64,000 nt of DNA. It comes from Fluviicola sp. (GTDB lineage: Bacteria > Bacteroidota > Bacteroidia > Flavobacteriales_D > Crocinitomicaceae). Below the pieces are notes generated by a model that had not been told where the DNA came from, ran no database searches, and saw only the letters and a list, made by a program, of their open reading frames with translations. The position numbers were made by a program, and so were the translations under genes. Where the stretch lies: contig NZ_JBCNJT010000001.1 in assembly GCF_039596395.1 (NCBI RefSeq), positions 372,001 through 436,000 of the forward strand, read 5' to 3'. Shown in pieces: positions 1 to 64,000 of the stretch (the stretch's first letter is position 1; each line of letters starts with the position of its first letter).

Positions 1-184
1 TATCCATTAAAAGCTGATCTGCCAGTTCCTGCTGATTAATATTTCCGCTGTTCTTGCCGATGAGGTACAAAGGGAAATAATACCGGTCAACAGGAGTGTG
101 TTCCAGGAGCATTGCTACTTTCCCGATATATTGTTTTGTTAGAATGCTGAAAAATCGGCCTAACGGCCATTCTTGTGTATTCAT
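1..184 (-). CDS. MarR-family transcriptional regulator (5' part only)
   Basis: The reverse strand opens with ATG at 184 and reads MNTQEWPLGRFFSILTKQYI and onward without a stop to the window edge, about 61 residues. The pattern of an amphipathic first helix (residues 5-30) followed by 'NINQQELADQLLMD' is the start of a MarR-type winged-helix protein, where that segment leads into the recognition helix. MarR proteins are dimeric DNA-binding repressors, often ligand-responsive and autoregulated. The C-terminal half lies outside the window, so the ligand class cannot be judged. A perfect inverted repeat lies 15 bases upstream of the start codon and is a plausible autoregulatory operator. The gene is divergent from the kinase genes. 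Confidence 0.75.
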   Translation of the reverse strand, partial: MNTQEWPLGRFFSILTKQYIGKVAMLLEHTPVDRYYFPLYLIGKNSGNINQQELADQLLMD

Positions 185-198
185 AATCTTTTTTTGGA

Positions 199-217
199 TA
201 GTTAGTAAAGCTAACTA
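199..217. promoter_or_regulatory. Perfect inverted repeat, probable MarR operator
   Basis: The sequence is TAGTTAG-TAAAG-CTAACTA, two perfect 7-base arms around a 5-base spacer. It sits in the leader of the divergent MarR-type gene (start codon at 184). MarR-family operators are typically palindromes of this size, commonly with TTAG/CTAA-type arms. The regulator-operator link is inferred from position only. Confidence 0.55.
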
Positions 218-252
218 ATTACGGGGTAAGTAGTTTTTGATTTAACGAAAAA

Positions 253-284
253 TTGACGAAAATTAGCAGATTCATGTACATTTA
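253..284 (+). promoter_or_regulatory. Candidate Bacteroidota promoter of first sensor kinase
   Basis: TTG at 253-255 precedes TACATTTA at 277-284, one mismatch from the Bacteroidota -7 consensus TAnnTTTG, with a 21-base spacer. The TTG start codon of the first kinase follows at 312. The downstream paralogues have the exact match TACATTTG at a similar distance from their starts. Confidence 0.4.
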
Positions 285-311
285 CATTCCTGTATCAACA
301 AGTTCATCATT

Positions 312-3200
312 TTGATCAAGTATATCCTATATAGCCTTTTTCTGGTTTTCACTGCTGCAAAAGCTCTTTCGCAACAAACAAAAGAGATTTCCTGGGAATA
401 CAACTACAAGCATTTTGGGATTAAAAATGGGTTGCCGAGTTCGGAAACTTACCAGGTTTACCAGGACAAATCAGGGTTGTTGTGGGTTTTGACTGACAGG
501 GGAATAGTGCGTTATGACGGATATGAGTTCCATACTTATACGATGGAAAGCGGATTGGCTGACAATGTCAATTTCCGGGTCGTGGAAGATTCGCAGGGAG
601 GTGTCTGGTTTGTCGGGTACAACGGATTGTTGAGTGTTTTCAGGGATGGAAAAATGCAACCCTATCCATACAATCACCTGATTAGGAAGAAGCTCGATAC
701 CGCCCAGAATCCAATCATTTCCATGCACGTTAATGAGGATCTTTCCATTGTTTACAGTTCTTTCAAATCGGGAATTTTTACAATCAGTAAAAATGGCCGG
801 TTAAAAGAGTTGCCCTTTCGATCACTAAACGGAGCGTCATTCTGGCAGTTCGGGAATGATTTTCTGCCCCATAGTGCTTTGCACAGAGTCAATGGTCCGG
901 TAAATACCTATTTGATAAGGAATAACCGGAAAATAGTCATCGGTAAGCTTTTTTTTACGATTACAGTCAGGGCTAAGGAACACAAGAAACAGTATTTCGC
1001 CCTAGCCAATCACAAAGCTTACATGAATGGTGGGAAACAATTCGAATTGATTCCCGGTACAACTGCTGCAATTGGATTGGATACAGATGAGGAATTCGTA
1101 TATATCGGATATTACAAGGGAGGAGTGAAAAAATTCCGTTTTGATCGCAGAACCAGAAAGCTGATCCTGGCAGGGCATTACTTAAAAGGTTTTTCAGTGA
1201 CATCGGCTTGCCGGGATCTGAATGGCACGTTGTGGTTTACCACGCTGGAAAAAGGAATGTTTGCTATTCATGATGAAGCTATCCGGCAGTTATCAATCAA
1301 TGGCAAACGATTCAACGGTGAAGTCCGGTTCATCAATGGGAATAAAGACAAAGTGGTATTGACTCATTATGTGGGAAAATGGCAGCAGCTTTACCCGCCT
1401 TATTTGTGTAAAGATGCAGGAAAAATGCTTGAGAAGTATAATTTACTGCCTTTTGGAAATGGATTTGCCTTTAAAAAAGGGATTGTGGATTGGAGTGACT
1501 GGCCTGAAGTGGACGATAGCTATCCGGTAAATCCGGTCTATCAAACTGGAAAGTCACTTGTTGGAAACACGAAGGAAGATACTACCAGGGTTATGGAAAT
1601 AAGACCTGTGAATACTATTTTGAGGGTTTTGGCGCATACCGGTGGAGACGACAAGCTTAGCAGCGCGTTTCATTGGTATTACATCACTGCGAATAATCAG
1701 CTTTTTGAAGTGTATAACCAGGGAGTGTTTGTTTTGGAAATACAGCATAAAAAATTTGGCGACAAACCACGTCCTGTTTTAAAGAAAAGGATCCATTTGA
1801 TGAAATATAATCCCGTGTGGGGATTGATTGCCTGCTCAAATTCGGAAGGAATATTTACCATAGATACGCATACCGGAAAAGCGAGAGAATTTGCTTCTGA
1901 TCTGGGATTAGGGAAACAAATTTTAACCTTCTTTTTCGATGAAAAAGACCAATTATGGGTTTCAACACGGAAAGGAATTTTCCTGCTTGTCAGGAAGCAT
2001 GGAAAGATGTCGGTCAATTCGTTTCTGGATAACAGTCTTTTATCCAGCAGTGAGATCACAGACTTGTATGCGTATAACCAGGTGGTTTACCTGGGAACCA
2101 AAGTGGGCGTTCAAAAAATTGAATGGCAGAAAGTAAAAAAAGGATTGAGCGGTTTTCCGTTGGAAGTATTTTCCGCGAGGGGATTTACCAGTAATAAACA
2201 GCTTGTCAGAAGCAAGGTTTATCCGGCTAAAACGGATCTGATCAAAATTTCGCTATTCAGTAAAAAACTCGATAAACCTGTCGAATACCGTTACCGTTTT
2301 GCTGCAGATGAAACATGGGTCAAATCCAATAAAGGAGAGATTATTTTGAACCATCCAACCAACGGGGATTTTAACCTGGAAGTGGCATGTTTGAACGAAA
2401 ACGGAAAATGGTCTGCATCCAAAATTTTGTATAGTTTTTCCGTTGAAAAGGTCCTTTTCCTGCGTTGGTATTTTCTATTGCTTTATGCTGTCTTGTTAAT
2501 TGTTCTGTTTTACATGATCCTGAAATTATCGATTCAATCGGTCAATAAGAAAAACTACATGCTCAACCGGATGATGGAACTGGAACGCATGGCACTTTCT
2601 GCTCAAATGAATCCGCACTTTATCTTCAATTCACTGAACTCCATTCACAGTTTCCTGTTGTATGAAGAAAATGAGAATGCCGAAAAATACCTGCTGCGAT
2701 TCGCCAAATTGATCCGCCAGACGCTTTCCAACTCCAGGGCAACCTACATTACGGTTGAAGAGGAATATGAAACGTTGAAGAATTACATTTTACTGGAAAA
2801 TATGCGTTTTAAAAATGGGTTTACCTTCCGGATCGAATGTGATTTCAATCAAATGCCTTTAAATCCATGCATTCCGCCGATGCTGATCCAGCCTTACGTT
2901 GAAAATGCCATTATTCACGGATTACCGAAACGGACCCAGGGTGCTGAACTACTGATCCGGTTCTACAAAGAAGGTGACCGTCTGAAAGTAATGATCCGGG
3001 ATAACGGAATCGGTTATAAAGAATCGCAAAGGAACAAGCGGGATACCGGGCATAAATCTTATGGGACACAGATCACGGAAGAGCGGATGAAATCCCTCCA
3101 GGAAAGGAACAGGGAAGGTTTCAGTGTGGAGGTAAGTGATGCGGACGAGTCCAATCCGGAATTCCCGGGAACAAAAGTCATTTTGACTATTCCCATTTAA
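312..3200 (+). CDS. Propeller-sensor LytS-type histidine kinase, copy 1
   Basis: A 962-residue inner-membrane sensor kinase. A signal peptide (residues 1-21, ending AKALSQ) is followed by a periplasmic two-component-regulator beta-propeller: the Reg_prop-like repeat 'GLPSSETYQVYQDKSG..LWV' starts near residue 40, and further 'LWFTT', 'LWVST' repeats run to about 600. A Y_Y_Y-like module precedes one membrane helix (about 717-740). The cytoplasmic His_kinase domain has its H-box QMNPHFIFNSLNS with predicted phosphoacceptor His769, and the ATPase N-box PPMLIQPYVENAIIHG lies near 854-869. There is no receiver or AraC domain, so this is not a hybrid kinase; a LytTR-type partner would be expected but is not in the window. 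The start is TTG, chosen because it gives a clean signal peptide and matches both paralogues. First of three tandem copies. Confidence 0.9.
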   Translation: MIKYILYSLFLVFTAAKALSQQTKEISWEYNYKHFGIKNGLPSSETYQVYQDKSGLLWVLTDRGIVRYDGYEFHTYTMESGLADNVNFRVVEDSQGGVWFVGYNGLLSVFRDGKMQPYPYNHLIRKKLDTAQNPIISMHVNEDLSIVYSSFKSGIFTISKNGRLKELPFRSLNGASFWQFGNDFLPHSALHRVNGPVNTYLIRNNRKIVIGKLFFTITVRAKEHKKQYFALANHKAYMNGGKQFELIPGTTAAIGLDTDEEFVYIGYYKGGVKKFRFDRRTRKLILAGHYLKGFSVTSACRDLNGTLWFTTLEKGMFAIHDEAIRQLSINGKRFNGEVRFINGNKDKVVLTHYVGKWQQLYPPYLCKDAGKMLEKYNLLPFGNGFAFKKGIVDWSDWPEVDDSYPVNPVYQTGKSLVGNTKEDTTRVMEIRPVNTILRVLAHTGGDDKLSSAFHWYYITANNQLFEVYNQGVFVLEIQHKKFGDKPRPVLKKRIHLMKYNPVWGLIACSNSEGIFTIDTHTGKAREFASDLGLGKQILTFFFDEKDQLWVSTRKGIFLLVRKHGKMSVNSFLDNSLLSSSEITDLYAYNQVVYLGTKVGVQKIEWQKVKKGLSGFPLEVFSARGFTSNKQLVRSKVYPAKTDLIKISLFSKKLDKPVEYRYRFAADETWVKSNKGEIILNHPTNGDFNLEVACLNENGKWSASKILYSFSVEKVLFLRWYFLLLYAVLLIVLFYMILKLSIQSVNKKNYMLNRMMELERMALSAQMNPHFIFNSLNSIHSFLLYEENENAEKYLLRFAKLIRQTLSNSRATYITVEEEYETLKNYILLENMRFKNGFTFRIECDFNQMPLNPCIPPMLIQPYVENAIIHGLPKRTQGAELLIRFYKEGDRLKVMIRDNGIGYKESQRNKRDTGHKSYGTQITEERMKSLQERNREGFSVEVSDADESNPEFPGTKVILTIPI

Positions 3201-3235
3201 ACAGGCTAAAAAAATGAAGAGATACGGAATTCTTT

Positions 3236-3243
3236 TACATTTG
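3236..3243 (+). promoter_or_regulatory. -7 promoter element TACATTTG (kinase copy 2)
   Basis: Exact match to TAnnTTTG, 27 bases before the TTG start codon at 3271. About 70 bases around it are almost unchanged upstream of the third kinase (element at 6183-6190), so the promoter was duplicated with the gene. No clear TTG -33 box is seen. Confidence 0.55.
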
Positions 3244-3270
3244 CTGTAAATCTAAATCTCCGGTACTGTT

Positions 3271-6147
3271 TTGATCAGGTCTTTTTTTTGTGGGTTTCTC
3301 TTTCTTGGAATTGCAATTACTGTATTTGCACAAGAAAATCGTATTTCATGGGAATACAACTATGATCATTTTGGAATCAAGAACGGGCTTCCAAGCTCGG
3401 AAACGTACCAGGTTCACCAGGATAAGTCAGGACTGTTGTGGATTTTAACAGACAGGGGAGTTGTGCGCTACGACGGATTTCAGTTTAAAACTTACACCAC
3501 AGAAAATGGATTGTGCGATAATGTCAATTTCCGGATGGTGGAAGGCCTTGATGGAGGAATTTGGTTTATCGGGTTTAATGGACTGTTAAGTGTGTACAAG
3601 AAAGGGGAAATGAAGCCCTACCGGTACAATCCGAAAATTCAAAAATCCTTGAAGTCATACAAGTCGGGTAATATAATGATCCATGTAAACCGGGATGGAT
3701 CGATCATCTATAATTCTTCCGGACGAACAACTGTTAAGATCAGTAAAAAAGGAAGAGTAACTAATTTAATGAAGGAAACGGTGGATGCCGGCTACCTGAT
3801 GGATTATGGGGGGCAGCTGCTGCTTCAAAAGACCATTACAACGAATGATTTCAAGAAGGTTTTTTTGATCAGAGGGAAGAAGAAAATATTTCTGGGAAAA
3901 ATCGTTTTCAACCAAACACTTCGGGCAAAAAAACACAAACAGCATTATTTTGTGATTGCCGGATCGAAAGCCTATTTGCATGACGGGTACCAATTTCGTT
4001 TGATTTCAGGAAATCAGTCAGTTATCGGTTTAGATACAGATGATCAATACCTTTACATCGGTTTTTACAAGAACGGAGTAAAAAAATACCGGTTCGATCC
4101 AAAGACCAAAGAGCTTGTTTTCGTCCGGCATTATTTCCCGAATTACTCTGTAAGTTCAGTGAGCTTAGATCACAATGGGGCTTTGTGGTTTACAACCCTT
4201 GAGAACGGAATTTATGTTATTTACGATGAGGCTTTTCAACAGCTTTATATGAATAAGCACAAATTGAACGAAGAGATCCGTTTCGTGAATGGAAACAAAA
4301 ACAAAATTATCCTCACTTACCATGTAGGTAAATGGCAGCAATTGTATCCCCCTTTTTTACAAAAAGAACAGGGAAGAATAAATCATCAATTCAATATGCT
4401 GCCAGCTAATAACGGTTTCATTTTTCACAAGGGAGTTGCGGATTGGAGCGATTGGAAGGACGTAGATGATAGTCATAGTCTGATCCCGCTCTATAAAACA
4501 GATACTTCTTTTTTGGGAGTAGATCAGTTTGCAAGGGAAATTGTCGAGGTGGGAAAAAGCACAGTAACCAGGAATGACTTTAGCGAAGTGGTCCGTTCGG
4601 GAATAACCGGATCGTTTTACTGGTTCCATTTCTACAGGAAGGATAAGTTGTTTATGTTGTTCGATGACGGGGTGTTTGTTCTTCCAGTTAAAGACGGAAA
4701 ACTTCAGAAATCGTATCGTCCAGTGCTCTTGAAACGACTGGACCGTTTGATTTACAACCGTGTTTGGGGGCTTCTTGCCTATTCAACAAGTGAAGGAGCT
4801 TTTGAAATCAATGAGGAAACGAACAGGGCGGTGCAGTTTGCCCCGGATTTAAATCTGGGAAAACAGATCATCCGCATTTTCTTTGATGAAAAGGACCAGT
4901 TATGGTTGGCAAACAAAAAAGGAATATTTCTGCTGGAAAAGAAAAACGGGAAAGCGAAAGTCCTGTTTTTCGTGAATCGTGACCGATTGTCTTCTCCGGA
5001 AATTATGGATATGTATGCCTATGAGGATGTGCTTTACCTGGCAACTAAATTCGGTGTTCAGCGGATAAACGTTCCCAAAGTGAAGAAAAAACAATTTACG
5101 AATCCGATTTCTTTACTTGAGATAAAAGTATTTGCAAATAACAGGAAATTGGAACGGAATATCGTTTATCCTTCTGAAACGGACCTGATTAAAATCTTTC
5201 TGATGAACAAAGGTTTGGATGGCAGTAACCATTATAGGTACCGTTTCGGTGCAAACGAAACATGGAATGTTTCAGATAAAGGAGAAATTGTTCTGAATAA
5301 TCCATCTGATAAAGTATATGCTTTGGAAGTTTCTTATCTGGATTCGTTTAATCATTGGACGAAACCTGTAAAACTGGGAGTGTTTGAAGTTGAGAAAATC
5401 ATTTTCCTGCGCTGGTACTTTATCTTGCTTTATATCGGGTTGGTCGTTCTTGTGTTCTATGGAATTTTGAAATATACGGTAAGAGCAGCAAACCGCAAGA
5501 GTGAATTGTTGAACCGGATGATGGAGTTGGAACAAATGGCACTTTCTGCTCAAATGAATCCACATTTTATCTTCAATTCATTGAACTCCATTCACAGTTT
5601 CCTGTTGTATGAAGAGAATGAGAATGCTGAAAAATACCTGCTGCGATTCGCCAAACTGATCCGCCAGACGCTTTCCAACTCCAGGGCAACCTACATTACG
5701 ATTGAAGAGGAATATGAAACGTTGAAGAATTACATTTTACTGGAAAACATGCGTTTTAAAAATGGGTTTACCTTCCGGATCGAGTGTGATTTCAATCAAT
5801 TGCCTTTAAATCCATGCATTCCGCCGATGCTGATCCAGCCTTACGTTGAAAATGCCATCATTCACGGATTACCGAAACGGACCCAGGGTGCTGAACTGCT
5901 GATCCGGTTCTACAAAGAAGGTGACCGCCTGAAAGTAATGATCCGGGATAACGGAATCGGTTATAAAGAATCGCAAAGGAACAAGCGGGATACCGGGCAT
6001 AAATCTTATGGAACACAGATTACGGAAGAGCGGATGAAATCCCTCCAGGAAAGGAACAGGGAAGGTTTTAGTGTGGAGGTAAGTGACGCGGATGAATCCA
6101 ATCCGGAATTCCCGGGAACAAAAGTCATTTTGACAATTCCTATTTAA
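3271..6147 (+). CDS. Propeller-sensor LytS-type histidine kinase, copy 2
   Basis: A 958-residue paralogue of the preceding kinase with the same order: signal peptide (1-20, ending TVFAQ), propeller repeats, Y_Y_Y-like module, one membrane helix near 712-735, His_kinase domain with predicted phosphoacceptor His765, and an ATPase domain. The kinase half is almost residue-for-residue the same as copies 1 and 3. The sensor differs in large blocks, for example the segment around residues 120-200. It starts with TTG (MIRSFFCG), which is the only start that keeps the signal peptide. It has its own -7 element, so it may be transcribed separately. The ligand is unknown; related propeller sensors respond to oligosaccharides or other periplasmic signals, but nothing here identifies one. 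Confidence 0.9.
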   Translation: MIRSFFCGFLFLGIAITVFAQENRISWEYNYDHFGIKNGLPSSETYQVHQDKSGLLWILTDRGVVRYDGFQFKTYTTENGLCDNVNFRMVEGLDGGIWFIGFNGLLSVYKKGEMKPYRYNPKIQKSLKSYKSGNIMIHVNRDGSIIYNSSGRTTVKISKKGRVTNLMKETVDAGYLMDYGGQLLLQKTITTNDFKKVFLIRGKKKIFLGKIVFNQTLRAKKHKQHYFVIAGSKAYLHDGYQFRLISGNQSVIGLDTDDQYLYIGFYKNGVKKYRFDPKTKELVFVRHYFPNYSVSSVSLDHNGALWFTTLENGIYVIYDEAFQQLYMNKHKLNEEIRFVNGNKNKIILTYHVGKWQQLYPPFLQKEQGRINHQFNMLPANNGFIFHKGVADWSDWKDVDDSHSLIPLYKTDTSFLGVDQFAREIVEVGKSTVTRNDFSEVVRSGITGSFYWFHFYRKDKLFMLFDDGVFVLPVKDGKLQKSYRPVLLKRLDRLIYNRVWGLLAYSTSEGAFEINEETNRAVQFAPDLNLGKQIIRIFFDEKDQLWLANKKGIFLLEKKNGKAKVLFFVNRDRLSSPEIMDMYAYEDVLYLATKFGVQRINVPKVKKKQFTNPISLLEIKVFANNRKLERNIVYPSETDLIKIFLMNKGLDGSNHYRYRFGANETWNVSDKGEIVLNNPSDKVYALEVSYLDSFNHWTKPVKLGVFEVEKIIFLRWYFILLYIGLVVLVFYGILKYTVRAANRKSELLNRMMELEQMALSAQMNPHFIFNSLNSIHSFLLYEENENAEKYLLRFAKLIRQTLSNSRATYITIEEEYETLKNYILLENMRFKNGFTFRIECDFNQLPLNPCIPPMLIQPYVENAIIHGLPKRTQGAELLIRFYKEGDRLKVMIRDNGIGYKESQRNKRDTGHKSYGTQITEERMKSLQERNREGFSVEVSDADESNPEFPGTKVILTIPI

Positions 6148-6182
6148 ACCGGCAAAAAAAATAAAGAGATACGGAATTCTTT

Positions 6183-6190
6183 TACATTTG
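6183..6190 (+). promoter_or_regulatory. -7 promoter element TACATTTG (kinase copy 3)
   Basis: Exact TAnnTTTG match, 27 bases before the TTG start at 6218. The surrounding 70 or so bases copy the region upstream of kinase 2 with only a few changes. Confidence 0.55.
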
Positions 6191-6217
6191 CTGTAAATCT
6201 AAATCTCTGGTACCGTT

Positions 6218-9109
6218 TTGATAAGGTCTTTTTTTTGTGGATTTCTCTTTCTTGCGATTGCATGTATTGCGTCTGCGCAAAAAAATAGTATCTCATGGGA
6301 ATACAATTACGATCATTTCGGAATAAAAAACAGATTGCCAAGTTCAGAAACCTACCAGGTTCACCAGGATAAGTCAGGACTATTGTGGATCCTCACGGAC
6401 AAAGGAGTTGTTAAATACGACGGATTTGAATTTTATACCTATACCACGGAAAACGGACTGAGTGATATTGTCAATTTCAGAGTGGTGGAAGATCCGAACG
6501 GAGGAGTCTGGTTTATTGGATTTAACGGCCTTTTAAGTGTTTTCCAGAATGGGAAAATGCAGGCTTACAAATACAACCATTTACTTGAGAAGCATGTCCC
6601 GGTCGGGAGAAACATAGGCATCTCCCTTCATGTCAAAAAAGACCAGTCGATTGTTTACTGTGTTGCCCAAAAGAAAATGATTGCTGTAAGTGCAACTGGT
6701 AAAGTGAAGGATTTATCTGACGGGTTCAATGAAAACACGTATCTTTTTGAGTTTGGTAATGAATTATTAAGCCTGCAGAAAACAAACGCTACGACATCGG
6801 ATATTTATTTGAATAAGAATAATACCAGCGGTTTATTGGGAAATGTCCGTTTAGCAGGAACAACCAGGGCTAAGAAATATCAAGGCAAGTATTTTTTGAC
6901 AACGAATTACAAGCTTTATTTTAGTTATGATCAAAGGTTCATACAGGTGGTCGATGATCCGGGGCATGAGATAATTGGCTTGGATGCGGATAAAGACTTT
7001 TTATATGTAGGATTGTACAAGAATGGGTTGAAAAAGTTTCGGTTCGATCCGGAGAAAAAAGAACTGGTACTCGTCAGCCACTATTTACCAAATTATTCAG
7101 TAACCTCGGCGTATAGAGATTTCAATGGAACTTTATGGATTACGACATTGGAAAACGGCATTTTTGCTTTGTATGACGAAGCATTCAGACAATTATCCGT
7201 CAACGGGAATAAAGTGAACGAAGAGGTGCGCTTTATCAGTGGAAATAAGGAAAAGATCATTATCAACTATTATGTGGGTAAATGGCAGCAATTGTACCCG
7301 CCGTTTCTCTGTAAAGACGTCGGTAAAATAGTTTATAAGTATAATTTGCTGCCTGTAGGAGATGGATTCGCTTTTAAGAGTGGGATTGTGGATTGGAGCG
7401 GCTGGAAGGATGTCGATGCAACTTATGATGGAAATCCTGTTTATACCAACGGACAATTCGTGATGGGCTTGTCGAGACGACGGTATGAAATAGTTGAGAT
7501 GAAGGGGCCCGTATACATGAACGGATATGATGTTAATTTTATTGACCGGTCAAAGCTGGTAGGAGCTTTTTACTGGTTTTATAAATTCAGGAATAAGAAA
7601 ATGTTCATTTTATTCGACGAAGGTGTTTTTTGCTTTGATCTGGAAAAATCAAAAATGTCAGAACATTACCGGCCTGTTTTAAGAAAGCGGATCAACCAGT
7701 TGGAATATAATAAAACCTGGGGCTTACTGGCCTATTCAAGCCTGGCGGGTATTTATCACATTGACATGGAAAGTGAGGTAGCTTCCGGATTTGCTCCGGA
7801 TCTCAACATCGGAACACAGGTTTCGGGTATTTTCTTCGATGAAAAAGACGGGCTTTGGGTAGTAAGTGAAAAAGGGCTGTTTTTATTGGAAAAGAAAAAC
7901 GGGAAAATAAACAGTAGTTGTTTTGTAAACAGGAACCTGATTTCCAGTGCAGAAGTAATGGATATCTATGCCTACAATAAGACCGTTTATGTTTCCACCA
8001 AGTTTGGTGTTCAGAAAATCGACTTCCTGAAAGTGAAAAAAGAACGCAGAGGATGCCCGATTGAACTTTTTTCAGTCCGTGCTTTTGCCAAAAACAAGGA
8101 ACTCTCACCTGGTAAGATACTTCCTTCAAAAACAGATCTTATTAAAATCAATCTTTCCAACAGGAACCTGAATCCTTCTGTTGTTTACAAATACCGGTTC
8201 GGTAAAGATCAAACCTGGACGAAAACAGATAAGGGTGAAATTGTCCTGAATAATCCTTCGAATGGGATTTATACATTGGAGGTTTCCTATCTGAATCACT
8301 TAAATTATTGGACAAAACCGGTCAAACTGACTGTTTTTGAAGTGGAGCAGCACATTTTTCTGCGCTGGTATTTTATCTTGCTTTATATCGGGTTGGTGAT
8401 CGGATTGTTTTATGGAGTTTTGAAGTATACCATAAAAGCTTCTAACCGGAAAAACGAATTGCTGAACCGGATGATGGAACTGGAACGCATGGCGCTTTCT
8501 GCGCAGATGAATCCGCACTTTATCTTCAATTCATTGAACTCCATTCACAGTTTCCTGTTGTATGAAGAAAATGAGAATGCCGAAAAATACCTGTTGCGAT
8601 TTGCCAAACTGATCCGCCAGACGCTCTCCAACTCCAGGGCAACCTACATTACGATTGAAGAGGAATATGAAACGTTGAAGAATTACATTTTACTGGAAAA
8701 CATGCGTTTTAAAAATGGGTTTACCTTCCGGATCGAGTGTGATTTCAATCAATTGCCTTTGACTCCTTGTATTCCGCCGATGCTGATCCAGCCTTACGTT
8801 GAAAATGCCATCATTCACGGATTACCGAAACGGACCCAGGGTGCTGAACTGCTGATCCGGTTCTACAAAGAAGGTGACCACCTGAAAGTATTGATCCGGG
8901 ATAACGGAATAGGTTATAAAGAATCGCAAAGGAACAAGCGGGATACCGGGCATAAATCCTATGGGACACAGATCACGGAAGAGCGGATGAAATCCCTCCA
9001 GGCAAGGAACAGGGAAGGTTTCAGTGTGGAGGTAAGTGATGCGGACGAGTCCAATCCGGCATTCCCGGGAACAAAAGTCATTTTGACGATTCCTATACCA
9101 ACTAATTGA
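6218..9109 (+). CDS. Propeller-sensor LytS-type histidine kinase, copy 3
   Basis: A 963-residue third copy of the tandem family. The signal peptide (1-20, ending CIASAQ) is nearly identical to copy 2 in its first 12 residues. The propeller, membrane helix and kinase follow, with predicted phosphoacceptor His767 and an intact N-box. It differs at the end: the last residues are TIPIPTN rather than TIPI, because the stop codon of the other copies has been lost and reading continues three codons. It begins with TTG like its paralogues. The sensor region is about as different from copies 1 and 2 as they are from each other, which fits duplication followed by sensor divergence. Confidence 0.9.
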   Translation: MIRSFFCGFLFLAIACIASAQKNSISWEYNYDHFGIKNRLPSSETYQVHQDKSGLLWILTDKGVVKYDGFEFYTYTTENGLSDIVNFRVVEDPNGGVWFIGFNGLLSVFQNGKMQAYKYNHLLEKHVPVGRNIGISLHVKKDQSIVYCVAQKKMIAVSATGKVKDLSDGFNENTYLFEFGNELLSLQKTNATTSDIYLNKNNTSGLLGNVRLAGTTRAKKYQGKYFLTTNYKLYFSYDQRFIQVVDDPGHEIIGLDADKDFLYVGLYKNGLKKFRFDPEKKELVLVSHYLPNYSVTSAYRDFNGTLWITTLENGIFALYDEAFRQLSVNGNKVNEEVRFISGNKEKIIINYYVGKWQQLYPPFLCKDVGKIVYKYNLLPVGDGFAFKSGIVDWSGWKDVDATYDGNPVYTNGQFVMGLSRRRYEIVEMKGPVYMNGYDVNFIDRSKLVGAFYWFYKFRNKKMFILFDEGVFCFDLEKSKMSEHYRPVLRKRINQLEYNKTWGLLAYSSLAGIYHIDMESEVASGFAPDLNIGTQVSGIFFDEKDGLWVVSEKGLFLLEKKNGKINSSCFVNRNLISSAEVMDIYAYNKTVYVSTKFGVQKIDFLKVKKERRGCPIELFSVRAFAKNKELSPGKILPSKTDLIKINLSNRNLNPSVVYKYRFGKDQTWTKTDKGEIVLNNPSNGIYTLEVSYLNHLNYWTKPVKLTVFEVEQHIFLRWYFILLYIGLVIGLFYGVLKYTIKASNRKNELLNRMMELERMALSAQMNPHFIFNSLNSIHSFLLYEENENAEKYLLRFAKLIRQTLSNSRATYITIEEEYETLKNYILLENMRFKNGFTFRIECDFNQLPLTPCIPPMLIQPYVENAIIHGLPKRTQGAELLIRFYKEGDHLKVLIRDNGIGYKESQRNKRDTGHKSYGTQITEERMKSLQARNREGFSVEVSDADESNPAFPGTKVILTIPIPTN

Positions 9110-9179
9110 AAATGCAAAATTCAAAATTCAAAAAAGAGTGTCTACAATTTTTTGCATTCTACATTTTAAATTTTGAATT
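9104..9179. repeat. Imperfect A/T-rich inverted repeat between convergent genes
   Basis: The left arm (9104-9135) is made of AATTCAAAA units. The right arm (9148-9179) is its imperfect complement, about 24 of 32 positions pairing by my count. It covers the stop codon of the third kinase and sits before the convergent miaE-like gene, so it may be a bidirectional terminator. Confidence 0.5.
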
Positions 9180-9181
9180 GA

Positions 9182-9772
9182 TTAGCCGTGCATCGTCTCT
9201 GCCTTCCCGTATTTGTCCATCAGGGATGCTTCAAATTCCAGGAATGCTTTCCAGCGCGCATCCACGTCAATTCCATCGCCGTATTTGCGGGCAAAATTCA
9301 GGAATACGGTATAATGACGTGCTTCGCTTTCCATCAGGCTTCGGTAAAACCCGCGAAGGTCTTCGTCGTTGATCTCTTCTGAAAGGATTTTGAAGCGTTC
9401 GCAGCTGCGGGCTTCGATCATTGCTGCAAAAAGCAACTGGTTCACCATGTGCGATTTTTTGGGATTACCCGAATGTGCGTGCTTTAAAAAGTCCAGCAAA
9501 TCATGGACATAAGGATCCTTGCGCTCAAACCCAAGTTCAAATCCGCGCTCCAGTATCTTATCGTGTACCATCCCGAAATGTTCCATTTCTTCCTGGCAAA
9601 TTTCTATCATGGCTTTTACCATATCCGGGTATTGCGGGTACTGAACAATAATAGAAATGGCATTGCTGGCTGCTTTTTGTTCGCAGAAGGCATGATCTGT
9701 CAGGATCTCCGCAATGTTTTTCTCTACAATGTTCACCCAGCGCGGGTCGGTTGGTAATTTTAAACCTAACAT
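9182..9772 (-). CDS. miaE: MiaE-like tRNA hydroxylase
   Basis: A 196-residue protein of the tRNA-(ms2io6A)-hydroxylase family, a ferritin-like non-haem di-iron enzyme that hydroxylates the isopentenyl side chain of modified A37 in tRNA. Di-iron ligand motifs are visible in order: an early Glu, EEMEH, EARSCERF and SEARHYTVF. The start at 9772 (MLGLKLPTDPRW) is preferred to a longer in-frame start because family proteins begin near here and the extra residues look like untranslated leader. It is convergent with the kinase array and divergent from the phosphatase gene. Family assignment is firm; the exact tRNA substrate is not tested by sequence. Confidence 0.85.
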   Translation of the reverse strand: MLGLKLPTDPRWVNIVEKNIAEILTDHAFCEQKAASNAISIIVQYPQYPDMVKAMIEICQEEMEHFGMVHDKILERGFELGFERKDPYVHDLLDFLKHAHSGNPKKSHMVNQLLFAAMIEARSCERFKILSEEINDEDLRGFYRSLMESEARHYTVFLNFARKYGDGIDVDARWKAFLEFEASLMDKYGKAETMHG

Positions 9773-9832
9773 AATTGAAATTTTACCGCAAATTTCGCGA
9801 TTTCTTGAATTCAAATCCTAGTTTTGTTAGAA

Positions 9833-9840
9833 TAAGTTTG
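9833..9840 (+). promoter_or_regulatory. -7 promoter element TAAGTTTG abutting pafA-like start
   Basis: An exact TAnnTTTG match ending four bases before the ATG at 9845. Transcription would begin at or next to the start codon, giving a leaderless or nearly leaderless mRNA. Confidence 0.45.
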
Positions 9841-9844
9841 AATT

Positions 9845-11473
9845 ATGAGATCGTTAGTTGTGTTGTTGCTGGTTTGTTTTTCCTGGAATTTCAATCCGTC
9901 ATTTTCCCAAAAAAATGCCCCGAAAGTAGTTGTCGGAATTGTAGTGGACCAGATGTGTTACGATTATTTATACCGCTTTTATCCGCAGTTCGGCAAGGAC
10001 GGTTTCAAACGGTTGATGGACAAGGGAGCTCATTTCAGAAACGTGACCTATAATTACGTTCCTACCTATACCGGCCCGGGACACGCGTCCATTTACACGG
10101 GAAGCACACCGAGCAATCACGGAATTGTAGCCAATGAGTGGCATTACCGGCCTTTTAACCGGGAAGTGAATTGCGTGGAAGACACAACGGTTTCAACGGT
10201 TGGTTCAACAAGTGCTTACGGACAGCGGTCGCCGTATTTCCTGCGATCAAACACCATTACGGACCAATTGAAACTCACTTACCCGTCTTCCAGGGTGATC
10301 GGAGTTTCCATCAAAGACCGGAGCGCCATTTTACCTGCGGGGCATTTGTCAGACGGTTCTTATTGGTACGATTATGCAACCGGGAATTTCATCACTTCGA
10401 CCTTCTATAAAAAAGAACTCCCGCTTTGGGTGAGCCAGTTCAACGATCAAAAACTGGTTTCGAAATATATAAGTACCCCGTGGAATTTATTGAAAGATTC
10501 GGTTTGCTATACGTACATCAACCAGGACAATTCTCCTTATGAAGGATTGGTAGAAGGGAAGACAAGTCCTGTTTTTCCTTACGACTTCAGTAAAGCAGCT
10601 CTGATTGATCAGTACAATTTATTCACTATCACACCTTCGGCAAATACTTTCCTGACAGATTTCGCCATTCAGGCACTTTCCAAAGAACAACTGGGAAAAC
10701 ATGCAACAACCGATTTCCTGACAATCAGTTATTCGACTCCGGATATTGCAGGCCACACCTTCGGACCTTATTCCCTGGAGATGGAAGACATGTATTTCCG
10801 TTTGGACCGGGAACTGGCGCGTTTGTTCCAGACCCTTGATAAAGAAGTAGGTAAAGGACAATACGTGGTATTCCTGACGGCAGATCACGCCGTTGTTCCA
10901 GTTCCGCAGTTTTTGAAAGATCATCAATTGCCGGGAGGTTATTTGTTTCTTCAGAGCAAGATAGCGGACTTGAGAAAAGCTTGTGTGGCAAAATTCGGGA
11001 AAGACTATTTGAATACGATTGAGAACGACAATGTGTATTTGACCGATAATGTGTTGGGTACCGAATTGGAAGCATCCGTTATTACGCTGTTCAAAGCAGA
11101 AATTGCGAAATGGACGGAAGTAAAGCGCGTTTACACGAAAGAAGAATTGCTTTCCAAAACGGCAGAAAACTGGCAGCAAATGGTAGCTTCCGGGTATGAC
11201 AAGGAACGAAGCGGGGAATTGATCTTCATTCTTCAGCCGGGTTATCTGCCAAAAACGGCTGATACTCCGGGGTCACACAAAGGAACAAGTCACGGCTCTG
11301 CATTTAATTACGACACACATGTGCCGGTGTTGTTTTATGGAAAAGATATTCTTCCGCAGGATGTATTTACACCATACGAGATTGTGGATATTACAGCAAC
11401 CTTGGTGCATATACTGGATGTGCAGCGGCCAAACACCGCAGTCGGTAAACCGATGGTGGAATTATTTAAGTAG
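9845..11473 (+). CDS. pafA: PafA-type alkaline phosphatase
   Basis: A 542-residue exported phosphomonoesterase of the alkaline phosphatase superfamily. The signal peptide ends near residue 22 (NPSFSQ). Residues that correspond to the studied PafA phosphatase of Elizabethkingia can be picked out: metal ligand Asp35 (VVDQ), nucleophile Thr76 (PTYTGPGH), Asn97 (VANEW), and the Lys157/Arg159 pair (SIKDRS). The second metal set is DIAGH, TADHA and, near the C-terminus, the His of DTHVPV. All expected catalytic residues appear present, so activity on phosphate esters in the periplasm is likely. The stop codon lies inside a 13-base-arm inverted repeat. The gene has its own promoter element. Confidence 0.9.
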   Translation: MRSLVVLLLVCFSWNFNPSFSQKNAPKVVVGIVVDQMCYDYLYRFYPQFGKDGFKRLMDKGAHFRNVTYNYVPTYTGPGHASIYTGSTPSNHGIVANEWHYRPFNREVNCVEDTTVSTVGSTSAYGQRSPYFLRSNTITDQLKLTYPSSRVIGVSIKDRSAILPAGHLSDGSYWYDYATGNFITSTFYKKELPLWVSQFNDQKLVSKYISTPWNLLKDSVCYTYINQDNSPYEGLVEGKTSPVFPYDFSKAALIDQYNLFTITPSANTFLTDFAIQALSKEQLGKHATTDFLTISYSTPDIAGHTFGPYSLEMEDMYFRLDRELARLFQTLDKEVGKGQYVVFLTADHAVVPVPQFLKDHQLPGGYLFLQSKIADLRKACVAKFGKDYLNTIENDNVYLTDNVLGTELEASVITLFKAEIAKWTEVKRVYTKEELLSKTAENWQQMVASGYDKERSGELIFILQPGYLPKTADTPGSHKGTSHGSAFNYDTHVPVLFYGKDILPQDVFTPYEIVDITATLVHILDVQRPNTAVGKPMVELFK

Positions 11474-11499
11474 TGACGCGATGCCTCGCGTCACTACTT
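11468..11499. repeat. Palindromic element over the pafA-like stop codon
   Basis: Thirteen-base arms (AAGTAGTGACGCG and its complement) flank ATGCCT. The hairpin includes the TAG stop codon. GTAGT/ACTAC ends and a GCG-rich stem resemble the other palindromic elements in this window. Confidence 0.6.
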
Positions 11500-11595
11500 G
11501 TTTAAAATCGCCTCACATATGTTTAAAGATCGTGTCACCATATTTAAAAAAATAAAATAAACCAGTCAGATAATTGATTCATAATCGATTAGAAC

Positions 11596-11645
11596 AAAAA
11601 GTAAAGGCAGCCGGGCGAAGCCGAAGCCCCGTTTTTACTTTTTTT
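11596..11645. terminator. Bidirectional terminator hairpin
   Basis: The arms AAAAAGTAAA and TTTACTTTTT-like sequence bracket a GC-rich centre containing GGC...GCC pairs, with A and T runs on the two sides. It would end transcription from the phosphatase gene. Confidence 0.6.
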
Positions 11646-11667
11646 ATTGAAAAATCTTTCCATCTGC

Positions 11668-11697
11668 TTGCAGAAATTGAAATAATCACTAATTTTG
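11668..11697 (+). promoter_or_regulatory. Promoter TTG-N19-TAATTTTG for tRNA-Leu
   Basis: TTG at 11668-11670 and TAATTTTG at 11690-11697 with exactly 19 bases between them match the Bacteroidota housekeeping promoter. The tRNA begins about 75 bases downstream; a precursor that also covers trigger factor is possible. Confidence 0.65.
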
Positions 11698-11774
11698 TGC
11701 ACCCAAAAGGGCGGAATTGATCGAAATTCCTGGAAATTGAAATAGAATATTTGGTGTTTTACACTTAAATATAT

Positions 11775-11856
11775 GCGGATGTGGTGAAATTGGTAGACAC
11801 GCTAGACTTAGGATCTAGTGCCGAGAGGTGTGCGGGTTCGAGTCCCTCCATCCGCA
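11775..11856 (+). tRNA. tRNA-Leu (anticodon TAG)
   Basis: An 82-base class II tRNA. The acceptor arms GCGGATG and CATCCGC pair, the anticodon loop is CTTAGGA on a CTAGA/TCTAG stem, and there is a long variable arm and a TTCGAGT T-loop. The T-stem has one apparent C-T mismatch. CCA is not encoded. It reads CUA leucine codons. Confidence 0.95.
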
Positions 11857-11930
11857 CTTCAGATGGTCTCGTTGTTTGTCAATGAAGACCATTTTTTGTT
11901 TATACACATTAAGAATTAAAAGAAAACGGA

Positions 11931-13283
11931 ATGAACGTAACACGTCAAGAAGTTAATGCAGAAACAGCATTGTTAACAGTGCAGGTTTCACCGGCAGACT
12001 ACCAAAGCAAAGTAGCTGCTTCCTTAGATAAATATCGCAAGCAAGCGAAAATTCCTGGATTCCGTCCGGGGAAAGTTCCGATGGGCTTGATCCAAAAACA
12101 ATACGGAAAAGGTGTTTTAGCTGAAGAAATGAACAAATTGGTTTCCGATGCTTTGTATGCTTACGTTCAGGAAAATAAACTGGAAATCCTTGGAAACCCG
12201 ATCCCGAAAGAAGGATCAGAGGTAAAAGGCGATTTCGACAATCCGGGAGATTTTGAATTCGTTTACGAGATCGGATATTCTCCGGCTATCGATTTGAAAT
12301 TGACCAACAAAAGCAAATACGATTACGTTCAGGTGAAGATCGATGATAAACTGATCGACCAGCAAATCGATGATTTACGTCGCCGTTACGGAAAAATGAC
12401 TTCCACGGATGAGGTAAACGATACGGATATGATTTTGGCCCAATTCGTTGAGTTGAATGAGGACGGATCTATCAAAGAAGGCGGAATCATGCACTCTTCA
12501 ACAACTTCTATGGAGTTTGTGGAAGACAAGAAAGTGAAAAAATCATTGGTTGGTAAGAAAGTAGGAGATAAAGTAACGGTTTCTGCTTCTGCAATTACAC
12601 GTGGTGACAGCGATAAAGCTGCAATGCTTGGAATTAAGCCGGAAGAATTGGCAAACCATTCAGATTCCTACCAAATGACTATCAACGACATCAAGCGTAT
12701 GGAATTGGCTGAATTGAACCAGGACTTGTTTGACAAATTGTTCGGTGAAGGGGCTATTTCTTCTGAAAAAGAATTGCGTGAGCGCATCGGCTCTGATTTG
12801 AAAAACATGTTCGCAAATGATTCGGACCGTTTGTTGACTCGCGAAGTTTACCGTGATTTGGTTGAAAACACACCTGTAAACCTTCCGAATGACTTTTTAA
12901 AGCGTTGGATCCAGTTGTCAAACGAGAAGCCGATCACTATCGAGCAAATCGAAGCGGATTACGATAGCTATGCAAAAGATTTGAAATGGCAGTTGATCCA
13001 GGGGCATATCTTCAAAGCGAACGATATCAAATTGGATAACGCAGAAGTGATCGAATTCACAAAAGGATTGATCGCAAACCAGTTTGCACAGTACGGAATT
13101 CCTGCTCCTGAGGATGCGGAATTGACCAAACAAGCTGCGGGAGCGTTGCAAAACCGCGAGGAAGCAAACCGTATTTACGACATGCTTGCAGAAACAAAAT
13201 TGACACAATACTTCAAGGATACAGTGAAATTGAACTCGAAAGAAGTTTCTTACGATGAGTTCGTTGAACTGGCGAATAAGTAA
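11931..13283 (+). CDS. tig: Trigger factor, ribosome-associated chaperone
   Basis: A 450-residue chaperone that docks at the ribosome exit tunnel and shelters nascent chains. The ribosome-binding signature GFRPGKVP is at residues 43-50, followed by a divergent FKBP-like region (about 150-240) and a helical C-terminal substrate-binding domain. The length is normal for the family, and Bacteroidota members usually have a degenerate PPIase domain as here. It lies 75 bases after tRNA-Leu and ends in a clear terminator. In many bacteria clpP/clpX follow tig; here an OLD-family gene follows instead. Confidence 0.93.
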   Translation: MNVTRQEVNAETALLTVQVSPADYQSKVAASLDKYRKQAKIPGFRPGKVPMGLIQKQYGKGVLAEEMNKLVSDALYAYVQENKLEILGNPIPKEGSEVKGDFDNPGDFEFVYEIGYSPAIDLKLTNKSKYDYVQVKIDDKLIDQQIDDLRRRYGKMTSTDEVNDTDMILAQFVELNEDGSIKEGGIMHSSTTSMEFVEDKKVKKSLVGKKVGDKVTVSASAITRGDSDKAAMLGIKPEELANHSDSYQMTINDIKRMELAELNQDLFDKLFGEGAISSEKELRERIGSDLKNMFANDSDRLLTREVYRDLVENTPVNLPNDFLKRWIQLSNEKPITIEQIEADYDSYAKDLKWQLIQGHIFKANDIKLDNAEVIEFTKGLIANQFAQYGIPAPEDAELTKQAAGALQNREEANRIYDMLAETKLTQYFKDTVKLNSKEVSYDEFVELANK

Positions 13284-13305
13284 TTAGGTTATATTAATCA
13301 TATTG

Positions 13306-13338
13306 AAAGGGAGGCAGTTTGTCTCCCTTTTTGTTTTT
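13306..13338 (+). terminator. Rho-independent terminator after tig
   Basis: AAAGGGAG and CTCCCTTT form an 8-base stem, followed by a T-rich tract. It separates trigger factor from the AT-rich OLD-family gene. Confidence 0.8.
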
Positions 13339-13489
13339 TTAGAAGAATTAATTCGAATATTGAGACAAAAAATTACTTTTGATGTTTAGCTGCTATTTTC
13401 TTGTAACCACTATAACAGCCATTATGTATCATACTTATCAAATCCTTAAAATTTTATCTAGGGATTCGAGAAAATCTAAATTGTAAAGA

Positions 13490-15283
13490 ATGCGTTATAC
13501 TTATTTTAGTTTTAAAAATTTTAAAGGTATTGAATCAGCTAGAATAGAGCTTTCAAAAAAATCAAATAGTAATATTTATACATTGGTTGGACTTAATGAA
13601 AGTGGTAAAACTACAATACTTGAAGCAATTAATTTTTTTGCACATAATCCTGAAAAACTTGATGCCTTAGATCTTCAGAATTATTCAATTGATGATATTC
13701 ATGATTTAATTCCAATTAACAAACGGGATAATTTTAATGATGAAATTACTATAGAAGCTGAAGTTGTCATGGAAGATTCTGATATTGAAGGCTTGAAGAG
13801 AATATATAAAGAAAATGATCTGAATCTAGTCTCCTTTGAGAAGAATATTATCTTCACTCAAAGCTATGTTTTCAAAAATTCGATTCATGATCAAAATGAA
13901 TCCCAAATGTTATGGAGACCTAATTTTTACGGAACTGAAGGGAAAAAGAAAAAAGTTCAAAAATTCGATAAAACTCAGACTGATTTAGTTGTCAAATATA
14001 TTTTGGAATGCTTGCCAAGTATTTTGTATTTTCCAAATTTCTTGTTCGAATTTCCGGAAAAGGTTTATTTGAATTCAACCATAAATGACAAAAAACATTT
14101 GTTTTATCAGAAAATAATACAGGATGTTCTGGATTCCTTGGAAAATGATACTGATGTGAGTGAGCATTTAGTTAAAAGAATTCAATCAACAGATGATAAG
14201 GAAAGAAGGAATTTAGATAGTTTGATTGGTAAGATGCAAAAGAAACTTACAGAAGTTATTTTTACAAAATGGAATCAAATTTTCAATAAAGAAATATCAA
14301 AGACGGAAATAATATTAAGAGCATCTAAAGATGAGAAAGGGCCCTTTATTGAGTTTAATATAAAAGATGATGTTGATACTTATCGCATAAATGAGCGTTC
14401 TCTTGGGTTTAGATGGTATTTTGTATATATTTTGTTAACTCAATTCAGAAGCTATAGAAAAAAGAATAATCAGGTTTTGTTTTTGTTTGATGAGCCTGCG
14501 TCTAATTTACATCCTTCTGCTCAGTCTGAATTGCTTAATAGTTTTGAGAAATTGCATAATGTTATTTACACTACCCATAGTCATTATTTGATAAACCCTA
14601 AGTGGTTAGAAAATACTTTTGTAATAAAAAATGATGCAATAGATTATTTAGATGAATCAAATTATGTATCCAAAAACACTAAAATTCATGTGAAAAAATA
14701 TCGTGAGTTTGCGGTGAAACATCCAAACCAACATAGTTATTTTCAACCAATTTTGGAGGTGTTAGATTACAAACCTAGTAATTTGGATTTAGTTCCTGAT
14801 GCTGTTTTTACAGAAGGAAAAAATGATTTTTACACGTTGAATTATTTACAAAACATTTATTTTAAAACTAAGAAACCAATAAGTGTAATTCCTGGAACTA
14901 GTTCAAGTAATCTGGATACTTTAATAAGTCTCTATTTAGGTTGGGGAAGAAATTTTATTATTCTTTTAGATTCTGATAAAGAAGGTCGTAAACAACGTGA
15001 TAGATATATTGAAGCTTTTGGAGAAAGCATTTCAAAAAGAATTCATACTTACGATATGATTGATCCTACGTGGAAAGATTACACGTTGGAAAAGTTCTTT
15101 AAAGAAGATGAAAAACATACCATCCAACAAAGAAATTATCCGTCAAGTCACAAGTTTAATAAAAAACATTTTAACCGAAGTATCCAGGAGCTTAATTTAA
15201 AAATGGAAAAAATTAGTTTAAGTAAAGAGACTGAAACAGATTTAATCAAAGTATTTAAATATTTGAGTGAAAGGTTAAAATAG
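13490..15283 (+). CDS. OLD-family ATPase/TOPRIM nuclease
   Basis: A 597-residue protein with an N-terminal SMC/ABC-type ATPase: Walker A GLNESGKTT at 34-42, a signature-like segment before Walker B, LFLFDEP with Asp334/Glu335, and a downstream H-loop-like TTHSH. A C-terminal TOPRIM domain follows, with Glu442 in TEGKND and the DSD pair Asp494/Asp496. This is the architecture of OLD nucleases (phage P2 Old, and the GajA subunit of Gabija). No UvrD-like helicase gene is adjacent, so it fits a stand-alone class 1 OLD protein rather than Gabija. It is markedly more AT-rich than its neighbours and sits between two housekeeping-type genes with its own leader, which suggests lateral acquisition. A phage-defence or DNA-repair role is inference. 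Confidence 0.85.
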   Translation: MRYTYFSFKNFKGIESARIELSKKSNSNIYTLVGLNESGKTTILEAINFFAHNPEKLDALDLQNYSIDDIHDLIPINKRDNFNDEITIEAEVVMEDSDIEGLKRIYKENDLNLVSFEKNIIFTQSYVFKNSIHDQNESQMLWRPNFYGTEGKKKKVQKFDKTQTDLVVKYILECLPSILYFPNFLFEFPEKVYLNSTINDKKHLFYQKIIQDVLDSLENDTDVSEHLVKRIQSTDDKERRNLDSLIGKMQKKLTEVIFTKWNQIFNKEISKTEIILRASKDEKGPFIEFNIKDDVDTYRINERSLGFRWYFVYILLTQFRSYRKKNNQVLFLFDEPASNLHPSAQSELLNSFEKLHNVIYTTHSHYLINPKWLENTFVIKNDAIDYLDESNYVSKNTKIHVKKYREFAVKHPNQHSYFQPILEVLDYKPSNLDLVPDAVFTEGKNDFYTLNYLQNIYFKTKKPISVIPGTSSSNLDTLISLYLGWGRNFIILLDSDKEGRKQRDRYIEAFGESISKRIHTYDMIDPTWKDYTLEKFFKEDEKHTIQQRNYPSSHKFNKKHFNRSIQELNLKMEKISLSKETETDLIKVFKYLSERLK

Positions 15284-15367
15284 TGTGGAATTGTATTCAA
15301 AGGATTGAAAGATCTATTAGTCTTTTAGGAAACTATTTGACTAACTTAGTACCTTCATTAAAACTCC

Positions 15368-16915
15368 ATGAATAATACGTTAACTCCAGGACTGATTACC
15401 GCCGTTTTGATCGGTTACTTCGGATTGCTTATCCTGATGGCTTACCTGACATCCCGAAAAGCCGATACAGATTCGTTCTTTACAGGAAACAGGCAAAGTC
15501 CCTGGTATTTGGTAGCATTCGGTATGATCGGTACTTCACTTTCCGGAGTTACGTTCATTTCTGTTCCCGGAAAAGTATATTCCGAAGGAATGGCCTATTT
15601 CCAGATCGTTTTGGGTTACATTCTCGGTTACGTAGTTATCGCACAGGTGCTGATGCCGCTCTATTACCGGCTGAATGTTACGTCCATTTACGAATACCTG
15701 AACAAACGCTTCGGAATAGTGAGCTACAAAACCGGGGCAGCATTTTTCATTCTTTCACGCACCCTCGGATCAGCAACCCGTTTGTACCTTGCCACGGAAG
15801 TGCTCCAGATGTTCCTCTTCGAAGATTTGGGTGTTCCTTACTGGGTTACAACTCTTACGACCATCGTCCTGATCTGGGTTTATACGTTCAAAGGCGGCGT
15901 GCGGACAATCGTTTATACAGACGCATTCCAAACGATCTTCCTGGTTTCATCCGTTGTTATTTGTACGGTCATCATTGCACAGACTTTGGGAGTGGATTTC
16001 TCAGGCTTGTACAACAAGATCACTTCTTCCAGCACTAAGAACGGGTATTCCATGTCGCGTATTTTCTTCTTCGATGATCCGAATTCTCCCCTGTATTTCT
16101 ACAAGCAATTCTTCGGAGGAATGTTCCTGGCGATTGCAATGACGGGGCTGGACCAGGATTTGATGCAAAAGAACCTGACGTGTAAATCCATCGGTGATGC
16201 GAAGAAAAACATGTATTCTTTTACAACCGTTCTGGTAATTACCAACTTCCTGTTCCTGCTTTTGGGTGGAGCATTGTACGTGTATACACAGGCAAAAGTC
16301 ATCGACGTTCCGGCAAACACCGATCACACATTCCCGCAACTGGCTTTGAGTAATTTTGGTTCCATAGCCGGGATTTTCTTTTTACTGGGAATCACCGCGT
16401 CCTCGTATGCATCGGCAGATAGCGCACTTACAGCACTTACCACCGGTTTTTGTATCGATTTCCTGAACTTTAACCGGAGAGAAGAAAAAGAAAAGAAACG
16501 CATCAAATTACTGGTGCATATCGGGTTTTCCCTGCTTTTCCTGTTGATCATTATTGCAACGAACTGGTATGTGGATTCCACGCCGGGAACAGATCTGATC
16601 GGTTTGATCCTGAAGTTGGCAGGTTATACCTACGGTCCTTTGCTCGGATTGTTTGCTTTGGGAATTTTCACCAAACGGCGTTTGAATGAAAACCTGGTGC
16701 CGTTGATTTGTGTGTTGATCCCGGCAATCTGTTTCTTTATCAGCAAGTATTCACAGGCCTGGACAGGCGGTGTTTTGCAGCCCGACGGAAAATATGCCGG
16801 CGGATACATATTCGGGAATGAATTGCTGATCCTGAACGGGTTATTGACCTTCATCGGATTGTGGCTGATTTCGAAACCGGGAAGTGAAACTGTCCAATCT
16901 GTTCAAACAGTTTAA
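15368..16915 (+). CDS. Sodium/solute symporter (SSS family)
   Basis: A 515-residue inner-membrane transporter. About 13 hydrophobic segments can be counted, beginning at residues 7-26, with the N-terminal family features 'SFFTGNRQSPWYLVAFGMIGTSLSG' region (residues 36-60) and GKVYSEGMAYFQ. SSS proteins couple inward sodium flow to uptake of sugars, amino acids, vitamins or anions; substrate cannot be assigned from sequence. The start ATG at 15371 gives MNNTLTP and follows a short untranslated stretch with no Shine-Dalgarno sequence. It stands apart from the OLD gene upstream; the HAD hydrolase follows after a TTCAAAA-type inverted array. Confidence 0.88.
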   Translation: MNNTLTPGLITAVLIGYFGLLILMAYLTSRKADTDSFFTGNRQSPWYLVAFGMIGTSLSGVTFISVPGKVYSEGMAYFQIVLGYILGYVVIAQVLMPLYYRLNVTSIYEYLNKRFGIVSYKTGAAFFILSRTLGSATRLYLATEVLQMFLFEDLGVPYWVTTLTTIVLIWVYTFKGGVRTIVYTDAFQTIFLVSSVVICTVIIAQTLGVDFSGLYNKITSSSTKNGYSMSRIFFFDDPNSPLYFYKQFFGGMFLAIAMTGLDQDLMQKNLTCKSIGDAKKNMYSFTTVLVITNFLFLLLGGALYVYTQAKVIDVPANTDHTFPQLALSNFGSIAGIFFLLGITASSYASADSALTALTTGFCIDFLNFNRREEKEKKRIKLLVHIGFSLLFLLIIIATNWYVDSTPGTDLIGLILKLAGYTYGPLLGLFALGIFTKRRLNENLVPLICVLIPAICFFISKYSQAWTGGVLQPDGKYAGGYIFGNELLILNGLLTFIGLWLISKPGSETVQSVQTV

Positions 16916-16970
16916 AAGTTCAAGGTATTAAATCTTTGAACCTTTGGAACCTCTTTTAAACTTTTGAACA
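16910..16970. repeat. TTCAAAA/TTTTGAA inverted array
   Basis: A/T-rich block with AAAAGTTCAAGG at the left and CTTTGAACC, CTTTTAAACTTTTGAAC at the right, able to fold back on itself. It lies between the symporter and the HAD gene, and similar blocks occur at 33712, 35544, 55384 and 58500. Confidence 0.5.
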
Positions 16971-16978
16971 ATTAAACT

Positions 16979-17641
16979 ATGACACATCCAAAAGCATTTC
17001 TTTTCGACCTCAACGGGACCATCATTGATGACATGGACTTTCATTTACAGGTCTGGAACAGGATCATCAATGAAGACTTGCACGGTGGCCTCACCCTGGA
17101 ACAGGTAAAAAAACAGATGTATGGCAAGAACCACGAATTGCTGGAGCGTGTTTTTGGAAAAGGAACCTTGAGTGAAGAAACAATAGCTATCTATTCTCAA
17201 AAGAAAGAAGAATTATACAAGGAATTATACCGGCCGTATGTGGCTTTGATTCCTGGCCTGAGTACTTTGCTGGAAAAAGCTGAAAGATCGGGTATTTCCA
17301 TGGCGATTGGTTCGGCGGCAGATCGTTCGGCAATTGATTTTATAGTGGATAGCCTGGATATCCGTTCCCGTTTTCAGGCCATTGTAGGTGCGGAAGATGT
17401 AACGAAAAGTAAACCGGATCCGGAAGTGTTTCTGAAAGGAGCGGCGCTTTTGGGCGTAGAACCGGAGTCCTGCATCGTGTTTGAGGATGTTCCCAAAGGA
17501 GCAGAAGCAGCTATGAATGCAGGAATGAAAGTGGTCATCGTTACCACCACGCATCACCCGGAAGAATTCACGAAATACCCGAACGTATTGTTTTTCATAG
17601 AAGACTTTAACGACCCTCGCCTGGCTGATTTGTTCAAATAA
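16979..17641 (+). CDS. HAD-superfamily hydrolase, beta-phosphoglucomutase-like
   Basis: A 220-residue cytoplasmic HAD protein with a C1 helical cap (residues 15-85). Motif I is FDLNGT with nucleophile Asp10, motif II is GSAADRS, motif III the Lys of KSKPDPEVF, and motif IV FEDVPKG. Motif I has Asn12 where most phosphatases and mutases carry the general acid/base Asp. I recall similar FDLNGT sequences in other Bacteroidota proteins, so this is probably a lineage trait and not damage, but it questions ordinary phosphatase chemistry. Substrate unknown; small phosphosugars are the usual ligands. It is followed closely by the GlmU-like gene. Confidence 0.82.
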   Translation: MTHPKAFLFDLNGTIIDDMDFHLQVWNRIINEDLHGGLTLEQVKKQMYGKNHELLERVFGKGTLSEETIAIYSQKKEELYKELYRPYVALIPGLSTLLEKAERSGISMAIGSAADRSAIDFIVDSLDIRSRFQAIVGAEDVTKSKPDPEVFLKGAALLGVEPESCIVFEDVPKGAEAAMNAGMKVVIVTTTHHPEEFTKYPNVLFFIEDFNDPRLADLFK

Positions 17642-17713
17642 ATCGTAATTCAGCAATCGCAATTCGCAATTAGTAATTAGAAAGACGTATCTTTAATTTA
17701 ACAAATAGCAACC

Positions 17714-18856
17714 ATGAACATCATTCTTCACGACAACGAATTGCACCTGCGTTTTGCGCCATTAACACTAACGCGCCCTGTTGGTGATTTGAGGGTTGGA
17801 ATTCTGACCAATAAAGAGCGGTGGGAAAAATGGATCCCGGAAGCGACGGTTTCTTTCGAGACGGAAAAATACATTTCCAAAAAGTTTCCGCGGATTTCAG
17901 GGAAAGCAGAAATCGAAGTCAACGCAGCGATTATTCCTACGGAAGCCATTGCAGCGGCAGTGGTACTCCTGGAAGATAACCAGGTGTTGGTTTCGGAAGA
18001 TACCTGGATTGCCAGAAGAGGAGACGGAAAGCAAAAGATCAAATGGACGGAACAACATCCGCTGGAACTGACTCAGCGCTGGGATTTGTTCCAAAAGAAC
18101 GACGAGATCCTGGTTGCCGACTATTTCTTACTGACAGGTGGCAGGGAATCACAATACATTTCACATTCAAACACGATTATCGGAGATCCGTCACTGGTTT
18201 TCCTGGAAGCAGGAGCATCGGTGGAAGGATCGTTTTTAAATACCACAGCAGGTCCTATCTATATTGCCGCAGATGCCGAAGTGATGGAAGGTTCCATGAT
18301 CCGCGGGCCATTCTCACTGGGAGAACACGCAGTGGTGAAAATGGGAGCTAAAATTTACGGAGCAACCACCATCGGGCCGTTTTGCAAAGTCGGAGGTGAA
18401 ATCTCGAATTGTGTGTTCCAGGGATATTCCAACAAGGGGCATGACGGATTCTTAGGAAATTCATTGATTGGTGAATGGTGTAATTTCGGTGCCGACAGCA
18501 ACACTTCCAATCTGAAGAACAACTATTCCATGATTCGAACCTGGTCTTATGAACAGGGTGCCGATGTGGAAACCGGTTTGCAGTTTATGGGAGTTTGTAT
18601 GGGCGATCACAGCAAATGCGCTATCAATACGATGTTCAATACGGCAACGGTAGTCGGGGTTTCCTGCAATATCTTCGGTGGTGAATTCCCGAAAAAATTC
18701 ATTCCGTCCTTCTCCTGGGGCGCTGTAAACGGAACAGATCTCTTCGACCTGAAAAAAGCAAAAGATGCTGCAAATGCCATGATGGACCGACGCGGTCTGG
18801 AACTCACGGAAGGCGATCACTACATATTCGATTACCTGGCGAAGCACGGTGGATAA
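17714..18856 (+). CDS. GlmU-like sugar nucleotidyl/acetyltransferase (Bacteroidota type)
   Basis: A 380-residue protein. The N-terminal part (1-150) is a divergent nucleotidyltransferase-like domain without the standard LxAGxGTRM loop. From about residue 155 onward, imperfect hexapeptide repeats form a left-handed beta-helix (VFLEAGASVEGS, IYIAADAEVMEG, AVVKMGAKIYGA), ending in a conserved block GGEFPKKFIPSFSWG. This is the alternative GlmU-type family of Bacteroidota, proposed to make UDP-GlcNAc for peptidoglycan and LPS. The function is inferred by family naming; the specific reaction has less support than for classical GlmU. Start ATG gives MNIILHDNE. Confidence 0.75.
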   Translation: MNIILHDNELHLRFAPLTLTRPVGDLRVGILTNKERWEKWIPEATVSFETEKYISKKFPRISGKAEIEVNAAIIPTEAIAAAVVLLEDNQVLVSEDTWIARRGDGKQKIKWTEQHPLELTQRWDLFQKNDEILVADYFLLTGGRESQYISHSNTIIGDPSLVFLEAGASVEGSFLNTTAGPIYIAADAEVMEGSMIRGPFSLGEHAVVKMGAKIYGATTIGPFCKVGGEISNCVFQGYSNKGHDGFLGNSLIGEWCNFGADSNTSNLKNNYSMIRTWSYEQGADVETGLQFMGVCMGDHSKCAINTMFNTATVVGVSCNIFGGEFPKKFIPSFSWGAVNGTDLFDLKKAKDAANAMMDRRGLELTEGDHYIFDYLAKHGG

Positions 18857-19007
18857 CGGGCGTTATGACCGTTTAATCAATCACAGGTACACTTCAATCC
18901 TTCAATCCTGATTTAGCGTCAGGAATCCGCATGATCCGCCAACGCTTTCTCAATGACACCCGTTTGCCCTTATAAGCAAACATGTTTAACTACTAAATAA
19001 TGTCATT

Positions 19008-21863
19008 ATGAGAATAATTTCTACCTGTCTCGTTCTGTTAATAAGTGGATTTGCTTTTTCCCAATTTAACAGAACCTTTATGCATGGAACTGCAACAAGC
19101 GGCAATGCGGCTTTTTCAAGTTTCAGTTACTTCGATTCCCAGAACAAGATAAACCTGGCAAGTTTATCCGCTGTAGGTTCCGGACAAATCAAGATTTCAA
19201 CACAGCGCATCTCCGATCTGGGTGATGTGGAGGCTTTTGATCAGCGATCATACGCTGTGACGCTGCCCGGAACTATTCAGAATGTCGTACTCCTGACTGT
19301 CATAGAGCAAGGAAATGAATTGTATTATGCGTTGGAAGTCGGGACTTCTTCTTCCATGAAACTGATCTGGTTGAAGGTCAACAAGACCACCGGTGCATTA
19401 ATCAATTCCGTGACCAGTACGAGCAGTTACCGGCTTTCTTATTTTGAACCGAAACTGATCGGGAACGAATTAGTTACTTACGCACTTATAAATACGGGTG
19501 GTTTCGTGCGTGTAGCGGTAAATGCCGGTACTTTTAACCTTCCAACGGAAGAAGTGGTGGATGCTACCATTTCAACTACAGTTACACCGACAAATATTCT
19601 GAATGCCGGTTACAAAAGCGGTAATCTCTTTGTAGTAAACGGATTGGAGAAGATCGTTTGCAGTATAGGAGTGCCTACAGCCGTGCTTTACACCAGAACA
19701 GCCGCGAATACCTATACCAGTGTAACATCCGGTATTACAACAACGCGTTCGGTAAGTTCTTTTTTAGTTGACCCGACTACAATCGGAATTACAAATGGTG
19801 CGAATATCGAACATTACAACGCTGCCGGAGCAATGACCAATAGCGGTGTTTTTGTGTCGCCTTCCGGTGCAAATGCCAGCCAGGTTGAGTTTGTGAATAA
19901 CAGATACCACCTTTTCTACAAGTACAATAATGCTTTCAAAGGCATTTTCTTTCTGGCAGATCAGTCGTTCAACTTTATTGATTCGGTAAGAACTACGAAT
20001 ATCATTTATCACATTGTTAAAAGAGGTGCTGACGGAGTGGTGCTTACAGGATCGAATGACACAAAAGGCTTGTCACTTGACCTGGAGAATAATCCGATGC
20101 AGGGAAGAGCGGCTTATTGCGAGTTTTATAAAAACCGTCCGGTGTTGCAGCGAGAAGAGTACGAAACTCCTATCCAGGCAGGATACAATTTAAGAGCCTC
20201 CATCGGTTTGGGTACCAAAGTAATCACTAGCCCTGATAACCTTTCCGGAGCAACCTACAATGGGATTTCCGCTTGTTATAACCTCAGTGAAAGCTTTGTA
20301 GGATTTATCGGGAACGATACCATTGCAAATGCCGAATCCGGTTTCAACGAGCAATACCACGAACTTCCCGGCCCGTATACCACAAGTTCCATGTACGACG
20401 AGGTTCTGGAAGCAAAATACAACCGTCCTTACCATGTGAGCCTTCAAATGATCGAAGATCACATTGATTCCCTGCAATCAGGATCGTCCAGCTATGTTCC
20501 GGTATGGCAGATCAGAAACTGGCCTGCACACGGAAATACCGCTTTAGGGCAGGAAGCAGATCTCGCACCTTTCGTAGATGTGAACAGTAACGGAACTTAT
20601 GAACCGCTTCAGGGAGATTATCCGAGCATTTATGGAAATGATTGCGTGTTCAGTATCACACATTACAGAACAAACGGAAATGCAGCGAAAGCAGTTGAGT
20701 TCCACAGCTACGTGTATACGGAAGCATGTGATACTTCGGAAACTTTTGAGAATGTACTGATGCGAAAAATCCAAGTGTATTCCCGCGGAGCTGAAATTGA
20801 TTCCATGTTCTTCGGTGGGCGTTTTGACGGCGATTTAGGAAATTATAACGACGATTATTTCGGAACGAAAGTCGATTTAGGATTGGTATACAATTACAAC
20901 GCAGACCTGAACGATGAAGACAATGCAGGCCGCCGCGGTTTTCACGATACCATTCCTGCACAGGGAATCATGGTGTTGAAAGGATTCAAACAGGCAAACG
21001 ACGGATTGGATAACGGAATCGGTTTGATGCCGGGTGAATCTGTAAACGGTTACGGATACAACGATGGAGTTACAGACAACGAGTATGAAGGATTGTATGC
21101 TTCTTCCATTTACACAGGAACGAACGCAGCCCCTGCTGTATCAGATCCTTCAAATACCGGGGACTTACACCATATCCTGAACGGGTATTTCCGGTTCGGT
21201 GATCCTATGTATTATGGAGGGATAGGTTTTCCGGGAAGTCCGGGTGTGACCGCTGTCCAAACCAAGTATTTGTATTCCGGTTATCAGGACCCGAACCATT
21301 TCGGAACAGAAGGAATTGATCCAGGATTTGATAACTGGTCAGAATATGAACCGACTGGTCCTGGATCAACTGCAAATCCGGGTGGAGATCGCCGCGGAGG
21401 ATATTCTTTCGGGAAAGCAGCTTTAGGCAACGGCGAATCTTTCGAATTGGATTACGCATACCTGATCAAAAGCGAAGGCGTACAAACCGCCGCTATTTTC
21501 GATCCTGTAAATGCATTATTCGCAAAAGCAACGGCTGTCAGAAACGCTTTCTTAAGCAACGAAGGACCATGTGGGATCGACTTTGGTACCGTTCCGGAAG
21601 ATTTGGGAGTGGAAGAAAGCATGATCAATGGGGATTCCTATACGGTTTACCCGAATCCAACTACCGGTTCTGTGCGCATCAACGGAATTTCAGAAGCAGG
21701 AGCAACCATTCATGTGTTTGATATCAACGGAAAATTGCTTCAAACAATATCCGGTTATCAAACCATGCAGGAGATTGACCTGAGCGGTTTGGATGGAAAC
21801 CTGTTCATCATCCGAATTACTGACGGTTCCAAATATTCGCAAAAAAGAGTTGTGAAACACTAA
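19008..21863 (+). CDS. Large secreted protein with T9SS type A sorting domain
   Basis: A 951-residue exported protein. The signal peptide ends at about residue 18 (SGFAFSQ). The body is rich in Ser, Thr, Asn and Gly with beta-strand character and acidic calcium-site-like stretches such as DVNSNGTYEPLQGDYPS. The C-terminus (about 875-951) is a T9SS type A domain: VYPNPTTGSV, an IHVFDINGKLL strand, and a basic tail ending KRVVKH. The protein is therefore predicted to cross the outer membrane through the type IX system and be released or anchored on the surface. No catalytic domain is recognised; adhesin or structural roles are guesses. A terminator follows at 21906. Confidence 0.85.
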   Translation: MRIISTCLVLLISGFAFSQFNRTFMHGTATSGNAAFSSFSYFDSQNKINLASLSAVGSGQIKISTQRISDLGDVEAFDQRSYAVTLPGTIQNVVLLTVIEQGNELYYALEVGTSSSMKLIWLKVNKTTGALINSVTSTSSYRLSYFEPKLIGNELVTYALINTGGFVRVAVNAGTFNLPTEEVVDATISTTVTPTNILNAGYKSGNLFVVNGLEKIVCSIGVPTAVLYTRTAANTYTSVTSGITTTRSVSSFLVDPTTIGITNGANIEHYNAAGAMTNSGVFVSPSGANASQVEFVNNRYHLFYKYNNAFKGIFFLADQSFNFIDSVRTTNIIYHIVKRGADGVVLTGSNDTKGLSLDLENNPMQGRAAYCEFYKNRPVLQREEYETPIQAGYNLRASIGLGTKVITSPDNLSGATYNGISACYNLSESFVGFIGNDTIANAESGFNEQYHELPGPYTTSSMYDEVLEAKYNRPYHVSLQMIEDHIDSLQSGSSSYVPVWQIRNWPAHGNTALGQEADLAPFVDVNSNGTYEPLQGDYPSIYGNDCVFSITHYRTNGNAAKAVEFHSYVYTEACDTSETFENVLMRKIQVYSRGAEIDSMFFGGRFDGDLGNYNDDYFGTKVDLGLVYNYNADLNDEDNAGRRGFHDTIPAQGIMVLKGFKQANDGLDNGIGLMPGESVNGYGYNDGVTDNEYEGLYASSIYTGTNAAPAVSDPSNTGDLHHILNGYFRFGDPMYYGGIGFPGSPGVTAVQTKYLYSGYQDPNHFGTEGIDPGFDNWSEYEPTGPGSTANPGGDRRGGYSFGKAALGNGESFELDYAYLIKSEGVQTAAIFDPVNALFAKATAVRNAFLSNEGPCGIDFGTVPEDLGVEESMINGDSYTVYPNPTTGSVRINGISEAGATIHVFDINGKLLQTISGYQTMQEIDLSGLDGNLFIIRITDGSKYSQKRVVKH

Positions 21864-21905
21864 GTGTTAAGTGACTGAGCCTAGTCGAAGTCACCCTGGA
21901 ATTAA

Positions 21906-21936
21906 AACCCATTCGTCATCCGGCGGATGGGTTTTT
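21906..21936 (+). terminator. Terminator after T9SS cargo gene
   Basis: AACCCATTCG and CGGATGGGTT pair (one G-T) around an eight-base loop, followed by TTTTTG. Confidence 0.7.
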
Positions 21937-21993
21937 GTTTATAATTCGTTGATTAATTCAGGATTTGAAGCTCCTGCTTTCGGAATAAGAAAC

Positions 21994-22001
21994 TAGATTT
22001 G
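21994..22001 (+). promoter_or_regulatory. -7 element TAGATTTG of nrtR, overlapping a TTGCGTA half-site
   Basis: An exact TAnnTTTG match 24 bases before the nrtR ATG at 22026. The motif TTGCGTA begins inside it (21999). The same heptamer forms the arms of the palindrome downstream of nrtR, so autoregulation is plausible. Confidence 0.45.
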
Positions 22002-22025
22002 CGTACAGGACACACATTCTTTTTT

Positions 22026-22718
22026 ATGAAGCTTGATCAAAACATAAAAGTAGCTGTAGACGCCATTGTTTTCGGGTATTCCGGGAATAAACTAAGCGTG
22101 TTGCTCATCAAGCAAAAATTTGGTGTCATGAAACAGCAATGGGCTTTGGTAGGCGGTTTTGTAAAGGACGATGAATCCTTGTCTGCAGCTGTAAAACGGG
22201 AACTCCAGGAAGAAGCGGGAATAGAAGTGAACTTCCTGGAACAACTTTATACCTTCGGAGACAATATTCGCCGCGACCCGCGTTTCCGGGTCATTTCAGT
22301 GGCCTATTTTGCTTTGGTAAATCCTGCCCAGTTCCAGGTAAAAGCAGATACCGATGCGGAGGATGCGCAATGGTTCCCGATCGATGAACTTCCCGATTTG
22401 GCTTACGATCATAGGGAAATTGTAGAAACGGCCATTCAACGGTTGAAAAATAAAGTGACCTACCAACCGATCGGGTTCGGGTTACTTCCGGATGAATTTC
22501 TATTCTCCGAATTGGAAAACCTGTATTGCACGATCCTCAACCGGGAAATAGACCGCCGGAATTTCCGGAAGAAAATCCTAAGCTTCGGATTTGTAGAAGA
22601 AACAGACCGGTTTGCCAGTAAAAAGAGCGGACGCCCGGCAAAATTATTTCGATTTAATGCGTTAAAATACAACGAGTTAATTGCAAATGGAATACACTTT
22701 GAAATTAATTTTGCGTAA
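22026..22718 (+). CDS. nrtR: NrtR-type Nudix transcriptional regulator of NAD metabolism
   Basis: A 230-residue protein with an N-terminal Nudix domain and a C-terminal winged-helix domain ending FRFNALKYNELIANGIHFEI. The Nudix box is complete: GGFVKDDESLSAAVKRE followed by LQEEAGI. NrtR proteins repress NAD synthesis genes and sense ADP-ribose-type ligands through the Nudix fold. The ATG at 22026 (MKLDQNIKVAVD) is chosen over an upstream TTG because family members start near here and the upstream piece overlaps promoter sequence. The next two genes supply PRPP and NMN, which supports the assignment strongly. A perfect palindrome overlaps its stop codon. Because the Nudix box is intact, residual hydrolase activity is possible. 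Confidence 0.85.
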   Translation: MKLDQNIKVAVDAIVFGYSGNKLSVLLIKQKFGVMKQQWALVGGFVKDDESLSAAVKRELQEEAGIEVNFLEQLYTFGDNIRRDPRFRVISVAYFALVNPAQFQVKADTDAEDAQWFPIDELPDLAYDHREIVETAIQRLKNKVTYQPIGFGLLPDEFLFSELENLYCTILNREIDRRNFRKKILSFGFVEETDRFASKKSGRPAKLFRFNALKYNELIANGIHFEINFA

Positions 22719-22731
22719 TTTTTACGCAAAA
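22709..22731. promoter_or_regulatory. Perfect palindrome, probable NrtR operator
   Basis: Arms TTTTGCGTAA and TTACGCAAAA (10 bases each, perfect) around TTT. It overlaps the nrtR stop codon and ends three bases before the -33 TTG of the NAD-salvage promoter. NrtR binds palindromes of about 21 bases in other bacteria; the match to this protein is inferred from context and from extra TTGCGTA half-sites nearby. Confidence 0.7.
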
Positions 22732-22734
22732 TAC

Positions 22735-22765
22735 TTGCTAAATCAATGCGTGTATTTTATATTTG
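22735..22765 (+). promoter_or_regulatory. Promoter of prs-nadV, TTG-N20-TATATTTG
   Basis: TTG at 22735-22737 and TATATTTG at 22758-22765. The -7 element runs into TTGCGTAAA (22763 onward), a copy of the operator half-site. A repressor bound at either site would block polymerase. Confidence 0.65.
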
Positions 22766-22791
22766 CGTAAAAAGAACACAAATTAAAATCT

Positions 22792-23631
22792 ATGATACTC
22801 AATCTCGACAAAAATTTCAAACCGCTTGAGGGCAAAGAAATTGAATTCCAGGTATTCACTTTTGCAGGTGGAGAACCGCACATCAAGATCAACCCGGATT
22901 TTGACACCACACAAGCGGTAACGGTAACACATCGCCTGAATTCCTTCCACGATTTGGGAATTTTATGCCTGGCAGCAGATGCATTACAGCGTATGGAACT
23001 GGAATTGGCCCAATTAATCATTCCTTATTTTCCGGCAGCGCGCCAGGACCGGGTGATGATCAAAGGTGAACCGCTTTCCGTGAAAGTTTATGCAGACATC
23101 ATCAACGGATTGGGTTTCAAAAAAGTAACCGTTTTCGATGCACATTCCGAAGTAACACCGGCCTTATTAAACAAATGTGATGCTGTTCCGAATCACCGGT
23201 TTATCGCCGAAGTAATCAAACAAATCGGGAAAGAACCGTTATTGATTTCTCCGGATGGAGGAGCTTTGAAGAAAATTTACAAAGTATCCGAATTCCTGAA
23301 CGGGCTGGATGTAGTGGAATGCAGCAAACACCGCGATGTAAAAACCGGGAAACTGGAAGGCTTCAAAGTCTATTCCGATGACCTGGGCGGTCGTGATTGT
23401 TTGGTGGTGGACGACATTTGCGACGGCGGCGGTACATTCATGGGGCTGGCACAGGAACTGAAGAAAAAGAATGCCGGGAAATTGTACCTGGCGGTCAGTC
23501 ACGGAATTTTCAGCAAAGGAGTAGCGGACCTGGCAAACTATTTCGATCGTATTTTCACTACCGATTCTTTCAAGGAACTGGAGCATCCGAATATGACCCA
23601 AATCAAATTAAATCAAACTATTTTATCTTAA
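22792..23631 (+). CDS. prs: Ribose-phosphate pyrophosphokinase-like protein of NAD salvage
   Basis: A 279-residue protein of the PRPP synthetase family, which makes 5-phosphoribosyl 1-pyrophosphate from ribose 5-phosphate and ATP. Visible are YFPAARQDRV (equivalent of the YxxYARQDR ATP loop) and the PRPP-binding loop CLVVDDICDGGGTF (residues 203-216). It is shorter and more divergent than the housekeeping Prs (about 310 residues), so it is probably a dedicated paralogue feeding the NAMPT encoded 13 bases downstream. Such prs-nadV pairs also occur in phages. It is preceded by the NrtR operator and promoter. Confidence 0.85.
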   Translation: MILNLDKNFKPLEGKEIEFQVFTFAGGEPHIKINPDFDTTQAVTVTHRLNSFHDLGILCLAADALQRMELELAQLIIPYFPAARQDRVMIKGEPLSVKVYADIINGLGFKKVTVFDAHSEVTPALLNKCDAVPNHRFIAEVIKQIGKEPLLISPDGGALKKIYKVSEFLNGLDVVECSKHRDVKTGKLEGFKVYSDDLGGRDCLVVDDICDGGGTFMGLAQELKKKNAGKLYLAVSHGIFSKGVADLANYFDRIFTTDSFKELEHPNMTQIKLNQTILS

Positions 23632-23644
23632 AAAATCAATCGAT

Positions 23645-25120
23645 ATGAATCCTTTATTATTAACAGACGGGTATAAAGTAGACCACAGAAGACAATATCC
23701 GACCGGAACAACTTTGGTGTATTCCAACTGGACTCCCCGAAAAAGCAGGCTGGACGGAGTAAACGAAGTGGTTTTCTTCGGTTTGCAATACTTCATCAAA
23801 AAATACATTTTGGAAGATTTTGAAGAACATTTCTTCAAACAACCGAAGGAAAAAGTACTGGCGCAATACGAGCGACGCATCAACAATTACCTGGGAGAAA
23901 ACCAGGTCGGGACGAAACACATTGCAGACCTGCACGATTTGGGATACATTCCGATGGTGATCAAAGCATTGCCAGAAGGAGCAATCGTTCCGATGAAAGT
24001 GCCGATGTTTACGATGTATAATACGTTGCCGGATTTCTTCTGGCTGACGAATTACTTCGAAACCCTGGTTTCAGCAGTTGTTTGGATGCCATGTACTTCT
24101 GCAACTCTGGCAAGACAATACCGTCTGATCCTCGATAAATTTGCTGCTGAAACATCTTCTATGCCGGAATTTGTAGACTGGCAGGGACACGATTTCTCCA
24201 TGCGCGGAATGGCAGGTATTGAAGCGGCTTTAATCTCAGGAATGGGACATTTGACCAGTTTCACAGGAACAGATACCATTCCGGCCATTGAAACATTGGA
24301 GCACTATTACGGTGCGGATTCTAATAAAGAACTCATCGGAGGATCCGTTTCAGCAACGGAACACAGTGTGATGTGCATGGGAACGATTGAAGATGAGATC
24401 GGAACGTTCAGAAGATTGATTTGCGACGTATACCCGAAAGGAATCGTATCCATCGTTTCCGATACCTGGGATTTGTGGAAAGTACTGACAAATTACCTGC
24501 CTCAATTGAAAAATGAGATTCTGGGGCGTGAAGGAAAAGTAGTGATCCGCCCTGACAGCGGTGATCCGGTAGATATCATTTGTGGAAATCCGGAAGGGAA
24601 AACGGAGTACGAACGCAAAGGAGTCGTGGAATTATTGTGGGATACATTCGGTGGCCAAACCAATGAAAAAGGATTCAAAGAACTGGATCCGCATATCGGT
24701 GCAATTTACGGGGACAGCATCACAACCACGCGGGCCACACACATTTGTGAGCGCTTGAAAGCCAAAGGATTTGCATCTACGAATGTGGTTCTTGGAATCG
24801 GTTCTTACACGTACCAATACAATACACGTGATACGTTCGGGTTTGCCATGAAAGCAACTTACGGAGAAGTAAACGGAGTAGGGCGAGAGATCTTCAAAGC
24901 TCCGGTTACGGACGATGGAACGAAAAAATCTGCCAAAGGATTGATGAAAGTGGAATTCACAAACGGCACTTATGTTTTACAGGACCAGGTAAGCTGGGAA
25001 GAAGAAAAACAGGGAGCATTGAAAGAAGTGTTCAGAGACGGAAAATTACTGGTAGACCAATCTTTGGCAGAAGTCAGAGAACGGGTGAAAGAATCAACGA
25101 CTGTTTCTGAGAAAATCTGA
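23645..25120 (+). CDS. nadV: Nicotinamide phosphoribosyltransferase
   Basis: A 491-residue cytoplasmic enzyme that joins nicotinamide and PRPP to give NMN, the first salvage step to NAD. Near the N-terminus LLTDGYKVDHRRQYP is the NAMPT signature with the substrate-contacting Asp and Tyr; SGMGHLTSFTGTD and VIRPDSGDPVDI are the phosphate-binding region; SKKSAKGLMKVEF-like sequence closes the fold. The length matches the animal and bacterial NAMPT family, longer than NAPRT. It forms a two-gene operon with the PRPP synthetase gene under likely NrtR control. A terminator follows. Adenylylation of NMN to NAD must be done by an enzyme encoded elsewhere. Confidence 0.92.
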   Translation: MNPLLLTDGYKVDHRRQYPTGTTLVYSNWTPRKSRLDGVNEVVFFGLQYFIKKYILEDFEEHFFKQPKEKVLAQYERRINNYLGENQVGTKHIADLHDLGYIPMVIKALPEGAIVPMKVPMFTMYNTLPDFFWLTNYFETLVSAVVWMPCTSATLARQYRLILDKFAAETSSMPEFVDWQGHDFSMRGMAGIEAALISGMGHLTSFTGTDTIPAIETLEHYYGADSNKELIGGSVSATEHSVMCMGTIEDEIGTFRRLICDVYPKGIVSIVSDTWDLWKVLTNYLPQLKNEILGREGKVVIRPDSGDPVDIICGNPEGKTEYERKGVVELLWDTFGGQTNEKGFKELDPHIGAIYGDSITTTRATHICERLKAKGFASTNVVLGIGSYTYQYNTRDTFGFAMKATYGEVNGVGREIFKAPVTDDGTKKSAKGLMKVEFTNGTYVLQDQVSWEEEKQGALKEVFRDGKLLVDQSLAEVRERVKESTTVSEKI

Positions 25121-25146
25121 AAAAACTGAAATATCTTTCAGGAATG

Positions 25147-25176
25147 AAAAGCTGTCTCTGTGTGGGGCAGCTTTTT
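25147..25176 (+). terminator. Terminator after nadV
   Basis: AAAAGCTG pairs with CAGCTTTT around a 13-base loop, then TTTAG. It ends the NAD-salvage operon. Confidence 0.7.
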
Positions 25177-25219
25177 AGTTTTAGGTTCCTGTAGTATCTT
25201 CGCATGAAATCAGTTCAGC

Positions 25220-25426
25220 ATGAAAAAAGAATACTGGGATGTAAGCGATGAGCAAGTCATAGAGAAAACAGGTAAACCCATTTCTTTTTGGATGGAAACC
25301 CTGAAAGATTTCAAGGCGGAAGAAAAGAAGTCGAATGAAGTGGTGGCATTCCTTCAGGAAATGCACGCTGTTCCTCGTTATTGGGCACGGACTTTAACGA
25401 CTCATTACCTGAAAGGCCTTGAATGA
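25220..25426 (+). CDS. Small DUF4287-like protein
   Basis: A 68-residue soluble protein. The segment EKTGKPISFWMETLKDF, then NEVVAFLQEMHAVPRYWART resembles the DUF4287 family, which has KTGK and a later tryptophan-containing helix. No function is known to me. It lies between the NAD-salvage operon and an OmpA-like gene. The family call is from memory and tentative; the frame is supported by normal composition and a start 22 bases after a good spacer. Confidence 0.6.
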   Translation: MKKEYWDVSDEQVIEKTGKPISFWMETLKDFKAEEKKSNEVVAFLQEMHAVPRYWARTLTTHYLKGLE

Positions 25427-25464
25427 TAATCGTTTACTTTTCGGGAAAGAAGACATGCATAAGT

Positions 25465-25953
25465 ATGAAAAGATTCATGTGTACGTTATTGTGCTTTTGG
25501 TTTGCTTTTACTGCTAATTCCCAAAAGAACTTTCATTTTTCCGATTCCACCTTTACTTTGGGCCAGAAACACATATTAACGGATGTGCGTTACGCATTGG
25601 GCGGCTACAACCAATTGCTGGTAACAGATAGTCTGATGTTGTCCCAGTTGGATAGCGTGGTACAATTTTTAGAAAAGAACAATACGATCACTGTTGAGAT
25701 CGGCGTTCACACGGATCATAGAGGATCGGATACCTCGAATGCAAGAATCACTCAGTTTCGTGCCGAATCCGTTCGCAATTATTTAATAGCACGCGGAATT
25801 CCTTCTCTAAGAATTACTGCCAAAGGGTATGGCGAAAGTCAGTTGGTTGTTCCTTCGGAAGAAATCGAAAAATACCGGAAAACCGATAAGAAAACCTACG
25901 AAGCTCTGCATCAGCGGAACAGAAGAACCGAATTAAAGATTACAGGAATTTGA
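25465..25953 (+). CDS. OmpA-family periplasmic protein
   Basis: A 162-residue exported protein. The start at 25465 (MKRFMCTLLCFWFAFTANSQ) is chosen because it begins the signal peptide; an upstream in-frame start would spoil it. The mature part is one OmpA C-terminal peptidoglycan-binding domain: VEIGVHTDHRGSDTSNARIT, then RAESVRNYLIARGI and RITAKGYGESQ, and the NRRTELKI end. These domains bind diaminopimelate of peptidoglycan and tether the outer membrane. It has no beta-barrel or TPR partner domain, which makes it one of the smallest forms. Confidence 0.85.
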   Translation: MKRFMCTLLCFWFAFTANSQKNFHFSDSTFTLGQKHILTDVRYALGGYNQLLVTDSLMLSQLDSVVQFLEKNNTITVEIGVHTDHRGSDTSNARITQFRAESVRNYLIARGIPSLRITAKGYGESQLVVPSEEIEKYRKTDKKTYEALHQRNRRTELKITGI

Positions 25954-26025
25954 TTTCAACAGTTTCCGGAATTGTCGTAATTTATAGTTCGTAAATGACT
26001 ATGTCAAATCGTCAGGGAATTTGAA

Positions 26026-26041
26026 TTGGCACAGCTCTTGC
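26026..26041 (+). promoter_or_regulatory. Sigma-54-like promoter upstream of lon
   Basis: TTGGCAC-AGCTC-TTGC gives TGGCAC, five bases, TTGC, the standard -24/-12 arrangement of sigma-54 promoters. It is on the lon strand, 85 bases before the start codon. No activator site was identified. Confidence 0.5.
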
Positions 26042-26125
26042 CAAACCCTATCGTCTGCGTTTTTTTAGTGAATGAATGAAATTCATTTATAAGAACAATG
26101 ACATTTTGACGTTAAATACACATAC

Positions 26126-28543
26126 ATGAAAGATTCATTCGACCATACAATTATCGTTTCATCGGAAGAGGATGCAGAATTTTTGCCTTTGATGTCCCAG
26201 GACGACGAGGACAATATGAACAAAGAAATTTTCCCGGAAGATTTACCGATTTTGCCTTTACGAAATAATGTACTTTTTCCGGGAGTCATGATTCCGATTA
26301 CGATCGGACGCGATAAATCCCTGAAATTATTGCAGGACGCCAATAGCGGAAAACGCATCATTGGAGTGGTTGCCCAAATTGACCAGGAAGAGGAAAGCCC
26401 GGAATTCAATGATTTGCACCGCGTCGGAACAGTTGCGCAGATCGTGCGTTTGCTGAAAATGCCTGATGGTTCATCGACTGTAATTATCCAGGGAAAAAGA
26501 CGTTTCGAAATCACCGAACCGTATCAAACCGAGCCGTACATGCGTGCCAAGGTGAATTTCCTGACAGAGATCCTTCCGGAAAAAGACGACCAGGAAATGG
26601 AATTGCTGTTCCGCAACGTTAAAGAACTGGCGCTTCAAATTATCAAAGACAGTCCGAACATTCCTTCCGAAGCAGCATTTGCTATCGGCAATATCGAATC
26701 TCCGACCTTCATGGTGAATTTTATTTCATCCAACATGAATGCGGATGTGAAGAAAAAGCAGGAATTGCTGGAAGAGTTGGATTTCCGCAAACGTGCACGA
26801 ATGGTGGTGGAGCATTTGACACTGGAATCCCAGTTGCTGGAAATGCGCAACGAAATCCAGTCTAAAGTACGCATGGACATGGACCGCCAGCAGCGCGAAT
26901 ACTTCCTGCACCAGCAAATTCGTACTATTCAGGACGAGTTGGGCGATAACCCGCAGGAACAGGATGTAAAAGACTTGGAAGACCGCGCAGCTAAAAAATT
27001 GTGGTCGAAGGAAGTGTCGAAATTGTTCTACAAGGAATTGGCAAAATTACAGCGCATGAATCCGCAGGGAGCTGAATATACCGTTCAGCTGAATTACCTG
27101 GATACGCTGCTGGACCTTCCTTGGAACGAATATTCGACCGATAATCTGGATTTGAAACATGCGGCGAAGATCCTGGAACGCGATCACTTCGGATTGGAAA
27201 AAGTGAAAGAGCGTATTTTGGAATACCTGGCGGTTTTGAAACTGAAAGGCGATATGAAATCCCCGATCCTGTGTTTCTACGGTCCTCCGGGAGTTGGAAA
27301 AACTTCCCTGGGGAAATCGGTTGCTGAAGCTTTGGGCCGCAAATACGTGCGCATGTCTTTGGGAGGTGTTCACGACGAAGCTGAAATCCGCGGTCACCGT
27401 AAAACCTACATCGGAGCGATGCCTGGCCGGGTAATGCAGCATTTGAAAAAAGCAGGTTCCGCCAACCCGGTTTTCGTATTGGACGAAATCGATAAACTGG
27501 GAAGAAGCAATCACGGAGATCCGTCTTCCGCTTTGCTGGAAGTACTGGACCCGGAGCAAAACTCGGCGTTCTACGACAATTACGTGGAAACGGAATTCGA
27601 CCTTTCCAAAGTGATGTTCATTGCAACGGCAAATAGTTTGTCAACTGTGCAGGGGCCTTTGCTGGACCGAATGGAAATCATCGAGGTGAACGGCTACACG
27701 ATTGAAGAGAAAATTGAGATCGCGAAAAAACACTTGTTGCCGAAACAGCTGGAAGCACACGGGATTACGAAAAAAGACCTGGTAGTAGACCGCAAAACAC
27801 TGGAACGCATCATTGAGAATTACACCAATGAATCCGGAGTACGCGGTTTGGATAAAAAACTGGCAAAACTGGCTCGTCACCGGGCAAAACAAGTGGCTTT
27901 GGAAGAGAAATACGAGGAGAAAATCGGTATCGATGAATTGACAGGTATTTTGGGGGCTGGCCGCGAAAAAACGAAATACGACAACAACGATGTTCCTGGA
28001 GTGGTAACAGGTTTGGCCTGGACAAGTGTCGGAGGCGATATCCTGTTTATCGAATCTTCCCTGACAAAAGGAAAAGGGAAACTGACCCTTACCGGAAACC
28101 TGGGAGATGTGATGAAAGAATCCGCGGTGATAGCCCTGGAATTCTTAAAAGCACACAGCGACTGGCTGGATCTGGACCAGGATTTATTCGACGAGAAAAA
28201 CGTACACATTCACGTTCCGGAAGGAGCAACTCCGAAAGACGGGCCGAGTGCCGGTATCACCATGCTGACTTCATTGGCCAGTTCTTTCTCGGGAAGAAAA
28301 GTGAAAAAGAACCTGGCAATGACCGGAGAAATTACCCTTCGTGGCGAAGTGCTTCCGGTTGGGGGGATCAAGGAAAAGATACTGGCTGCAAAACGTGCAA
28401 ACATCAAAGAAATCATCTTGTCTGAGCGCAACCGCAAAGACGTGGAGGAGATCACTGCTGATTACGTAAAAGGACTGAAATTCCATTATGTCAAAAAGAT
28501 GAAGGAAGTCATCGATCTGGCATTGGAAAAGAAAGGAAAATAA
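26126..28543 (+). CDS. lon: ATP-dependent protease Lon
   Basis: An 805-residue cytoplasmic AAA+ serine protease that degrades misfolded and short-lived regulatory proteins. The N-terminal LAN domain begins [14 protein letters not shown] (about residue 38), after an acidic N-terminal extension. Walker A is GPPGVGKTS at about 386-394 and Walker B FVLDEIDK. The protease domain has catalytic Ser708 in KDGPSAG and the partner Lys near 751 in GGIKEK. All essentials are intact. The stop codon starts a 40-base perfect palindrome, followed by a terminator hairpin. A sigma-54-like motif upstream suggests special control. Confidence 0.95.
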
Positions 28544-28582
28544 AACCAGTAGGCGCGCGATTAATCGCGCGCCTACTGGTTT
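28543..28582. repeat. 40-base perfect palindrome with GCGATTAATCGC core
   Basis: Twenty-base arms, left arm AAACCAGTAGGCGCGCGATT, right arm its exact complement. It begins in the lon stop codon. Largest member of the palindromic family found at 44447, 60230 and 63691. Confidence 0.85.
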
Positions 28583-28584
28583 AT

Positions 28585-28624
28585 AAATGTGGAGGCGCAC
28601 TGCATTGCGTTCCCACATTTTTTT
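28585..28624 (+). terminator. Hairpin and T-run after lon
   Basis: AAATGTGG/CCACATTT stem extended by GGCGCA/TGCGTT-like pairs, followed by TTTTTTT. It is the second hairpin after lon, three bases after the 40-base palindrome. Confidence 0.65.
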
Positions 28625-28651
28625 ATCTTTGAAAACCAAATCAGCAAACAA

Positions 28652-30076
28652 GTGGTTTTTAGCAGTACTCTTTTTCTTTTTTACTTCCTGCCTTTATTCC
28701 TGCTTGTTTACCATGTAGTTCCGAAAGCGCTGAAAAACTGGACCATTTTCTTTTTCAGCATCCTGTTCTACACCTGGGGAGCTCCCGTTTTCGTTTTTAT
28801 CTTGTTGGGAACTTCCTTTATGGACTTTCTGTTTGTTCGCGAAATTCATCGTTCACAGCAAGCCCGGAAGAAGAAAACCCTGCTGATACTCTCTCTGACG
28901 GTCAATCTGGGGCTTTTGGCCTATTTTAAATACTCCAATTTTTTTATTGGAAATGCGAATGCCATTTTGGAAAGTTTCGGGCTGAAAGAAGTTTCCTGGA
29001 CGAAAGTCATTATGCCGATCGGGATTTCATTCTTTACGTTTGAATCAATAACTTATACTGTGGATGTTTACCGCGGGAAACATGCTCCGCTGAGCAATTT
29101 GAAGGATTATTTATTGTACCTGCTGGCTTTTCCGAAACTGATTGCCGGACCGATCGTTCGTTTCCAGGAAATTGCCGATGAGGTGATAGAGCGAAAAGAG
29201 AACATCGATGAAAAATTGATCGGTTTCTACCGTTTTACCCTTGGTTTGGCGAAAAAGGTATTGATTGCAAATGTCATGGCGGAACAGGCAAATGTCATTT
29301 TCGACAGCGATTTTCATCAATTGAGCGCTTCAACGGCGTGGATCGGTATTATAGCTTATACCATGCAGATCTATTTTGATTTTTCCGGTTATTCCGACAT
29401 GGCGATCGGATTGGGGAAAATCATGGGCTTTCATTTTCCGGAGAACTTCAACAGTCCTTACAGTTCCAAAAGCATCACGGAGTTTTGGCGCAGGTGGCAC
29501 ATGACTTTGGGAAATTTCATGCGTGATTACCTGTACATTCCACTGGGAGGGAATCGCGTTTCATCCAAATCGCGTTTGTATTTCAACCTGGCTTTGGTGT
29601 TTATTCTTTCCGGGTTCTGGCACGGCGCCTCCTGGAATTTTGTGGTTTGGGGAGCTTTCCACGGAACTTTCCTGATTCTCGACCGCATTTTCCTGGTAAA
29701 ACTGCTGAATCGCCTGGGAAGTGTGGTTTCGATTGCTTTTACCTTCCTGGTGGTTATGATGGGATGGGTCATTTTCCACATCGAAGACGATTTGGGGCAA
29801 GTGGGACTGTACTTTCAACGCTTGTTTGATTTTAGTTGGGATTCAACATTCATCACCTTGCCGAATTTTTGGCCTTTGCTTGCAGTGGCGGCTTTCTTTT
29901 CATTTTTCCCGGCTTTGCGGATCGGAAAGAACATCCAGGAATTTGTCTATAACCGGAATGCGTATTCACTATCAACAAACGGGCTTTTCCTGCTGGTGAC
30001 TGTTTTGCTGTTTATAATGAGCGCAAGTTCTGTTATTTCATCCGGGTTTAATCCGTTCATTTATTTCCGTTTTTAA
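28652..30076 (+). CDS. AlgI-like MBOAT O-acyltransferase
   Basis: A 474-residue multi-pass inner-membrane protein of the MBOAT family. It has about 10 hydrophobic segments and the conserved block SITEFWRRWHMTLGNFMRDYLYIPLGGNR region (residues around 275-305), plus the second MBOAT histidine in LSGFWHGASWN. Such proteins pass acetyl groups across the membrane for O-acetylation of exopolysaccharide, as AlgI does for alginate. GTG at 28652 (MVFSSTLFLFYFLP) is preferred as start because MBOAT proteins begin with this hydrophobic segment; an upstream ATG would lie in the terminator hairpin. The next gene, one base later, encodes its AlgJ/AlgX-like partner. Confidence 0.88.
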   Translation: MVFSSTLFLFYFLPLFLLVYHVVPKALKNWTIFFFSILFYTWGAPVFVFILLGTSFMDFLFVREIHRSQQARKKKTLLILSLTVNLGLLAYFKYSNFFIGNANAILESFGLKEVSWTKVIMPIGISFFTFESITYTVDVYRGKHAPLSNLKDYLLYLLAFPKLIAGPIVRFQEIADEVIERKENIDEKLIGFYRFTLGLAKKVLIANVMAEQANVIFDSDFHQLSASTAWIGIIAYTMQIYFDFSGYSDMAIGLGKIMGFHFPENFNSPYSSKSITEFWRRWHMTLGNFMRDYLYIPLGGNRVSSKSRLYFNLALVFILSGFWHGASWNFVVWGAFHGTFLILDRIFLVKLLNRLGSVVSIAFTFLVVMMGWVIFHIEDDLGQVGLYFQRLFDFSWDSTFITLPNFWPLLAVAAFFSFFPALRIGKNIQEFVYNRNAYSLSTNGLFLLVTVLLFIMSASSVISSGFNPFIYFRF

Positions 30077-30077
30077 G

Positions 30078-31259
30078 ATGAAACAGCAGCCGTCATATAA
30101 GCGATTAAAGCAACTTGTTTTTGCAGGGATTATCGCGGTGTTGTTTATTCCGATGATTCAGCACAAGTTTCGCTTCCTGGAAGAGAAGCCGTTAAACGGT
30201 TCTTTTGCACTTTCTACGAAACCCGAATGGACCAAAAAGAGCTGGTTTTCGGGCGAATACCAGGAAAAACAGGATAAATACCTTGCCGAACACACCGGAT
30301 TTTATCCTTCCTGGGTGCGTTTATACAACCAGTGGAATTTCAGCCTGTTTGATGTCATTCACGCGAATGGCGTGATTGCAGGAAAAGAACACTACCTGTT
30401 TGAGGAAAATTACATTTCGGCTTATTACGGGATGGATTTCGCAGGTGATAAAAAAATAGCCGAAACAAGCAGGCAGTTGAAGCTGGTGCAGGATACCCTG
30501 AAGAAAAAAGGAATAGACCTGGTTGTTATCCTGGCTCCCGGAAAAGCAAGTTACGTGCCTGAATTCATCCCGGATAAATACGCCTCTTCTAAAAAAGGCA
30601 AGACCAATTTTGAAGGTTATCTTAAAGCATTCAACAAACAGGCTGTTGCTTATATCGACATGCACACCTGGTTTGAATCCATGAAGCGTACGACAAAACA
30701 TCCTTTATTTTCCAAAACCGGGATACACTGGACGGCTTATGGCCAGTTCTTAGTAGCTGATTCCCTGGTAAACTACGTTTCAAAAAGCACGAAGCATGAA
30801 ATACCCCGGTTGGTATTGGAGAAAACGGAACTTTCAGATATAGCCTTGATTGATGACGGGGATATTCAGAAAGGTGCGAACCTGATGTTCGATATCCGGG
30901 ATTTGAAATTGGCCTACCCGAAATTCCATCCGAACCGTGCACCGGAAAAGGAAGATCCGAAAGTCATGGTGGTTTCGGATAGTTTTTATTGGGGATTATT
31001 CAATTCCAATGTATCCAATTGGCTGTTCAATAACGGAGAATTCTGGTATTATAACGAACAAATCTATCCGAATTCCTATACAAAGGAAACCTGGGCGAAA
31101 GATCAGGATCTGAATAAAAAACTGGAAGAAAACAAGGTGGTGTTCATTATTTGTACGGATGCCAATTTGCCGCGTTTGGGCTTTGGTTTCATAGAGCGTG
31201 CTTATGAGCTTTACTATCCGAAAAATAAAGGGACTGCTTTCGCAAGTCCCCTTATTTGA
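30078..31259 (+). CDS. AlgJ/AlgX-like SGNH acetyltransferase partner
   Basis: A 393-residue protein with one N-terminal membrane helix (about residues 12-28) and a periplasmic SGNH-type domain. The acid/base pair is in the GIHWTAYG motif (residues around 215) and the serine in VVSDSFYWG (about 297-305), as in AlgJ, AlgX and related sugar O-acetyltransferases. It is translationally coupled to the MBOAT gene, one base apart, so the two probably act together to acetylate a polysaccharide. Its last codons (NKGTAFASPLI) are encoded by a terminator-type hairpin. Confidence 0.82.
   Translation: MKQQPSYKRLKQLVFAGIIAVLFIPMIQHKFRFLEEKPLNGSFALSTKPEWTKKSWFSGEYQEKQDKYLAEHTGFYPSWVRLYNQWNFSLFDVIHANGVIAGKEHYLFEENYISAYYGMDFAGDKKIAETSRQLKLVQDTLKKKGIDLVVILAPGKASYVPEFIPDKYASSKKGKTNFEGYLKAFNKQAVAYIDMHTWFESMKRTTKHPLFSKTGIHWTAYGQFLVADSLVNYVSKSTKHEIPRLVLEKTELSDIALIDDGDIQKGANLMFDIRDLKLAYPKFHPNRAPEKEDPKVMVVSDSFYWGLFNSNVSNWLFNNGEFWYYNEQIYPNSYTKETWAKDQDLNKKLEENKVVFIICTDANLPRLGFGFIERAYELYYPKNKGTAFASPLI
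31223..31257. terminator. Terminator hairpin within the last codons of the AlgJ-like gene
   Basis: AAATAAAGGGACT and AAGTCCCCTTATTT pair with one mismatch around an eight-base loop. A downstream convergent gene starts at 31301, so it may serve both strands. Confidence 0.6.
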
Positions 31260-31300
31260 TTTAGGCGCAGGTAGAAATCGGTGTTTACTTTAGGTAACTT

Positions 31301-32083
31301 TTATTGTGGTTCAGTTTTTTCTGTTGGTTCTACCGGTAATTCAATAGCAGGGACTCCGGCCGTTGGTTCGTAATAGTCCGGAATGACTTCACCCTCAATT
31401 ACATCTCCGTTAATCTGGATAGGAGCTTCTCCAAGCGTGTAACTGCATTTGGCAGGTTCTGCTTTTAAAGTCAGGATCAATTTCTTCCCTTTTGCAAAAG
31501 ATTCCAGTTTTTGTTGGTGCAAAGTGTCTGCAATGTGTTTTTTGGAAAGATAAATCAAATCAAAAGTTTCCTTCTTGAGATGGTCTTTGTATACCGTGAG
31601 TTCGAAATTCCCGGATTCATCCGTGTAGCCTTTCAGGATCGTTTTTCCTTCCTGGTGGATCTCAACCGGAGAGTTTGCCAAAGGCTTTCCGGTTTTTTCA
31701 TCTTTTAGTTGTCCGCTGATCTTCATAGGGAATTTCAGCTTGTTGAAGGCTTTTTGTTTCACAGTAGCTGCATCATCCGGTGCCGACTCGCAGGAAGAGG
31801 TTATCGGACCCAAAAAACCAAGTATACCCAGTAAAGATAATCCTACCCGATAGGAAGCACCGGACAATGCAACAGATGAAGTTTTCGAACTGATTTGGTG
31901 GTTATTGAAAATCCCACAAACCTTTTTCGGGCTTGAGGAAATAATGTGGCTGATTTCAGGTGCTGTTTTCTGACGAAAATCGATCAATGTTTTCTCACAG
32001 CTGGAACAATAATAGTCACCGTCACGTTTTTCCATTTGCGTATGTGACTGATTACAAGGTAATGACATGATCGGCTTGCTCAT
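31301..32083 (-). CDS. Membrane protein with zinc-binding-like N-terminus and carboxypeptidase-regulatory-like domain
   Basis: A 260-residue protein not recognised by name. Residues 10-29 have Cys10, His14, Cys26 and Cys29 (YCSSC), a possible small zinc site followed by TLIDFRQKTAPEI, a pattern I have seen in Bacteroidota hypothetical proteins. A hydrophobic segment follows at 78-95. After it, KISGQLKDEKTGKPLANSPV (about 125-145) and GYTDESGNFELTV match a CarboxypepD_reg-like beta-sandwich. The C-terminus is rich in Glu, Pro and Thr. The layout suggests a cytoplasmic N-terminus, one membrane crossing and a periplasmic domain; Cys98 right after the hydrophobic segment could instead be a lipid-attachment site. 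It is convergent with the acetylation pair. Confidence 0.65.
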   Translation of the reverse strand: MSKPIMSLPCNQSHTQMEKRDGDYYCSSCEKTLIDFRQKTAPEISHIISSSPKKVCGIFNNHQISSKTSSVALSGASYRVGLSLLGILGFLGPITSSCESAPDDAATVKQKAFNKLKFPMKISGQLKDEKTGKPLANSPVEIHQEGKTILKGYTDESGNFELTVYKDHLKKETFDLIYLSKKHIADTLHQQKLESFAKGKKLILTLKAEPAKCSYTLGEAPIQINGDVIEGEVIPDYYEPTAGVPAIELPVEPTEKTEPQ

Positions 32084-32310
32084 AACTGTAGTTTGATGAA
32101 CTGAAAATAGAGATTAATTGATTCGCCTCTTTTCAAAAAATGTGAAGTGTATATTTGCTTTAGTCAGAGGTAAACTTTTGATCTTAAAAAGAATCGTTCG
32201 CCGGATTTTGAAATAAAAAAGGGATTTCGGGGTACTTGTTTGAAGGGATTATGTAGTAATTTTATCGGGAAAAGCAGTGATTAGTTCAAATTCATTGCTG
32301 CTAAAAGAGA

Positions 32311-32745
32311 ATGGAACCGATGAAAAAGTTGAAGCAAGTACCGCTGGAGCAAATTAACCTCATGGGAAAAAATACCATGATGGACCACCTGGACATGAGA
32401 TGTGTTGAATTGGGGGATGATTACCTGGTTGCAACCATGCCCGTTGATCACCGCACGCACCAACCGATGGGATTGTTGCATGGCGGAGCAAGTGCTGCAT
32501 TAATCGAATCGATTGGTTCCATGGGATCTGCCTTGCTGATCGATTTATCGAAAGAAGCTCCGGTTGGGATCGAGATCAACGCCAATCACATCGGGGCGAT
32601 TAAAAGCGGTTCGGTGAAAGCCATCGGGAAGATCGTACACGCAGGTTCGCGCACCCACATTTGGCAGGTAGATATTTTTGACGAATCCAATGACCGCTTG
32701 ATTTGTACAGGCCGGTTAACCGTAATGATAGTTCCGAAAGCGTGA
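32311..32745 (+). CDS. menI: Hotdog-fold thioesterase, probably DHNA-CoA thioesterase
   Basis: A 144-residue hotdog-fold acyl-CoA thioesterase. The motif LLHGGASAALIESIGSMG has the catalytic Glu on the long helix, as in YdiI/MenI and EntH. MenI hydrolyses 1,4-dihydroxy-2-naphthoyl-CoA in menaquinone synthesis. Its stop overlaps the start of menF and menD follows, so the menaquinone role is well supported by context. The PaaI-type phenylacetyl-CoA thioesterases are close relatives and cannot be excluded by sequence alone. Start ATG gives MEPMKKLKQ with AAGAG just upstream. Confidence 0.78.
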   Translation: MEPMKKLKQVPLEQINLMGKNTMMDHLDMRCVELGDDYLVATMPVDHRTHQPMGLLHGGASAALIESIGSMGSALLIDLSKEAPVGIEINANHIGAIKSGSVKAIGKIVHAGSRTHIWQVDIFDESNDRLICTGRLTVMIVPKA

Positions 32746-33713
32746 AAGATTTATTGATTTACAGATTGCCTAAAGCTTCGCCTGTTATAAAAAGAGGTGC
32801 TTTTTCCGAATTGAAAGCAGGAGAAAAACCGCTTGGATTTGTTGTTTCCGATTTTTTGCGCGAACGGATTTTTCATTTCAGTGAAGCTGCGGAATTTGAT
32901 CCGGAATTTGACTTTCATTACAATGGGAAATTCCCGACAGTTATTTCACGCAGGGATTACCAGATCGAAGCACAGGCTTTTTTGAATTCCTTTCCTTTAT
33001 TGGGGGTCGAAAAGGGCGTTTTTTCGCGTGTGAAACAGACTCCTTTCCCGGGTGAAAAAGCATTTGACCTGTTCCACATCCTGGAAAATACCTATCCCAA
33101 TGCCTTCTGCTACCTGATTTCTTCATCGGAATTTGGTACCTGGATAGGAGCTACACCGGAATTGCTGATGAACCAGGAGGGAATGGTTTGTAAAACCGTT
33201 GCATTGGCGGGAACTCACGGCGAAAACGAAGAGCACGAATGGACGCCGAAAGAATTGGAAGAACATGCTTTTGTAGTAGATGCCATCAAGGAAACACTGG
33301 AACGCAACGAATGTGTGGAAATTGAAGCTGAAGGGCCGTATGTGGTTCAGGCCGGGCCTGTTCAGCACTTGAAAACAGATTTTCACGCACTCCTGACGAA
33401 ACCCAATGCGTGGTCCATTGCTTTGGATTTGCATCCGACTCCTGCAGTTTGCGGAACTCCGCGCAGAAATGCCATGGAAGCCATCGCAAGCCGTGAAATG
33501 CACAACCGCGAATTGTATACGGGGTTTATCGGCTTATTTGAAGAAGGAAATACGAATTTGTTTGTAAACCTGCGTTGCGCGCAGTTATTTGCAGATAAAG
33601 CATTTTTATACGTAGGTGGAGGTTTTACGGTGGATTCGATTCCGGACCTGGAATGGGAAGAAACGGAACACAAAGCCGAAACCCTGATGCGGGCAATGAA
33701 GAAAGTTTATTAA
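32742..33713 (+). CDS. menF: Isochorismate synthase
   Basis: A 323-residue chorismate-binding enzyme that converts chorismate to isochorismate, the entry to menaquinone. The C-terminal chorismate domain has WIGATPELLM, CGTPRRNAMEAI, RELYTGFIG and YVGGGFTVDS, covering the substrate and magnesium contacts. It is somewhat short for MenF but normal for Bacteroidota. The start is GTG at 32742 (MKDLLIYRLP), overlapping the menI stop in GTGA; longer readings run back into menI. This overlap suggests coupled translation. Confidence 0.88.
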   Translation: MKDLLIYRLPKASPVIKRGAFSELKAGEKPLGFVVSDFLRERIFHFSEAAEFDPEFDFHYNGKFPTVISRRDYQIEAQAFLNSFPLLGVEKGVFSRVKQTPFPGEKAFDLFHILENTYPNAFCYLISSSEFGTWIGATPELLMNQEGMVCKTVALAGTHGENEEHEWTPKELEEHAFVVDAIKETLERNECVEIEAEGPYVVQAGPVQHLKTDFHALLTKPNAWSIALDLHPTPAVCGTPRRNAMEAIASREMHNRELYTGFIGLFEEGNTNLFVNLRCAQLFADKAFLYVGGGFTVDSIPDLEWEETEHKAETLMRAMKKVY

Positions 33714-33758
33714 AAGTTCAAAAGTTCAAAAGTTCAAAAGTTCAAAAGTTCAAAAGTT
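33712..33758. repeat. 8-base direct repeats AAAAGTTC
   Basis: Five exact copies of AAAAGTTC followed by one diverged copy, starting at the menF stop codon. Downstream at 33770-33825, TTGAACC and CTTTTTGAACCC units occur in the opposite sense and could pair with the array. Confidence 0.8.
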
Positions 33759-33831
33759 ACTTTAGTTTTAAACCTCTTGAACCATTTAAATATTTTTGAT
33801 CTTTTTGAACCCTTTGAACCTTCAAAGAAGT

Positions 33832-33839
33832 TAATTTTA
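33832..33839 (+). promoter_or_regulatory. -7-like element TAATTTTA abutting menD start
   Basis: One mismatch from TAnnTTTG, ending four bases before the menD ATG, the same gap as in pafA-like and lpxD. Confidence 0.35.
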
Positions 33840-33843
33840 CACC

Positions 33844-35544
33844 ATGATTTCAAGTGCAAAATTGGAAGTGCAACTCATCGTTGATGGTTGTAAAAAAGTA
33901 GGTGTAACGCATGTGGTTATTTCCCCCGGATCCCGGAATGCTCCGTTGAGTATTGCTTTTGATGAAGATCCTCACTTCCATGTTTTTGTAGTGCCGGATG
34001 AACGTGTGGCGGCATTTTATGCACACGGAATGGCCCAAAAGCTGAAGAAACCGGTCGTTATCACCTGTACTTCAGGTTCTGCACCCTTGAATTATTACCC
34101 GGCTATTGCCGAAGCATTTTACCAGGAAACTCCTTTGATCGTTATTTCTGCCGACAGGCCTGTTGAGTGGGTCGACCAGGGAGACGGGCAAACCATTCGC
34201 CAGGAACGTGTATTCGATCAAATGGTCTTGAAAAGTGCGCAATTGAATGAAATCCATTCGGACAATCAGCGCTGGCATTTTGAACGCAAGCTTTCGGAAG
34301 TGTTGCAAGCTGCAAACGGCGCGAGAAAAGGCCCGGTGCATCTGAATGTTCCTTTTTCCGAACCGCTCTACGAAACAACGAGTGATATTCACGTGCTGAA
34401 GAATTGGGTAGAACTTGCCGAAACGCAGTCTTCTCTGACAAAAAACAGCAAAAACAAACTGGAAACGCTCTGGAACGGTTCTGAAAAGCGACTGATCATT
34501 GTAGGGCAAATGGAGAGAGATACGGATTTGCAGGAAGTTCTTGAAAAATTAGCTTTGGACGGATCAACAGCAGTCCTGACAGAACATACTTCGAATGTAT
34601 TCAGTCCGTATTTTGTTTCAAATATCGACAGAACGCTGAATATTATCCCGGAATCGGAAGTGAAATCCTTTCACCCGGATTGCATTGTTACCATCGGCGG
34701 AGCAATTATTTCAAAGAAGATCAAAGTGTTTTTGCGTCAATCCAAAGCGCCGGTTATTCGTTTCGGGGAAGATTTTCCGTTCATGGATACCTATCAGCAT
34801 TTGCGCTTTACGGCTCCTGTTACTGCTCTGCATGGTTTGGAATTTCTCCTGGAATTGGTTCAAAACAATCCGCATAAATCGCGTTTCGGGTTTGCCTGGA
34901 AGAAAATCGACCAGTTTGGTTCTGATGATCAGAAGCAGATTTGTGCCGCGCAGCCCTGGAGTGATCTGAAAGCGATGGAATTTGTCATGGATGTGATCCC
35001 GGATTACTGCAACCTGCATATTTCAAACAGTTCACTCATTCGCTATGCCTTGTTATTCGATCCGATCAAAACGGTAAATTACTGGTGTAATCGCGGAACA
35101 AGCGGAATCGACGGAAGCAGTTCAACGGCGGTCGGTTCGGCAATCGTCTCCCCGAATGAGCCACATGTCCTGGTAACAGGCGATCTTTCCTTCTTTTACG
35201 ATTCCAATGCCTGGTGGAGCAAATACCTTCCTGCCAACCTGCGGATTATTTTGGTAAATAACGGGGGCGGAGATATTTTCAACATCATTCCCGGACCGAA
35301 GTCAACCAATCAGTGGAAAAAGATTTTTGTTGCCGAACAGGAACTATCTGCAAAGGACATTGCAAAAACATACGACCTGGAATATTTCCACGCAACATCA
35401 CAAATTGATCTGGACCGGCAATTGGAACCGTTTTTCGCTGCAAGTGCCAATGGAAAACCAAAGCTTTTGGAGATTAATACCATGAAGGAAGCGAATAGTG
35501 AAATCCTGGAAGCGTATTTTAAAGCGTTTAAGAAAAGAGTATAA
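33844..35544 (+). CDS. menD: SEPHCHC synthase (MenD)
   Basis: A 566-residue thiamine-diphosphate enzyme that joins isochorismate and 2-oxoglutarate to 2-succinyl-5-enolpyruvyl-6-hydroxy-3-cyclohexene-1-carboxylate. Visible signatures are VISPGSRNAPLSIAFDE near residue 24, the TCTSGSAPLNYYPAIAEA segment, DRPVEW, and the ThDP pyrophosphate region GDLSFFYD followed by LVNNGGGDIF (about 445-485). It is third in the menI-menF-menD cluster but is separated from menF by a 130-base repeat region with its own -7-like element, so it may also be transcribed alone. Confidence 0.93.
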   Translation: MISSAKLEVQLIVDGCKKVGVTHVVISPGSRNAPLSIAFDEDPHFHVFVVPDERVAAFYAHGMAQKLKKPVVITCTSGSAPLNYYPAIAEAFYQETPLIVISADRPVEWVDQGDGQTIRQERVFDQMVLKSAQLNEIHSDNQRWHFERKLSEVLQAANGARKGPVHLNVPFSEPLYETTSDIHVLKNWVELAETQSSLTKNSKNKLETLWNGSEKRLIIVGQMERDTDLQEVLEKLALDGSTAVLTEHTSNVFSPYFVSNIDRTLNIIPESEVKSFHPDCIVTIGGAIISKKIKVFLRQSKAPVIRFGEDFPFMDTYQHLRFTAPVTALHGLEFLLELVQNNPHKSRFGFAWKKIDQFGSDDQKQICAAQPWSDLKAMEFVMDVIPDYCNLHISNSSLIRYALLFDPIKTVNYWCNRGTSGIDGSSSTAVGSAIVSPNEPHVLVTGDLSFFYDSNAWWSKYLPANLRIILVNNGGGDIFNIIPGPKSTNQWKKIFVAEQELSAKDIAKTYDLEYFHATSQIDLDRQLEPFFAASANGKPKLLEINTMKEANSEILEAYFKAFKKRV

Positions 35545-35655
35545 ATGTTCAAATGTTTCTGACGTGGCAGATTCAAATGTTCAAATTTGGGTTCAAACAC
35601 GATTTGATCAGAATATTGATTTTGAACTTTTTGAACCCTTTCAACTCTTGAACCT
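35544..35655. repeat. TTCAAA/TTTGAA inverted array after menD
   Basis: ATGTTCAAATGTT and ATTCAAATGTTCAAAT on the left; TTTTGAACTTTTTGAACCC and CTCTTGAACC on the right. Same family as 16910 and 33712; probably folds and may act as a terminator. Confidence 0.5.
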
Positions 35656-35886
35656 GGAAGAAAACAAAGGGAATCCAAACTGCTAAAAACTACTACGAAA
35701 AAGACAGCTGGACTCCCTGATTGGTTTGAATGCCTCTTAATAGGGCAAGGTTCAATAATGCTAATGTAAGTAAATCAGTCTTTTAAAACAAAATTTAAAT
35801 TCCAAAAATTCTGTTAAAAATGAAAAAAATCACAAATCCATTTTTTGTAGTTCAATTGGGGTTAAATTTGTTCCAAAAAATAGAAA
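35545..35886. other. Intergenic region menD-terC
   Basis: No convincing gene. It contains the TTCAAA/TTTGAA array (to 35655), then 200 bases of A/T-rich sequence with no strong structure, and the terC -7 element TAAATTTG at 35863-35870. Confidence 0.6.
35863..35870 (+). promoter_or_regulatory. -7 element TAAATTTG of terC
   Basis: Exact TAnnTTTG match 16 bases before the GTG start. No clear -33 TTG at the usual distance. Confidence 0.5.
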
Positions 35887-36639
35887 GTGGATTTTCATAT
35901 ATTGACTACCGGCATCGGAATTTTTTACCTCGTTGTATTAACCCTGTTAGAGATTGTTCTGGGGATTGATAACATTATTTTTATCTCCATCATTACCGAT
36001 TCTCTGGTAAAACAGGATCAGCGTAAAGCACGGCTGTTAGGTTTGAGCCTTGCATTGATCATTCGATTGTTGATGCTGAGTATTGTTTCGTACATCATGA
36101 CACTGGATAAAACGCCTTTGTTTACGGTTTTCGATATCAAGTTCACAGCCCATTCACTGGTGTTATTGATCGGGGGATTGTTCCTGATCTATAAATCAGT
36201 CGGGGAAATGCACTCCAGTGTGAAAGGAACACACGATGAAATCAAGAAAAAGAAGAAAGTGCGTTTAGGCGCTGTGGTTTTGCAAATCGTTGCAATCGAC
36301 TTTATTTTCAGTTTCGACTCTGTGATCTCTGCGATTGGTATGACCAACGATATTCGCCATGAAACACACGGAAACCCGTTCATCATTATTGTTTTGGCCG
36401 TTATTATTTCGATGATCATCATGCTGATCTTCGCAAAACCGATTGCAGACTTTATCAATGCGCGACCAACGATCAAAATGATCGCGCTGGGCTTCCTGGT
36501 AACGATCGGAGTATTGTTGATTGCAGAATCATTCGGTCAGCACATCCCGAAAGGATACATTTATTTCGCGATGGTCTACGCCTTGCTGGTGGAGTTCCTC
36601 AACATCCGTATGCGCAGAAACAATAAGGAACAGGAATAG
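35887..36639 (+). CDS. TerC-family integral membrane protein
   Basis: A 250-residue polytopic membrane protein with about seven hydrophobic segments. The diagnostic acidic membrane motifs are ETVLGIDNIIF-like (LEIVLGIDNIIFISI, residues 21-35) and the later DFIFSFDSVISAIG. TerC proteins are linked to manganese or calcium export and to tellurite resistance. Start codon is GTG; a TTG five codons further on is possible. The next gene overlaps its stop codon by one base. Confidence 0.87.
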   Translation: MDFHILTTGIGIFYLVVLTLLEIVLGIDNIIFISIITDSLVKQDQRKARLLGLSLALIIRLLMLSIVSYIMTLDKTPLFTVFDIKFTAHSLVLLIGGLFLIYKSVGEMHSSVKGTHDEIKKKKKVRLGAVVLQIVAIDFIFSFDSVISAIGMTNDIRHETHGNPFIIIVLAVIISMIIMLIFAKPIADFINARPTIKMIALGFLVTIGVLLIAESFGQHIPKGYIYFAMVYALLVEFLNIRMRRNNKEQE

Positions 36640-37214
36640 TGACACCGGAAGAAATTTTGGCTGTTCTGCGTATTGAAAGCCCGGATGAGGTAGAAGATGC
36701 GCTGGAATCGGAGCTTTTTGAGATCCGGAAATCCATCCTGGCGAAACCCTTGTTGCGTTTGACGCTCAAGTCGAAGCTTACAAGATTGAACATCCTGGCG
36801 AAAATTGCAAAGAACGGGCACTTGCTTCCGGAACAACCGGTCATTCCGTTTCAGTACGAATTGGAACAGACTGACCGCGTTCTGGCTTTGTGGGAAAATT
36901 ACATGCAGGCAAAAAGCCGCTGGAAAATGATCTTTACCCAAACGCATACGCCGCTTGCAATGGCAGCAATTCTTGAAGAAGGACTACAGATGGAATTGGC
37001 GTTTTCAAAACAATTTCTCGACCGCGACTGGGCGGAGGAAGAACCGGTTTTCGGTACGGAACCCGATCCGATGCTGATCCAAAACGGGTTGAAACAAGCT
37101 GCCCAAAAAGGCTGGTTAACCTTCGCTGATTTGGAAAAGAATAAAAGTGAGTTGGAAAAAGACCTGCTACTTGCTTTAAAGCGCTTATCTTTGCTGCCGA
37201 AATATTTACACTGA
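36639..37214 (+). CDS. Protein of unknown function (191 residues)
   Basis: I do not recognise this protein. It is soluble, helical and rich in Leu, Glu and Lys, with no signal peptide. The N-terminus TPEEILAVLRIESPDEVEDAL looks like a small helical bundle and the end KNKSELEKDLLLALKRLS like a coiled coil. Its GTG start overlaps the terC stop codon by one base, so it is probably co-translated with terC. It may be a partner of TerC, by position only. Confidence 0.6.
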   Translation: MTPEEILAVLRIESPDEVEDALESELFEIRKSILAKPLLRLTLKSKLTRLNILAKIAKNGHLLPEQPVIPFQYELEQTDRVLALWENYMQAKSRWKMIFTQTHTPLAMAAILEEGLQMELAFSKQFLDRDWAEEEPVFGTEPDPMLIQNGLKQAAQKGWLTFADLEKNKSELEKDLLLALKRLSLLPKYLH

Positions 37215-37259
37215 GCGAAGCAGAAGTGCTTTGCTAAAAAGAATCAAAATAGATAAACA

Positions 37260-37529
37260 ATGAGCGAAGGAACTTTTGATAAGTTAAAAGAACAATTAAG
37301 CATGGAGGAATGGCCCAATGTCTATTTCTTTAAATTCATTGTACCGAATACTCCGCATTCTTTGGCTCAAACAACCGCTTTATTTGATGAAACGGCACAA
37401 ATCCAGTTCCACGAGTCAAGCAATGGCAAATTCGTCAGTGTAAGTGTGAAAGAAATGATGCTGGACGTGGATTCGATCATTGCGATTTATGAAAAAGCTC
37501 AGGTAATCCCGGGAATAATTTCCTTGTAA
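37260..37529 (+). CDS. DUF493 (YbeD-like) protein
   Basis: An 89-residue cytoplasmic protein. The segment WPNVYFFKFIVPNTPHSLAQ and the end KEMMLDVDSIIAIYEKA fit the DUF493 family, a small ferredoxin-like fold represented by E. coli YbeD. Members are near-universal but without a firm role. It stands 45 bases after the previous gene and 3 before the next, so it is likely co-transcribed with the anchored protein that follows. Confidence 0.75.
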   Translation: MSEGTFDKLKEQLSMEEWPNVYFFKFIVPNTPHSLAQTTALFDETAQIQFHESSNGKFVSVSVKEMMLDVDSIIAIYEKAQVIPGIISL

Positions 37530-37532
37530 ACG

Positions 37533-38018
37533 ATGAAGAAAAGAAGTGTATTGACCCTGGTGGGGCTGAGTCTGGCAATTACGTTATTGATCCTGTTCCG
37601 TGTGAATTTCGTGAAAGGAATCCGTTCCTGGGAAAGTAAAGTGCTTGGAACGCTGATTGCCCTGGCTGCGATTATGATGTTGTATGTTGCCTATAAATCG
37701 GTGATTAAGCGGTTCTCCAAAGGAACTTTGAAAAAAGAAGAATATGCCTTGCTTTTCGACCTGGAAAATAAATCCCAAAGCGGCGAAGTGGAATTCTATT
37801 TCACCATTGAGCAATCTAAAAAAGTTGTGTTTTCAATTTTGAATGAAAAAATGGAAGCAATCAAAGTCGTCCAGGACAAAGAATTTCCTTCCGGAGGCCA
37901 TATTGTCCGCTTTGATGTCAAGGAGTTGGCCAACGGGATCTACTTCTATTGCCTGGAGACAGATAATCAGAAAACCATGAAGAAAATGTTTGTTCAGCAT
38001 GACAATCTGACAGTGTAA
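37533..38018 (+). CDS. Membrane-anchored protein with a T9SS-CTD-like domain
   Basis: A 161-residue protein with two hydrophobic segments (about 8-23 and 37-55), then a soluble C-terminal beta domain (80-161). The domain has a VVFSILNEKMEAIKVVQDK strand pair, then GGHIVRFDVKELANGIYFYC and TMKKMFVQHD. This is the strand order and wording of T9SS type A sorting domains (ITNVxGxxV...xxIDLSxLxxGIYxL.. K.xxVxx). Here it is joined to membrane helices, not to a signal peptide, so it is not an ordinary secretion cargo. Function unknown. Confidence 0.6.
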   Translation: MKKRSVLTLVGLSLAITLLILFRVNFVKGIRSWESKVLGTLIALAAIMMLYVAYKSVIKRFSKGTLKKEEYALLFDLENKSQSGEVEFYFTIEQSKKVVFSILNEKMEAIKVVQDKEFPSGGHIVRFDVKELANGIYFYCLETDNQKTMKKMFVQHDNLTV

Positions 38019-38036
38019 ATTGTCCTGGCAAAGCTT

Positions 38037-38065
38037 TTGACAAACAAAAACAAATAGTAACTTTA
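38037..38065 (+). promoter_or_regulatory. Promoter TTG-N18-TAACTTTA of trxA
   Basis: TTG at 38037-38039 and TAACTTTA at 38058-38065, one mismatch from TAnnTTTG. The thioredoxin ATG follows at 38102. Confidence 0.55.
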
Positions 38066-38101
38066 GACCGACGAAAGAAGTCACACAAAATTGAAACAAT
38101 T

Positions 38102-38419
38102 ATGGCATTAGAAATCACAGATGCAAACTTTGAAGAGCTTGTATTGAAATCAGACAAACCGGTTATGGTAGACTTTTGGGCAGAATGGTGTGGTCCATGT
38201 AGACTAATAGGTCCAATCGTTGAAGAAATGGCAAACGAATACGACGGTAAAGCAGTTATCGGTAAGGTAAATGTTGACTTGAATCCGGGAGTTTCTGCTC
38301 AGTTTGGAATTCGTAACATCCCTACGATCATTTTCGTAAAAGGTGGTGAAATTGCTGACAAATCAGTTGGTGCTGTTCCGAAAGGACAGTTGACTGCTAA
38401 GTTAGATGCATTGATTTAA
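38102..38419 (+). CDS. trxA: Thioredoxin
   Basis: A 105-residue cytoplasmic disulfide reductase. The redox motif WCGPC is at residues 29-33 (Cys30 and Cys33), with the buried Asp in VDFWAEW and the cis-Pro at 74 in NIPT. It reduces protein disulfides and is itself recycled by thioredoxin reductase, encoded elsewhere. It has its own promoter and terminator, so it is a single-gene unit. Confidence 0.95.
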   Translation: MALEITDANFEELVLKSDKPVMVDFWAEWCGPCRLIGPIVEEMANEYDGKAVIGKVNVDLNPGVSAQFGIRNIPTIIFVKGGEIADKSVGAVPKGQLTAKLDALI

Positions 38420-38434
38420 TTTAGAATTCAATCA

Positions 38435-38465
38435 TAAAAAGGTCCGCTTGTCGGACTTTTTTTTT
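38435..38465 (+). terminator. Terminator after trxA
   Basis: AAAGGTCCG pairs with CGGACTTT around CTTGT, followed by a run of T. Confidence 0.8.
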
Positions 38466-38485
38466 GAACCCTCACACGTATACAC

Positions 38486-39166
38486 ATGAAGAATTTTTGG
38501 AGACGCCTGCGATTGTATGGATTTGGCTTTGGTGTCGGGCTGATAATGGTTTTTTTCTTTTTCAGGAACCGCGGTTGTACCTGGCTGCCCGAAAACCGGG
38601 TAAAGAATACCTTCCTGGGGAAAGTACTCGTCATTTCGGACGCAAACCAGCGGATTTTTGACAAGCAAGGCCTGAGCGATTCCCTGATCGTTTCTTTTCT
38701 GAACGACGGCGCAATTGCTTTCGGATCGAGCAAGAAACAGGGAAACCTGAAGGTTTACGAGATCGAAAAAGAGATCAACGGAAAGAACGTCGAATTGTGG
38801 TTTTCCATGCCTGAAGATGCATATGTTGCCGAAGCTGTCTGGCCGAAAGGATCCATCCAGAAATTCAAAAGTACCACCGAAGGAATGGGGCGGATGATCC
38901 ATTTTCCGAACGTGAAAAGCTTTGTTTACCTGAAGGAAAACGATGAGTTGAAAAAACAAATGGCCGAATTCGGGATCAAGGACGAAGAACAGCTTCAGTT
39001 CCTGTTGATGAAAAACGGATTGATCGATTTTTCAAAGTCGCAATTGAATGCTGAACCGGTGCCGGAACAAATGGTGGTTATTCCGCGAAAAAACGGGGAT
39101 ACACTGACCTCCAGAACGACGTGGTTCAAGGATCATATCGAGTTTTACGAATTCGGTCGCAACTAG
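38486..39166 (+). CDS. Inner-membrane-anchored protein of unknown function
   Basis: A 226-residue protein with a basic N-terminus (MKNFWRRLRLYG) and one membrane helix (about 11-26), then a soluble domain. I do not recognise a named family; the Trp- and Pro-rich stretch CTWLPENRVKNTF after the helix and the repeated-looking central beta region are consistent with a Bacteroidota-specific family. It lies between thioredoxin and the lipid A operon, with no evident shared regulation. A periplasmic or cytoplasmic orientation cannot be settled; the positive-inside rule favours the C-terminus outside. Confidence 0.6.
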   Translation: MKNFWRRLRLYGFGFGVGLIMVFFFFRNRGCTWLPENRVKNTFLGKVLVISDANQRIFDKQGLSDSLIVSFLNDGAIAFGSSKKQGNLKVYEIEKEINGKNVELWFSMPEDAYVAEAVWPKGSIQKFKSTTEGMGRMIHFPNVKSFVYLKENDELKKQMAEFGIKDEEQLQFLLMKNGLIDFSKSQLNAEPVPEQMVVIPRKNGDTLTSRTTWFKDHIEFYEFGRN

Positions 39167-39244
39167 CTTCGGATTCAAGTCATTTCAACACAATGACATG
39201 TTAATAAATATGGGTTAACACATACGTAACCTAAAGGTTTTTAC

Positions 39245-39252
39245 TAATTTTG
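39245..39252 (+). promoter_or_regulatory. -7 element TAATTTTG abutting lpxD start
   Basis: Exact TAnnTTTG match that ends four bases before the lpxD ATG, so the lipid A operon message may be leaderless. No TTG box at the standard distance. Confidence 0.5.
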
Positions 39253-39256
39253 TCGA

Positions 39257-40303
39257 ATGGAATTTTCAGCGCTGCAAATAGCTACTATACTGAACGGTGA
39301 AGTCGTTGGCAACTCGGATGTTACAGTTGCTGGCCTGGCTAAAATTGAAGAGGGACAGAAAGGCACACTTTCATTCCTTTCGAATCCGAAGTATGAAGAA
39401 TATATTTATACAACGCAATCAAGTATTTGCATTGTCAATAAAACATTTACACCTTCCAAACCGCTTCCGGAAACATTGACGCTGGTAAAAGTAGACGATG
39501 CTTATGCGTGCTTTGCCAAGTTGCTGGAAGTTTACAACCAAATGCGCCAGAAACAGCCGAAGATCGAAACTCCTTCTTTTATTTCTGAAACCGCTAAAGT
39601 CGGGGAAGGCTTATACCTGGGAGCATTTGCCTACATCGGTGAAAATGCCGTGATCGGGAACAATGTGAAAATTTATCCGCAGGCATACATCGGAGACGGA
39701 GTAGTCATCGGAGACGATTGTACAATCCACGCCGGAGTGAAGATTTACGCCGATACGAAAATCGGGAACCGTTGTGTATTGCACGCCGGTGTTGTGATCG
39801 GTAGTGACGGTTTTGGTTTTGCACCGGACGAAAAAGGCGTATTCTCCAAAGTTCCCCAAATCGGGAATGTGATTTTGGAAGACGACGTGGAAATCGGTTC
39901 CAATGCAACAATCGACTGTGCAACGATGGGATCAACCGTTATCCGTCAGGGAGTAAAAATCGACAATTTGGTTCATTTGGCGCACAACGTAGAGGTTGGA
40001 CATCATTCGGCAATTGCGGCTCAGGCAGGTGTTGCCGGTTCGGCAAAAATCGGGAAGCACGTCATGATCGGCGGACAAGCCGGTATCAGCGGGCATTTGC
40101 ATGTAGCCGACGGGACAAAAATCGTAGCACAATCCGGAATTCCGAATACCATCAAAAAAGCGGAAGTATTGATGGGATCACCGGCCATTCCTATGGATGA
40201 TTACAAGAAATCATTCGTCGGATTCAGAAGACTTCCGATCATTATCAAAAAACTATCTGAACTAGAAGATAAAATTAAAACACTTTCAAAATCTGCAGAA
40301 TAA
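39257..40303 (+). CDS. lpxD: UDP-3-O-acylglucosamine N-acyltransferase
   Basis: A 348-residue cytoplasmic enzyme for the third step of lipid A synthesis: it adds the N-linked 3-hydroxyacyl chain. The N-terminal uridine-binding domain (1-100) is followed by many hexapeptide repeats ([22 protein letters not shown]) and the catalytic His in [13 protein letters not shown] (about 239-250). It starts a three-gene lipid A operon, two bases before lpxC. The product is the substrate of LpxH, which is encoded elsewhere. Confidence 0.95.
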
Positions 40304-40304
40304 T

Positions 40305-41711
40305 ATGTCGGAAAAACAGTTTACCCTTAAAGAAAAAATCACATTCAATGGTGTTGGTTTACATACCGGAGAAGCAGTAGTTATGGAAATTCATCCGGCT
40401 GCTGAAAACCACGGATACAAATTCCAGCGATTAGACGTAGACGGTCAACCGATCATTAAAGCAGACGCAGATTTAGTAGTTTCTACGGATCGCGGTACTA
40501 CATTGGAGGCAAACGGAGCAAAAGTGTATACCACCGAGCACGTATTGGCGGCATTGTACGGAATGGAAGTTGACAACGCGCTGATTACACTGACAGGGCC
40601 GGAGATTCCGATTATGGACGGATCTTCTTTGCCGTTTGTAAAAGAAATCCAGCGAGTTGGAAGAGAAGAGCAAAATGCAGAACGCCTGTATTTCGAATTG
40701 ACTGAAAACATCAAGTGGGAAGACGCCGAAAAAGGAATCGAGTTTTTGGTTGTTCCCGATAAAAATTACCGCGTTACGGTAATGGTGGATTACAATTCAC
40801 CGGCTTTGGGCACGCAGCATGCTCACATGTATCATTTGGGTGAATTCGAGAAGGACATCGCGGCGTGCAGAACATTCTGTTTCTTGGGAGAATTGGAGTT
40901 CCTGGCTAAAAACAACCTGATCAAAGGAGGAAGTTTGGACAATGCCATCGTTTTGGTTGAAAGAAACGACGTGACGGAAGAAGAACTGGACCGTTTGGCG
41001 AAATTGCTCGGAAAAGATAAATTGAAAGTGAATTACGAAGGGATCGGGGTCCTGAACAGCCTGAAATTGCAGTTCGAGAACGAACCGGCTCGTCATAAAT
41101 TATTGGATATCGTAGGTGACTTGGCTTTGGTAGGCCGTTTCATCAAAGGACATATTTTGGCAGCCCGTCCGGGACATTCCGGGAATACACGCTTTGCCAA
41201 AGTGTTGAAAGAAGAAATTAAAAAACAAGAAAAAGGGCCGCGTTCATTTGATCTGGAGCGCGAACCGCTTTACAATATCAACGATATCGAGCGCATGCTT
41301 CCTCACCGTTACCCGTTCTTACTGGTTGATAAGGTGATGGAGATCACAGAGGACAAAATCGTGGGTGTGAAGAACGTAACGATGAACGAACCGATGTTCC
41401 AGGGACATTTCCCGGGCAACCCGGTTTTTCCGGGAGTTCTTCAAATTGAAGCAACAGCGCAGTGCGGAGGAATTTTCGCTTTGAGTAAAGTAGAAGATCC
41501 GCATTTGTACTCCACGTATTTCATGAAAATTGATAACGTGAAGTTCAAGCAAAAAGTTATTCCGGGAGATACATTGGTATTCGAATTAACATTAATTTCA
41601 CCTATCAGACGTGGGTTGGTACACATGCAGGGAAATGCATATGTAAACGGAAAACACGTCATGGAAGCAGAAATGCTTGCACAAGTCATTAAAGATAAAG
41701 TAGAAGCATGA
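40305..41711 (+). CDS. lpxC/fabZ: Bifunctional LpxC-FabZ fusion
   Basis: A 468-residue fused enzyme. Residues 1-305 are the zinc-dependent deacetylase LpxC, with the zinc ligands in TTEHVLAALYG (His near 81) and the HKLLDIVGDLAL segment, and the catalytic His in ARPGHSGN. Residues 325-468 are FabZ, a 3-hydroxyacyl-ACP dehydratase with IERMLPHRYPFLLVD and the active-site helix GHFPGNPVFPGVLQIEATAQ. Fusion is typical of Bacteroidota. LpxC commits UDP-acyl-GlcNAc to lipid A while FabZ serves fatty acid synthesis, so both use hydroxyacyl-ACP pools. Its stop overlaps the lpxA start by four bases. Confidence 0.95.
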   Translation: MSEKQFTLKEKITFNGVGLHTGEAVVMEIHPAAENHGYKFQRLDVDGQPIIKADADLVVSTDRGTTLEANGAKVYTTEHVLAALYGMEVDNALITLTGPEIPIMDGSSLPFVKEIQRVGREEQNAERLYFELTENIKWEDAEKGIEFLVVPDKNYRVTVMVDYNSPALGTQHAHMYHLGEFEKDIAACRTFCFLGELEFLAKNNLIKGGSLDNAIVLVERNDVTEEELDRLAKLLGKDKLKVNYEGIGVLNSLKLQFENEPARHKLLDIVGDLALVGRFIKGHILAARPGHSGNTRFAKVLKEEIKKQEKGPRSFDLEREPLYNINDIERMLPHRYPFLLVDKVMEITEDKIVGVKNVTMNEPMFQGHFPGNPVFPGVLQIEATAQCGGIFALSKVEDPHLYSTYFMKIDNVKFKQKVIPGDTLVFELTLISPIRRGLVHMQGNAYVNGKHVMEAEMLAQVIKDKVEA

Positions 41712-42484
41712 TAAGTCCGTTAGCACAGGTTTCTCCGAGCGCGAAATTAGGAGAAGGGGTAGTTGTAGAAGCATTCAGTACAATTTACGATGATGTTGTC
41801 ATCGGAGCAGGAACGAAAATCCATCCGAATGTAACCATTTATCCGGGTGCCAGAATCGGTGAAAATTGTGAGATTTATCCGGGTGCGGTGATTGCCGTAA
41901 TTCCCCAGGATTTGAAATTTGACGGCGAATACACCACCGTGGAGATCGGTGACAGAACCGTGATTCGTGAGTGTGTAACCATTCACCGCGGAACGAAAGA
42001 TATGTGGAAAACTACTGTAGGAAACGACTGTTTGCTGATGACTTACGTACACGTTGCCCACGACTGCCAGATCGGGAATAATGTGATTATGGCAAGTTAT
42101 TCCGGTTTGTCCGGACACTGTGTAGTGGGAGATTATGCGATCCTGGAAGGACGTTGCGGATCCCAGCAGTTCATTCATGTCGGAGCGCATTCCTTTATTG
42201 CGGGCGGATCATTGATCCGTAAAAATGTTCCTCCTTACGTGAAATGTGCGCGTGAACCGCTTACTTATGCCGGTATTAACTCTGTGGGATTGAGAAGACG
42301 CGGATATACGGATGAGCAGGTTCGTGAGATCGAAGATATTTACAGAATCATTTTCGTTCAGAACAGCCACGTAACGAAATCATTGGATATCGTGAAAGAA
42401 ACTATTCCGGATTCACCGATCAGAAGAGAAATTCTTTCCTTTATCGAAGCTTCCGATAAAGGAGTAATTAAAGGATTGATATAA
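41708..42484 (+). CDS. lpxA: UDP-N-acetylglucosamine acyltransferase
   Basis: A 258-residue enzyme for the first step of lipid A synthesis. A left-handed beta-helix of hexapeptide repeats occupies residues 1-190 (KLGEGVVVEAFSTIYDDVVIG), with the catalytic His in MTYVHVAHDCQIGNN (about 120). The helical C-terminal part ends near 258. The start codon overlaps the lpxC-fabZ stop codon in ATGA, a sign of translational coupling. The gene ends 68 bases before an Rrf2-type regulator. Confidence 0.95.
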   Translation: MISPLAQVSPSAKLGEGVVVEAFSTIYDDVVIGAGTKIHPNVTIYPGARIGENCEIYPGAVIAVIPQDLKFDGEYTTVEIGDRTVIRECVTIHRGTKDMWKTTVGNDCLLMTYVHVAHDCQIGNNVIMASYSGLSGHCVVGDYAILEGRCGSQQFIHVGAHSFIAGGSLIRKNVPPYVKCAREPLTYAGINSVGLRRRGYTDEQVREIEDIYRIIFVQNSHVTKSLDIVKETIPDSPIRREILSFIEASDKGVIKGLI

Positions 42485-42552
42485 CAACCTTTACAACGGT
42501 ATTTGCTCTTTTTTCGAAATTAATTGTAAATTAGATCAACTGACTTATTTCA

Positions 42553-42972
42553 ATGTTATCAAAGAAAACAAAATATGCTTTACATGCTTTGACCTACTTG
42601 GCAAAGAAGGAAGCTAATGAACCAACTTTGATCCTTGAAATAGCAGAGAACAGCCGTATTCCCCGGAAATTCCTGGAATCCATTCTTCTGGACCTGAAAA
42701 AACAGGGAATCCTGAATTCCAAAATGGGGAAGGGCGGAGGTTATTTCCTGCGGCAAACACCGGCACAGATCCAGATATCCACAATTATCCGGCTTTTCAA
42801 CGGGCCGATTGCGCTGCTTCCGTGCGTGAGTTTGAATTATTATCAACGCTGCGATGAATGTACGGATGAAAAGACCTGTGGTTTGAATAAAGTGTTTATC
42901 GACGTCCGGAATGAAACACTTCGCATTTTAGAAAACAAATCAATTCAGGATATTGTCAATCAGGAATTGTAA
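42553..42972 (+). CDS. Rrf2-family transcriptional regulator
   Basis: A 139-residue dimeric winged-helix regulator: MLSKKTKYALHALTYLAK then IAENSRIPRKFLESILLDLKKQG, the standard Rrf2 recognition helix. The effector part has four cysteines in a C-x8-C-x2-C-x5-C arrangement (PCVSLNYYQRCDEC and on), which could hold an Fe-S cluster or another metal. That pattern is not the IscR one. Target genes are unknown. It stands alone between the lipid A operon and the methyltransferase. Confidence 0.85.
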   Translation: MLSKKTKYALHALTYLAKKEANEPTLILEIAENSRIPRKFLESILLDLKKQGILNSKMGKGGGYFLRQTPAQIQISTIIRLFNGPIALLPCVSLNYYQRCDECTDEKTCGLNKVFIDVRNETLRILENKSIQDIVNQEL

Positions 42973-43013
42973 TAGCATACCATCCGGTTGCGGCCGGATA
43001 ACAAACAATCAAA

Positions 43014-44441
43014 GTGGTACATAGAAATCAGATTATTGAAGTTAAGATCGACGATTTTGCATTCGGCGGTCAGGGAATTTCACGCATGAAATCGGAAGAA
43101 GGGGATTTTATCCTGTTTGTGGAAAATACCTTCCCCGGACAATTTGTAAGAGCACGTGTTGACAAGAAGAGAAAACGCCATGCCGAGTGCAAATTGCTGG
43201 AAGTACTGGAGCGTTCTCTTTTGGAAAAAGCATTGCCTTTCCAGGAGATTTCAGGTGCTCCTTACCTGTTTGTACCGATTGAGGTGCAGCAGGAATACAA
43301 GAAAAAATCTACACTGGATGTGTACCGCAAGATCGGCCGCATTCCGGACCCGAACAGTTTGTTCGACACCTTTATTTCCTCTCCGGAAGCATTCTTTTAC
43401 CGCAATAAAATGGAATACAGTTTTTCCAGCATTGAACACGTGCCGGAAACAGGAGAAGAAATTGACGATGCTTTCGCTTTGGGTTTCAAACGAAGAGGAA
43501 CCTGGTGGAAAGTAGAGAACCTGAATAAACCCAGCGGATTATTCGATGAGCAATGGGAAACCATTCTTCCGGAATTCCGCGATCTGCTGAAATCATTCGG
43601 GCTCCCGGCCTGGCATCCGCCAAGAAAAGAAGGTTTTTTCCGTCACATCGTGGTGCGTAAGTCATTCGACCAGGACCAGTTGTTGCTGCACATCGTAACC
43701 AGTTCGGCAGGAATCAAAAAGTTCGACAAAGCACAGGTTGTTTCCTTTTTGAAAGAAAAGCTAGGGAATCGCCTTGCCGGAGTCTGGCATACCATCAATG
43801 ACAATGTTGCCGACCGTGCAAAAATTGAGAACGGGACCAGCGAACTGCTTTTCGGTGACTCGGTAGTTGTTGAAAAAATGCTGGGATTGTCTTTCGAGAT
43901 CAGCATGGAAAGTTTCTTCCAGACCAATCCGAAAAGTGCCGAGCGACTATATACCAAAGCAATCGATTATGTTTGCGACCACGCGAAAGACGGAGGTGTA
44001 ATCATGGATTTGTTTTGCGGAACAGGAACAATCGGACAGTTGGTGGCACAGCGCGTAAATGCCGGAGAGATTATCGGTGTAGACATCGTGGAGGAGGCCA
44101 TTGAAGACGCCAAACGAAACGCTAAGCGCAATAAGCTGGAGCATTTACATTTCTTTGCGGCAGACGTAGGAAAATTCCTGTCGCTGCACCCGGAATACCT
44201 GAACCGCATTGATACGATCGTATTGGATCCGCCGAGAGCAGGTATCGCCCCGAAAACCTTGCAGAAAGTGATGGCTTTGGGAGCTTCTCATTTGGTTTAT
44301 ATTTCCTGCAATCCTTCCACACAGGCACGGGATACGGAAACGCTGGAGCAAGGAGGCTATAAACTCACGAAATTGTCGTTGGTAGACCAGTTCCCGCATA
44401 CGAGCCACATTGAGGCTATTGCGGTTTATGAAAAGATATAA
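43014..44441 (+). CDS. RlmD-like 23S rRNA (uracil-5-)-methyltransferase lacking Fe-S cysteines
   Basis: A 475-residue SAM-dependent methyltransferase of the RlmD/TrmA family. The N-terminal TRAM domain begins IIEVKIDDFAFGGQGISRM. The SAM motifs are VIMDLFCGTGTIGQ and GVDIVEEAIEDAKR, the FFQTNPKSAERLY element precedes them, and the catalytic Cys lies in VYISCNPSTQARD. In E. coli RlmD an Fe-S cluster is bound by a CPHFGVCGGC-type motif; here the aligned stretch is PFQEISGAPYLFVPIEVQQ with no cysteines. Activity on 23S rRNA U1939 or U747-type sites is expected but the exact target cannot be told. Start is GTG. Confidence 0.87.
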   Translation: MVHRNQIIEVKIDDFAFGGQGISRMKSEEGDFILFVENTFPGQFVRARVDKKRKRHAECKLLEVLERSLLEKALPFQEISGAPYLFVPIEVQQEYKKKSTLDVYRKIGRIPDPNSLFDTFISSPEAFFYRNKMEYSFSSIEHVPETGEEIDDAFALGFKRRGTWWKVENLNKPSGLFDEQWETILPEFRDLLKSFGLPAWHPPRKEGFFRHIVVRKSFDQDQLLLHIVTSSAGIKKFDKAQVVSFLKEKLGNRLAGVWHTINDNVADRAKIENGTSELLFGDSVVVEKMLGLSFEISMESFFQTNPKSAERLYTKAIDYVCDHAKDGGVIMDLFCGTGTIGQLVAQRVNAGEIIGVDIVEEAIEDAKRNAKRNKLEHLHFFAADVGKFLSLHPEYLNRIDTIVLDPPRAGIAPKTLQKVMALGASHLVYISCNPSTQARDTETLEQGGYKLTKLSLVDQFPHTSHIEAIAVYEKI

Positions 44442-44446
44442 TAGCA

Positions 44447-44484
44447 TTCCCGTAGGTACGCGATTAATCGCATTCCTGCGGGAA
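44447..44484. repeat. Palindromic element with GCGATTAATCGC core (convergent genes)
   Basis: TTCCCGTAGGTACGCGATT faces AATCGCATTCCTGCGGGAA: the outer arms pair well and the three-base segments next to the core are mismatched. It lies in the gap between the convergent rlmD-like gene and the 5-alpha-reductase-like gene, a likely bidirectional terminator position. Confidence 0.7.
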
Positions 44485-44488
44485 AATA

Positions 44489-45244
44489 TCAACAAATAAA
44501 CGGGATTACCGCCTTTCGGTCTTTCGGGTAATCTTCAAATGTTTGCTTATACCATTTGTGATTTGCAAGAGCTCTTGGGAATAAATTGCAGAAGGTAAAG
44601 AAAGCGAAGCAAAATGCCGGCATATTCCAGCACAGGATTGCGAAACCGATCCATTCTACCAGTTCCCCGCCCAAGTTCGGCGCTGAAATGTAATTAAACG
44701 GTCCGCCATATGGGATTTTATACCCGTCTGCCGGATTCTTTCTTAAACCGATCAGAATGGTGTCTGAATAAATGTTTGTGAACATCCCGAAGACAAACAG
44801 GAAGCCTCCAACTATGAACTGCCAGGAAGTGAACCAATCCAAGGTATACGAAGAAAAATGTGACAGGTAATAACCGATCAGAAAACCGTTTGCCAGGTTG
44901 TGGAACATAGCCATCCCGACGATACTTACCGGAATCTGCTTGCCTTTTGTGCGCGTTCTGAACGGATAAATAAAGCTTCTGTTAATATAATGAGCTGTAA
45001 ACAACCCTACGATCGTCCAGTCAACGGCAGAAAGCGTTTTCGGGCCGGTGAGAATGAACGAATAAAGAACAACCAGCACAAAACCTTCCATGATCACCCA
45101 GCCCCAGCGGTTCGACATTAACGGGCCCCATTTGGAATTGGTGAATTTCCCGTATGGAGCATCTTTGAACTGAAGTCCTAAAAATGCAATGATCCCTACA
45201 CCGATCCAGGCATAGCAGAAGTAGTAAAATGTTTCTTGTGTCAT
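44489..45244 (-). CDS. Steroid 5-alpha-reductase-like (SRD5A1-like) membrane protein
   Basis: A 251-residue polytopic membrane protein of the 3-oxo-5-alpha-steroid 4-dehydrogenase family. Residues 158-200 (NIYSDTILIGLRK, GYKIPYGGPFNYISAPN) and 218-251 (AFFTFCNLFPRALANHKWY, ending KAVIPFIC) read very like the C-terminal NADPH-binding part of human SRD5A1. A Glu in GWVIMEGFV (Glu53) and Tyr93 in HYINRSFIYPF fall where, from memory, the catalytic Glu and Tyr of SRD5A2 lie. The substrate need not be a steroid. It is the last gene of a minus-strand group with an SDR enzyme 1 base upstream. Confidence 0.85.
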   Translation of the reverse strand: MTQETFYYFCYAWIGVGIIAFLGLQFKDAPYGKFTNSKWGPLMSNRWGWVIMEGFVLVVLYSFILTGPKTLSAVDWTIVGLFTAHYINRSFIYPFRTRTKGKQIPVSIVGMAMFHNLANGFLIGYYLSHFSSYTLDWFTSWQFIVGGFLFVFGMFTNIYSDTILIGLRKNPADGYKIPYGGPFNYISAPNLGGELVEWIGFAILCWNMPAFCFAFFTFCNLFPRALANHKWYKQTFEDYPKDRKAVIPFIC

Positions 45245-45245
45245 A

Positions 45246-46217
45246 CTAGTGATTCTCGCGATGCCAAGATAATAAATCTTTCATCGTTTCATCGACCGGG
45301 CGCGGATTATGTCCCAAATCTTTTTTGGCTTTCTCCGATTGAATGTGTTTGTTGCCGAATTCCAGGATTTCAATACTTTCTCTTGTCACGGAAGGATCCT
45401 GTTTCATGAGTTTGTAGTAGGTGCCGATAACCGGGAGGAAAGATTTCACCAGGCCGATCGGCACTTCAAAACACGGAATGCGTTTATTGGAAACTTTGGC
45501 AACCACGCGGGAAAGGTCTTTTAAGGTATAATAGCTTCCCCCGAGAATGTACGCTTCTCCCAATTGGCCTTGCGTCAGTGCATTGCAGACCGAGTTTGCA
45601 ACATCGCGTACATCGACCCAATCGTAGCCGCCTTTGAATACGAAAGGAATGCGTCGTTTCGCCATGGAAACAAAAGCATTGTTCTGCTTGCATTTTGCAT
45701 AATTCGGAGGGCCGAACACACAGGTAGGATTTACAACAATAATGGGTAAACCTTCTTCAAAGTATTTGCGTGCGATCATTTGCCCGTCGCGCTTGCTCTT
45801 GTCATATGAATAGGCCGAATCGGAGACAAAATTCCGCGTTTCATTCATCGGTTCATCCATCGGAAGGTGATCGTATGCATGTACGGAGGAAAGATGAACA
45901 ATCCGTTTCAGGTTGCTCGCTTTTGCGACTTTCAGCACATTTTCCAGTCCTTCGATATTGACTTTCTGTACCAGTTGGTTTTTATCCCCGTTGATGGAAA
46001 TAACGGCCGCGCAATGAATGAGGTAATCGCAGTCTTTCATTAGCTCAGTCAAAGCTGCTTCGTCATGCAAAGAACCCTTAACGGTTTCGATGTTTTTGCT
46101 TTCCAGGAAATTGCTTTTGGAATGGACCAGTGCTTTGATGGTGTAATCCCGGCGGATCAATTCTTCAATGATCGCATTCCCGATATGGCCGTTGCCGCCT
46201 GTGATAGCAACTTTCAT
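45246..46217 (-). CDS. Extended SDR (NAD-dependent epimerase/dehydratase, 3beta-HSD-like)
   Basis: A 323-residue Rossmann-fold oxidoreductase. The N-terminus has the extended-SDR nucleotide motif ITGGNGHIG (TGxxGxxG) and the active-site YSYDKSK (Tyr-x3-Lys) is near residue 143. HLSSVHAYDHLP holds the upstream catalytic Ser. The sequence leans towards the dihydroflavonol reductase/3beta-HSD/cholesterol dehydrogenase-like branch rather than sugar epimerases, but the assignment is not certain. Start codon overlaps the stop of the upstream sugar transferase by one base, and its stop is just before the 5-alpha-reductase-like gene. Confidence 0.82.
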   Translation of the reverse strand: MKVAITGGNGHIGNAIIEELIRRDYTIKALVHSKSNFLESKNIETVKGSLHDEAALTELMKDCDYLIHCAAVISINGDKNQLVQKVNIEGLENVLKVAKASNLKRIVHLSSVHAYDHLPMDEPMNETRNFVSDSAYSYDKSKRDGQMIARKYFEEGLPIIVVNPTCVFGPPNYAKCKQNNAFVSMAKRRIPFVFKGGYDWVDVRDVANSVCNALTQGQLGEAYILGGSYYTLKDLSRVVAKVSNKRIPCFEVPIGLVKSFLPVIGTYYKLMKQDPSVTRESIEILEFGNKHIQSEKAKKDLGHNPRPVDETMKDLLSWHRENH

Positions 46218-47608
46218 TATTTTCCTTTTGCTTTCACAATGATCAATACGGTATGCATCAGGATTTTCAGGTCGAGTGCAATGGATCTGTTCCGCAGATA
46301 AAGCAGGTCAAATTTCATGCGCTGGATCATTTGATCCACATTTTCGGCATAGCCGTATTTTACCTGTCCCCAGGAAGTAATTCCGGGCCTTACTTTAGTT
46401 AATTCCAGGAATTGAGGTTCGCGTACTTTGATCTGGTCAATAAAGAATTGTCGCTCCGGCCTAGGACCTACCAGGGACATATCGCCCTTCAGTACGTTGA
46501 AAAATTGCGGAAATTCATCCAAACGCGCTTTGCGCATGAACTTACCGATCGGTGTGATCCGCGGATCATCGGTACTTGAAAGCTGTGGGCCCAATTTTTC
46601 CGCATCGGTGTACATTGTACGGAACTTAATGATCTTAAACGGTTTTCCGTTCAGTCCGATGCGTTCCTGGAAAAACAGGATAGGTCCCGGAGAAGAAAGT
46701 CTCACGGCAATTGTCAGGAAAATATAGACCGGGATGAGTAAAATAATGGCAATAATGGAAAAGACTATGTCGAATAAACGCTTGGCAACGCGCTGCCAGT
46801 AAGGCATTACTTCTGCATTGACCTCCATCAGAAGCGCTCCGAAAATGTTGTTCAATTTTACTGAACCCGAAAGGATGTCATACATATCGGGAAGTACTTT
46901 GATGACAATATTTTCTCCGTTGATCCGGGAAATAATGGTTTTCAAACGTTCGTGTTCCGTACTTTCCAGAGCAATGATAATTTCTTCGATGCGGTTATCT
47001 GCAATGATTTTTTCGAGTTGGTCAACATGGCCCAGGTAAGGCATTTTGTTTTCCAGCAGTTTGTCGATGCCGTTCAGGTTCACGAACCCCACAAATTGAT
47101 TTCCGCCTCCTTTTTCGATTCCTTCTATTTCCTGGTAAATGGCCACTGCTTTTTCGGATCCTCCGATCAATAAAGTTTTAAATCCGTCTTTGCGCAAATG
47201 AATTCTTCTTACGAGAATACTGGTGATCACCAATCGGGAGAAAAAAGTAAATCCGAAGTGAAGCAGGGTCAATGTTAAAAGGGAACGGTAGTAATTCACG
47301 TACGTATTTACGTCATCGTCCAATAACAGCACAAAAAACAAGACGATTGACCCGAAAATGGTTGCAAAAGCTGTGTAGGAAAGGATTTTTAAGCGATACA
47401 ATCTTCTTACATCCTGGTACGTTCCCTGAAGTGCGTAAAACAGGAGCCAAAGTGCCGGAATGATTAGTATTCCGTAGTAAAAAGTTTGATTGAAAGAGAA
47501 TTGTTCGTGCTCAATATTTGTTTTGCGGTAATAATAAAATAACGCCCACGATAACGCCGCCGTCAGGAAATCACTCGCAATAAATAAACCTCTGAACAAT
47601 TTTTGCAT
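46217..47608 (-). CDS. Polyprenyl-phosphate sugar phosphotransferase (exopolysaccharide initiator)
   Basis: A 463-residue inner-membrane protein of the WbaP/WcaJ type. Four or five hydrophobic segments occupy residues 1-130, a Rossmann-like middle domain (GGSEKAVAIYQEIEGI) follows, and the catalytic C-terminal bacterial sugar transferase domain has RLFDIVFSIIAI, FFQERIGLNGKPFKIIKFRT and FFNVLKGDMSLVGPRPE. It transfers a sugar-1-phosphate to undecaprenyl phosphate to begin a polysaccharide unit. It lies downstream of the lipoprotein and oxidoreductase genes, so it belongs to a minus-strand surface-polymer group. Confidence 0.92.
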   Translation of the reverse strand: MQKLFRGLFIASDFLTAALSWALFYYYRKTNIEHEQFSFNQTFYYGILIIPALWLLFYALQGTYQDVRRLYRLKILSYTAFATIFGSIVLFFVLLLDDDVNTYVNYYRSLLTLTLLHFGFTFFSRLVITSILVRRIHLRKDGFKTLLIGGSEKAVAIYQEIEGIEKGGGNQFVGFVNLNGIDKLLENKMPYLGHVDQLEKIIADNRIEEIIIALESTEHERLKTIISRINGENIVIKVLPDMYDILSGSVKLNNIFGALLMEVNAEVMPYWQRVAKRLFDIVFSIIAIILLIPVYIFLTIAVRLSSPGPILFFQERIGLNGKPFKIIKFRTMYTDAEKLGPQLSSTDDPRITPIGKFMRKARLDEFPQFFNVLKGDMSLVGPRPERQFFIDQIKVREPQFLELTKVRPGITSWGQVKYGYAENVDQMIQRMKFDLLYLRNRSIALDLKILMHTVLIIVKAKGK

Positions 47609-47622
47609 TCTAACTGATAATT

Positions 47623-48483
47623 CTAGAAGTGTACCACTTTAATGTTATCGATAGAAACCTCACCCGAACTTAATCCTGCATCCAAATGCATTCTCAGATA
47701 TTGGCGATACTTAATTCCGTTGGGAGTATTGGAAACCACATCTTTCAAATCAATGTAGATCTTTTTCCATTGCAGGTTGTCGGGACTTTGCTTGTTTGCC
47801 GTATAACCACCATGATCTACGGTATTACCGCTGACTTGTCTTTCGATCATTCCTGTCAAAATAGAACTGGTGTTTTTGTAGTCGAATTCCAGGTAAACCT
47901 CAGCACCGCTCTTGGGTAAAGTGAGTTCAGGCAATAAACCGATCCACAAAGAATCCGTTGTATTCAGGGAAAGATACCCGTAATTACCCCAGGGACCATT
48001 GGTAGGAATCTGGAGATTCAAATTCGGGCTGGAATTAACGGTTTCTTTTTCAAGGGTCAGGGAAGAGCTTTCGAAATCTTCGATATCAAAATGGGTGTTC
48101 GCTTCGTAGCTGGTAACCGGGTTGAAAGTGTAAGTTTCTCCCGGATTCAACTCTAAAGTGGTTTCGAAAGCTTTCGCAAAGGGATAGATCTTTTTAGCTA
48201 CAGAAAGCCCGTTGTTTCGAATGGCAGGAAACAGTTGCACTTTGCAATTGCCGGAAACAAGCACCGGAATTTTGCAAGGCACTTCAAATACGCCGATAAC
48301 TTTTCCGTCTACATATACCCAAACGTCACTAAAATTATGAGTTAACGCTCCGGGCGACATTGCCGAATTCGGGTTTGAATTAAGTGTCCATTGATTGATC
48401 TCAAGCCAAACAGGCAGCGGATTATTCTTCACGCAACTTGACAATCCGAAGGAAAGCAAAACAAAAAAGTATAAATATTTCAT
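47623..48483 (-). CDS. Lipoprotein of unknown function
   Basis: A 286-residue lipoprotein. The signal peptide MKYLYFFVLLSFGLSSC has a lipobox (LSSC) with lipidation at Cys17. The mature part is beta-rich, with VWVYVDGKVIGVFEVPCKIP and, near the end, SIDNIKVVHF, reminiscent of surface-exposed beta-sandwich domains. No named family recognised. Position just upstream of the sugar transferase suggests a role in the same surface-polymer or envelope unit, but the gap and absence of known motifs leave this open. Confidence 0.7.
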   Translation of the reverse strand: MKYLYFFVLLSFGLSSCVKNNPLPVWLEINQWTLNSNPNSAMSPGALTHNFSDVWVYVDGKVIGVFEVPCKIPVLVSGNCKVQLFPAIRNNGLSVAKKIYPFAKAFETTLELNPGETYTFNPVTSYEANTHFDIEDFESSSLTLEKETVNSSPNLNLQIPTNGPWGNYGYLSLNTTDSLWIGLLPELTLPKSGAEVYLEFDYKNTSSILTGMIERQVSGNTVDHGGYTANKQSPDNLQWKKIYIDLKDVVSNTPNGIKYRQYLRMHLDAGLSSGEVSIDNIKVVHF

Positions 48484-48517
48484 AGATAAGCCTATCTGTA
48501 GCTAACGCAAATTTACG

Positions 48518-49516
48518 TTAATTATTGTCGAAAACCGATAGATGTGCGGATTTCAGTTTGTCAATAATTTGGTAAGCTACATCCAAAGCACGGTATGCAT
48601 CATCGATCGAAACGACAACAGGTTGATTATGAACGATGGAGTTATAAAATGAGCGCAATTCTTCCTGGATGGCGTTAGTCTTTTTAATTTCCGGTTTCAG
48701 AGCCGAAAAGTTCACATCGTCATTGAGTTGAAAGCTGAAAAATCCTGGCGCTTCTTCGTCTTTCGGTGTAATCATGATCTGGTCCACAGACTGGTTTAAG
48801 AAATCGATCACCAGGTATCCTGTTTTCTGGAAAATGCGTGTTTTTCGCATGTTGTTCAGCGACATCCGGGAAGCTGTCAGGTTGGCTACGCATCCGTTGT
48901 CGAATTCAATGCGTACGGAGGTAATATCCGGAGTTCTGCTAACTACGCTCACACCACTTGCAGAAATTCTGCGGATGGATGAATTGACACAACTCAAAAC
49001 GATGTCCAGGTCGTGGATCATTAAATCGAGGATCACCGAAACGTCTGTTCCGCGCGGATTGTATTGTGCCAGGCGGTGAATCTCAAAGAACATCGGTTTG
49101 ACGATCAACGGAGCTGCAGCCTGGAAAGCAGGATTGAATCGTTCTACATGCCCAACCTGCACAATTACACCTGCCTCGCGGGAAAGATCCAACAGGATTT
49201 TTGCCTGTTCAGTTGTTTCAGCAACCGGTTTCTCAATAAATACGTGTTTGCTGGAACGAATCGCCTTATAAGCAATGTCGTAATGATGAAGGGTAGGAGC
49301 AACCACATCTACGCAATCAGATGCATCAATGAGTGCCTGCATATCGTCCCAGCGCTTTACGTGATATTCGGAGATTGTTTTTTCGGCAGATTCATCCGAC
49401 GGATCGTAAAAACCGATCAATTCGAACAGGTCCGGCAATTCAAGCAGCAACCGGATGTGGATCCTGCCCAAATGTCCTGCTCCAAAAACACCGATTTTCA
49501 ATTTTTTATCCGCCAT
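48518..49516 (-). CDS. Gfo/Idh/MocA-family oxidoreductase
   Basis: A 332-residue NAD(P)-dependent oxidoreductase. IGVFGAGHLGRIHIRLLLELP starts a Rossmann fold (GxGxxG, residues 9-14), EKPVAETTEQA carries the conserved Lys of the EKP motif, and the C-terminal part is the usual alpha/beta substrate domain. Members act on sugars or UDP-sugars, which fits the surface-polymer genes downstream. ATG at 49516 (MADKKLKIG) is chosen because the preceding in-frame residues are unlike the family and lie in intergenic sequence. Confidence 0.87.
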   Translation of the reverse strand: MADKKLKIGVFGAGHLGRIHIRLLLELPDLFELIGFYDPSDESAEKTISEYHVKRWDDMQALIDASDCVDVVAPTLHHYDIAYKAIRSSKHVFIEKPVAETTEQAKILLDLSREAGVIVQVGHVERFNPAFQAAAPLIVKPMFFEIHRLAQYNPRGTDVSVILDLMIHDLDIVLSCVNSSIRRISASGVSVVSRTPDITSVRIEFDNGCVANLTASRMSLNNMRKTRIFQKTGYLVIDFLNQSVDQIMITPKDEEAPGFFSFQLNDDVNFSALKPEIKKTNAIQEELRSFYNSIVHNQPVVVSIDDAYRALDVAYQIIDKLKSAHLSVFDNN

Positions 49517-49683
49517 ATTACAAATGTACGGATTCACCGAAGCGAATCCCGGAACAAACAGTTGTGTTATTAACAACGCATGTTTAGTTGAAGAAATGAG
49601 CTCAGAATCTGTCTGTTACCTGGTAAATAGTCAGAATTGCGAAAAAAAATCCGTTTCCCTGTAGGAATTTTAATAGAAATGCT

Positions 49684-49691
49684 TATTTTTG
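49684..49691 (+). promoter_or_regulatory. -7 element TATTTTTG of tRNA-His
   Basis: Exact TAnnTTTG match 13 bases before the tRNA 5' end. No clear -33 TTG. Confidence 0.55.
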
Positions 49692-49703
49692 CGCCCACTT
49701 AAC

Positions 49704-49778
49704 GGAGGTTGTAGCTCAGTTGGTTAGAGCGCCGGATTGTGGTTCCGGAGGTCGCGGGTTCGAGACCCGTCTCCCTCC
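49704..49778 (+). tRNA. tRNA-His (anticodon GTG), unusual acceptor stem
   Basis: The anticodon loop TTGTGGT is held by CCGGA/TCCGG, the D-arm has GCTC/GAGC, and the T-arm is GCGGG/CCCGT with TTCGAGA. The extra 5' G typical of tRNA-His is encoded and pairs with C73. The acceptor reads GGAGGTTG against CTCCCTCC: positions 5 and 6 from the 5' G appear unpaired (T-C and T-T). CCA is not encoded. Confidence 0.9.
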
Positions 49779-49784
49779 CTCCAA

Positions 49785-49826
49785 AATAAAAAGGGCATTT
49801 TGCGATAGCGGAATGCCCTTTTTATT
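49785..49826. terminator. Bidirectional terminator after tRNA-His
   Basis: AATAAAAAGGGCATT and AATGCCCTTTTTATT pair perfectly around a 12-base loop. A second copy of the AATGCCCTTTTTTATTTT arm occurs at 49871 onward, a local duplication. Confidence 0.85.
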
Positions 49827-49939
49827 TTTCCTCAATGCTCGCACTCACTCTCACACTTTTTAATCGTAATGAATGCCCTTTTTTATTTTGGCAGTGTGAG
49901 TGATGAGATCAGAGTGTGTTTCTCATTTTACTCTCATTC

Positions 49940-50476
49940 TTATTGATGTATCCCTTCTTTAAATTCCTCGATCATTTTCCGGTTGAAAGCAGGTAAATCC
50001 TGTGGAGAGCGACTGGTAACCAATCCGTTGTCAACGACCACTTCTTCGTCCAGCCAACTTGCTCCGGCGTTTTGCAAATCAATTTTAACGGACTCAAAAG
50101 AAGTCATTTCGCGCCCTGCTACCACGCCTGCGCTGATCAATACCTGCGGACCGTGACAAATAGCTGCAACTGGTTTCTTCGCATCAAAAAAATCTTTCAC
50201 GAAATCCAATACCTTGTTTTCCCGTCTTAATTTATCGGGGTTGATCACGCCGCCGGGAATTACCAATCCATCGTATTCAGAAGCTTTTACATCGTCGATG
50301 ATATTATCAACCGGGTATTCTTTTCCCCAGTCACCTTTCGACCAGGACTTGATCGTTCCGCTTTTCAAACTCACAATTTCGGCCTGCCAGCCTTGTTTTT
50401 CAAGCGCTTCTTTCGGTGATTGCAATTCACTTTCCTCAAATCCGTCGGTAGCCAAAATGGCAATTCTCTTATCCAT
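49940..50476 (-). CDS. DJ-1/PfpI-family stress protein
   Basis: A 178-residue soluble protein of the DJ-1/PfpI superfamily. The nucleophile elbow VAAICHGP places Cys107 and His108, and a Glu in DGFEESE (14-15) is the usual acidic partner. YDGLVIPGGVINPDKLRR is the family's second signature. PfpI-like members are described as proteases or glyoxalase/deglycase-type repair enzymes; which applies is not decided by sequence. It is a single-gene unit between tRNA-His and the HhH gene. Confidence 0.87.
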   Translation of the reverse strand: MDKRIAILATDGFEESELQSPKEALEKQGWQAEIVSLKSGTIKSWSKGDWGKEYPVDNIIDDVKASEYDGLVIPGGVINPDKLRRENKVLDFVKDFFDAKKPVAAICHGPQVLISAGVVAGREMTSFESVKIDLQNAGASWLDEEVVVDNGLVTSRSPQDLPAFNRKMIEEFKEGIHQ

Positions 50477-50601
50477 AATTCCTCGTTTTTACAATTGAAA
50501 CTGTAAGTTACGGGAGCGGTGCCAGTATAAAAACCGGTTGCTGTTAAAGTGTGGTAAAGGATGTTAATAAACTAGTGAGGGTGAAAAATTTTTCAACCTT
50601 A

Positions 50602-52674
50602 CTAGAACGAAACCCGCAATTGTACCGTAATATCTGATTTCTTTGAACCTTTAATCTCTTCTGCGCCGGAACTGATCGCATTTTTGTTGGCGTAGAGGTA
50701 AGTTCCGTAACGGATCCACAAATCGCAATGTCTCAGGAATGAAAACCGGACCAGAGCGTAGGCTCTTGATCCTTGATAATAATAAGCCGGGATCGAAAAA
50801 ACGTAAAGAGCATTGTTTTCGAAGGTGTAAATCCGCGAATCGTAACTGTCTGTATCAAACAAAGCATAACGCAATGTCAGGTCAAAAGGCAATTTCTTGG
50901 GCTTAAACAGGATGTCCTGCGTAAAGATCCAACCGTCTTCCGCCGGACTGCTTTTACGATTGATGGTCACGTATTCAACCCGACTTTTCAGCGTAAAGCT
51001 TTCCAGTACTTTGTAAGACATGTTCAAGCGGTAATTGTTTTGTACCACATCTTCTATCGGAGTGATCGTTCCGTCCGAATCGCGCGAGTTTTTTTGACGG
51101 ACCTGTTGTCTGAAGCGTGCATATATTTCAAAGACTTTATTCGGCTTATAAGTCGGCTGAACTAAGAATTCATAGCCTTTTGAAGGAGCATCAACCTGGT
51201 ACTTCAGCCAGGGAAATTTGAAAAAATCGATGTAGGAACTTACCGACCATGCCGGCGCTAATCTGACCTTAATCCCGGAAAACAATCCGCTCTCATTCTG
51301 GGTGTTGCTTCCTTCTGAGAATCCGTTGTTGTAGAAGGAGAAATATCCTTTCGAGTAATTCCGGTAAATGACGGAGATGGAAACACTCGGATCTAAAATG
51401 GCCATTAGACCGTGCAGTTGCGCAAATGATTTCGAATGGGTACTGTAGGAAACTTCCCCGAAAAAGTTGACGTTTTTCAATACGAAATTATAGTCTCCGC
51501 TGATCGCCGTTGTGTTTTTTCCTCTGAATGCGTAAAGGTTGTACGGAACAGTGTCTTTTTGAAGCGGTTGGTTGTATTGCTGGTTTACGACCGCAATTCC
51601 TGCATTGAATCGAGTAGAGTTATAGCTCACGTAATTCCCGATAACCTGTTCGCTCAGTTTGTTCTTTTTGGCAATTTCACTGTTGGTACGGTGCAAACCG
51701 GAAAGATCGATTGTTGTGACAAATTCCAGATCATCTGTTAATGAATCGTTGATTCCCGAACCGTCTATTTTTTTGTTGCTGTAGAAAGTCAGCAAGTTCC
51801 ACTTTTTATACCCGATAATAGCTGCTCCTCCGCGGAAAAAACGGTTTTCATCGACAGAAGTATAAGGCCGCAGTAAATTTGCAGCTTTCTTGGATGAGAA
51901 AATATCTGCACTTTTCCCAAAAGCATATCCGCTCCAGGTATTCAATCCTTGTCCGATCTGGATTTGGTAATCACCGGCTGCAACCGCGCGTACGTATTTT
52001 CCGCCTTTGTAAAATGCGTGAAAGGAATAATAATCGAAGCCGTTTTTCTGTGAGCCTTTGAAGAATTCTTCCCCAGGGTCTTTTTCGGCGGTGAATCCCA
52101 GGCTGATGTTTGTGCGGTAAGTATAGCGGAAACGGGTGTAGTATTTATCCGCATTCCCATGATAATACCCGTTGGAATTATTCAAAATGGAATCGGAGAC
52201 CGGAGTGTATCCTTTTTTTCGTTCCGGTGTGCGCTGGTAACGGGTATACCATTCGATCTTCCCGTTTTTGATCGCATCTTTGAACGTAATGTGCAGATTT
52301 TCAAGCCGGTCGTCGACTTTGATGAAGGGAAGTACGAGTGAAATGGTGTTCAAATCCCAGTATTTCAGGGATTGAAGCTCGTAAATACTGATGAATTTCC
52401 CGAATCGTTCGATATGCAGAAGCGCATCGGTAATCTGGACTTCTGTCAGTAATCCGAGGGAACGCAATTCATCCGGGTTTGTATTATTCAGGTTAATGGG
52501 ATTGTCGTAGAAATAGTTCAGCTGATCGAAAATGTTGGTTAAATCCAGTTCTTCCGATTCGGATTGTTCCGCGATAAACTCGACCCGTTGCTGGATAATC
52601 TCATTCCGTTCCTGTCCGAAAACACAAGAGCAAATAGTGGTGAAAAAAAGCAGCAGCAGTCTATTTTTTCTCAT
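50602..52674 (-). CDS. Helix-hairpin-helix protein with a beta-barrel-like body
   Basis: A 690-residue exported protein. The signal peptide ends CVFGQ (about residue 21). Residues 55-115 contain ComEA-type helix-hairpin-helix units: NLNNTNPDELRSLGLLTEVQ, then FGKFISIYELQSLKYWD. The long remainder is rich in alternating strands with aromatic girdles (NGYYHGNADKYYTRFRYTYR; YALVRFSFLRHCDLWIRYG at the end) and finishes in a terminal beta strand ending in Phe (VQLRVSF), like an outer-membrane barrel. DNA binding at the surface is conceivable but unproven. Its start overlaps the preceding barrel gene by 14 bases. Confidence 0.75.
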   Translation of the reverse strand: MRKNRLLLLFFTTICSCVFGQERNEIIQQRVEFIAEQSESEELDLTNIFDQLNYFYDNPINLNNTNPDELRSLGLLTEVQITDALLHIERFGKFISIYELQSLKYWDLNTISLVLPFIKVDDRLENLHITFKDAIKNGKIEWYTRYQRTPERKKGYTPVSDSILNNSNGYYHGNADKYYTRFRYTYRTNISLGFTAEKDPGEEFFKGSQKNGFDYYSFHAFYKGGKYVRAVAAGDYQIQIGQGLNTWSGYAFGKSADIFSSKKAANLLRPYTSVDENRFFRGGAAIIGYKKWNLLTFYSNKKIDGSGINDSLTDDLEFVTTIDLSGLHRTNSEIAKKNKLSEQVIGNYVSYNSTRFNAGIAVVNQQYNQPLQKDTVPYNLYAFRGKNTTAISGDYNFVLKNVNFFGEVSYSTHSKSFAQLHGLMAILDPSVSISVIYRNYSKGYFSFYNNGFSEGSNTQNESGLFSGIKVRLAPAWSVSSYIDFFKFPWLKYQVDAPSKGYEFLVQPTYKPNKVFEIYARFRQQVRQKNSRDSDGTITPIEDVVQNNYRLNMSYKVLESFTLKSRVEYVTINRKSSPAEDGWIFTQDILFKPKKLPFDLTLRYALFDTDSYDSRIYTFENNALYVFSIPAYYYQGSRAYALVRFSFLRHCDLWIRYGTYLYANKNAISSGAEEIKGSKKSDITVQLRVSF

Positions 52675-53488
52675 GCTCTTTGAATTGGTAGTTTAAACCG
52701 AAATTGGGCGACCAACCAAGTGTTTGATGGTATTTGGATCCCAGGTCGATGGAGAATCCGGAAACCCGGTACCTGATTCCGAGTGCAAATTCCATCGGTG
52801 CACTTTGAGCTCCGAAACGAATATAAAGTGGTTGCACCGGTTGATATTCCACGGCTCCTTTGAATGAAATTTTGGTAATGACCTGTTTTTCAACTTCTGC
52901 AAAAATGGAAACCTTTTTAGATGGTTTGTATTGAAATCCTCCGCGCAAAACCGTTGCAAAGCGGTCGTTTGTAGGGTTGGTGCGCTGTCTGCCGATATTC
53001 ATGACAGATATTCCGACACTCCATTTTTCGGAAATTTTCGCCAAAACCCCGGCTTCAACAGTTCCGCTAATCGTTGAACCATAGTTTCCTCCCAGGCGCA
53101 AAGTCTGTACATTTCCCTGGACACCAACCTGGAGAAAATCCGTGAATTTCATACTGTATCCCAATCCAGCCCGGGTATTCCGGTATTGCTGATAACCGAA
53201 AAATTGTCCGCCGGCAGAAAGAACACCAACTTTTAAAGGAATGGCAACAGCAAGGGCTTGTGTTTGAAGTTCTTTGGTTAAAAAACGCGTTTCGTAGTAA
53301 GCACCGATTGAAATAGCCCTGATGGAAGCGGTAGCTCCCGGATTGTGGTGATATGCCCAGACATCATTGAGGCAAACACTGGTATTGGCCAGCGAAACTG
53401 CCCGTGATCCAACCGGATTCCATCCTTGTCCGAATGAGAACAGGTAGCTGAAGGATGTGAAGAGTAGTAGTAGTAAAAGTCTTGTCAT
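52661..53488 (-). CDS. Outer-membrane beta-barrel protein (PorV/FadL-like)
   Basis: A 275-residue exported barrel. The signal peptide is about residues 1-20 (LFSFGQ). GSRAVSLANTSVCLNDVWAYHHNPG near the N-terminus is the PorV/FadL-like hallmark where a conserved NP follows an N-terminal plug. Alternating strands fill the rest, ending FGLNYQFKE. It is paired with the HhH-barrel gene (14-base overlap) and preceded by a small lipoprotein gene three bases away, so the three are probably one operon. PorV and PorQ act in T9SS; this family name does not prove that role. Confidence 0.78.
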   Translation of the reverse strand: MTRLLLLLLFTSFSYLFSFGQGWNPVGSRAVSLANTSVCLNDVWAYHHNPGATASIRAISIGAYYETRFLTKELQTQALAVAIPLKVGVLSAGGQFFGYQQYRNTRAGLGYSMKFTDFLQVGVQGNVQTLRLGGNYGSTISGTVEAGVLAKISEKWSVGISVMNIGRQRTNPTNDRFATVLRGGFQYKPSKKVSIFAEVEKQVITKISFKGAVEYQPVQPLYIRFGAQSAPMEFALGIRYRVSGFSIDLGSKYHQTLGWSPNFGLNYQFKEHEKK

Positions 53489-53491
53489 GTT

Positions 53492-53941
53492 TTATTTTGA
53501 GAACAAACGGTGTTTGAGTGGAATTTTTTGGAGAAAATAATCCTCCTGCGTCAGGAAAAACCAATTATTTCCGGCATCCGACGAAATGGCGTAGATTTCA
53601 TAGTTTTTATCGGAATCATCACGTGTTTCCTTATAAATCGTGTATTTGCGTTCAATCCAGTCGCCTTGTGATTTCATTTCCCTGAATAATGGATTGTATA
53701 AATTAACTGAATTTTCTCCGGTTTCGTTACTAAAGTGTTGAATAAATTCAGAATCTCCTAGGGAAGTATAATAACGGACAACGGCTGGATGACTTAAACC
53801 AGCATATTCCAGTGTGTTGTTTTCGTTATAGGATTTGACGTATTTGGATAATTGTTTATTTAACCGGTTTTCCTGCTCAGCAGACAAGGTGCAGGAGAAT
53901 ACCAGGAAAAGGACCATTGTGAAATTGAAAAATTTGAGCAT
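53492..53941 (-). CDS. Small lipoprotein of unknown function
   Basis: A 149-residue exported protein with a likely lipobox VFSC near residue 17. No family recognised. The body has mixed alpha/beta character with a C-terminal aromatic stretch NNWFFLTQEDYFLQKIPL. First gene of the apparent operon with the two barrel genes. The start gives MLKFFNFTMV. Confidence 0.65.
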   Translation of the reverse strand: MLKFFNFTMVLFLVFSCTLSAEQENRLNKQLSKYVKSYNENNTLEYAGLSHPAVVRYYTSLGDSEFIQHFSNETGENSVNLYNPLFREMKSQGDWIERKYTIYKETRDDSDKNYEIYAISSDAGNNWFFLTQEDYFLQKIPLKHRLFSK

Positions 53942-53953
53942 GGATAATCAGTT

Positions 53954-53983
53954 TTGTCTGTGACTAAAATTAAATTATTTTTG
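53954..53983 (+). promoter_or_regulatory. Promoter TTG-N19-TATTTTTG of the T9SS esterase
   Basis: TTG at 53954-53956 and TATTTTTG at 53976-53983 with a 19-base spacer, matching the Bacteroidota consensus in both elements and spacing. The ATG follows at 53997. Confidence 0.7.
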
Positions 53984-53996
53984 AGAAAAATCTACT

Positions 53997-55103
53997 ATGA
54001 AAAAAATCTTAACGCTACCTGTATTTTTATTTAGCGTATTTGCGGCATTTGCCCAGCTTACAGACCAAACTATTTCGATCAATGGCGTTTCCCGTGCTTA
54101 TAAATTGTATATCCCGTCAGGATTTAACGCCCAGACTGAAAACCCGGATATGATCATCATCATGCACGGCCTTGGAGGAACCAATTCGGATATGGTAGGT
54201 GCCGGTTTCAATTTTATTGCCGATACTGCCCGTGTGATTGCGGTTTATCCTCAGGCTTTGAATAATAACTGGGGAATGTCGGCTTGGAATAACGGAACAC
54301 TCCTGGGAAGTACGGCGGACGATATTGCGTTTATGAATGCATTGATCGATAAAGGGTTGAGTGATTACCACGTGAATCCTGCCCGGGTTTACGCTACCGG
54401 TTTTTCTATGGGGTCGATCATGTCTCATCACATGGCTTGTGTGATGAATAACCGCATTGCAGCTATCGGAGCGATGTCGGGAACGATGCCTTCTTCGGAT
54501 ATCAGTTCCTGTGTTCCTGCTTATAAAACACCGGTTATTCATTTGCACGGAACGGCTGATGGAACGGTTCCTTACGACGGATCAGCTTTGCCTTCTTTGA
54601 GTCTGGTTCCGCAAACCATGGCTTTCTGGAGAGGTGTTCATGGTTGTGATGCCGCTGCCGATTCTACACGTCTTCCGGATACAGGTACAGATACCATTAC
54701 GATCGACCGTTTTGTCTACGACAATTGTAATCCGTCAGGGTCTGTGGAGCTGTGGAGATTCAACAATGCTGACCATGTTTATTTATACAAACCGGTGAAC
54801 GATATCAACGAAATGATCGAAGTTTGGTTGTTTCTTCGGAAATGGACTCATTCAAATCCTACATCGCTTGGATTGCAAGACCAAGAGCTTTCAGTGCTGA
54901 AGATAAGTCCGAACCCATCCAATGGATTGGTACAGGTGAGCAGTGAGTTTGCTGGAATGTTTCAGCTAATCGATTTAAAAGGATCTGTGATCATTGAACA
55001 GCAAATTCAGGCAGGAACAACAGAGTTGGATCTGAGTGCTGTGAACAAGGGAGTTTACCTGGTGAGAATAGGAGAGAAGACCAGTAAGTTTGTTCTGAAC
55101 TAA
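53997..55103 (+). CDS. LpqC-like secreted esterase with T9SS type A sorting domain
   Basis: A 368-residue secreted alpha/beta-hydrolase. The signal peptide ends AAFAQ (about 19). Residues 40-280 are like PHB depolymerase/feruloyl esterase (LpqC): oxyanion region IIMHGLGGTNSDM, nucleophile in ATGFSMGSIMS, Asp in HLHGTADGTVPYD and His in NNADHVYLY. From about residue 295 a T9SS type A domain follows (ISPNPSNGLVQ, GVYLVRIGEK, ending SKFVLN). It is predicted to be released outside the cell, and the likely substrates are esters of polysaccharide or polyester polymers. It has a well-formed promoter. Confidence 0.87.
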   Translation: MKKILTLPVFLFSVFAAFAQLTDQTISINGVSRAYKLYIPSGFNAQTENPDMIIIMHGLGGTNSDMVGAGFNFIADTARVIAVYPQALNNNWGMSAWNNGTLLGSTADDIAFMNALIDKGLSDYHVNPARVYATGFSMGSIMSHHMACVMNNRIAAIGAMSGTMPSSDISSCVPAYKTPVIHLHGTADGTVPYDGSALPSLSLVPQTMAFWRGVHGCDAAADSTRLPDTGTDTITIDRFVYDNCNPSGSVELWRFNNADHVYLYKPVNDINEMIEVWLFLRKWTHSNPTSLGLQDQELSVLKISPNPSNGLVQVSSEFAGMFQLIDLKGSVIIEQQIQAGTTELDLSAVNKGVYLVRIGEKTSKFVLN

Positions 55104-55127
55104 AAGGGAATCATTAAAAAAATAAGG

Positions 55128-55161
55128 AAATCCATTCGTTAACAAACGGATGGATTTTTTT
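55128..55161 (+). terminator. Terminator after the esterase
   Basis: AAATCCATTCGTT and AACGGATGGATTT pair around AACA (one G-T), followed by TTTTTT. It separates this gene from the convergent small gene. Confidence 0.7.
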
Positions 55162-55390
55162 ATGAGAAGTACTTCGTAATTTCTTCTTCATTCATCGGCA
55201 CATAGCTGAATGAACAGGAAATCATATCCTGGATTCGCAATTTTTCAGGGTATTGGATTGCCTGGATTGGTTGATGCCTGATCTCACCCTGCGCAATCGT
55301 TGCTTCAATGAATAAGTCTGCGCTTTCTATTTTGTAGAAGCGGGAGAATCCGTCCAGTTTACGGTATATGGGGAAAGTTTGAGGGTTCAA
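55160..55390 (-). CDS. Small protein of unknown function
   Basis: A 76-residue protein with sequence features of a real gene (FPIYRKLDGFSRFYKIESAD, then YPEKLRIQDMISCSFSYVPM) and no signal peptide. I recall similar short Bacteroidota proteins, but cannot name a family. The only start at this length is TTG (55390) inside the TTCAAAA array; a later start is not available without losing the conserved part. Confidence in the exact start is low. Confidence 0.5.
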   Translation of the reverse strand: MNPQTFPIYRKLDGFSRFYKIESADLFIEATIAQGEIRHQPIQAIQYPEKLRIQDMISCSFSYVPMNEEEITKYFS

Positions 55391-55464
55391 AAGTTTAAAA
55401 GTTTAAATGGTTCAAAATGGATTTGGAGGTATGTAAGTTTGAACCTGTTTAAACCCTTTGAACC
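55384..55464. repeat. TTCAAAA/TTTGAACC inverted array
   Basis: GGTTCAAAAGTTTAAAAGTT on the left, GTTTGAACCTGTTTAAACCC and TTTGAACC on the right. Same family as at 16910, 33712 and 35544. It overlaps the start of the small minus-strand gene. Confidence 0.5.
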
Positions 55465-55478
55465 GAATGTGATGAATA

Positions 55479-55510
55479 AAAAAACCATCCGACAATGTGG
55501 ATGGTTTTTT
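55479..55510 (-). terminator. Terminator after the OmpA-family gene
   Basis: AAAAAACCATCC and GGATGGTTTTTT form a perfect 12-base stem around GACAATGT. On the minus strand it follows the gene that ends at 55529. Confidence 0.8.
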
Positions 55511-55528
55511 TATAATGATGAAATGTGT

Positions 55529-56701
55529 TTAATTCACTCTGAAAATAACGCGTCTTCCTTTTGCCAGTTTCAAATCGTCATCATCTGTTTCTTTGATTTC
55601 CGGGCTTGGATTTTCACTTCCTTTGCTTTCGGATTTCAAACGCGAAGCACTGATTCCTTTTGAAATCAGGTATTCCTTAACAGTCTGATTACGCTTCGTA
55701 TCCATGTCCGCATAGAAATCTTTTTTCTCAGCCAATTTGTCTTCTTCTTCGTTGTTGTGTCCGATTACTGTGATTGTCATGTTCGGATTTTCCGTTAAAA
55801 CCTTTGCAACGATATCCAAAGCAGCTTTTGCTTGCGGAGTAAGGAATGTTTTCCCGAATCCGAAGTAAATTTCTTGTTTCTCGATACGCTCTTTGGTAGA
55901 CATTTTGTCGTTATCTGCAACCTGCTTCATGTAAACTGTTGTAGACAATTCGTTTTTGTCTTTGTCTGCATCGTAGCATTTACAGTCTTCGTCTTTATCC
56001 AGCATGGTTACAACCACGTCATCGATGTAATAGTATGCAGCAATAATCTGGTTGATCTTCGAATCTTTCGGTTTTTTGTTTACTTCGTATTTCGTATCCT
56101 GGTCAGAAGTAAAGTTCCCGATTGTCAGGAATTTCTCACCGCCTTCAGCCTTGTAAGAACCACATACTTTCTCCCAGTTGTAAGTTGCATTGAAAACCTT
56201 ATTGTCGGGATGCTGAATTTGAGTCTGATCGATCAAATGTACTTTTTGATCCGTCCCGAATTCTTTTTTCGAAATGTTTGCCCCGATCTGGTTGCAGGAA
56301 TACTTGGAAGCTTCAGATAAAGAAACGTAGAACGAAATACAATAAGTCACATCTTTTTTCAAAGGTGTTTTTAATTTGGCCGTAATGTAAGTTCTCGGAA
56401 GCTTGTTTCCGTAAGAAAATGCATAAATTCCGGCATAATTTTCACCTTCTTTCGGTGTTTCTTTTCCGTAAGCATTATCGGGAGCACCCACATCCGGAAT
56501 CTTGGAATCACTTAAAAAGTAATCAGCTCTTGCTCCGGTAGGAGATTTCCATCCGGTTGCCAAATCAATCTGACCTAATTTTTTCGGTTTCCCTGCGTTG
56601 GACTCAAATCCCCCGTTATCGATCAGGTTGTCTCCTTTTTGCGCTGATGCAATCAGTGGTAATCCAATCAAAGCACCTAATGCAAGTTGTTTTAGTTTCA
56701 T
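55529..56701 (-). CDS. OmpA-family protein with an N-terminal carbohydrate-binding-like domain
   Basis: A 390-residue exported protein. ATG at 56701 (MKLKQLALGALIGLPLIASAQ) begins the signal peptide and follows the hemE stop codon by one base; a longer reading would overlap hemE. Residues 25-220 are a beta-sandwich with NLIDNGGFESNAGKP and later AAYYYIDDVVVTML, as in carbohydrate-binding-type domains in Bacteroidota OmpA proteins. Residues 280-390 are an OmpA domain (YFGFGKTFLTPQAKAALD, ITVIGHNNEEED, KGRRVIFRVN). It follows hemE and ends at a terminator. Confidence 0.82.
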   Translation of the reverse strand: MKLKQLALGALIGLPLIASAQKGDNLIDNGGFESNAGKPKKLGQIDLATGWKSPTGARADYFLSDSKIPDVGAPDNAYGKETPKEGENYAGIYAFSYGNKLPRTYITAKLKTPLKKDVTYCISFYVSLSEASKYSCNQIGANISKKEFGTDQKVHLIDQTQIQHPDNKVFNATYNWEKVCGSYKAEGGEKFLTIGNFTSDQDTKYEVNKKPKDSKINQIIAAYYYIDDVVVTMLDKDEDCKCYDADKDKNELSTTVYMKQVADNDKMSTKERIEKQEIYFGFGKTFLTPQAKAALDIVAKVLTENPNMTITVIGHNNEEEDKLAEKKDFYADMDTKRNQTVKEYLISKGISASRLKSESKGSENPSPEIKETDDDDLKLAKGRRVIFRVN

Positions 56702-56702
56702 A

Positions 56703-57740
56703 CTATTTGGTTTCATAAGATTTTACAGTTTTAATGAATGTTTTAACCTTTTCTGGGTCGACATCCGGATAAACACCGTGGCCTAAGTTAACAATATGTC
56801 TTTTATTATTGCCGAACGAATTTAACATTTTTATTGTTTCAGCCTCAATACTTTGGTGAGAACCGTATAAAGCACAAGGATCCAAATTTCCCTGAAGCGT
56901 TCTGGAATCACCGATTAAAGAGCGCATCACCGGAATATCCATGTTCCAATCGAGCCCAATCGTATTACAATCTAATTTCGCCAAAGCCGGGATGGATGTG
57001 ATAGCTCCCTTCGAAAATAAGGTAACCGGAACATCTTCAATAGCGGATGCTATTTGTGATAAATAAGGAAGAGAAAAAGTCGCGTACTGCTCCGTTCCTA
57101 AAATTCCAGCCCATGAATCGAACACTTGTATCATACTTGCTCCGGCTTTAACCTGTGCTTTTAAATAAGCGATTGTAACATCTGTGACGTGCTGTAACAA
57201 TTGATGTGCCAAAGTCGGATTGGTATACAGGAGTTTTTTCGCTTCGCTGAATGTTTTTGAACCGTGCCCTTCCACCATGTAGCAAAGAATGGTCCACGGC
57301 GCACCCGCAAATCCGATTACCGGAACACGCCCGTTCAGTTGTTTGACTGTTAAACGAATGGCTTCCAAAACATACCCCAGGCGGTCTTCAATATCGAAAT
57401 CGAACTCCAGTCTTTTGGCGTCTTCTTCCGATTTGATGGTATGCTCGAACCACGGTCCGCGTTTTTCGACCATTTGATAAGGAATGTTCATTGCTTCCGG
57501 AACCACCAGGATATCCGAAAAGATAATCGCTGCATCCACATCCAGGATATCAACCGGTTGAATCGTTACTTCTGCAGCCAAGGCCGGGTTTTCAACCAAT
57601 TCTTTAAATCCGCTCACACTTTCGCGAACTGCGCGGTATTCGGGTAAAATTCTTCCTGCCTGGCGCATTAACCAAACCGGGTATCGTTCAATATCTTCGC
57701 CTTTTGCAGCGCGTAAGATCAAATCGTTTTGCAAATTCAT
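56703..57740 (-). CDS. hemE: Uroporphyrinogen decarboxylase
   Basis: A 345-residue haem-synthesis enzyme that removes four carboxyl groups from uroporphyrinogen III. The N-terminal signature [16 protein letters not shown] has the conserved Arg, then [13 protein letters not shown] and the C-terminal [13 protein letters not shown]. The Met at 57740 ([16 protein letters not shown]) is chosen as start as it matches family length and is upstream of PVWLMRQ by a normal 20 residues. It is followed at once by the OmpA-family gene. A 38-base palindrome lies between it and ung. Confidence 0.94.
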
Positions 57741-57764
57741 CGGTGCAAAAATAGGTAATATAAA

Positions 57765-57802
57765 AAAACGTAGGGATGAAAAATTTTTCATCCCTACGTT
57801 TT
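57765..57802. repeat. 38-base perfect palindrome between ung and hemE
   Basis: Nineteen-base arms, left AAAACGTAGGGATGAAAAA and its exact complement. It has the GTAGG/CCTAC ends of the family but an A/T-rich centre instead of GCGATTAATCGC. Confidence 0.85.
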
Positions 57803-57809
57803 CAATGAA

Positions 57810-58484
57810 TTATGCCCATTTGATTCCGGATTTCCCGTTTTTCTCCAAAATTCCATTGATGGTTGAAAAAGGTTTGCTGCCGAAGAACCCACGGTAAGCA
57901 GATAACGGAGAAGGATGCGGTGCTTTTAATATGAAATGTTTGTTGGGATTAACTCTTGCAGCTTTTGCCTGTGCGGGAGATCCCCACAAAACAAAGATCA
58001 CACCTTCCAACTGGTCATTGATGGTCTGGATCACATCATCGGTGAATTTTTCCCAGCCCTGATTAGCATGAGAAAGCGGCTGGCCTTCACGTACGGTCAG
58101 GATAGAATTCAATAATAAAACCCCTTGTTTGGCCCAGTGGTTCAAATCCCCGTTTGGCGGTGCCGGAATTCCCAGATCATCTTCCAGCTCCTTGAAAATG
58201 TTTTGCAGGCTCTTAGGTAAAGGTCGCACATGCGAATCACAACTGAAACACAATCCGTGTGCGTGGCCTCTCGTCGGATATGGGTCCTGGCCTAAAATAA
58301 CGACTTTGAGCTCATCAAAGGGACAGCTGTCGAAAGCCCTGAAAATGTATTTTCCCTCCGGGAAGATCTGGTGCGGAAAACGCGTGTATTCCTGCTTCAC
58401 AAATTGAACAAGGTTTTCAAAATAAGGAGCTTCAAAAGATGGCTGAAGGACCTTTTCCCACGAAGGATGTATCGAAACTTTCAT
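57810..58484 (-). CDS. ung: Uracil-DNA glycosylase
   Basis: A 224-residue DNA repair enzyme that excises uracil from DNA. The water-activating motif is GQDPYPTRGHAHG (catalytic Asp in GQDPYP) and the minor-groove loop APHPSPLSAYRG carries the catalytic His. The intervening LLLNSILTVREGQPLSHANQ segment matches the family I enzymes. The N-terminus is at 58484 (MKVSIHPSW). It lies upstream of hemE on the minus strand with the palindrome between them. Confidence 0.95.
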   Translation of the reverse strand: MKVSIHPSWEKVLQPSFEAPYFENLVQFVKQEYTRFPHQIFPEGKYIFRAFDSCPFDELKVVILGQDPYPTRGHAHGLCFSCDSHVRPLPKSLQNIFKELEDDLGIPAPPNGDLNHWAKQGVLLLNSILTVREGQPLSHANQGWEKFTDDVIQTINDQLEGVIFVLWGSPAQAKAARVNPNKHFILKAPHPSPLSAYRGFFGSKPFSTINGILEKNGKSGIKWA

Positions 58485-58499
58485 TTAGCTAAGGTAATG

Positions 58500-58590
58500 A
58501 AAGTTCAAAAGGTTTCAGCCCGCGGCTGATTCAAAGTTTCAAAAGGGTAGTGAGTTCGGGAGGTTCGGGAAAGTCAACTTTTTGAACTAT
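58500..58590. repeat. TTCAAAA/TTTTGAA array upstream of prfC
   Basis: AAAGTTCAAAAGG at the left, GATTCAAAGTTTCAAAAGGG in the middle and AACTTTTTGAAC at the right; the outer units can pair. Overlaps the ung start region and ends at the prfC promoter. Confidence 0.45.
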
Positions 58591-58595
58591 CTTTG
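58588..58595 (+). promoter_or_regulatory. -7 element TATCTTTG of prfC
   Basis: Exact TAnnTTTG match, 20 bases before the prfC ATG at 58616. Confidence 0.55.
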
Positions 58596-58615
58596 TGCCC
58601 CATTAAACAGCAATC

Positions 58616-60217
58616 ATGAGCAACGACGTAGAAATTGAAAAGCGCAGGACCTTTGGAATTATTTCGCATCCCGATGCGGGTAAAACAACTTTGACTGAAA
58701 AGTTACTGCTTTTCGGAGGAGCGATTCAATCCGCAGGTGCCGTGAAAAACAACAAAATCAAGAAGACCGCTACTTCGGATTTCATGGAGATCGAGAAGCA
58801 ACGTGGAATCTCGGTTGCCACTTCGGTAATGGCTTTTCAGTATTCCGGGAAGCAGATCAATATTCTGGATACTCCCGGCCACAAGGATTTTGCGGAAGAT
58901 ACTTACCGAACGCTTACTGCTGTTGACAGCGTTATTCTGGTGATCGACTGCGCAAACGGGGTGGAAGAACAAACAGAGCGCCTGATGGAAGTTTGCCGCA
59001 TGCGCAAAACACCGGTGATCATTTTCATCAATAAGATGGACCGCGACGGAAAAGATCCGTTCGAATTGCTCGACGAACTGGAATCTTCCCTCGACATTAA
59101 AGTAAGACCTTTGGCATGGCCTATCGGAATGGGCGACCGTTTCAAGGGAGTTTACAATATTTACGACAAGAACATCAATTTATTCGCAGCGAATAAGACC
59201 AAGATCTCTACGGACATCGTTTCCCTTTCAGATATCAATTCTTCGGAATTGGATGAGTTGGTGGGTGAGAAGCCTGCTTCCGAATTGAGAGAAGAACTGG
59301 AAATGGTGGAAGGTGTTTACGATGCTTTCGACCGTGATTCTTACCTGGCGGGAGATGTTGCCCCGGTTTTCTTCGGGTCGGCAGTCAATAATTTCGGGGT
59401 GAAAGAGTTGCTGGATACGTTCGTGCGCATTTCACCTTCTCCAAGAGGAAGAGATACGGATGCCGGACGCATGGAACCGTCTGATAAGAAATTCTCCGGA
59501 TTTGTATTCAAGATCCATGCGAACCTCGATCCGAAACACCGCGACCGTATCGCGTTCTTACGCATTGTTTCCGGGAAATTCGAACGAAATACATTCTACA
59601 ACCACGTGCGTTTGGATAAGAAATTCAAATTCCCGAACCCGACATCTTTCATGGCTCAGGATAAAAGTGTGATTGACGAAGCTTTCCCGGGAGACGTAAT
59701 CGGTTTATACGATACCGGTAACTTTAAGATCGGTGATACTTTGAATGAAGGAACACCATTCATGTTTAAAGGAATTCCAAGCTTTTCGCCGGAATTGTTC
59801 CAGGAATTGGAAAACCTCGATCCGATGAAATCCAAACAGCTGGATAAAGGAATTACACAATTAATGGACGAAGGAGTTGCTCAAATGTTCATTCAGCAGC
59901 CGGGTAACCGGAAGATCATCGGAACGGTCGGACAGCTTCAGTTTGAAGTAATTGCTTACCGTTTGGAGCACGAATATGGCGCAAAATGCCGTTTTGTTCC
60001 GAAAAATTACCACAAAGCCTGTTGGATTACGACAGATAATGACGAACAATTGAGAGATTTCATGCGGGCAAAATCCCAGTACCTGGCGAAAGACAAGGAC
60101 GATAACCTGGTTTTCCTGGCGGAAACATCTTTCTTATTGCAAATGGCAGAAAAGGATTACCCGGATCTGACATTCCACACAACCAGCGAATTCAAACTGG
60201 AGGCGAAACACGCGTAG
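58616..60217 (+). CDS. prfC: Peptide chain release factor 3
   Basis: A 533-residue translational GTPase that recycles RF1 and RF2 after peptide release. G1 is [14 protein letters not shown], the switch [10 protein letters not shown] follows, G3 is [13 protein letters not shown] and G4 is INKMDRDG. Domain 2 and the C-terminal domain are complete ([17 protein letters not shown]). The motifs and size exclude EF-G and LepA. It has its own -7 element, so probably is a single-gene unit. Confidence 0.94.
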
Positions 60218-60229
60218 TATGATATGTAC

Positions 60230-60257
60230 GTAGGCCCGCGATTAATCGCGGGCCTAC
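60230..60257. repeat. 28-base perfect palindrome with GCGATTAATCGC core
   Basis: Fourteen-base arms GTAGGCCCGCGATT and its exact complement. It lies 12 bases after the prfC stop and 7 before the end of the convergent HsdR-N gene. Confidence 0.85.
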
Positions 60258-60263
60258 TATATT

Positions 60264-60701
60264 TTATAAATCCGGTAATTCCTCCAAAAACACATCCGGG
60301 TTCCTGCATTCCACAATCACGTGGTTCAATCCGTTTGTCATCCAGAAATAAGCAGCCTTGCTTTTTTGGATGTAATTGCTCGTTTGCAGGAATACTTTTT
60401 CATCCAGGTTGATCTCTGAAGCCTTGCATTCTACAATAAGTTTCGGATTTCCGAAAGCATCGATTACCACAATGTCACAGCGGCGGTTCTGGCCGTTGAT
60501 CTTCAGTAAATGTTCGCTATTTATCCGCTCAATTGGAGTTCTTTTATGATGAATGAGGTAGTGGATCACGTGCTGTCTTACCCATTCTTCGGGCGTCAGC
60601 AATAGTTTTTTTCGTCGAATGATGCACCACACGAAAAACTCCTCCTTCTCTTTCGAAAGTTTCAATTGCGCGGAAGGTAAATTCAACGAGGGGTACGACA
60701 T
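60264..60701 (-). CDS. Stand-alone HsdR N-terminal (PD-(D/E)XK-like) protein
   Basis: A 145-residue protein like the N-terminal nuclease domain of type I restriction enzyme R subunits. The PD-(D/E)XK-like residues are visible as the Asp in RRCDIVVIDA and Glu-x-Lys in LIVECKASE, with the helix following. There is no helicase, specificity or methylase gene nearby, so it is not a restriction system by itself. Such single-domain proteins are common in Bacteroidota beside holA. DNA repair or housekeeping roles are guesses. Start at 60701 gives MSYPSLNLPS. Confidence 0.75.
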   Translation of the reverse strand: MSYPSLNLPSAQLKLSKEKEEFFVWCIIRRKKLLLTPEEWVRQHVIHYLIHHKRTPIERINSEHLLKINGQNRRCDIVVIDAFGNPKLIVECKASEINLDEKVFLQTSNYIQKSKAAYFWMTNGLNHVIVECRNPDVFLEELPDL

Positions 60702-60705
60702 TTAG

Positions 60706-60839
60706 CAAAATTACGAATTCCAAATTCCTAATTACGAATTTGAATTCGTAGCGGCGAAAAAATTTCCGTCCAGGTTGATATTTCCAGTAAGAAAATAATT
60801 CAACAATTGGGCTTTCATAATTCGTAATTCGTAATTTTG
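60706..60839. repeat. Inverted repeat CAAAATTACGAATT around the HsdR-N/holA divergent start region
   Basis: CAAAATTACGAATT at 60706-60719 and its exact complement at 60826-60839, with extra AATTACGAATT and AATTCGTAATT copies in between. It occupies the whole gap between the two divergent genes and probably both promoters. Confidence 0.55.
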
Positions 60840-60843
60840 AAAG

Positions 60844-61842
60844 ATGGATTACAAAGCGCTTCTCAAAGACATTAAAAACGGTGATTTCAAGCCTTTATAT
60901 GTGTTGCATGGTGAAGAACCGTATTTCATAGACCTCTTGTCTGATGCTATCAGCGAGCATGCAGTGGACGAATCCGAAAAAGATTTCAACCTGGCGGTTT
61001 ATTACGGGCGCGATATCGACGCGCTCACGCTCATGAGCGAAGCCCGCAGTTTTCCGTTTATGGGAACTCGTAAAGTGGTGATTGTTCGTGAGGCGCAGGA
61101 CATGAAAGATATTTATGAACTGGAAAAATTACTTCCGAATCTGGTGGAAAGCAACATTCTGGTGATTTGTCATAAATACAAAGCACTCGACGGAAAACGC
61201 AAGTTTACCAAAGAGATTGCGAATGTGGGGGTGAATTTTAAGTCGGAAAAAGTCAAAGACTACAACCTCACGGAATGGATTGCAACGTACGTTCGTTCCG
61301 AAGGATATGAGATTACTTCGAAAGCGGCTGCTTTACTAGGAGAATTTTTAGGGAATGACCTGTCGCGCATTGTCAATGAATTGGACAAGCTGGCTATTGT
61401 GCTGGAAAAGGGCACGAAAATTTCCGACATCCATATCGAAGAAAATATCGGGATTTCGAAAGATTATAACGTATTTGAACTAGTGAATGCCATTGCGATT
61501 CGCGATACGCTGAAAGCTTTTCAAATCGCTGATTACTTTGAGAAAAACCCGAAAGATCACTCGATAATTGTGGTCATTCCGTCTGTTTTCAAATTATTCA
61601 CCAACATGATGCGCGTACACTTCGCTCCGAATAAATCTCCGGAAGCAATAGCCTCTTCGGTTGGATTACATCCGTTCGTAGCGAAAGAACTAATCCGCAA
61701 CTGTCCGAATTATCCGCCGAAAATACTGGCACGAAACGTAGAGATTTTGCACAACTACGACCTGAAAGCAAAAGGAGTAGGGAACAGTTCTACTTCAGAT
61801 GGTCAGTTATTGAAAGAAATGTTGGTCCAAATACTCAACTGA
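60844..61842 (+). CDS. holA: DNA polymerase III delta subunit
   Basis: A 332-residue clamp-loader subunit that opens the beta sliding clamp. The N-terminal AAA-like domain starts FKPLYVLHGEEPYFIDLLSD, with no ATPase Walker A as expected for delta, then the lid domain and C-terminal collar. The length is normal for the family. The gene begins in the repeat-rich gap opposite the HsdR-N gene; rsmE follows in a one-base overlap. Confidence 0.9.
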   Translation: MDYKALLKDIKNGDFKPLYVLHGEEPYFIDLLSDAISEHAVDESEKDFNLAVYYGRDIDALTLMSEARSFPFMGTRKVVIVREAQDMKDIYELEKLLPNLVESNILVICHKYKALDGKRKFTKEIANVGVNFKSEKVKDYNLTEWIATYVRSEGYEITSKAAALLGEFLGNDLSRIVNELDKLAIVLEKGTKISDIHIEENIGISKDYNVFELVNAIAIRDTLKAFQIADYFEKNPKDHSIIVVIPSVFKLFTNMMRVHFAPNKSPEAIASSVGLHPFVAKELIRNCPNYPPKILARNVEILHNYDLKAKGVGNSSTSDGQLLKEMLVQILN

Positions 61843-62522
61843 TGAGACGCTTTTTCCTCCCCCAAATTCCAGATACGGAACTGATTTACCTTCCGGAAGA
61901 AGAATCCAAACACATTGTTCGGGTATTGCGTTCCGAAGTGGGTGACCAATTCCTGTTACTGGACGGAAAAGGATTGATCGTTACTGCCGAAATTATCGAT
62001 GCACATCCGAAAAAATGCCAGGTAAAAGTGGTTGCGAAGGAAATAAAAAGCCGCAGTGGAAATGGTTTTCATTTAGCAATTGCACCGACTAAAAACCTGG
62101 ATCGCATGGAATGGATGGTGGAGAAGATCGTTGAGATCGGCGCTACAAAATTGACCTTCCTGAATTGTGAACGGTCGGAACGTGTGCAATTAAAACCAGA
62201 CCGTTTGCAGCGTGTTGCTATTTCTGCCATGAAACAGGCTCAGCACGATTTTTTGCTGGAGATCGAAGCATTGCAAAACTTCTCGGATTTCGTAGCAAAC
62301 AACCCGAATGGCGGAATTGCTCATTGTATGGAAGGCGAGAAGAAATCAGTGCGCGAATTGAATCATCCGTTTCGTATTTTAGTGGGCCCGGAAGGCGATT
62401 TCAGTGAAAAGGAAGTACAACTTGCTTTGAAACACGGATACGAAGCCGTACATTTGGGAGAATCGCGTTTGCGAACAGAGACAGCCGGAATGGTTGCCTG
62501 CGTACTAGCCGTTAACAGTTAA
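61842..62522 (+). CDS. rsmE: 16S rRNA (uracil-1498-N3)-methyltransferase
   Basis: A 226-residue SPOUT-fold methyltransferase that modifies U1498 of 16S rRNA. The N-terminal PUA-like domain (LPEEESKHIVRVLRSEVG) precedes the knotted C-terminal half with LAIAPTKNLDRMEWMVEK, RILVGPEGDFSEKE and LGESRLRTETA. All family signatures are present. Its ATG shares its first base with the holA stop TGA (TGATG), so translation is coupled. Confidence 0.93.
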   Translation: MRRFFLPQIPDTELIYLPEEESKHIVRVLRSEVGDQFLLLDGKGLIVTAEIIDAHPKKCQVKVVAKEIKSRSGNGFHLAIAPTKNLDRMEWMVEKIVEIGATKLTFLNCERSERVQLKPDRLQRVAISAMKQAQHDFLLEIEALQNFSDFVANNPNGGIAHCMEGEKKSVRELNHPFRILVGPEGDFSEKEVQLALKHGYEAVHLGESRLRTETAGMVACVLAVNS

Positions 62523-62526
62523 AAGC

Positions 62527-63183
62527 ATGAAAGTATTCATTATAATCACCGTCCTTTTTTGGAGCGCGACCGGATTCGCCCAGGGAAGCTATCAAATTGC
62601 ATTTTTGAAATACAGCGGAGGTGGAGACTATTACGCCAATCCGACTGCTTTGCCGAATTTGGCCGCATTCTGCAATGCAAACCTCGGAACTACCATTTCG
62701 AAAGAAGCTCCTTACGTGGATGTCGGAAGTCCCGAATTGAGCTTGTACCCGTTTATCCACATGACTGGTCACGGAAACGTGGTTTTCTCACTCACGGAAG
62801 CTGAAAACCTGCGCAATTACCTCTTGGGAGGTGGATTTTTGCACATCGACGACAACTATGGGATGGATAAGTTTATCCGCGAAGAACTAAAGAAGGTATT
62901 CCCGAATAATTCGCTGGTGGAACTTCCGTTTTCGCATCCCATTTTTCATCAGAAATACGATTTCAACGGTTTACCCAAAATTCACGAGCACGACGGAAAA
63001 CGTCCGCAGGCGTTCGGGATCATTATTGAAGGCCGGTTGGTTTGTTTGTATACTTTCGAAACGGATTTGAGCGATGGCTGGGAAGACCAGGCCGTGCACA
63101 ACGATTCAGAAGAAAAGCGCAAGCAAGCACTTCAAATGGGTGCGAACATCCTGATGTACGCCTTCCTGGGCGACTCGAAGTAA
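62527..63183 (+). CDS. DUF4159 protein, secreted
   Basis: A 218-residue exported protein with signal peptide ending near FAQGS (about 19). The body (FLKYSGGGDYYANPTALPNL, LLGGGFLHIDDNYGMDKFI) fits the DUF4159 family of glutamine amidotransferase-like folds, usually of unknown function. GGGFLHIDD is the region of the flavodoxin-like core. It follows rsmE after four bases, so may be co-transcribed with holA and rsmE. Confidence 0.78.
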   Translation: MKVFIIITVLFWSATGFAQGSYQIAFLKYSGGGDYYANPTALPNLAAFCNANLGTTISKEAPYVDVGSPELSLYPFIHMTGHGNVVFSLTEAENLRNYLLGGGFLHIDDNYGMDKFIREELKKVFPNNSLVELPFSHPIFHQKYDFNGLPKIHEHDGKRPQAFGIIIEGRLVCLYTFETDLSDGWEDQAVHNDSEEKRKQALQMGANILMYAFLGDSK

Positions 63184-63362
63184 CAGAGCAGGCACGAGAC
63201 CGGGAATGAGGACTTGAAAAGGTGTTCTTGCTTTCGGACTAATTACTTTCTTCATTCTGTTTCTCATTCTCATTCTGTCCTTGTTAACAGATGCTAAAAC
63301 CTTTTTTTGTTTCATCACTTTTAGCTACATTCAAAACAGTTCACATCTAAAAATAGGAAGTT

Positions 63363-63614
63363 ATGAGTTGGTTATGGGCATTAATTATAGGAGGTGTCGC
63401 CGGTTGGTTAGCCGGGGCAATCATGGATAGCGACAGAGGAGGAATTTTCTTCAATATCGTACTGGGAATCCTGGGTGGTATTGTCGGGGCATGGCTTTTC
63501 GGCTTACTGCATATTTTCGCACCCGATAATATTTGGGGAGTTTTGTTGACGGCAACGGTCGGGGCGGTCGTCATCATTGTAATAGCCCGGTTGATTACGG
63601 GTGGTAAGGTTTAA
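63363..63614 (+). CDS. GlsB/YeaQ/YmgE-family small membrane protein
   Basis: An 83-residue inner-membrane protein with three hydrophobic helices and glycine-rich turns (IIGGVAGWLAGAIM, ILGGIVGAWLFGLL). It is the transglycosylase-associated-protein family, typically induced by general stress or acid, with a role not settled. A spacer of 180 bases separates it from the DUF4159 gene, so it is probably an independent unit. No exact -7 element was found. Confidence 0.88.
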   Translation: MSWLWALIIGGVAGWLAGAIMDSDRGGIFFNIVLGILGGIVGAWLFGLLHIFAPDNIWGVLLTATVGAVVIIVIARLITGGKV

Positions 63615-63690
63615 AAGGAGAGATCAGCTACTGCTGATCCACTAAAGCAAATTGTCTGCTAAAGGCAGTACGATTTGGGTTAATAAAGGA

Positions 63691-63712
63691 GGCACGCGAT
63701 TAATCGCGTGCC
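63691..63712. repeat. 22-base perfect palindrome with GCGATTAATCGC core
   Basis: Eleven-base arms GGCACGCGATT and its complement, extended by further partial pairing. It lies between the GlsB-like gene and the convergent argS. Confidence 0.8.
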
Positions 63713-63724
63713 TTCCTGGTTTTA

Positions 63725-64000
63725 TTACATTCTGTTAGGTACTGTAATTCCCAACAAATTCATGGAGCTCTTTATCACCTTCGCCACATTCTGACTTACC
63801 GTCAGGCGTAATGCTTTTTGATTTTCATCCGTCTCACTCAGGATCATCACATTCTGGTAGAATTGATTGAACAACTTCACCAGTTCGTACGTATAGTTCG
63901 CCACCACAGAAGGAGCGTACGTTTTTGCTGCTTCCTCAATAACGGAAGGATACAACACCAATTGTTTGATGATTTCCTTTTCGGAAGCACCGATTTCTGT
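63725..64000 (-). CDS. argS: Arginyl-tRNA synthetase (3' part)
   Basis: The reverse strand reads TEIGASEKEIIKQLVLYPSV at the window edge and continues to a stop at 63725; 91 residues are visible. The stretch YAPSVVANYTYELVKLFNQF is the DALR anticodon-binding domain of class I ArgRS, and the end LLGITVPNRM is the family C-terminus (VPxRM). The catalytic HIGH and KMSKS-like motifs lie outside the window, so the protein is complete only if the gene continues beyond the edge. Confidence 0.85.
   Translation of the reverse strand, partial: TEIGASEKEIIKQLVLYPSVIEEAAKTYAPSVVANYTYELVKLFNQFYQNVMILSETDENQKALRLTVSQNVAKVIKSSMNLLGITVPNRM

Follow-up and report, generated by a model that had tools for sequence, protein, structure and literature searches.

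The window, which is the 64,000-nucleotide stretch of DNA analysed here (C1:372001-436000 of the 4.6 Mb, five-contig genome of a freshwater bacterium of the genus Fluviicola), raises the question of how three neighbouring sensor kinases came to combine near-identical kinase halves with sensors that lie far apart. The array sits within a 2.08 Mb contig and consists of three ORFs, A, B, and C (962, 958, and 963 aa, respectively), arranged in tandem on one strand (Table 1). His_kinase (PF06580) was matched in all three proteins at 75.4-75.7 bits versus a cut-off of 25.2 (E ~4e-21), and Reg_prop repeats were likewise matched in all three at 29.2-39.6 bits versus a cut-off of 20.4. The C-terminal stretch matched HATPase_c weakly, under the curated cut-off in each protein (E 3.5e-4 to 2.4e-3). 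Before the TM helix, Y_Y_Y was matched in A (17.6 bits) and C (21.1 bits), both under the cut-off of 26.6, and the Pfam search gave no Y_Y_Y match in B at E <=0.01. The same search found no receiver or AraC output domain in the chain of any of the three proteins. Kinase A has a signal-peptide-like N-terminus and a long membrane helix ahead of the kinase, and the phospho-acceptor histidine, H769, was invariant among the 18 kinases of the main protein alignment.

Table 1. Features of the array and its borders in window coordinates; tracts called homogenised are those read as having been made alike by recombination.
Feature	Position	Strand	Evidence
Sensor kinase A, 962 aa, TTG start	312..3200	+	Propeller repeats, His_kinase (PF06580)
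Sensor kinase B, 958 aa	3271..6147	+	Domain matches
Sensor kinase C, 963 aa	6218..9109	+	Domain matches
Homogenised kinase half of A	2583..3200	+	Shares 592/615 nt with B and 587/615 with C; change point: residue 751
Homogenised kinase half of B	5530..6147	+	Shares 585/615 nt with C
Homogenised kinase half of C	8483..9109	+	Change point; nucleotide identities
A-B intergenic gap with promoter-like TTACATTTG, in homogenised tract	3201..3270	+	65/70 identical to B-C gap
B-C intergenic gap, homogenised with A-B gap	6148..6217	+	Gap comparison
TM/linker of A, type II	2439..2582	+	Segment tree
TM/linker of B, type I	5386..5529	+	Segment tree; 114/144 nt shared with C and 116/144 with G005
TM/linker of C, type I	8339..8482	+	Segment tree, nucleotide identities
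Hypervariable propeller block 1 of A, residues 165-233	804..1010	+	Variability profile
Hypervariable propeller block 2 of A, residues 381-520	1452..1871	+	Variability profile
MarR-family gene start, divergent from A	1..184	-	Pfam MarR 3e-13; gene order
miaE, downstream neighbour marking the locus	9182..9814	-	Pfam MiaE 5.5e-43; synteny

A preliminary description of this DNA had reported three adjacent paralogues of 958-963 residues with near-identical kinase halves. We confirmed that the three kinases have far-apart sensors and near-identical kinase halves, with DNA identities of 95-96% in the kinase halves versus 58-61% before the step. When change points were located by maximum likelihood, the A/B and A/C comparisons both changed after A residue 751 (DNA identity rising from 0.575 to 0.961 and from 0.589 to 0.956, respectively), and the B/C comparison changed after B residue 744 (0.610 to 0.949). 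The log-likelihood gains were 166-209, compared with maxima of 6.9-8.3 in 200 shuffles per pair. The step was thus seen in all three pairs, and the uniform divergence that had been named as refuting the earlier claim was not. The description had also proposed a check for a sharp step at the H-box. In the structure model of A, a helix is predicted at residues 719-763, running from the membrane to just ahead of the H-box (His 769), and because the change points (residue 744-751) fall inside this helix, the step lies slightly upstream of the H-box.

Silent sites were also examined. Given that Nei-Gojobori dS was not computable for two of the three sensor pairs (which were saturated), differences at four-fold sites were counted. 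These amounted to 63/122, 83/125, and 86/138 in the sensor plus TM of the three pairs, versus 7/75, 8/75, and 9/74 in the kinase halves. Because the step is present at silent sites as well, selection on protein sequence cannot produce it. Moreover, near-identity runs on past the stop codon through the untranslated 70-base gaps, with 65 of 70 bases identical between the A-B and B-C gaps. A motif resembling the promoter-like one in the A-B gap also occurs upstream of related kinase genes. Likeness was weaker at the starts of the B and C genes, where the first 30 columns of the alignment were 84% identical in DNA. Strong purifying selection on the kinase half alone would account for a DHp region conserved in all 11 genes compared, but it would leave unexplained the likeness of the silent sites within the array (29/53 to 41/54 four-fold sites differ when the window kinase halves are compared with genes of other species) and that of the untranslated gaps.

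A second tandem PF06580/Reg_prop kinase pair, adjoining a tRNA pseudouridine synthase gene, was used as a control and was found in five genomes of the genus (G000, G001, G002, G006, and G009). Its kinase halves were 60-66% identical in protein sequence in all five. The copies grouped by ortholog, not by genome, for G000, G002, G006, and G009, and the two G001 copies fell outside both ortholog clades, a result that agrees poorly with this pattern. The control tandem pair in the same genomes was shown in this way to be unaffected by homogenisation. In G008, a tandem pair at the orthologous place had 73% kinase and 44% sensor identity and, judged by these values, is a pair with no recent homogenisation. 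The silent sites, the control pair, and the gap identity together refute selection on the kinase alone, to which we attach next to no probability.

Fourteen genomes of the genus, including that of the window, were searched for relatives. The kinase was present in eight of them, with 11 genes in total: three in the window genome, two in G001, and one each in G002, G005, G006, G009, G012, and G013. When 240 genomes of the family were searched at E <=1e-120, nine matched, all of this genus; they were the eight kinase-bearing genomes and G004, a distant match (32%) whose kinases, with a broken frame and masked letters, were excluded from all pair counts and trees. Pairwise identities were taken from 23 kinases, and the pairs covered were those of this locus and same-locus pairs. 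An array of more than one copy occupies this locus in only two of the eight kinase-bearing genomes. With regard to the earlier suggestion that three copies be sought in related genomes, none of the seven others held three, and only G001 held two.

Different parts of these genes gave conflicting trees. In the kinase DNA tree of the 11 genes, A, B, and C were grouped together (99/99), with G005/G012 as their sister group (98/99), and the G001 pair formed a clade of its own (100/100). In the sensor DNA tree of the same genes, however, A was grouped with G005 and G012 (100/100) and C with G002 and G006 (100/100). Protein trees agreed at lower support (86/85 for kinase A+B+C and 67/42 for the G001 pair). 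In AU tests, for which the groups were picked after the identities were known so that the p-values are too favourable, an A+B+C sensor clade was rejected (p = 2.8e-12), as were A+G005+G012 (p 0.0038) and C+G002+G006 (p 0.001) for the kinase half; B and C as sensor sisters (p 0.128) and A+B+C for the first propeller blade (p 0.258) were not rejected. Whole-gene trees of such kinases hence mix several histories. These results bear directly on recent triplication in which the sensors were relaxed or positively selected; the version with relaxed sensors was one of the two origins offered in the preliminary description. Triplication would fit the finding that the sensors vary most in two blocks, as under diversifying selection, but sensor silent sites are near saturation and kinase ones are not, and the sensor clade that it predicts is the one rejected above. 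Recent triplication is refuted by the silent sites and the trees, and we consider it extremely improbable.

Species relationships were approached with a two-gene tree (trigger factor and Lon; 12 of the 14 genomes), which placed G000 with G005/G012 at 90/94, a moderate support at the decisive node. A four-gene species tree gave a different order around G000. One of its four genes, the sodium:solute symporter family ORF at 15368-16915, showed uneven identities (89-92% to G001, G006, G009, and G011, and 77-81% to G002, G005, G012, and G013) and so has an odd history of its own; the four-gene tree was therefore set aside.

The TM/linker segment, directly upstream of the kinase half, fell into two types. 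Type I was found in B, C, G005, and G012, and type II in A and in the six genes of G001, G002, G006, G009, and G013. The segment tree split the two types at 100/100 and grouped B, C, G005, and G012 at 100/100; a grouping of A with G005/G012, again picked after the identities were known, was rejected (p 0.001). The B and C linkers were identical at 114/144 bases and each matched that of G005 at 116/144, whereas in the kinase half directly downstream B and C were identical at 585/615 bases and B and G005 at 459/615. Because the B and C linkers are as far apart from each other as from that of G005, B and C were separate before their kinase halves were homogenised. Our main argument for conversion, which draws on 48-51 codons, is that the B-C split is about as old as the separation from G005 and that the kinase likeness came later. 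The G005 and G012 genes join an A-type propeller to a type I linker and look like the fused remnant of a collapsed array. This chimera of A sensor and type I linker is also our example for reading the locus as a receptor repertoire (see below).

The same linkers bear on another possible route, in which one gene was duplicated in tandem and the sensor halves were then exchanged as cassettes for those of foreign alleles; the conserved kinase end and first blade would have provided the arms for homologous recombination. Such a course sits poorly with the window B and C linkers, which differ from each other as much as from that of G005, and with an A linker of the other type (II). Moreover, among the relatives compared, none had a sensor that resembled that of B or C closely enough for recent donation.

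The second array, in the single-contig genome G001, showed the same pattern. Its kinase halves were 97% identical in protein sequence, with 8/63 four-fold differences, and its sensors were 60% identical in protein and 66% in DNA, with 72/140 four-fold differences. In both arrays of the locus, then, the kinase halves are more alike within the genome than to their orthologs, silent sites included. The G001 breakpoint lies inside the kinase, DNA identity being 81% around the H-box and 99% in the remainder, and the last four blocks of the kinase showed 0/47 four-fold differences. The gap between the two G001 genes contains a remnant of miaE, the gene downstream of the array; the remnant is its 3′ end, which indicates that the tandem duplication included that end. 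The regions upstream of the two genes were identical at 106/127 aligned bases, and their 3′ flanks showed 99 identities and 1 mismatch, gaps aside. Because both flanks are alike, and more so than the sensors, G001 taken alone also fits sensor replacement after a younger duplication, and the miaE relic between its genes likewise speaks for that course.

G001 is also informative about assembly or sequencing error, which the preliminary description had raised as a way in which the kinase region could have been copied. Tandem near-repeats are prone to such errors, but each window copy carries kinase differences of its own (10, 14, and 17 private to A, B, and C, respectively), the genes on either side of the array keep a conserved order, the array lies inside its contig, and a single-contig genome shows its own case. 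A copying error is very unlikely, as judged from assemblies rather than reads.

Variation among the sensors was greatest in two propeller blocks (Table 1). The structure model of A is weak (mean pLDDT 71, pTM 0.40) and insufficient to place these hypervariable blocks on a ligand site. When G005 was compared with G012, the two blocks, which were picked after the variability profile was known, differed at 24/48 four-fold sites versus 38/205 elsewhere in the sensor (P 2e-5); the kinase differed at 8/73. Given this excess of silent differences, the blocks were probably exchanged by recombination and not only selected. The G005/G012 blocks also resemble imported ones, as expected if sensors were replaced. 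With the evidence on both sides considered, replacement of the sensor halves after duplication is in our judgement an unlikely origin of the array, though one with clearly more weight than triplication, selection on the kinase alone, or assembly error.

Taken together, these comparisons, made on sequence, show that the kinase halves have been homogenised through recombination. Gene conversion within an old array is the most likely form of that homogenisation, and we consider it probable. The trace that gene conversion leaves is about the same as that of sensor-cassette replacement, and conversion, as opposed to another recombination route, is what we infer. The private kinase differences of A, B, and C were clustered along the kinase, as expected from several tracts (20 runs, one-sided P 0.0075, in a runs test resting on 41 sites). 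This clustering, the conflicting trees of adjacent segments, and the different breakpoint in G001 support recurrent gene conversion of the kinase halves, the second origin that the preliminary description had offered. In our proposal, the array would be a tandem set of old, distinct propeller sensor kinases whose output halves evolve in concert. Homologous recombination between the copies, most likely as non-reciprocal gene conversion, would repeatedly overwrite the kinase half together with the gap behind it and the first part of the following gene. The propellers would be too diverged to recombine with one another, and selection may also keep them apart.

Genes linked to the array suggest where its output might go. 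A regulator with Response_reg and LytTR domains lies ~6 kb upstream of the array (C1:365476-366231), beyond the window. The earlier call to look for one LytTR partner was answered by this single linked regulator, whose orthologs, 87-97% identical, were present in 7/7 other kinase-bearing genomes; in the remaining six genomes the best match was <=58%, and in G003 and G008 that regulator, too, adjoins a diverged propeller kinase. Regulator and kinase were on one contig, 0.7-6.3 kb apart, in 7/8 genomes, and on two contigs in G005. Between the regulator and the array lie genes for a MarR-family protein and for membrane-fusion, RND, and outer-membrane efflux components, the MarR-family gene adjoining the efflux genes as part of the linked cluster. 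Orthologs of the RND pump (82-95%) were found in 6/7 other kinase-bearing genomes, a different pump (31-33% identical) lay nearby in G006, and G003 and G004, which are without this kinase, had the pump at 77-78%.

The near-identical DHp/CA domains and the linked regulator point to a reading in which many sensors address one regulator, and it is plausible that several sensors here feed one output. Kinases with near-identical DHp/CA domains would be expected to phosphorylate a common partner, and the most likely candidate for that shared partner of the three is the linked LytTR response regulator. A, B, and C could also form mixed dimers. The array would then act as an OR-gate through which several ligands reach a single output, to which the linked MarR-RND efflux genes may belong; the RND pump is a putative target of the regulator. 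More tentatively, the locus may be an evolving receptor repertoire of tandem, interchangeable, and partly hypervariable sensors, in which recombination keeps the kinase halves interchangeable and adds, fuses, or deletes sensors; we regard this broader reading as possible but doubtful. If it is true, mixed dimers and one common regulator are possible.

Duplicated sensor kinases are usually expected to diverge at the interface between kinase and regulator, which avoids cross-talk. The opposite was found here, in two genomes and with different breakpoints, in that the interface has been made near-identical and the sensors lie far apart. Recombination of this kind can assemble new sensor kinases at the joint just ahead of the H-box, and the array may offer a natural system for testing many-to-one signalling and mixed-sensor dimers.

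Among the papers listed from the literature searched, which had most subscription journals outside its scope, none described histidine-kinase halves evolving in concert. For myxobacterial two-component systems, the available part of one report mentions only that the abundance of such genes may have favoured homologous recombination or gene conversion (PMC4603909). The periplasmic part of the window kinases resembles that of Bacteroides BT4663 (4a2l/4a2m), with a profile search E of 3e-45 to 4a2l; other solved relatives are 3v9f (BT3049) and 3ott/3va6 (BT4673). Foldseek matched the weak model of A to these Bacteroides sensors at E 9.2e-25 with TM-scores of 0.2-0.3. Hybrid two-component systems (HTCS) carry both a receiver and an AraC domain. 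In contrast to the Bacteroides hybrid sensors, neither was found in the window proteins, and a separate LytTR regulator is linked to them. In this they are like LytS-type kinases, being PF06580 kinases with a linked LytTR regulator. The textbook LytS sensor, however, is membrane-embedded, and the window kinases have a periplasmic propeller and one membrane helix before the kinase. In AgrC and ComD, a conserved kinase half carries a sensor half that varies among strains, and they so share with the array the principle of diverse sensors on a constant kinase; their variation is found between strains at one locus, whereas that of the window is found between copies in one genome.

The closest published parallel that we found, as far as the available parts of the report go, is provided by Tlp2, Tlp3, and Tlp4 of Campylobacter jejuni, which are described there as having identical signalling domains and sensory regions ~30% identical (PMC9769880). 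According to the same portions, the tree of the signalling domains largely follows that of the genomes, unlike the tree of the sensory regions; the authors write of duplication with divergent sensors, and in those portions 'gene conversion' appears once, for a change to a pseudogene (PMC9769880). Like the window proteins, these are three paralogous receptors with alike signalling ends and divergent sensors, but they are chemoreceptors with dCache sensors, whereas the proteins of the window are histidine kinases.

When the RND pump gene of the window genome (G000) was compared with those of other members of the genus, it was 93% identical to that of G001 and 82-84% identical to those of G002, G009, and G013; for trigger factor, the corresponding values were 92% and 94-98%, respectively. 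The pump thus differs from trigger factor in its pattern of identities; lateral exchange of this gene is possible. For the single kinase gene of G005 and G012 (stretches L060 and L065), there were 24/48 four-fold (silent-site) differences in two propeller blocks, and the two genomes were 97% identical in two marker genes. On these sequence comparisons, block exchange in the two sensor blocks is probable.

The G001 record itself (L051; CP034120.1) is titled Glaciecola amylolytica THG-3.7, yet sequence searches placed it in the Fluviicola genus; it is probably mislabelled. In its kinase array, a relic of the miaE 3' end is flanked by two tandem sensor kinases, and this relic is a tandem duplication scar.

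Between the divergent MarR-family gene and kinase A of the window lies a perfect short inverted repeat, GTTAG-TAAAG-CTAAC, with 1 match in the window versus 0 in shuffles. The repeat is a candidate MarR operator. Upstream of the first G001 kinase, a similar but imperfect stretch was seen by eye.

Within the stretches compared from eight relatives, 4 ORFs of the window had no match of >80% coverage. G+C content fell to as low as 0.34 in one interval. The symporter-family ORF was 89-92% identical to matches in G001, G006, G009, and G011, and 77-81% identical to those in G002, G005, G012, and G013; this split marks it as either paralogous or replaced by lateral transfer.

Coordinates of the features discussed
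Feature	Sequence	Position
RND pump gene	G000:C1	367602-370652
miaE 3' relic	L056 (G001)	6873-7034
Inverted repeat	window	201-215
ORFs without match (4)	window	13490-15283 and 21999-25120
Low G+C interval	window	14001-16000
Symporter-family ORF	window	15368-16915
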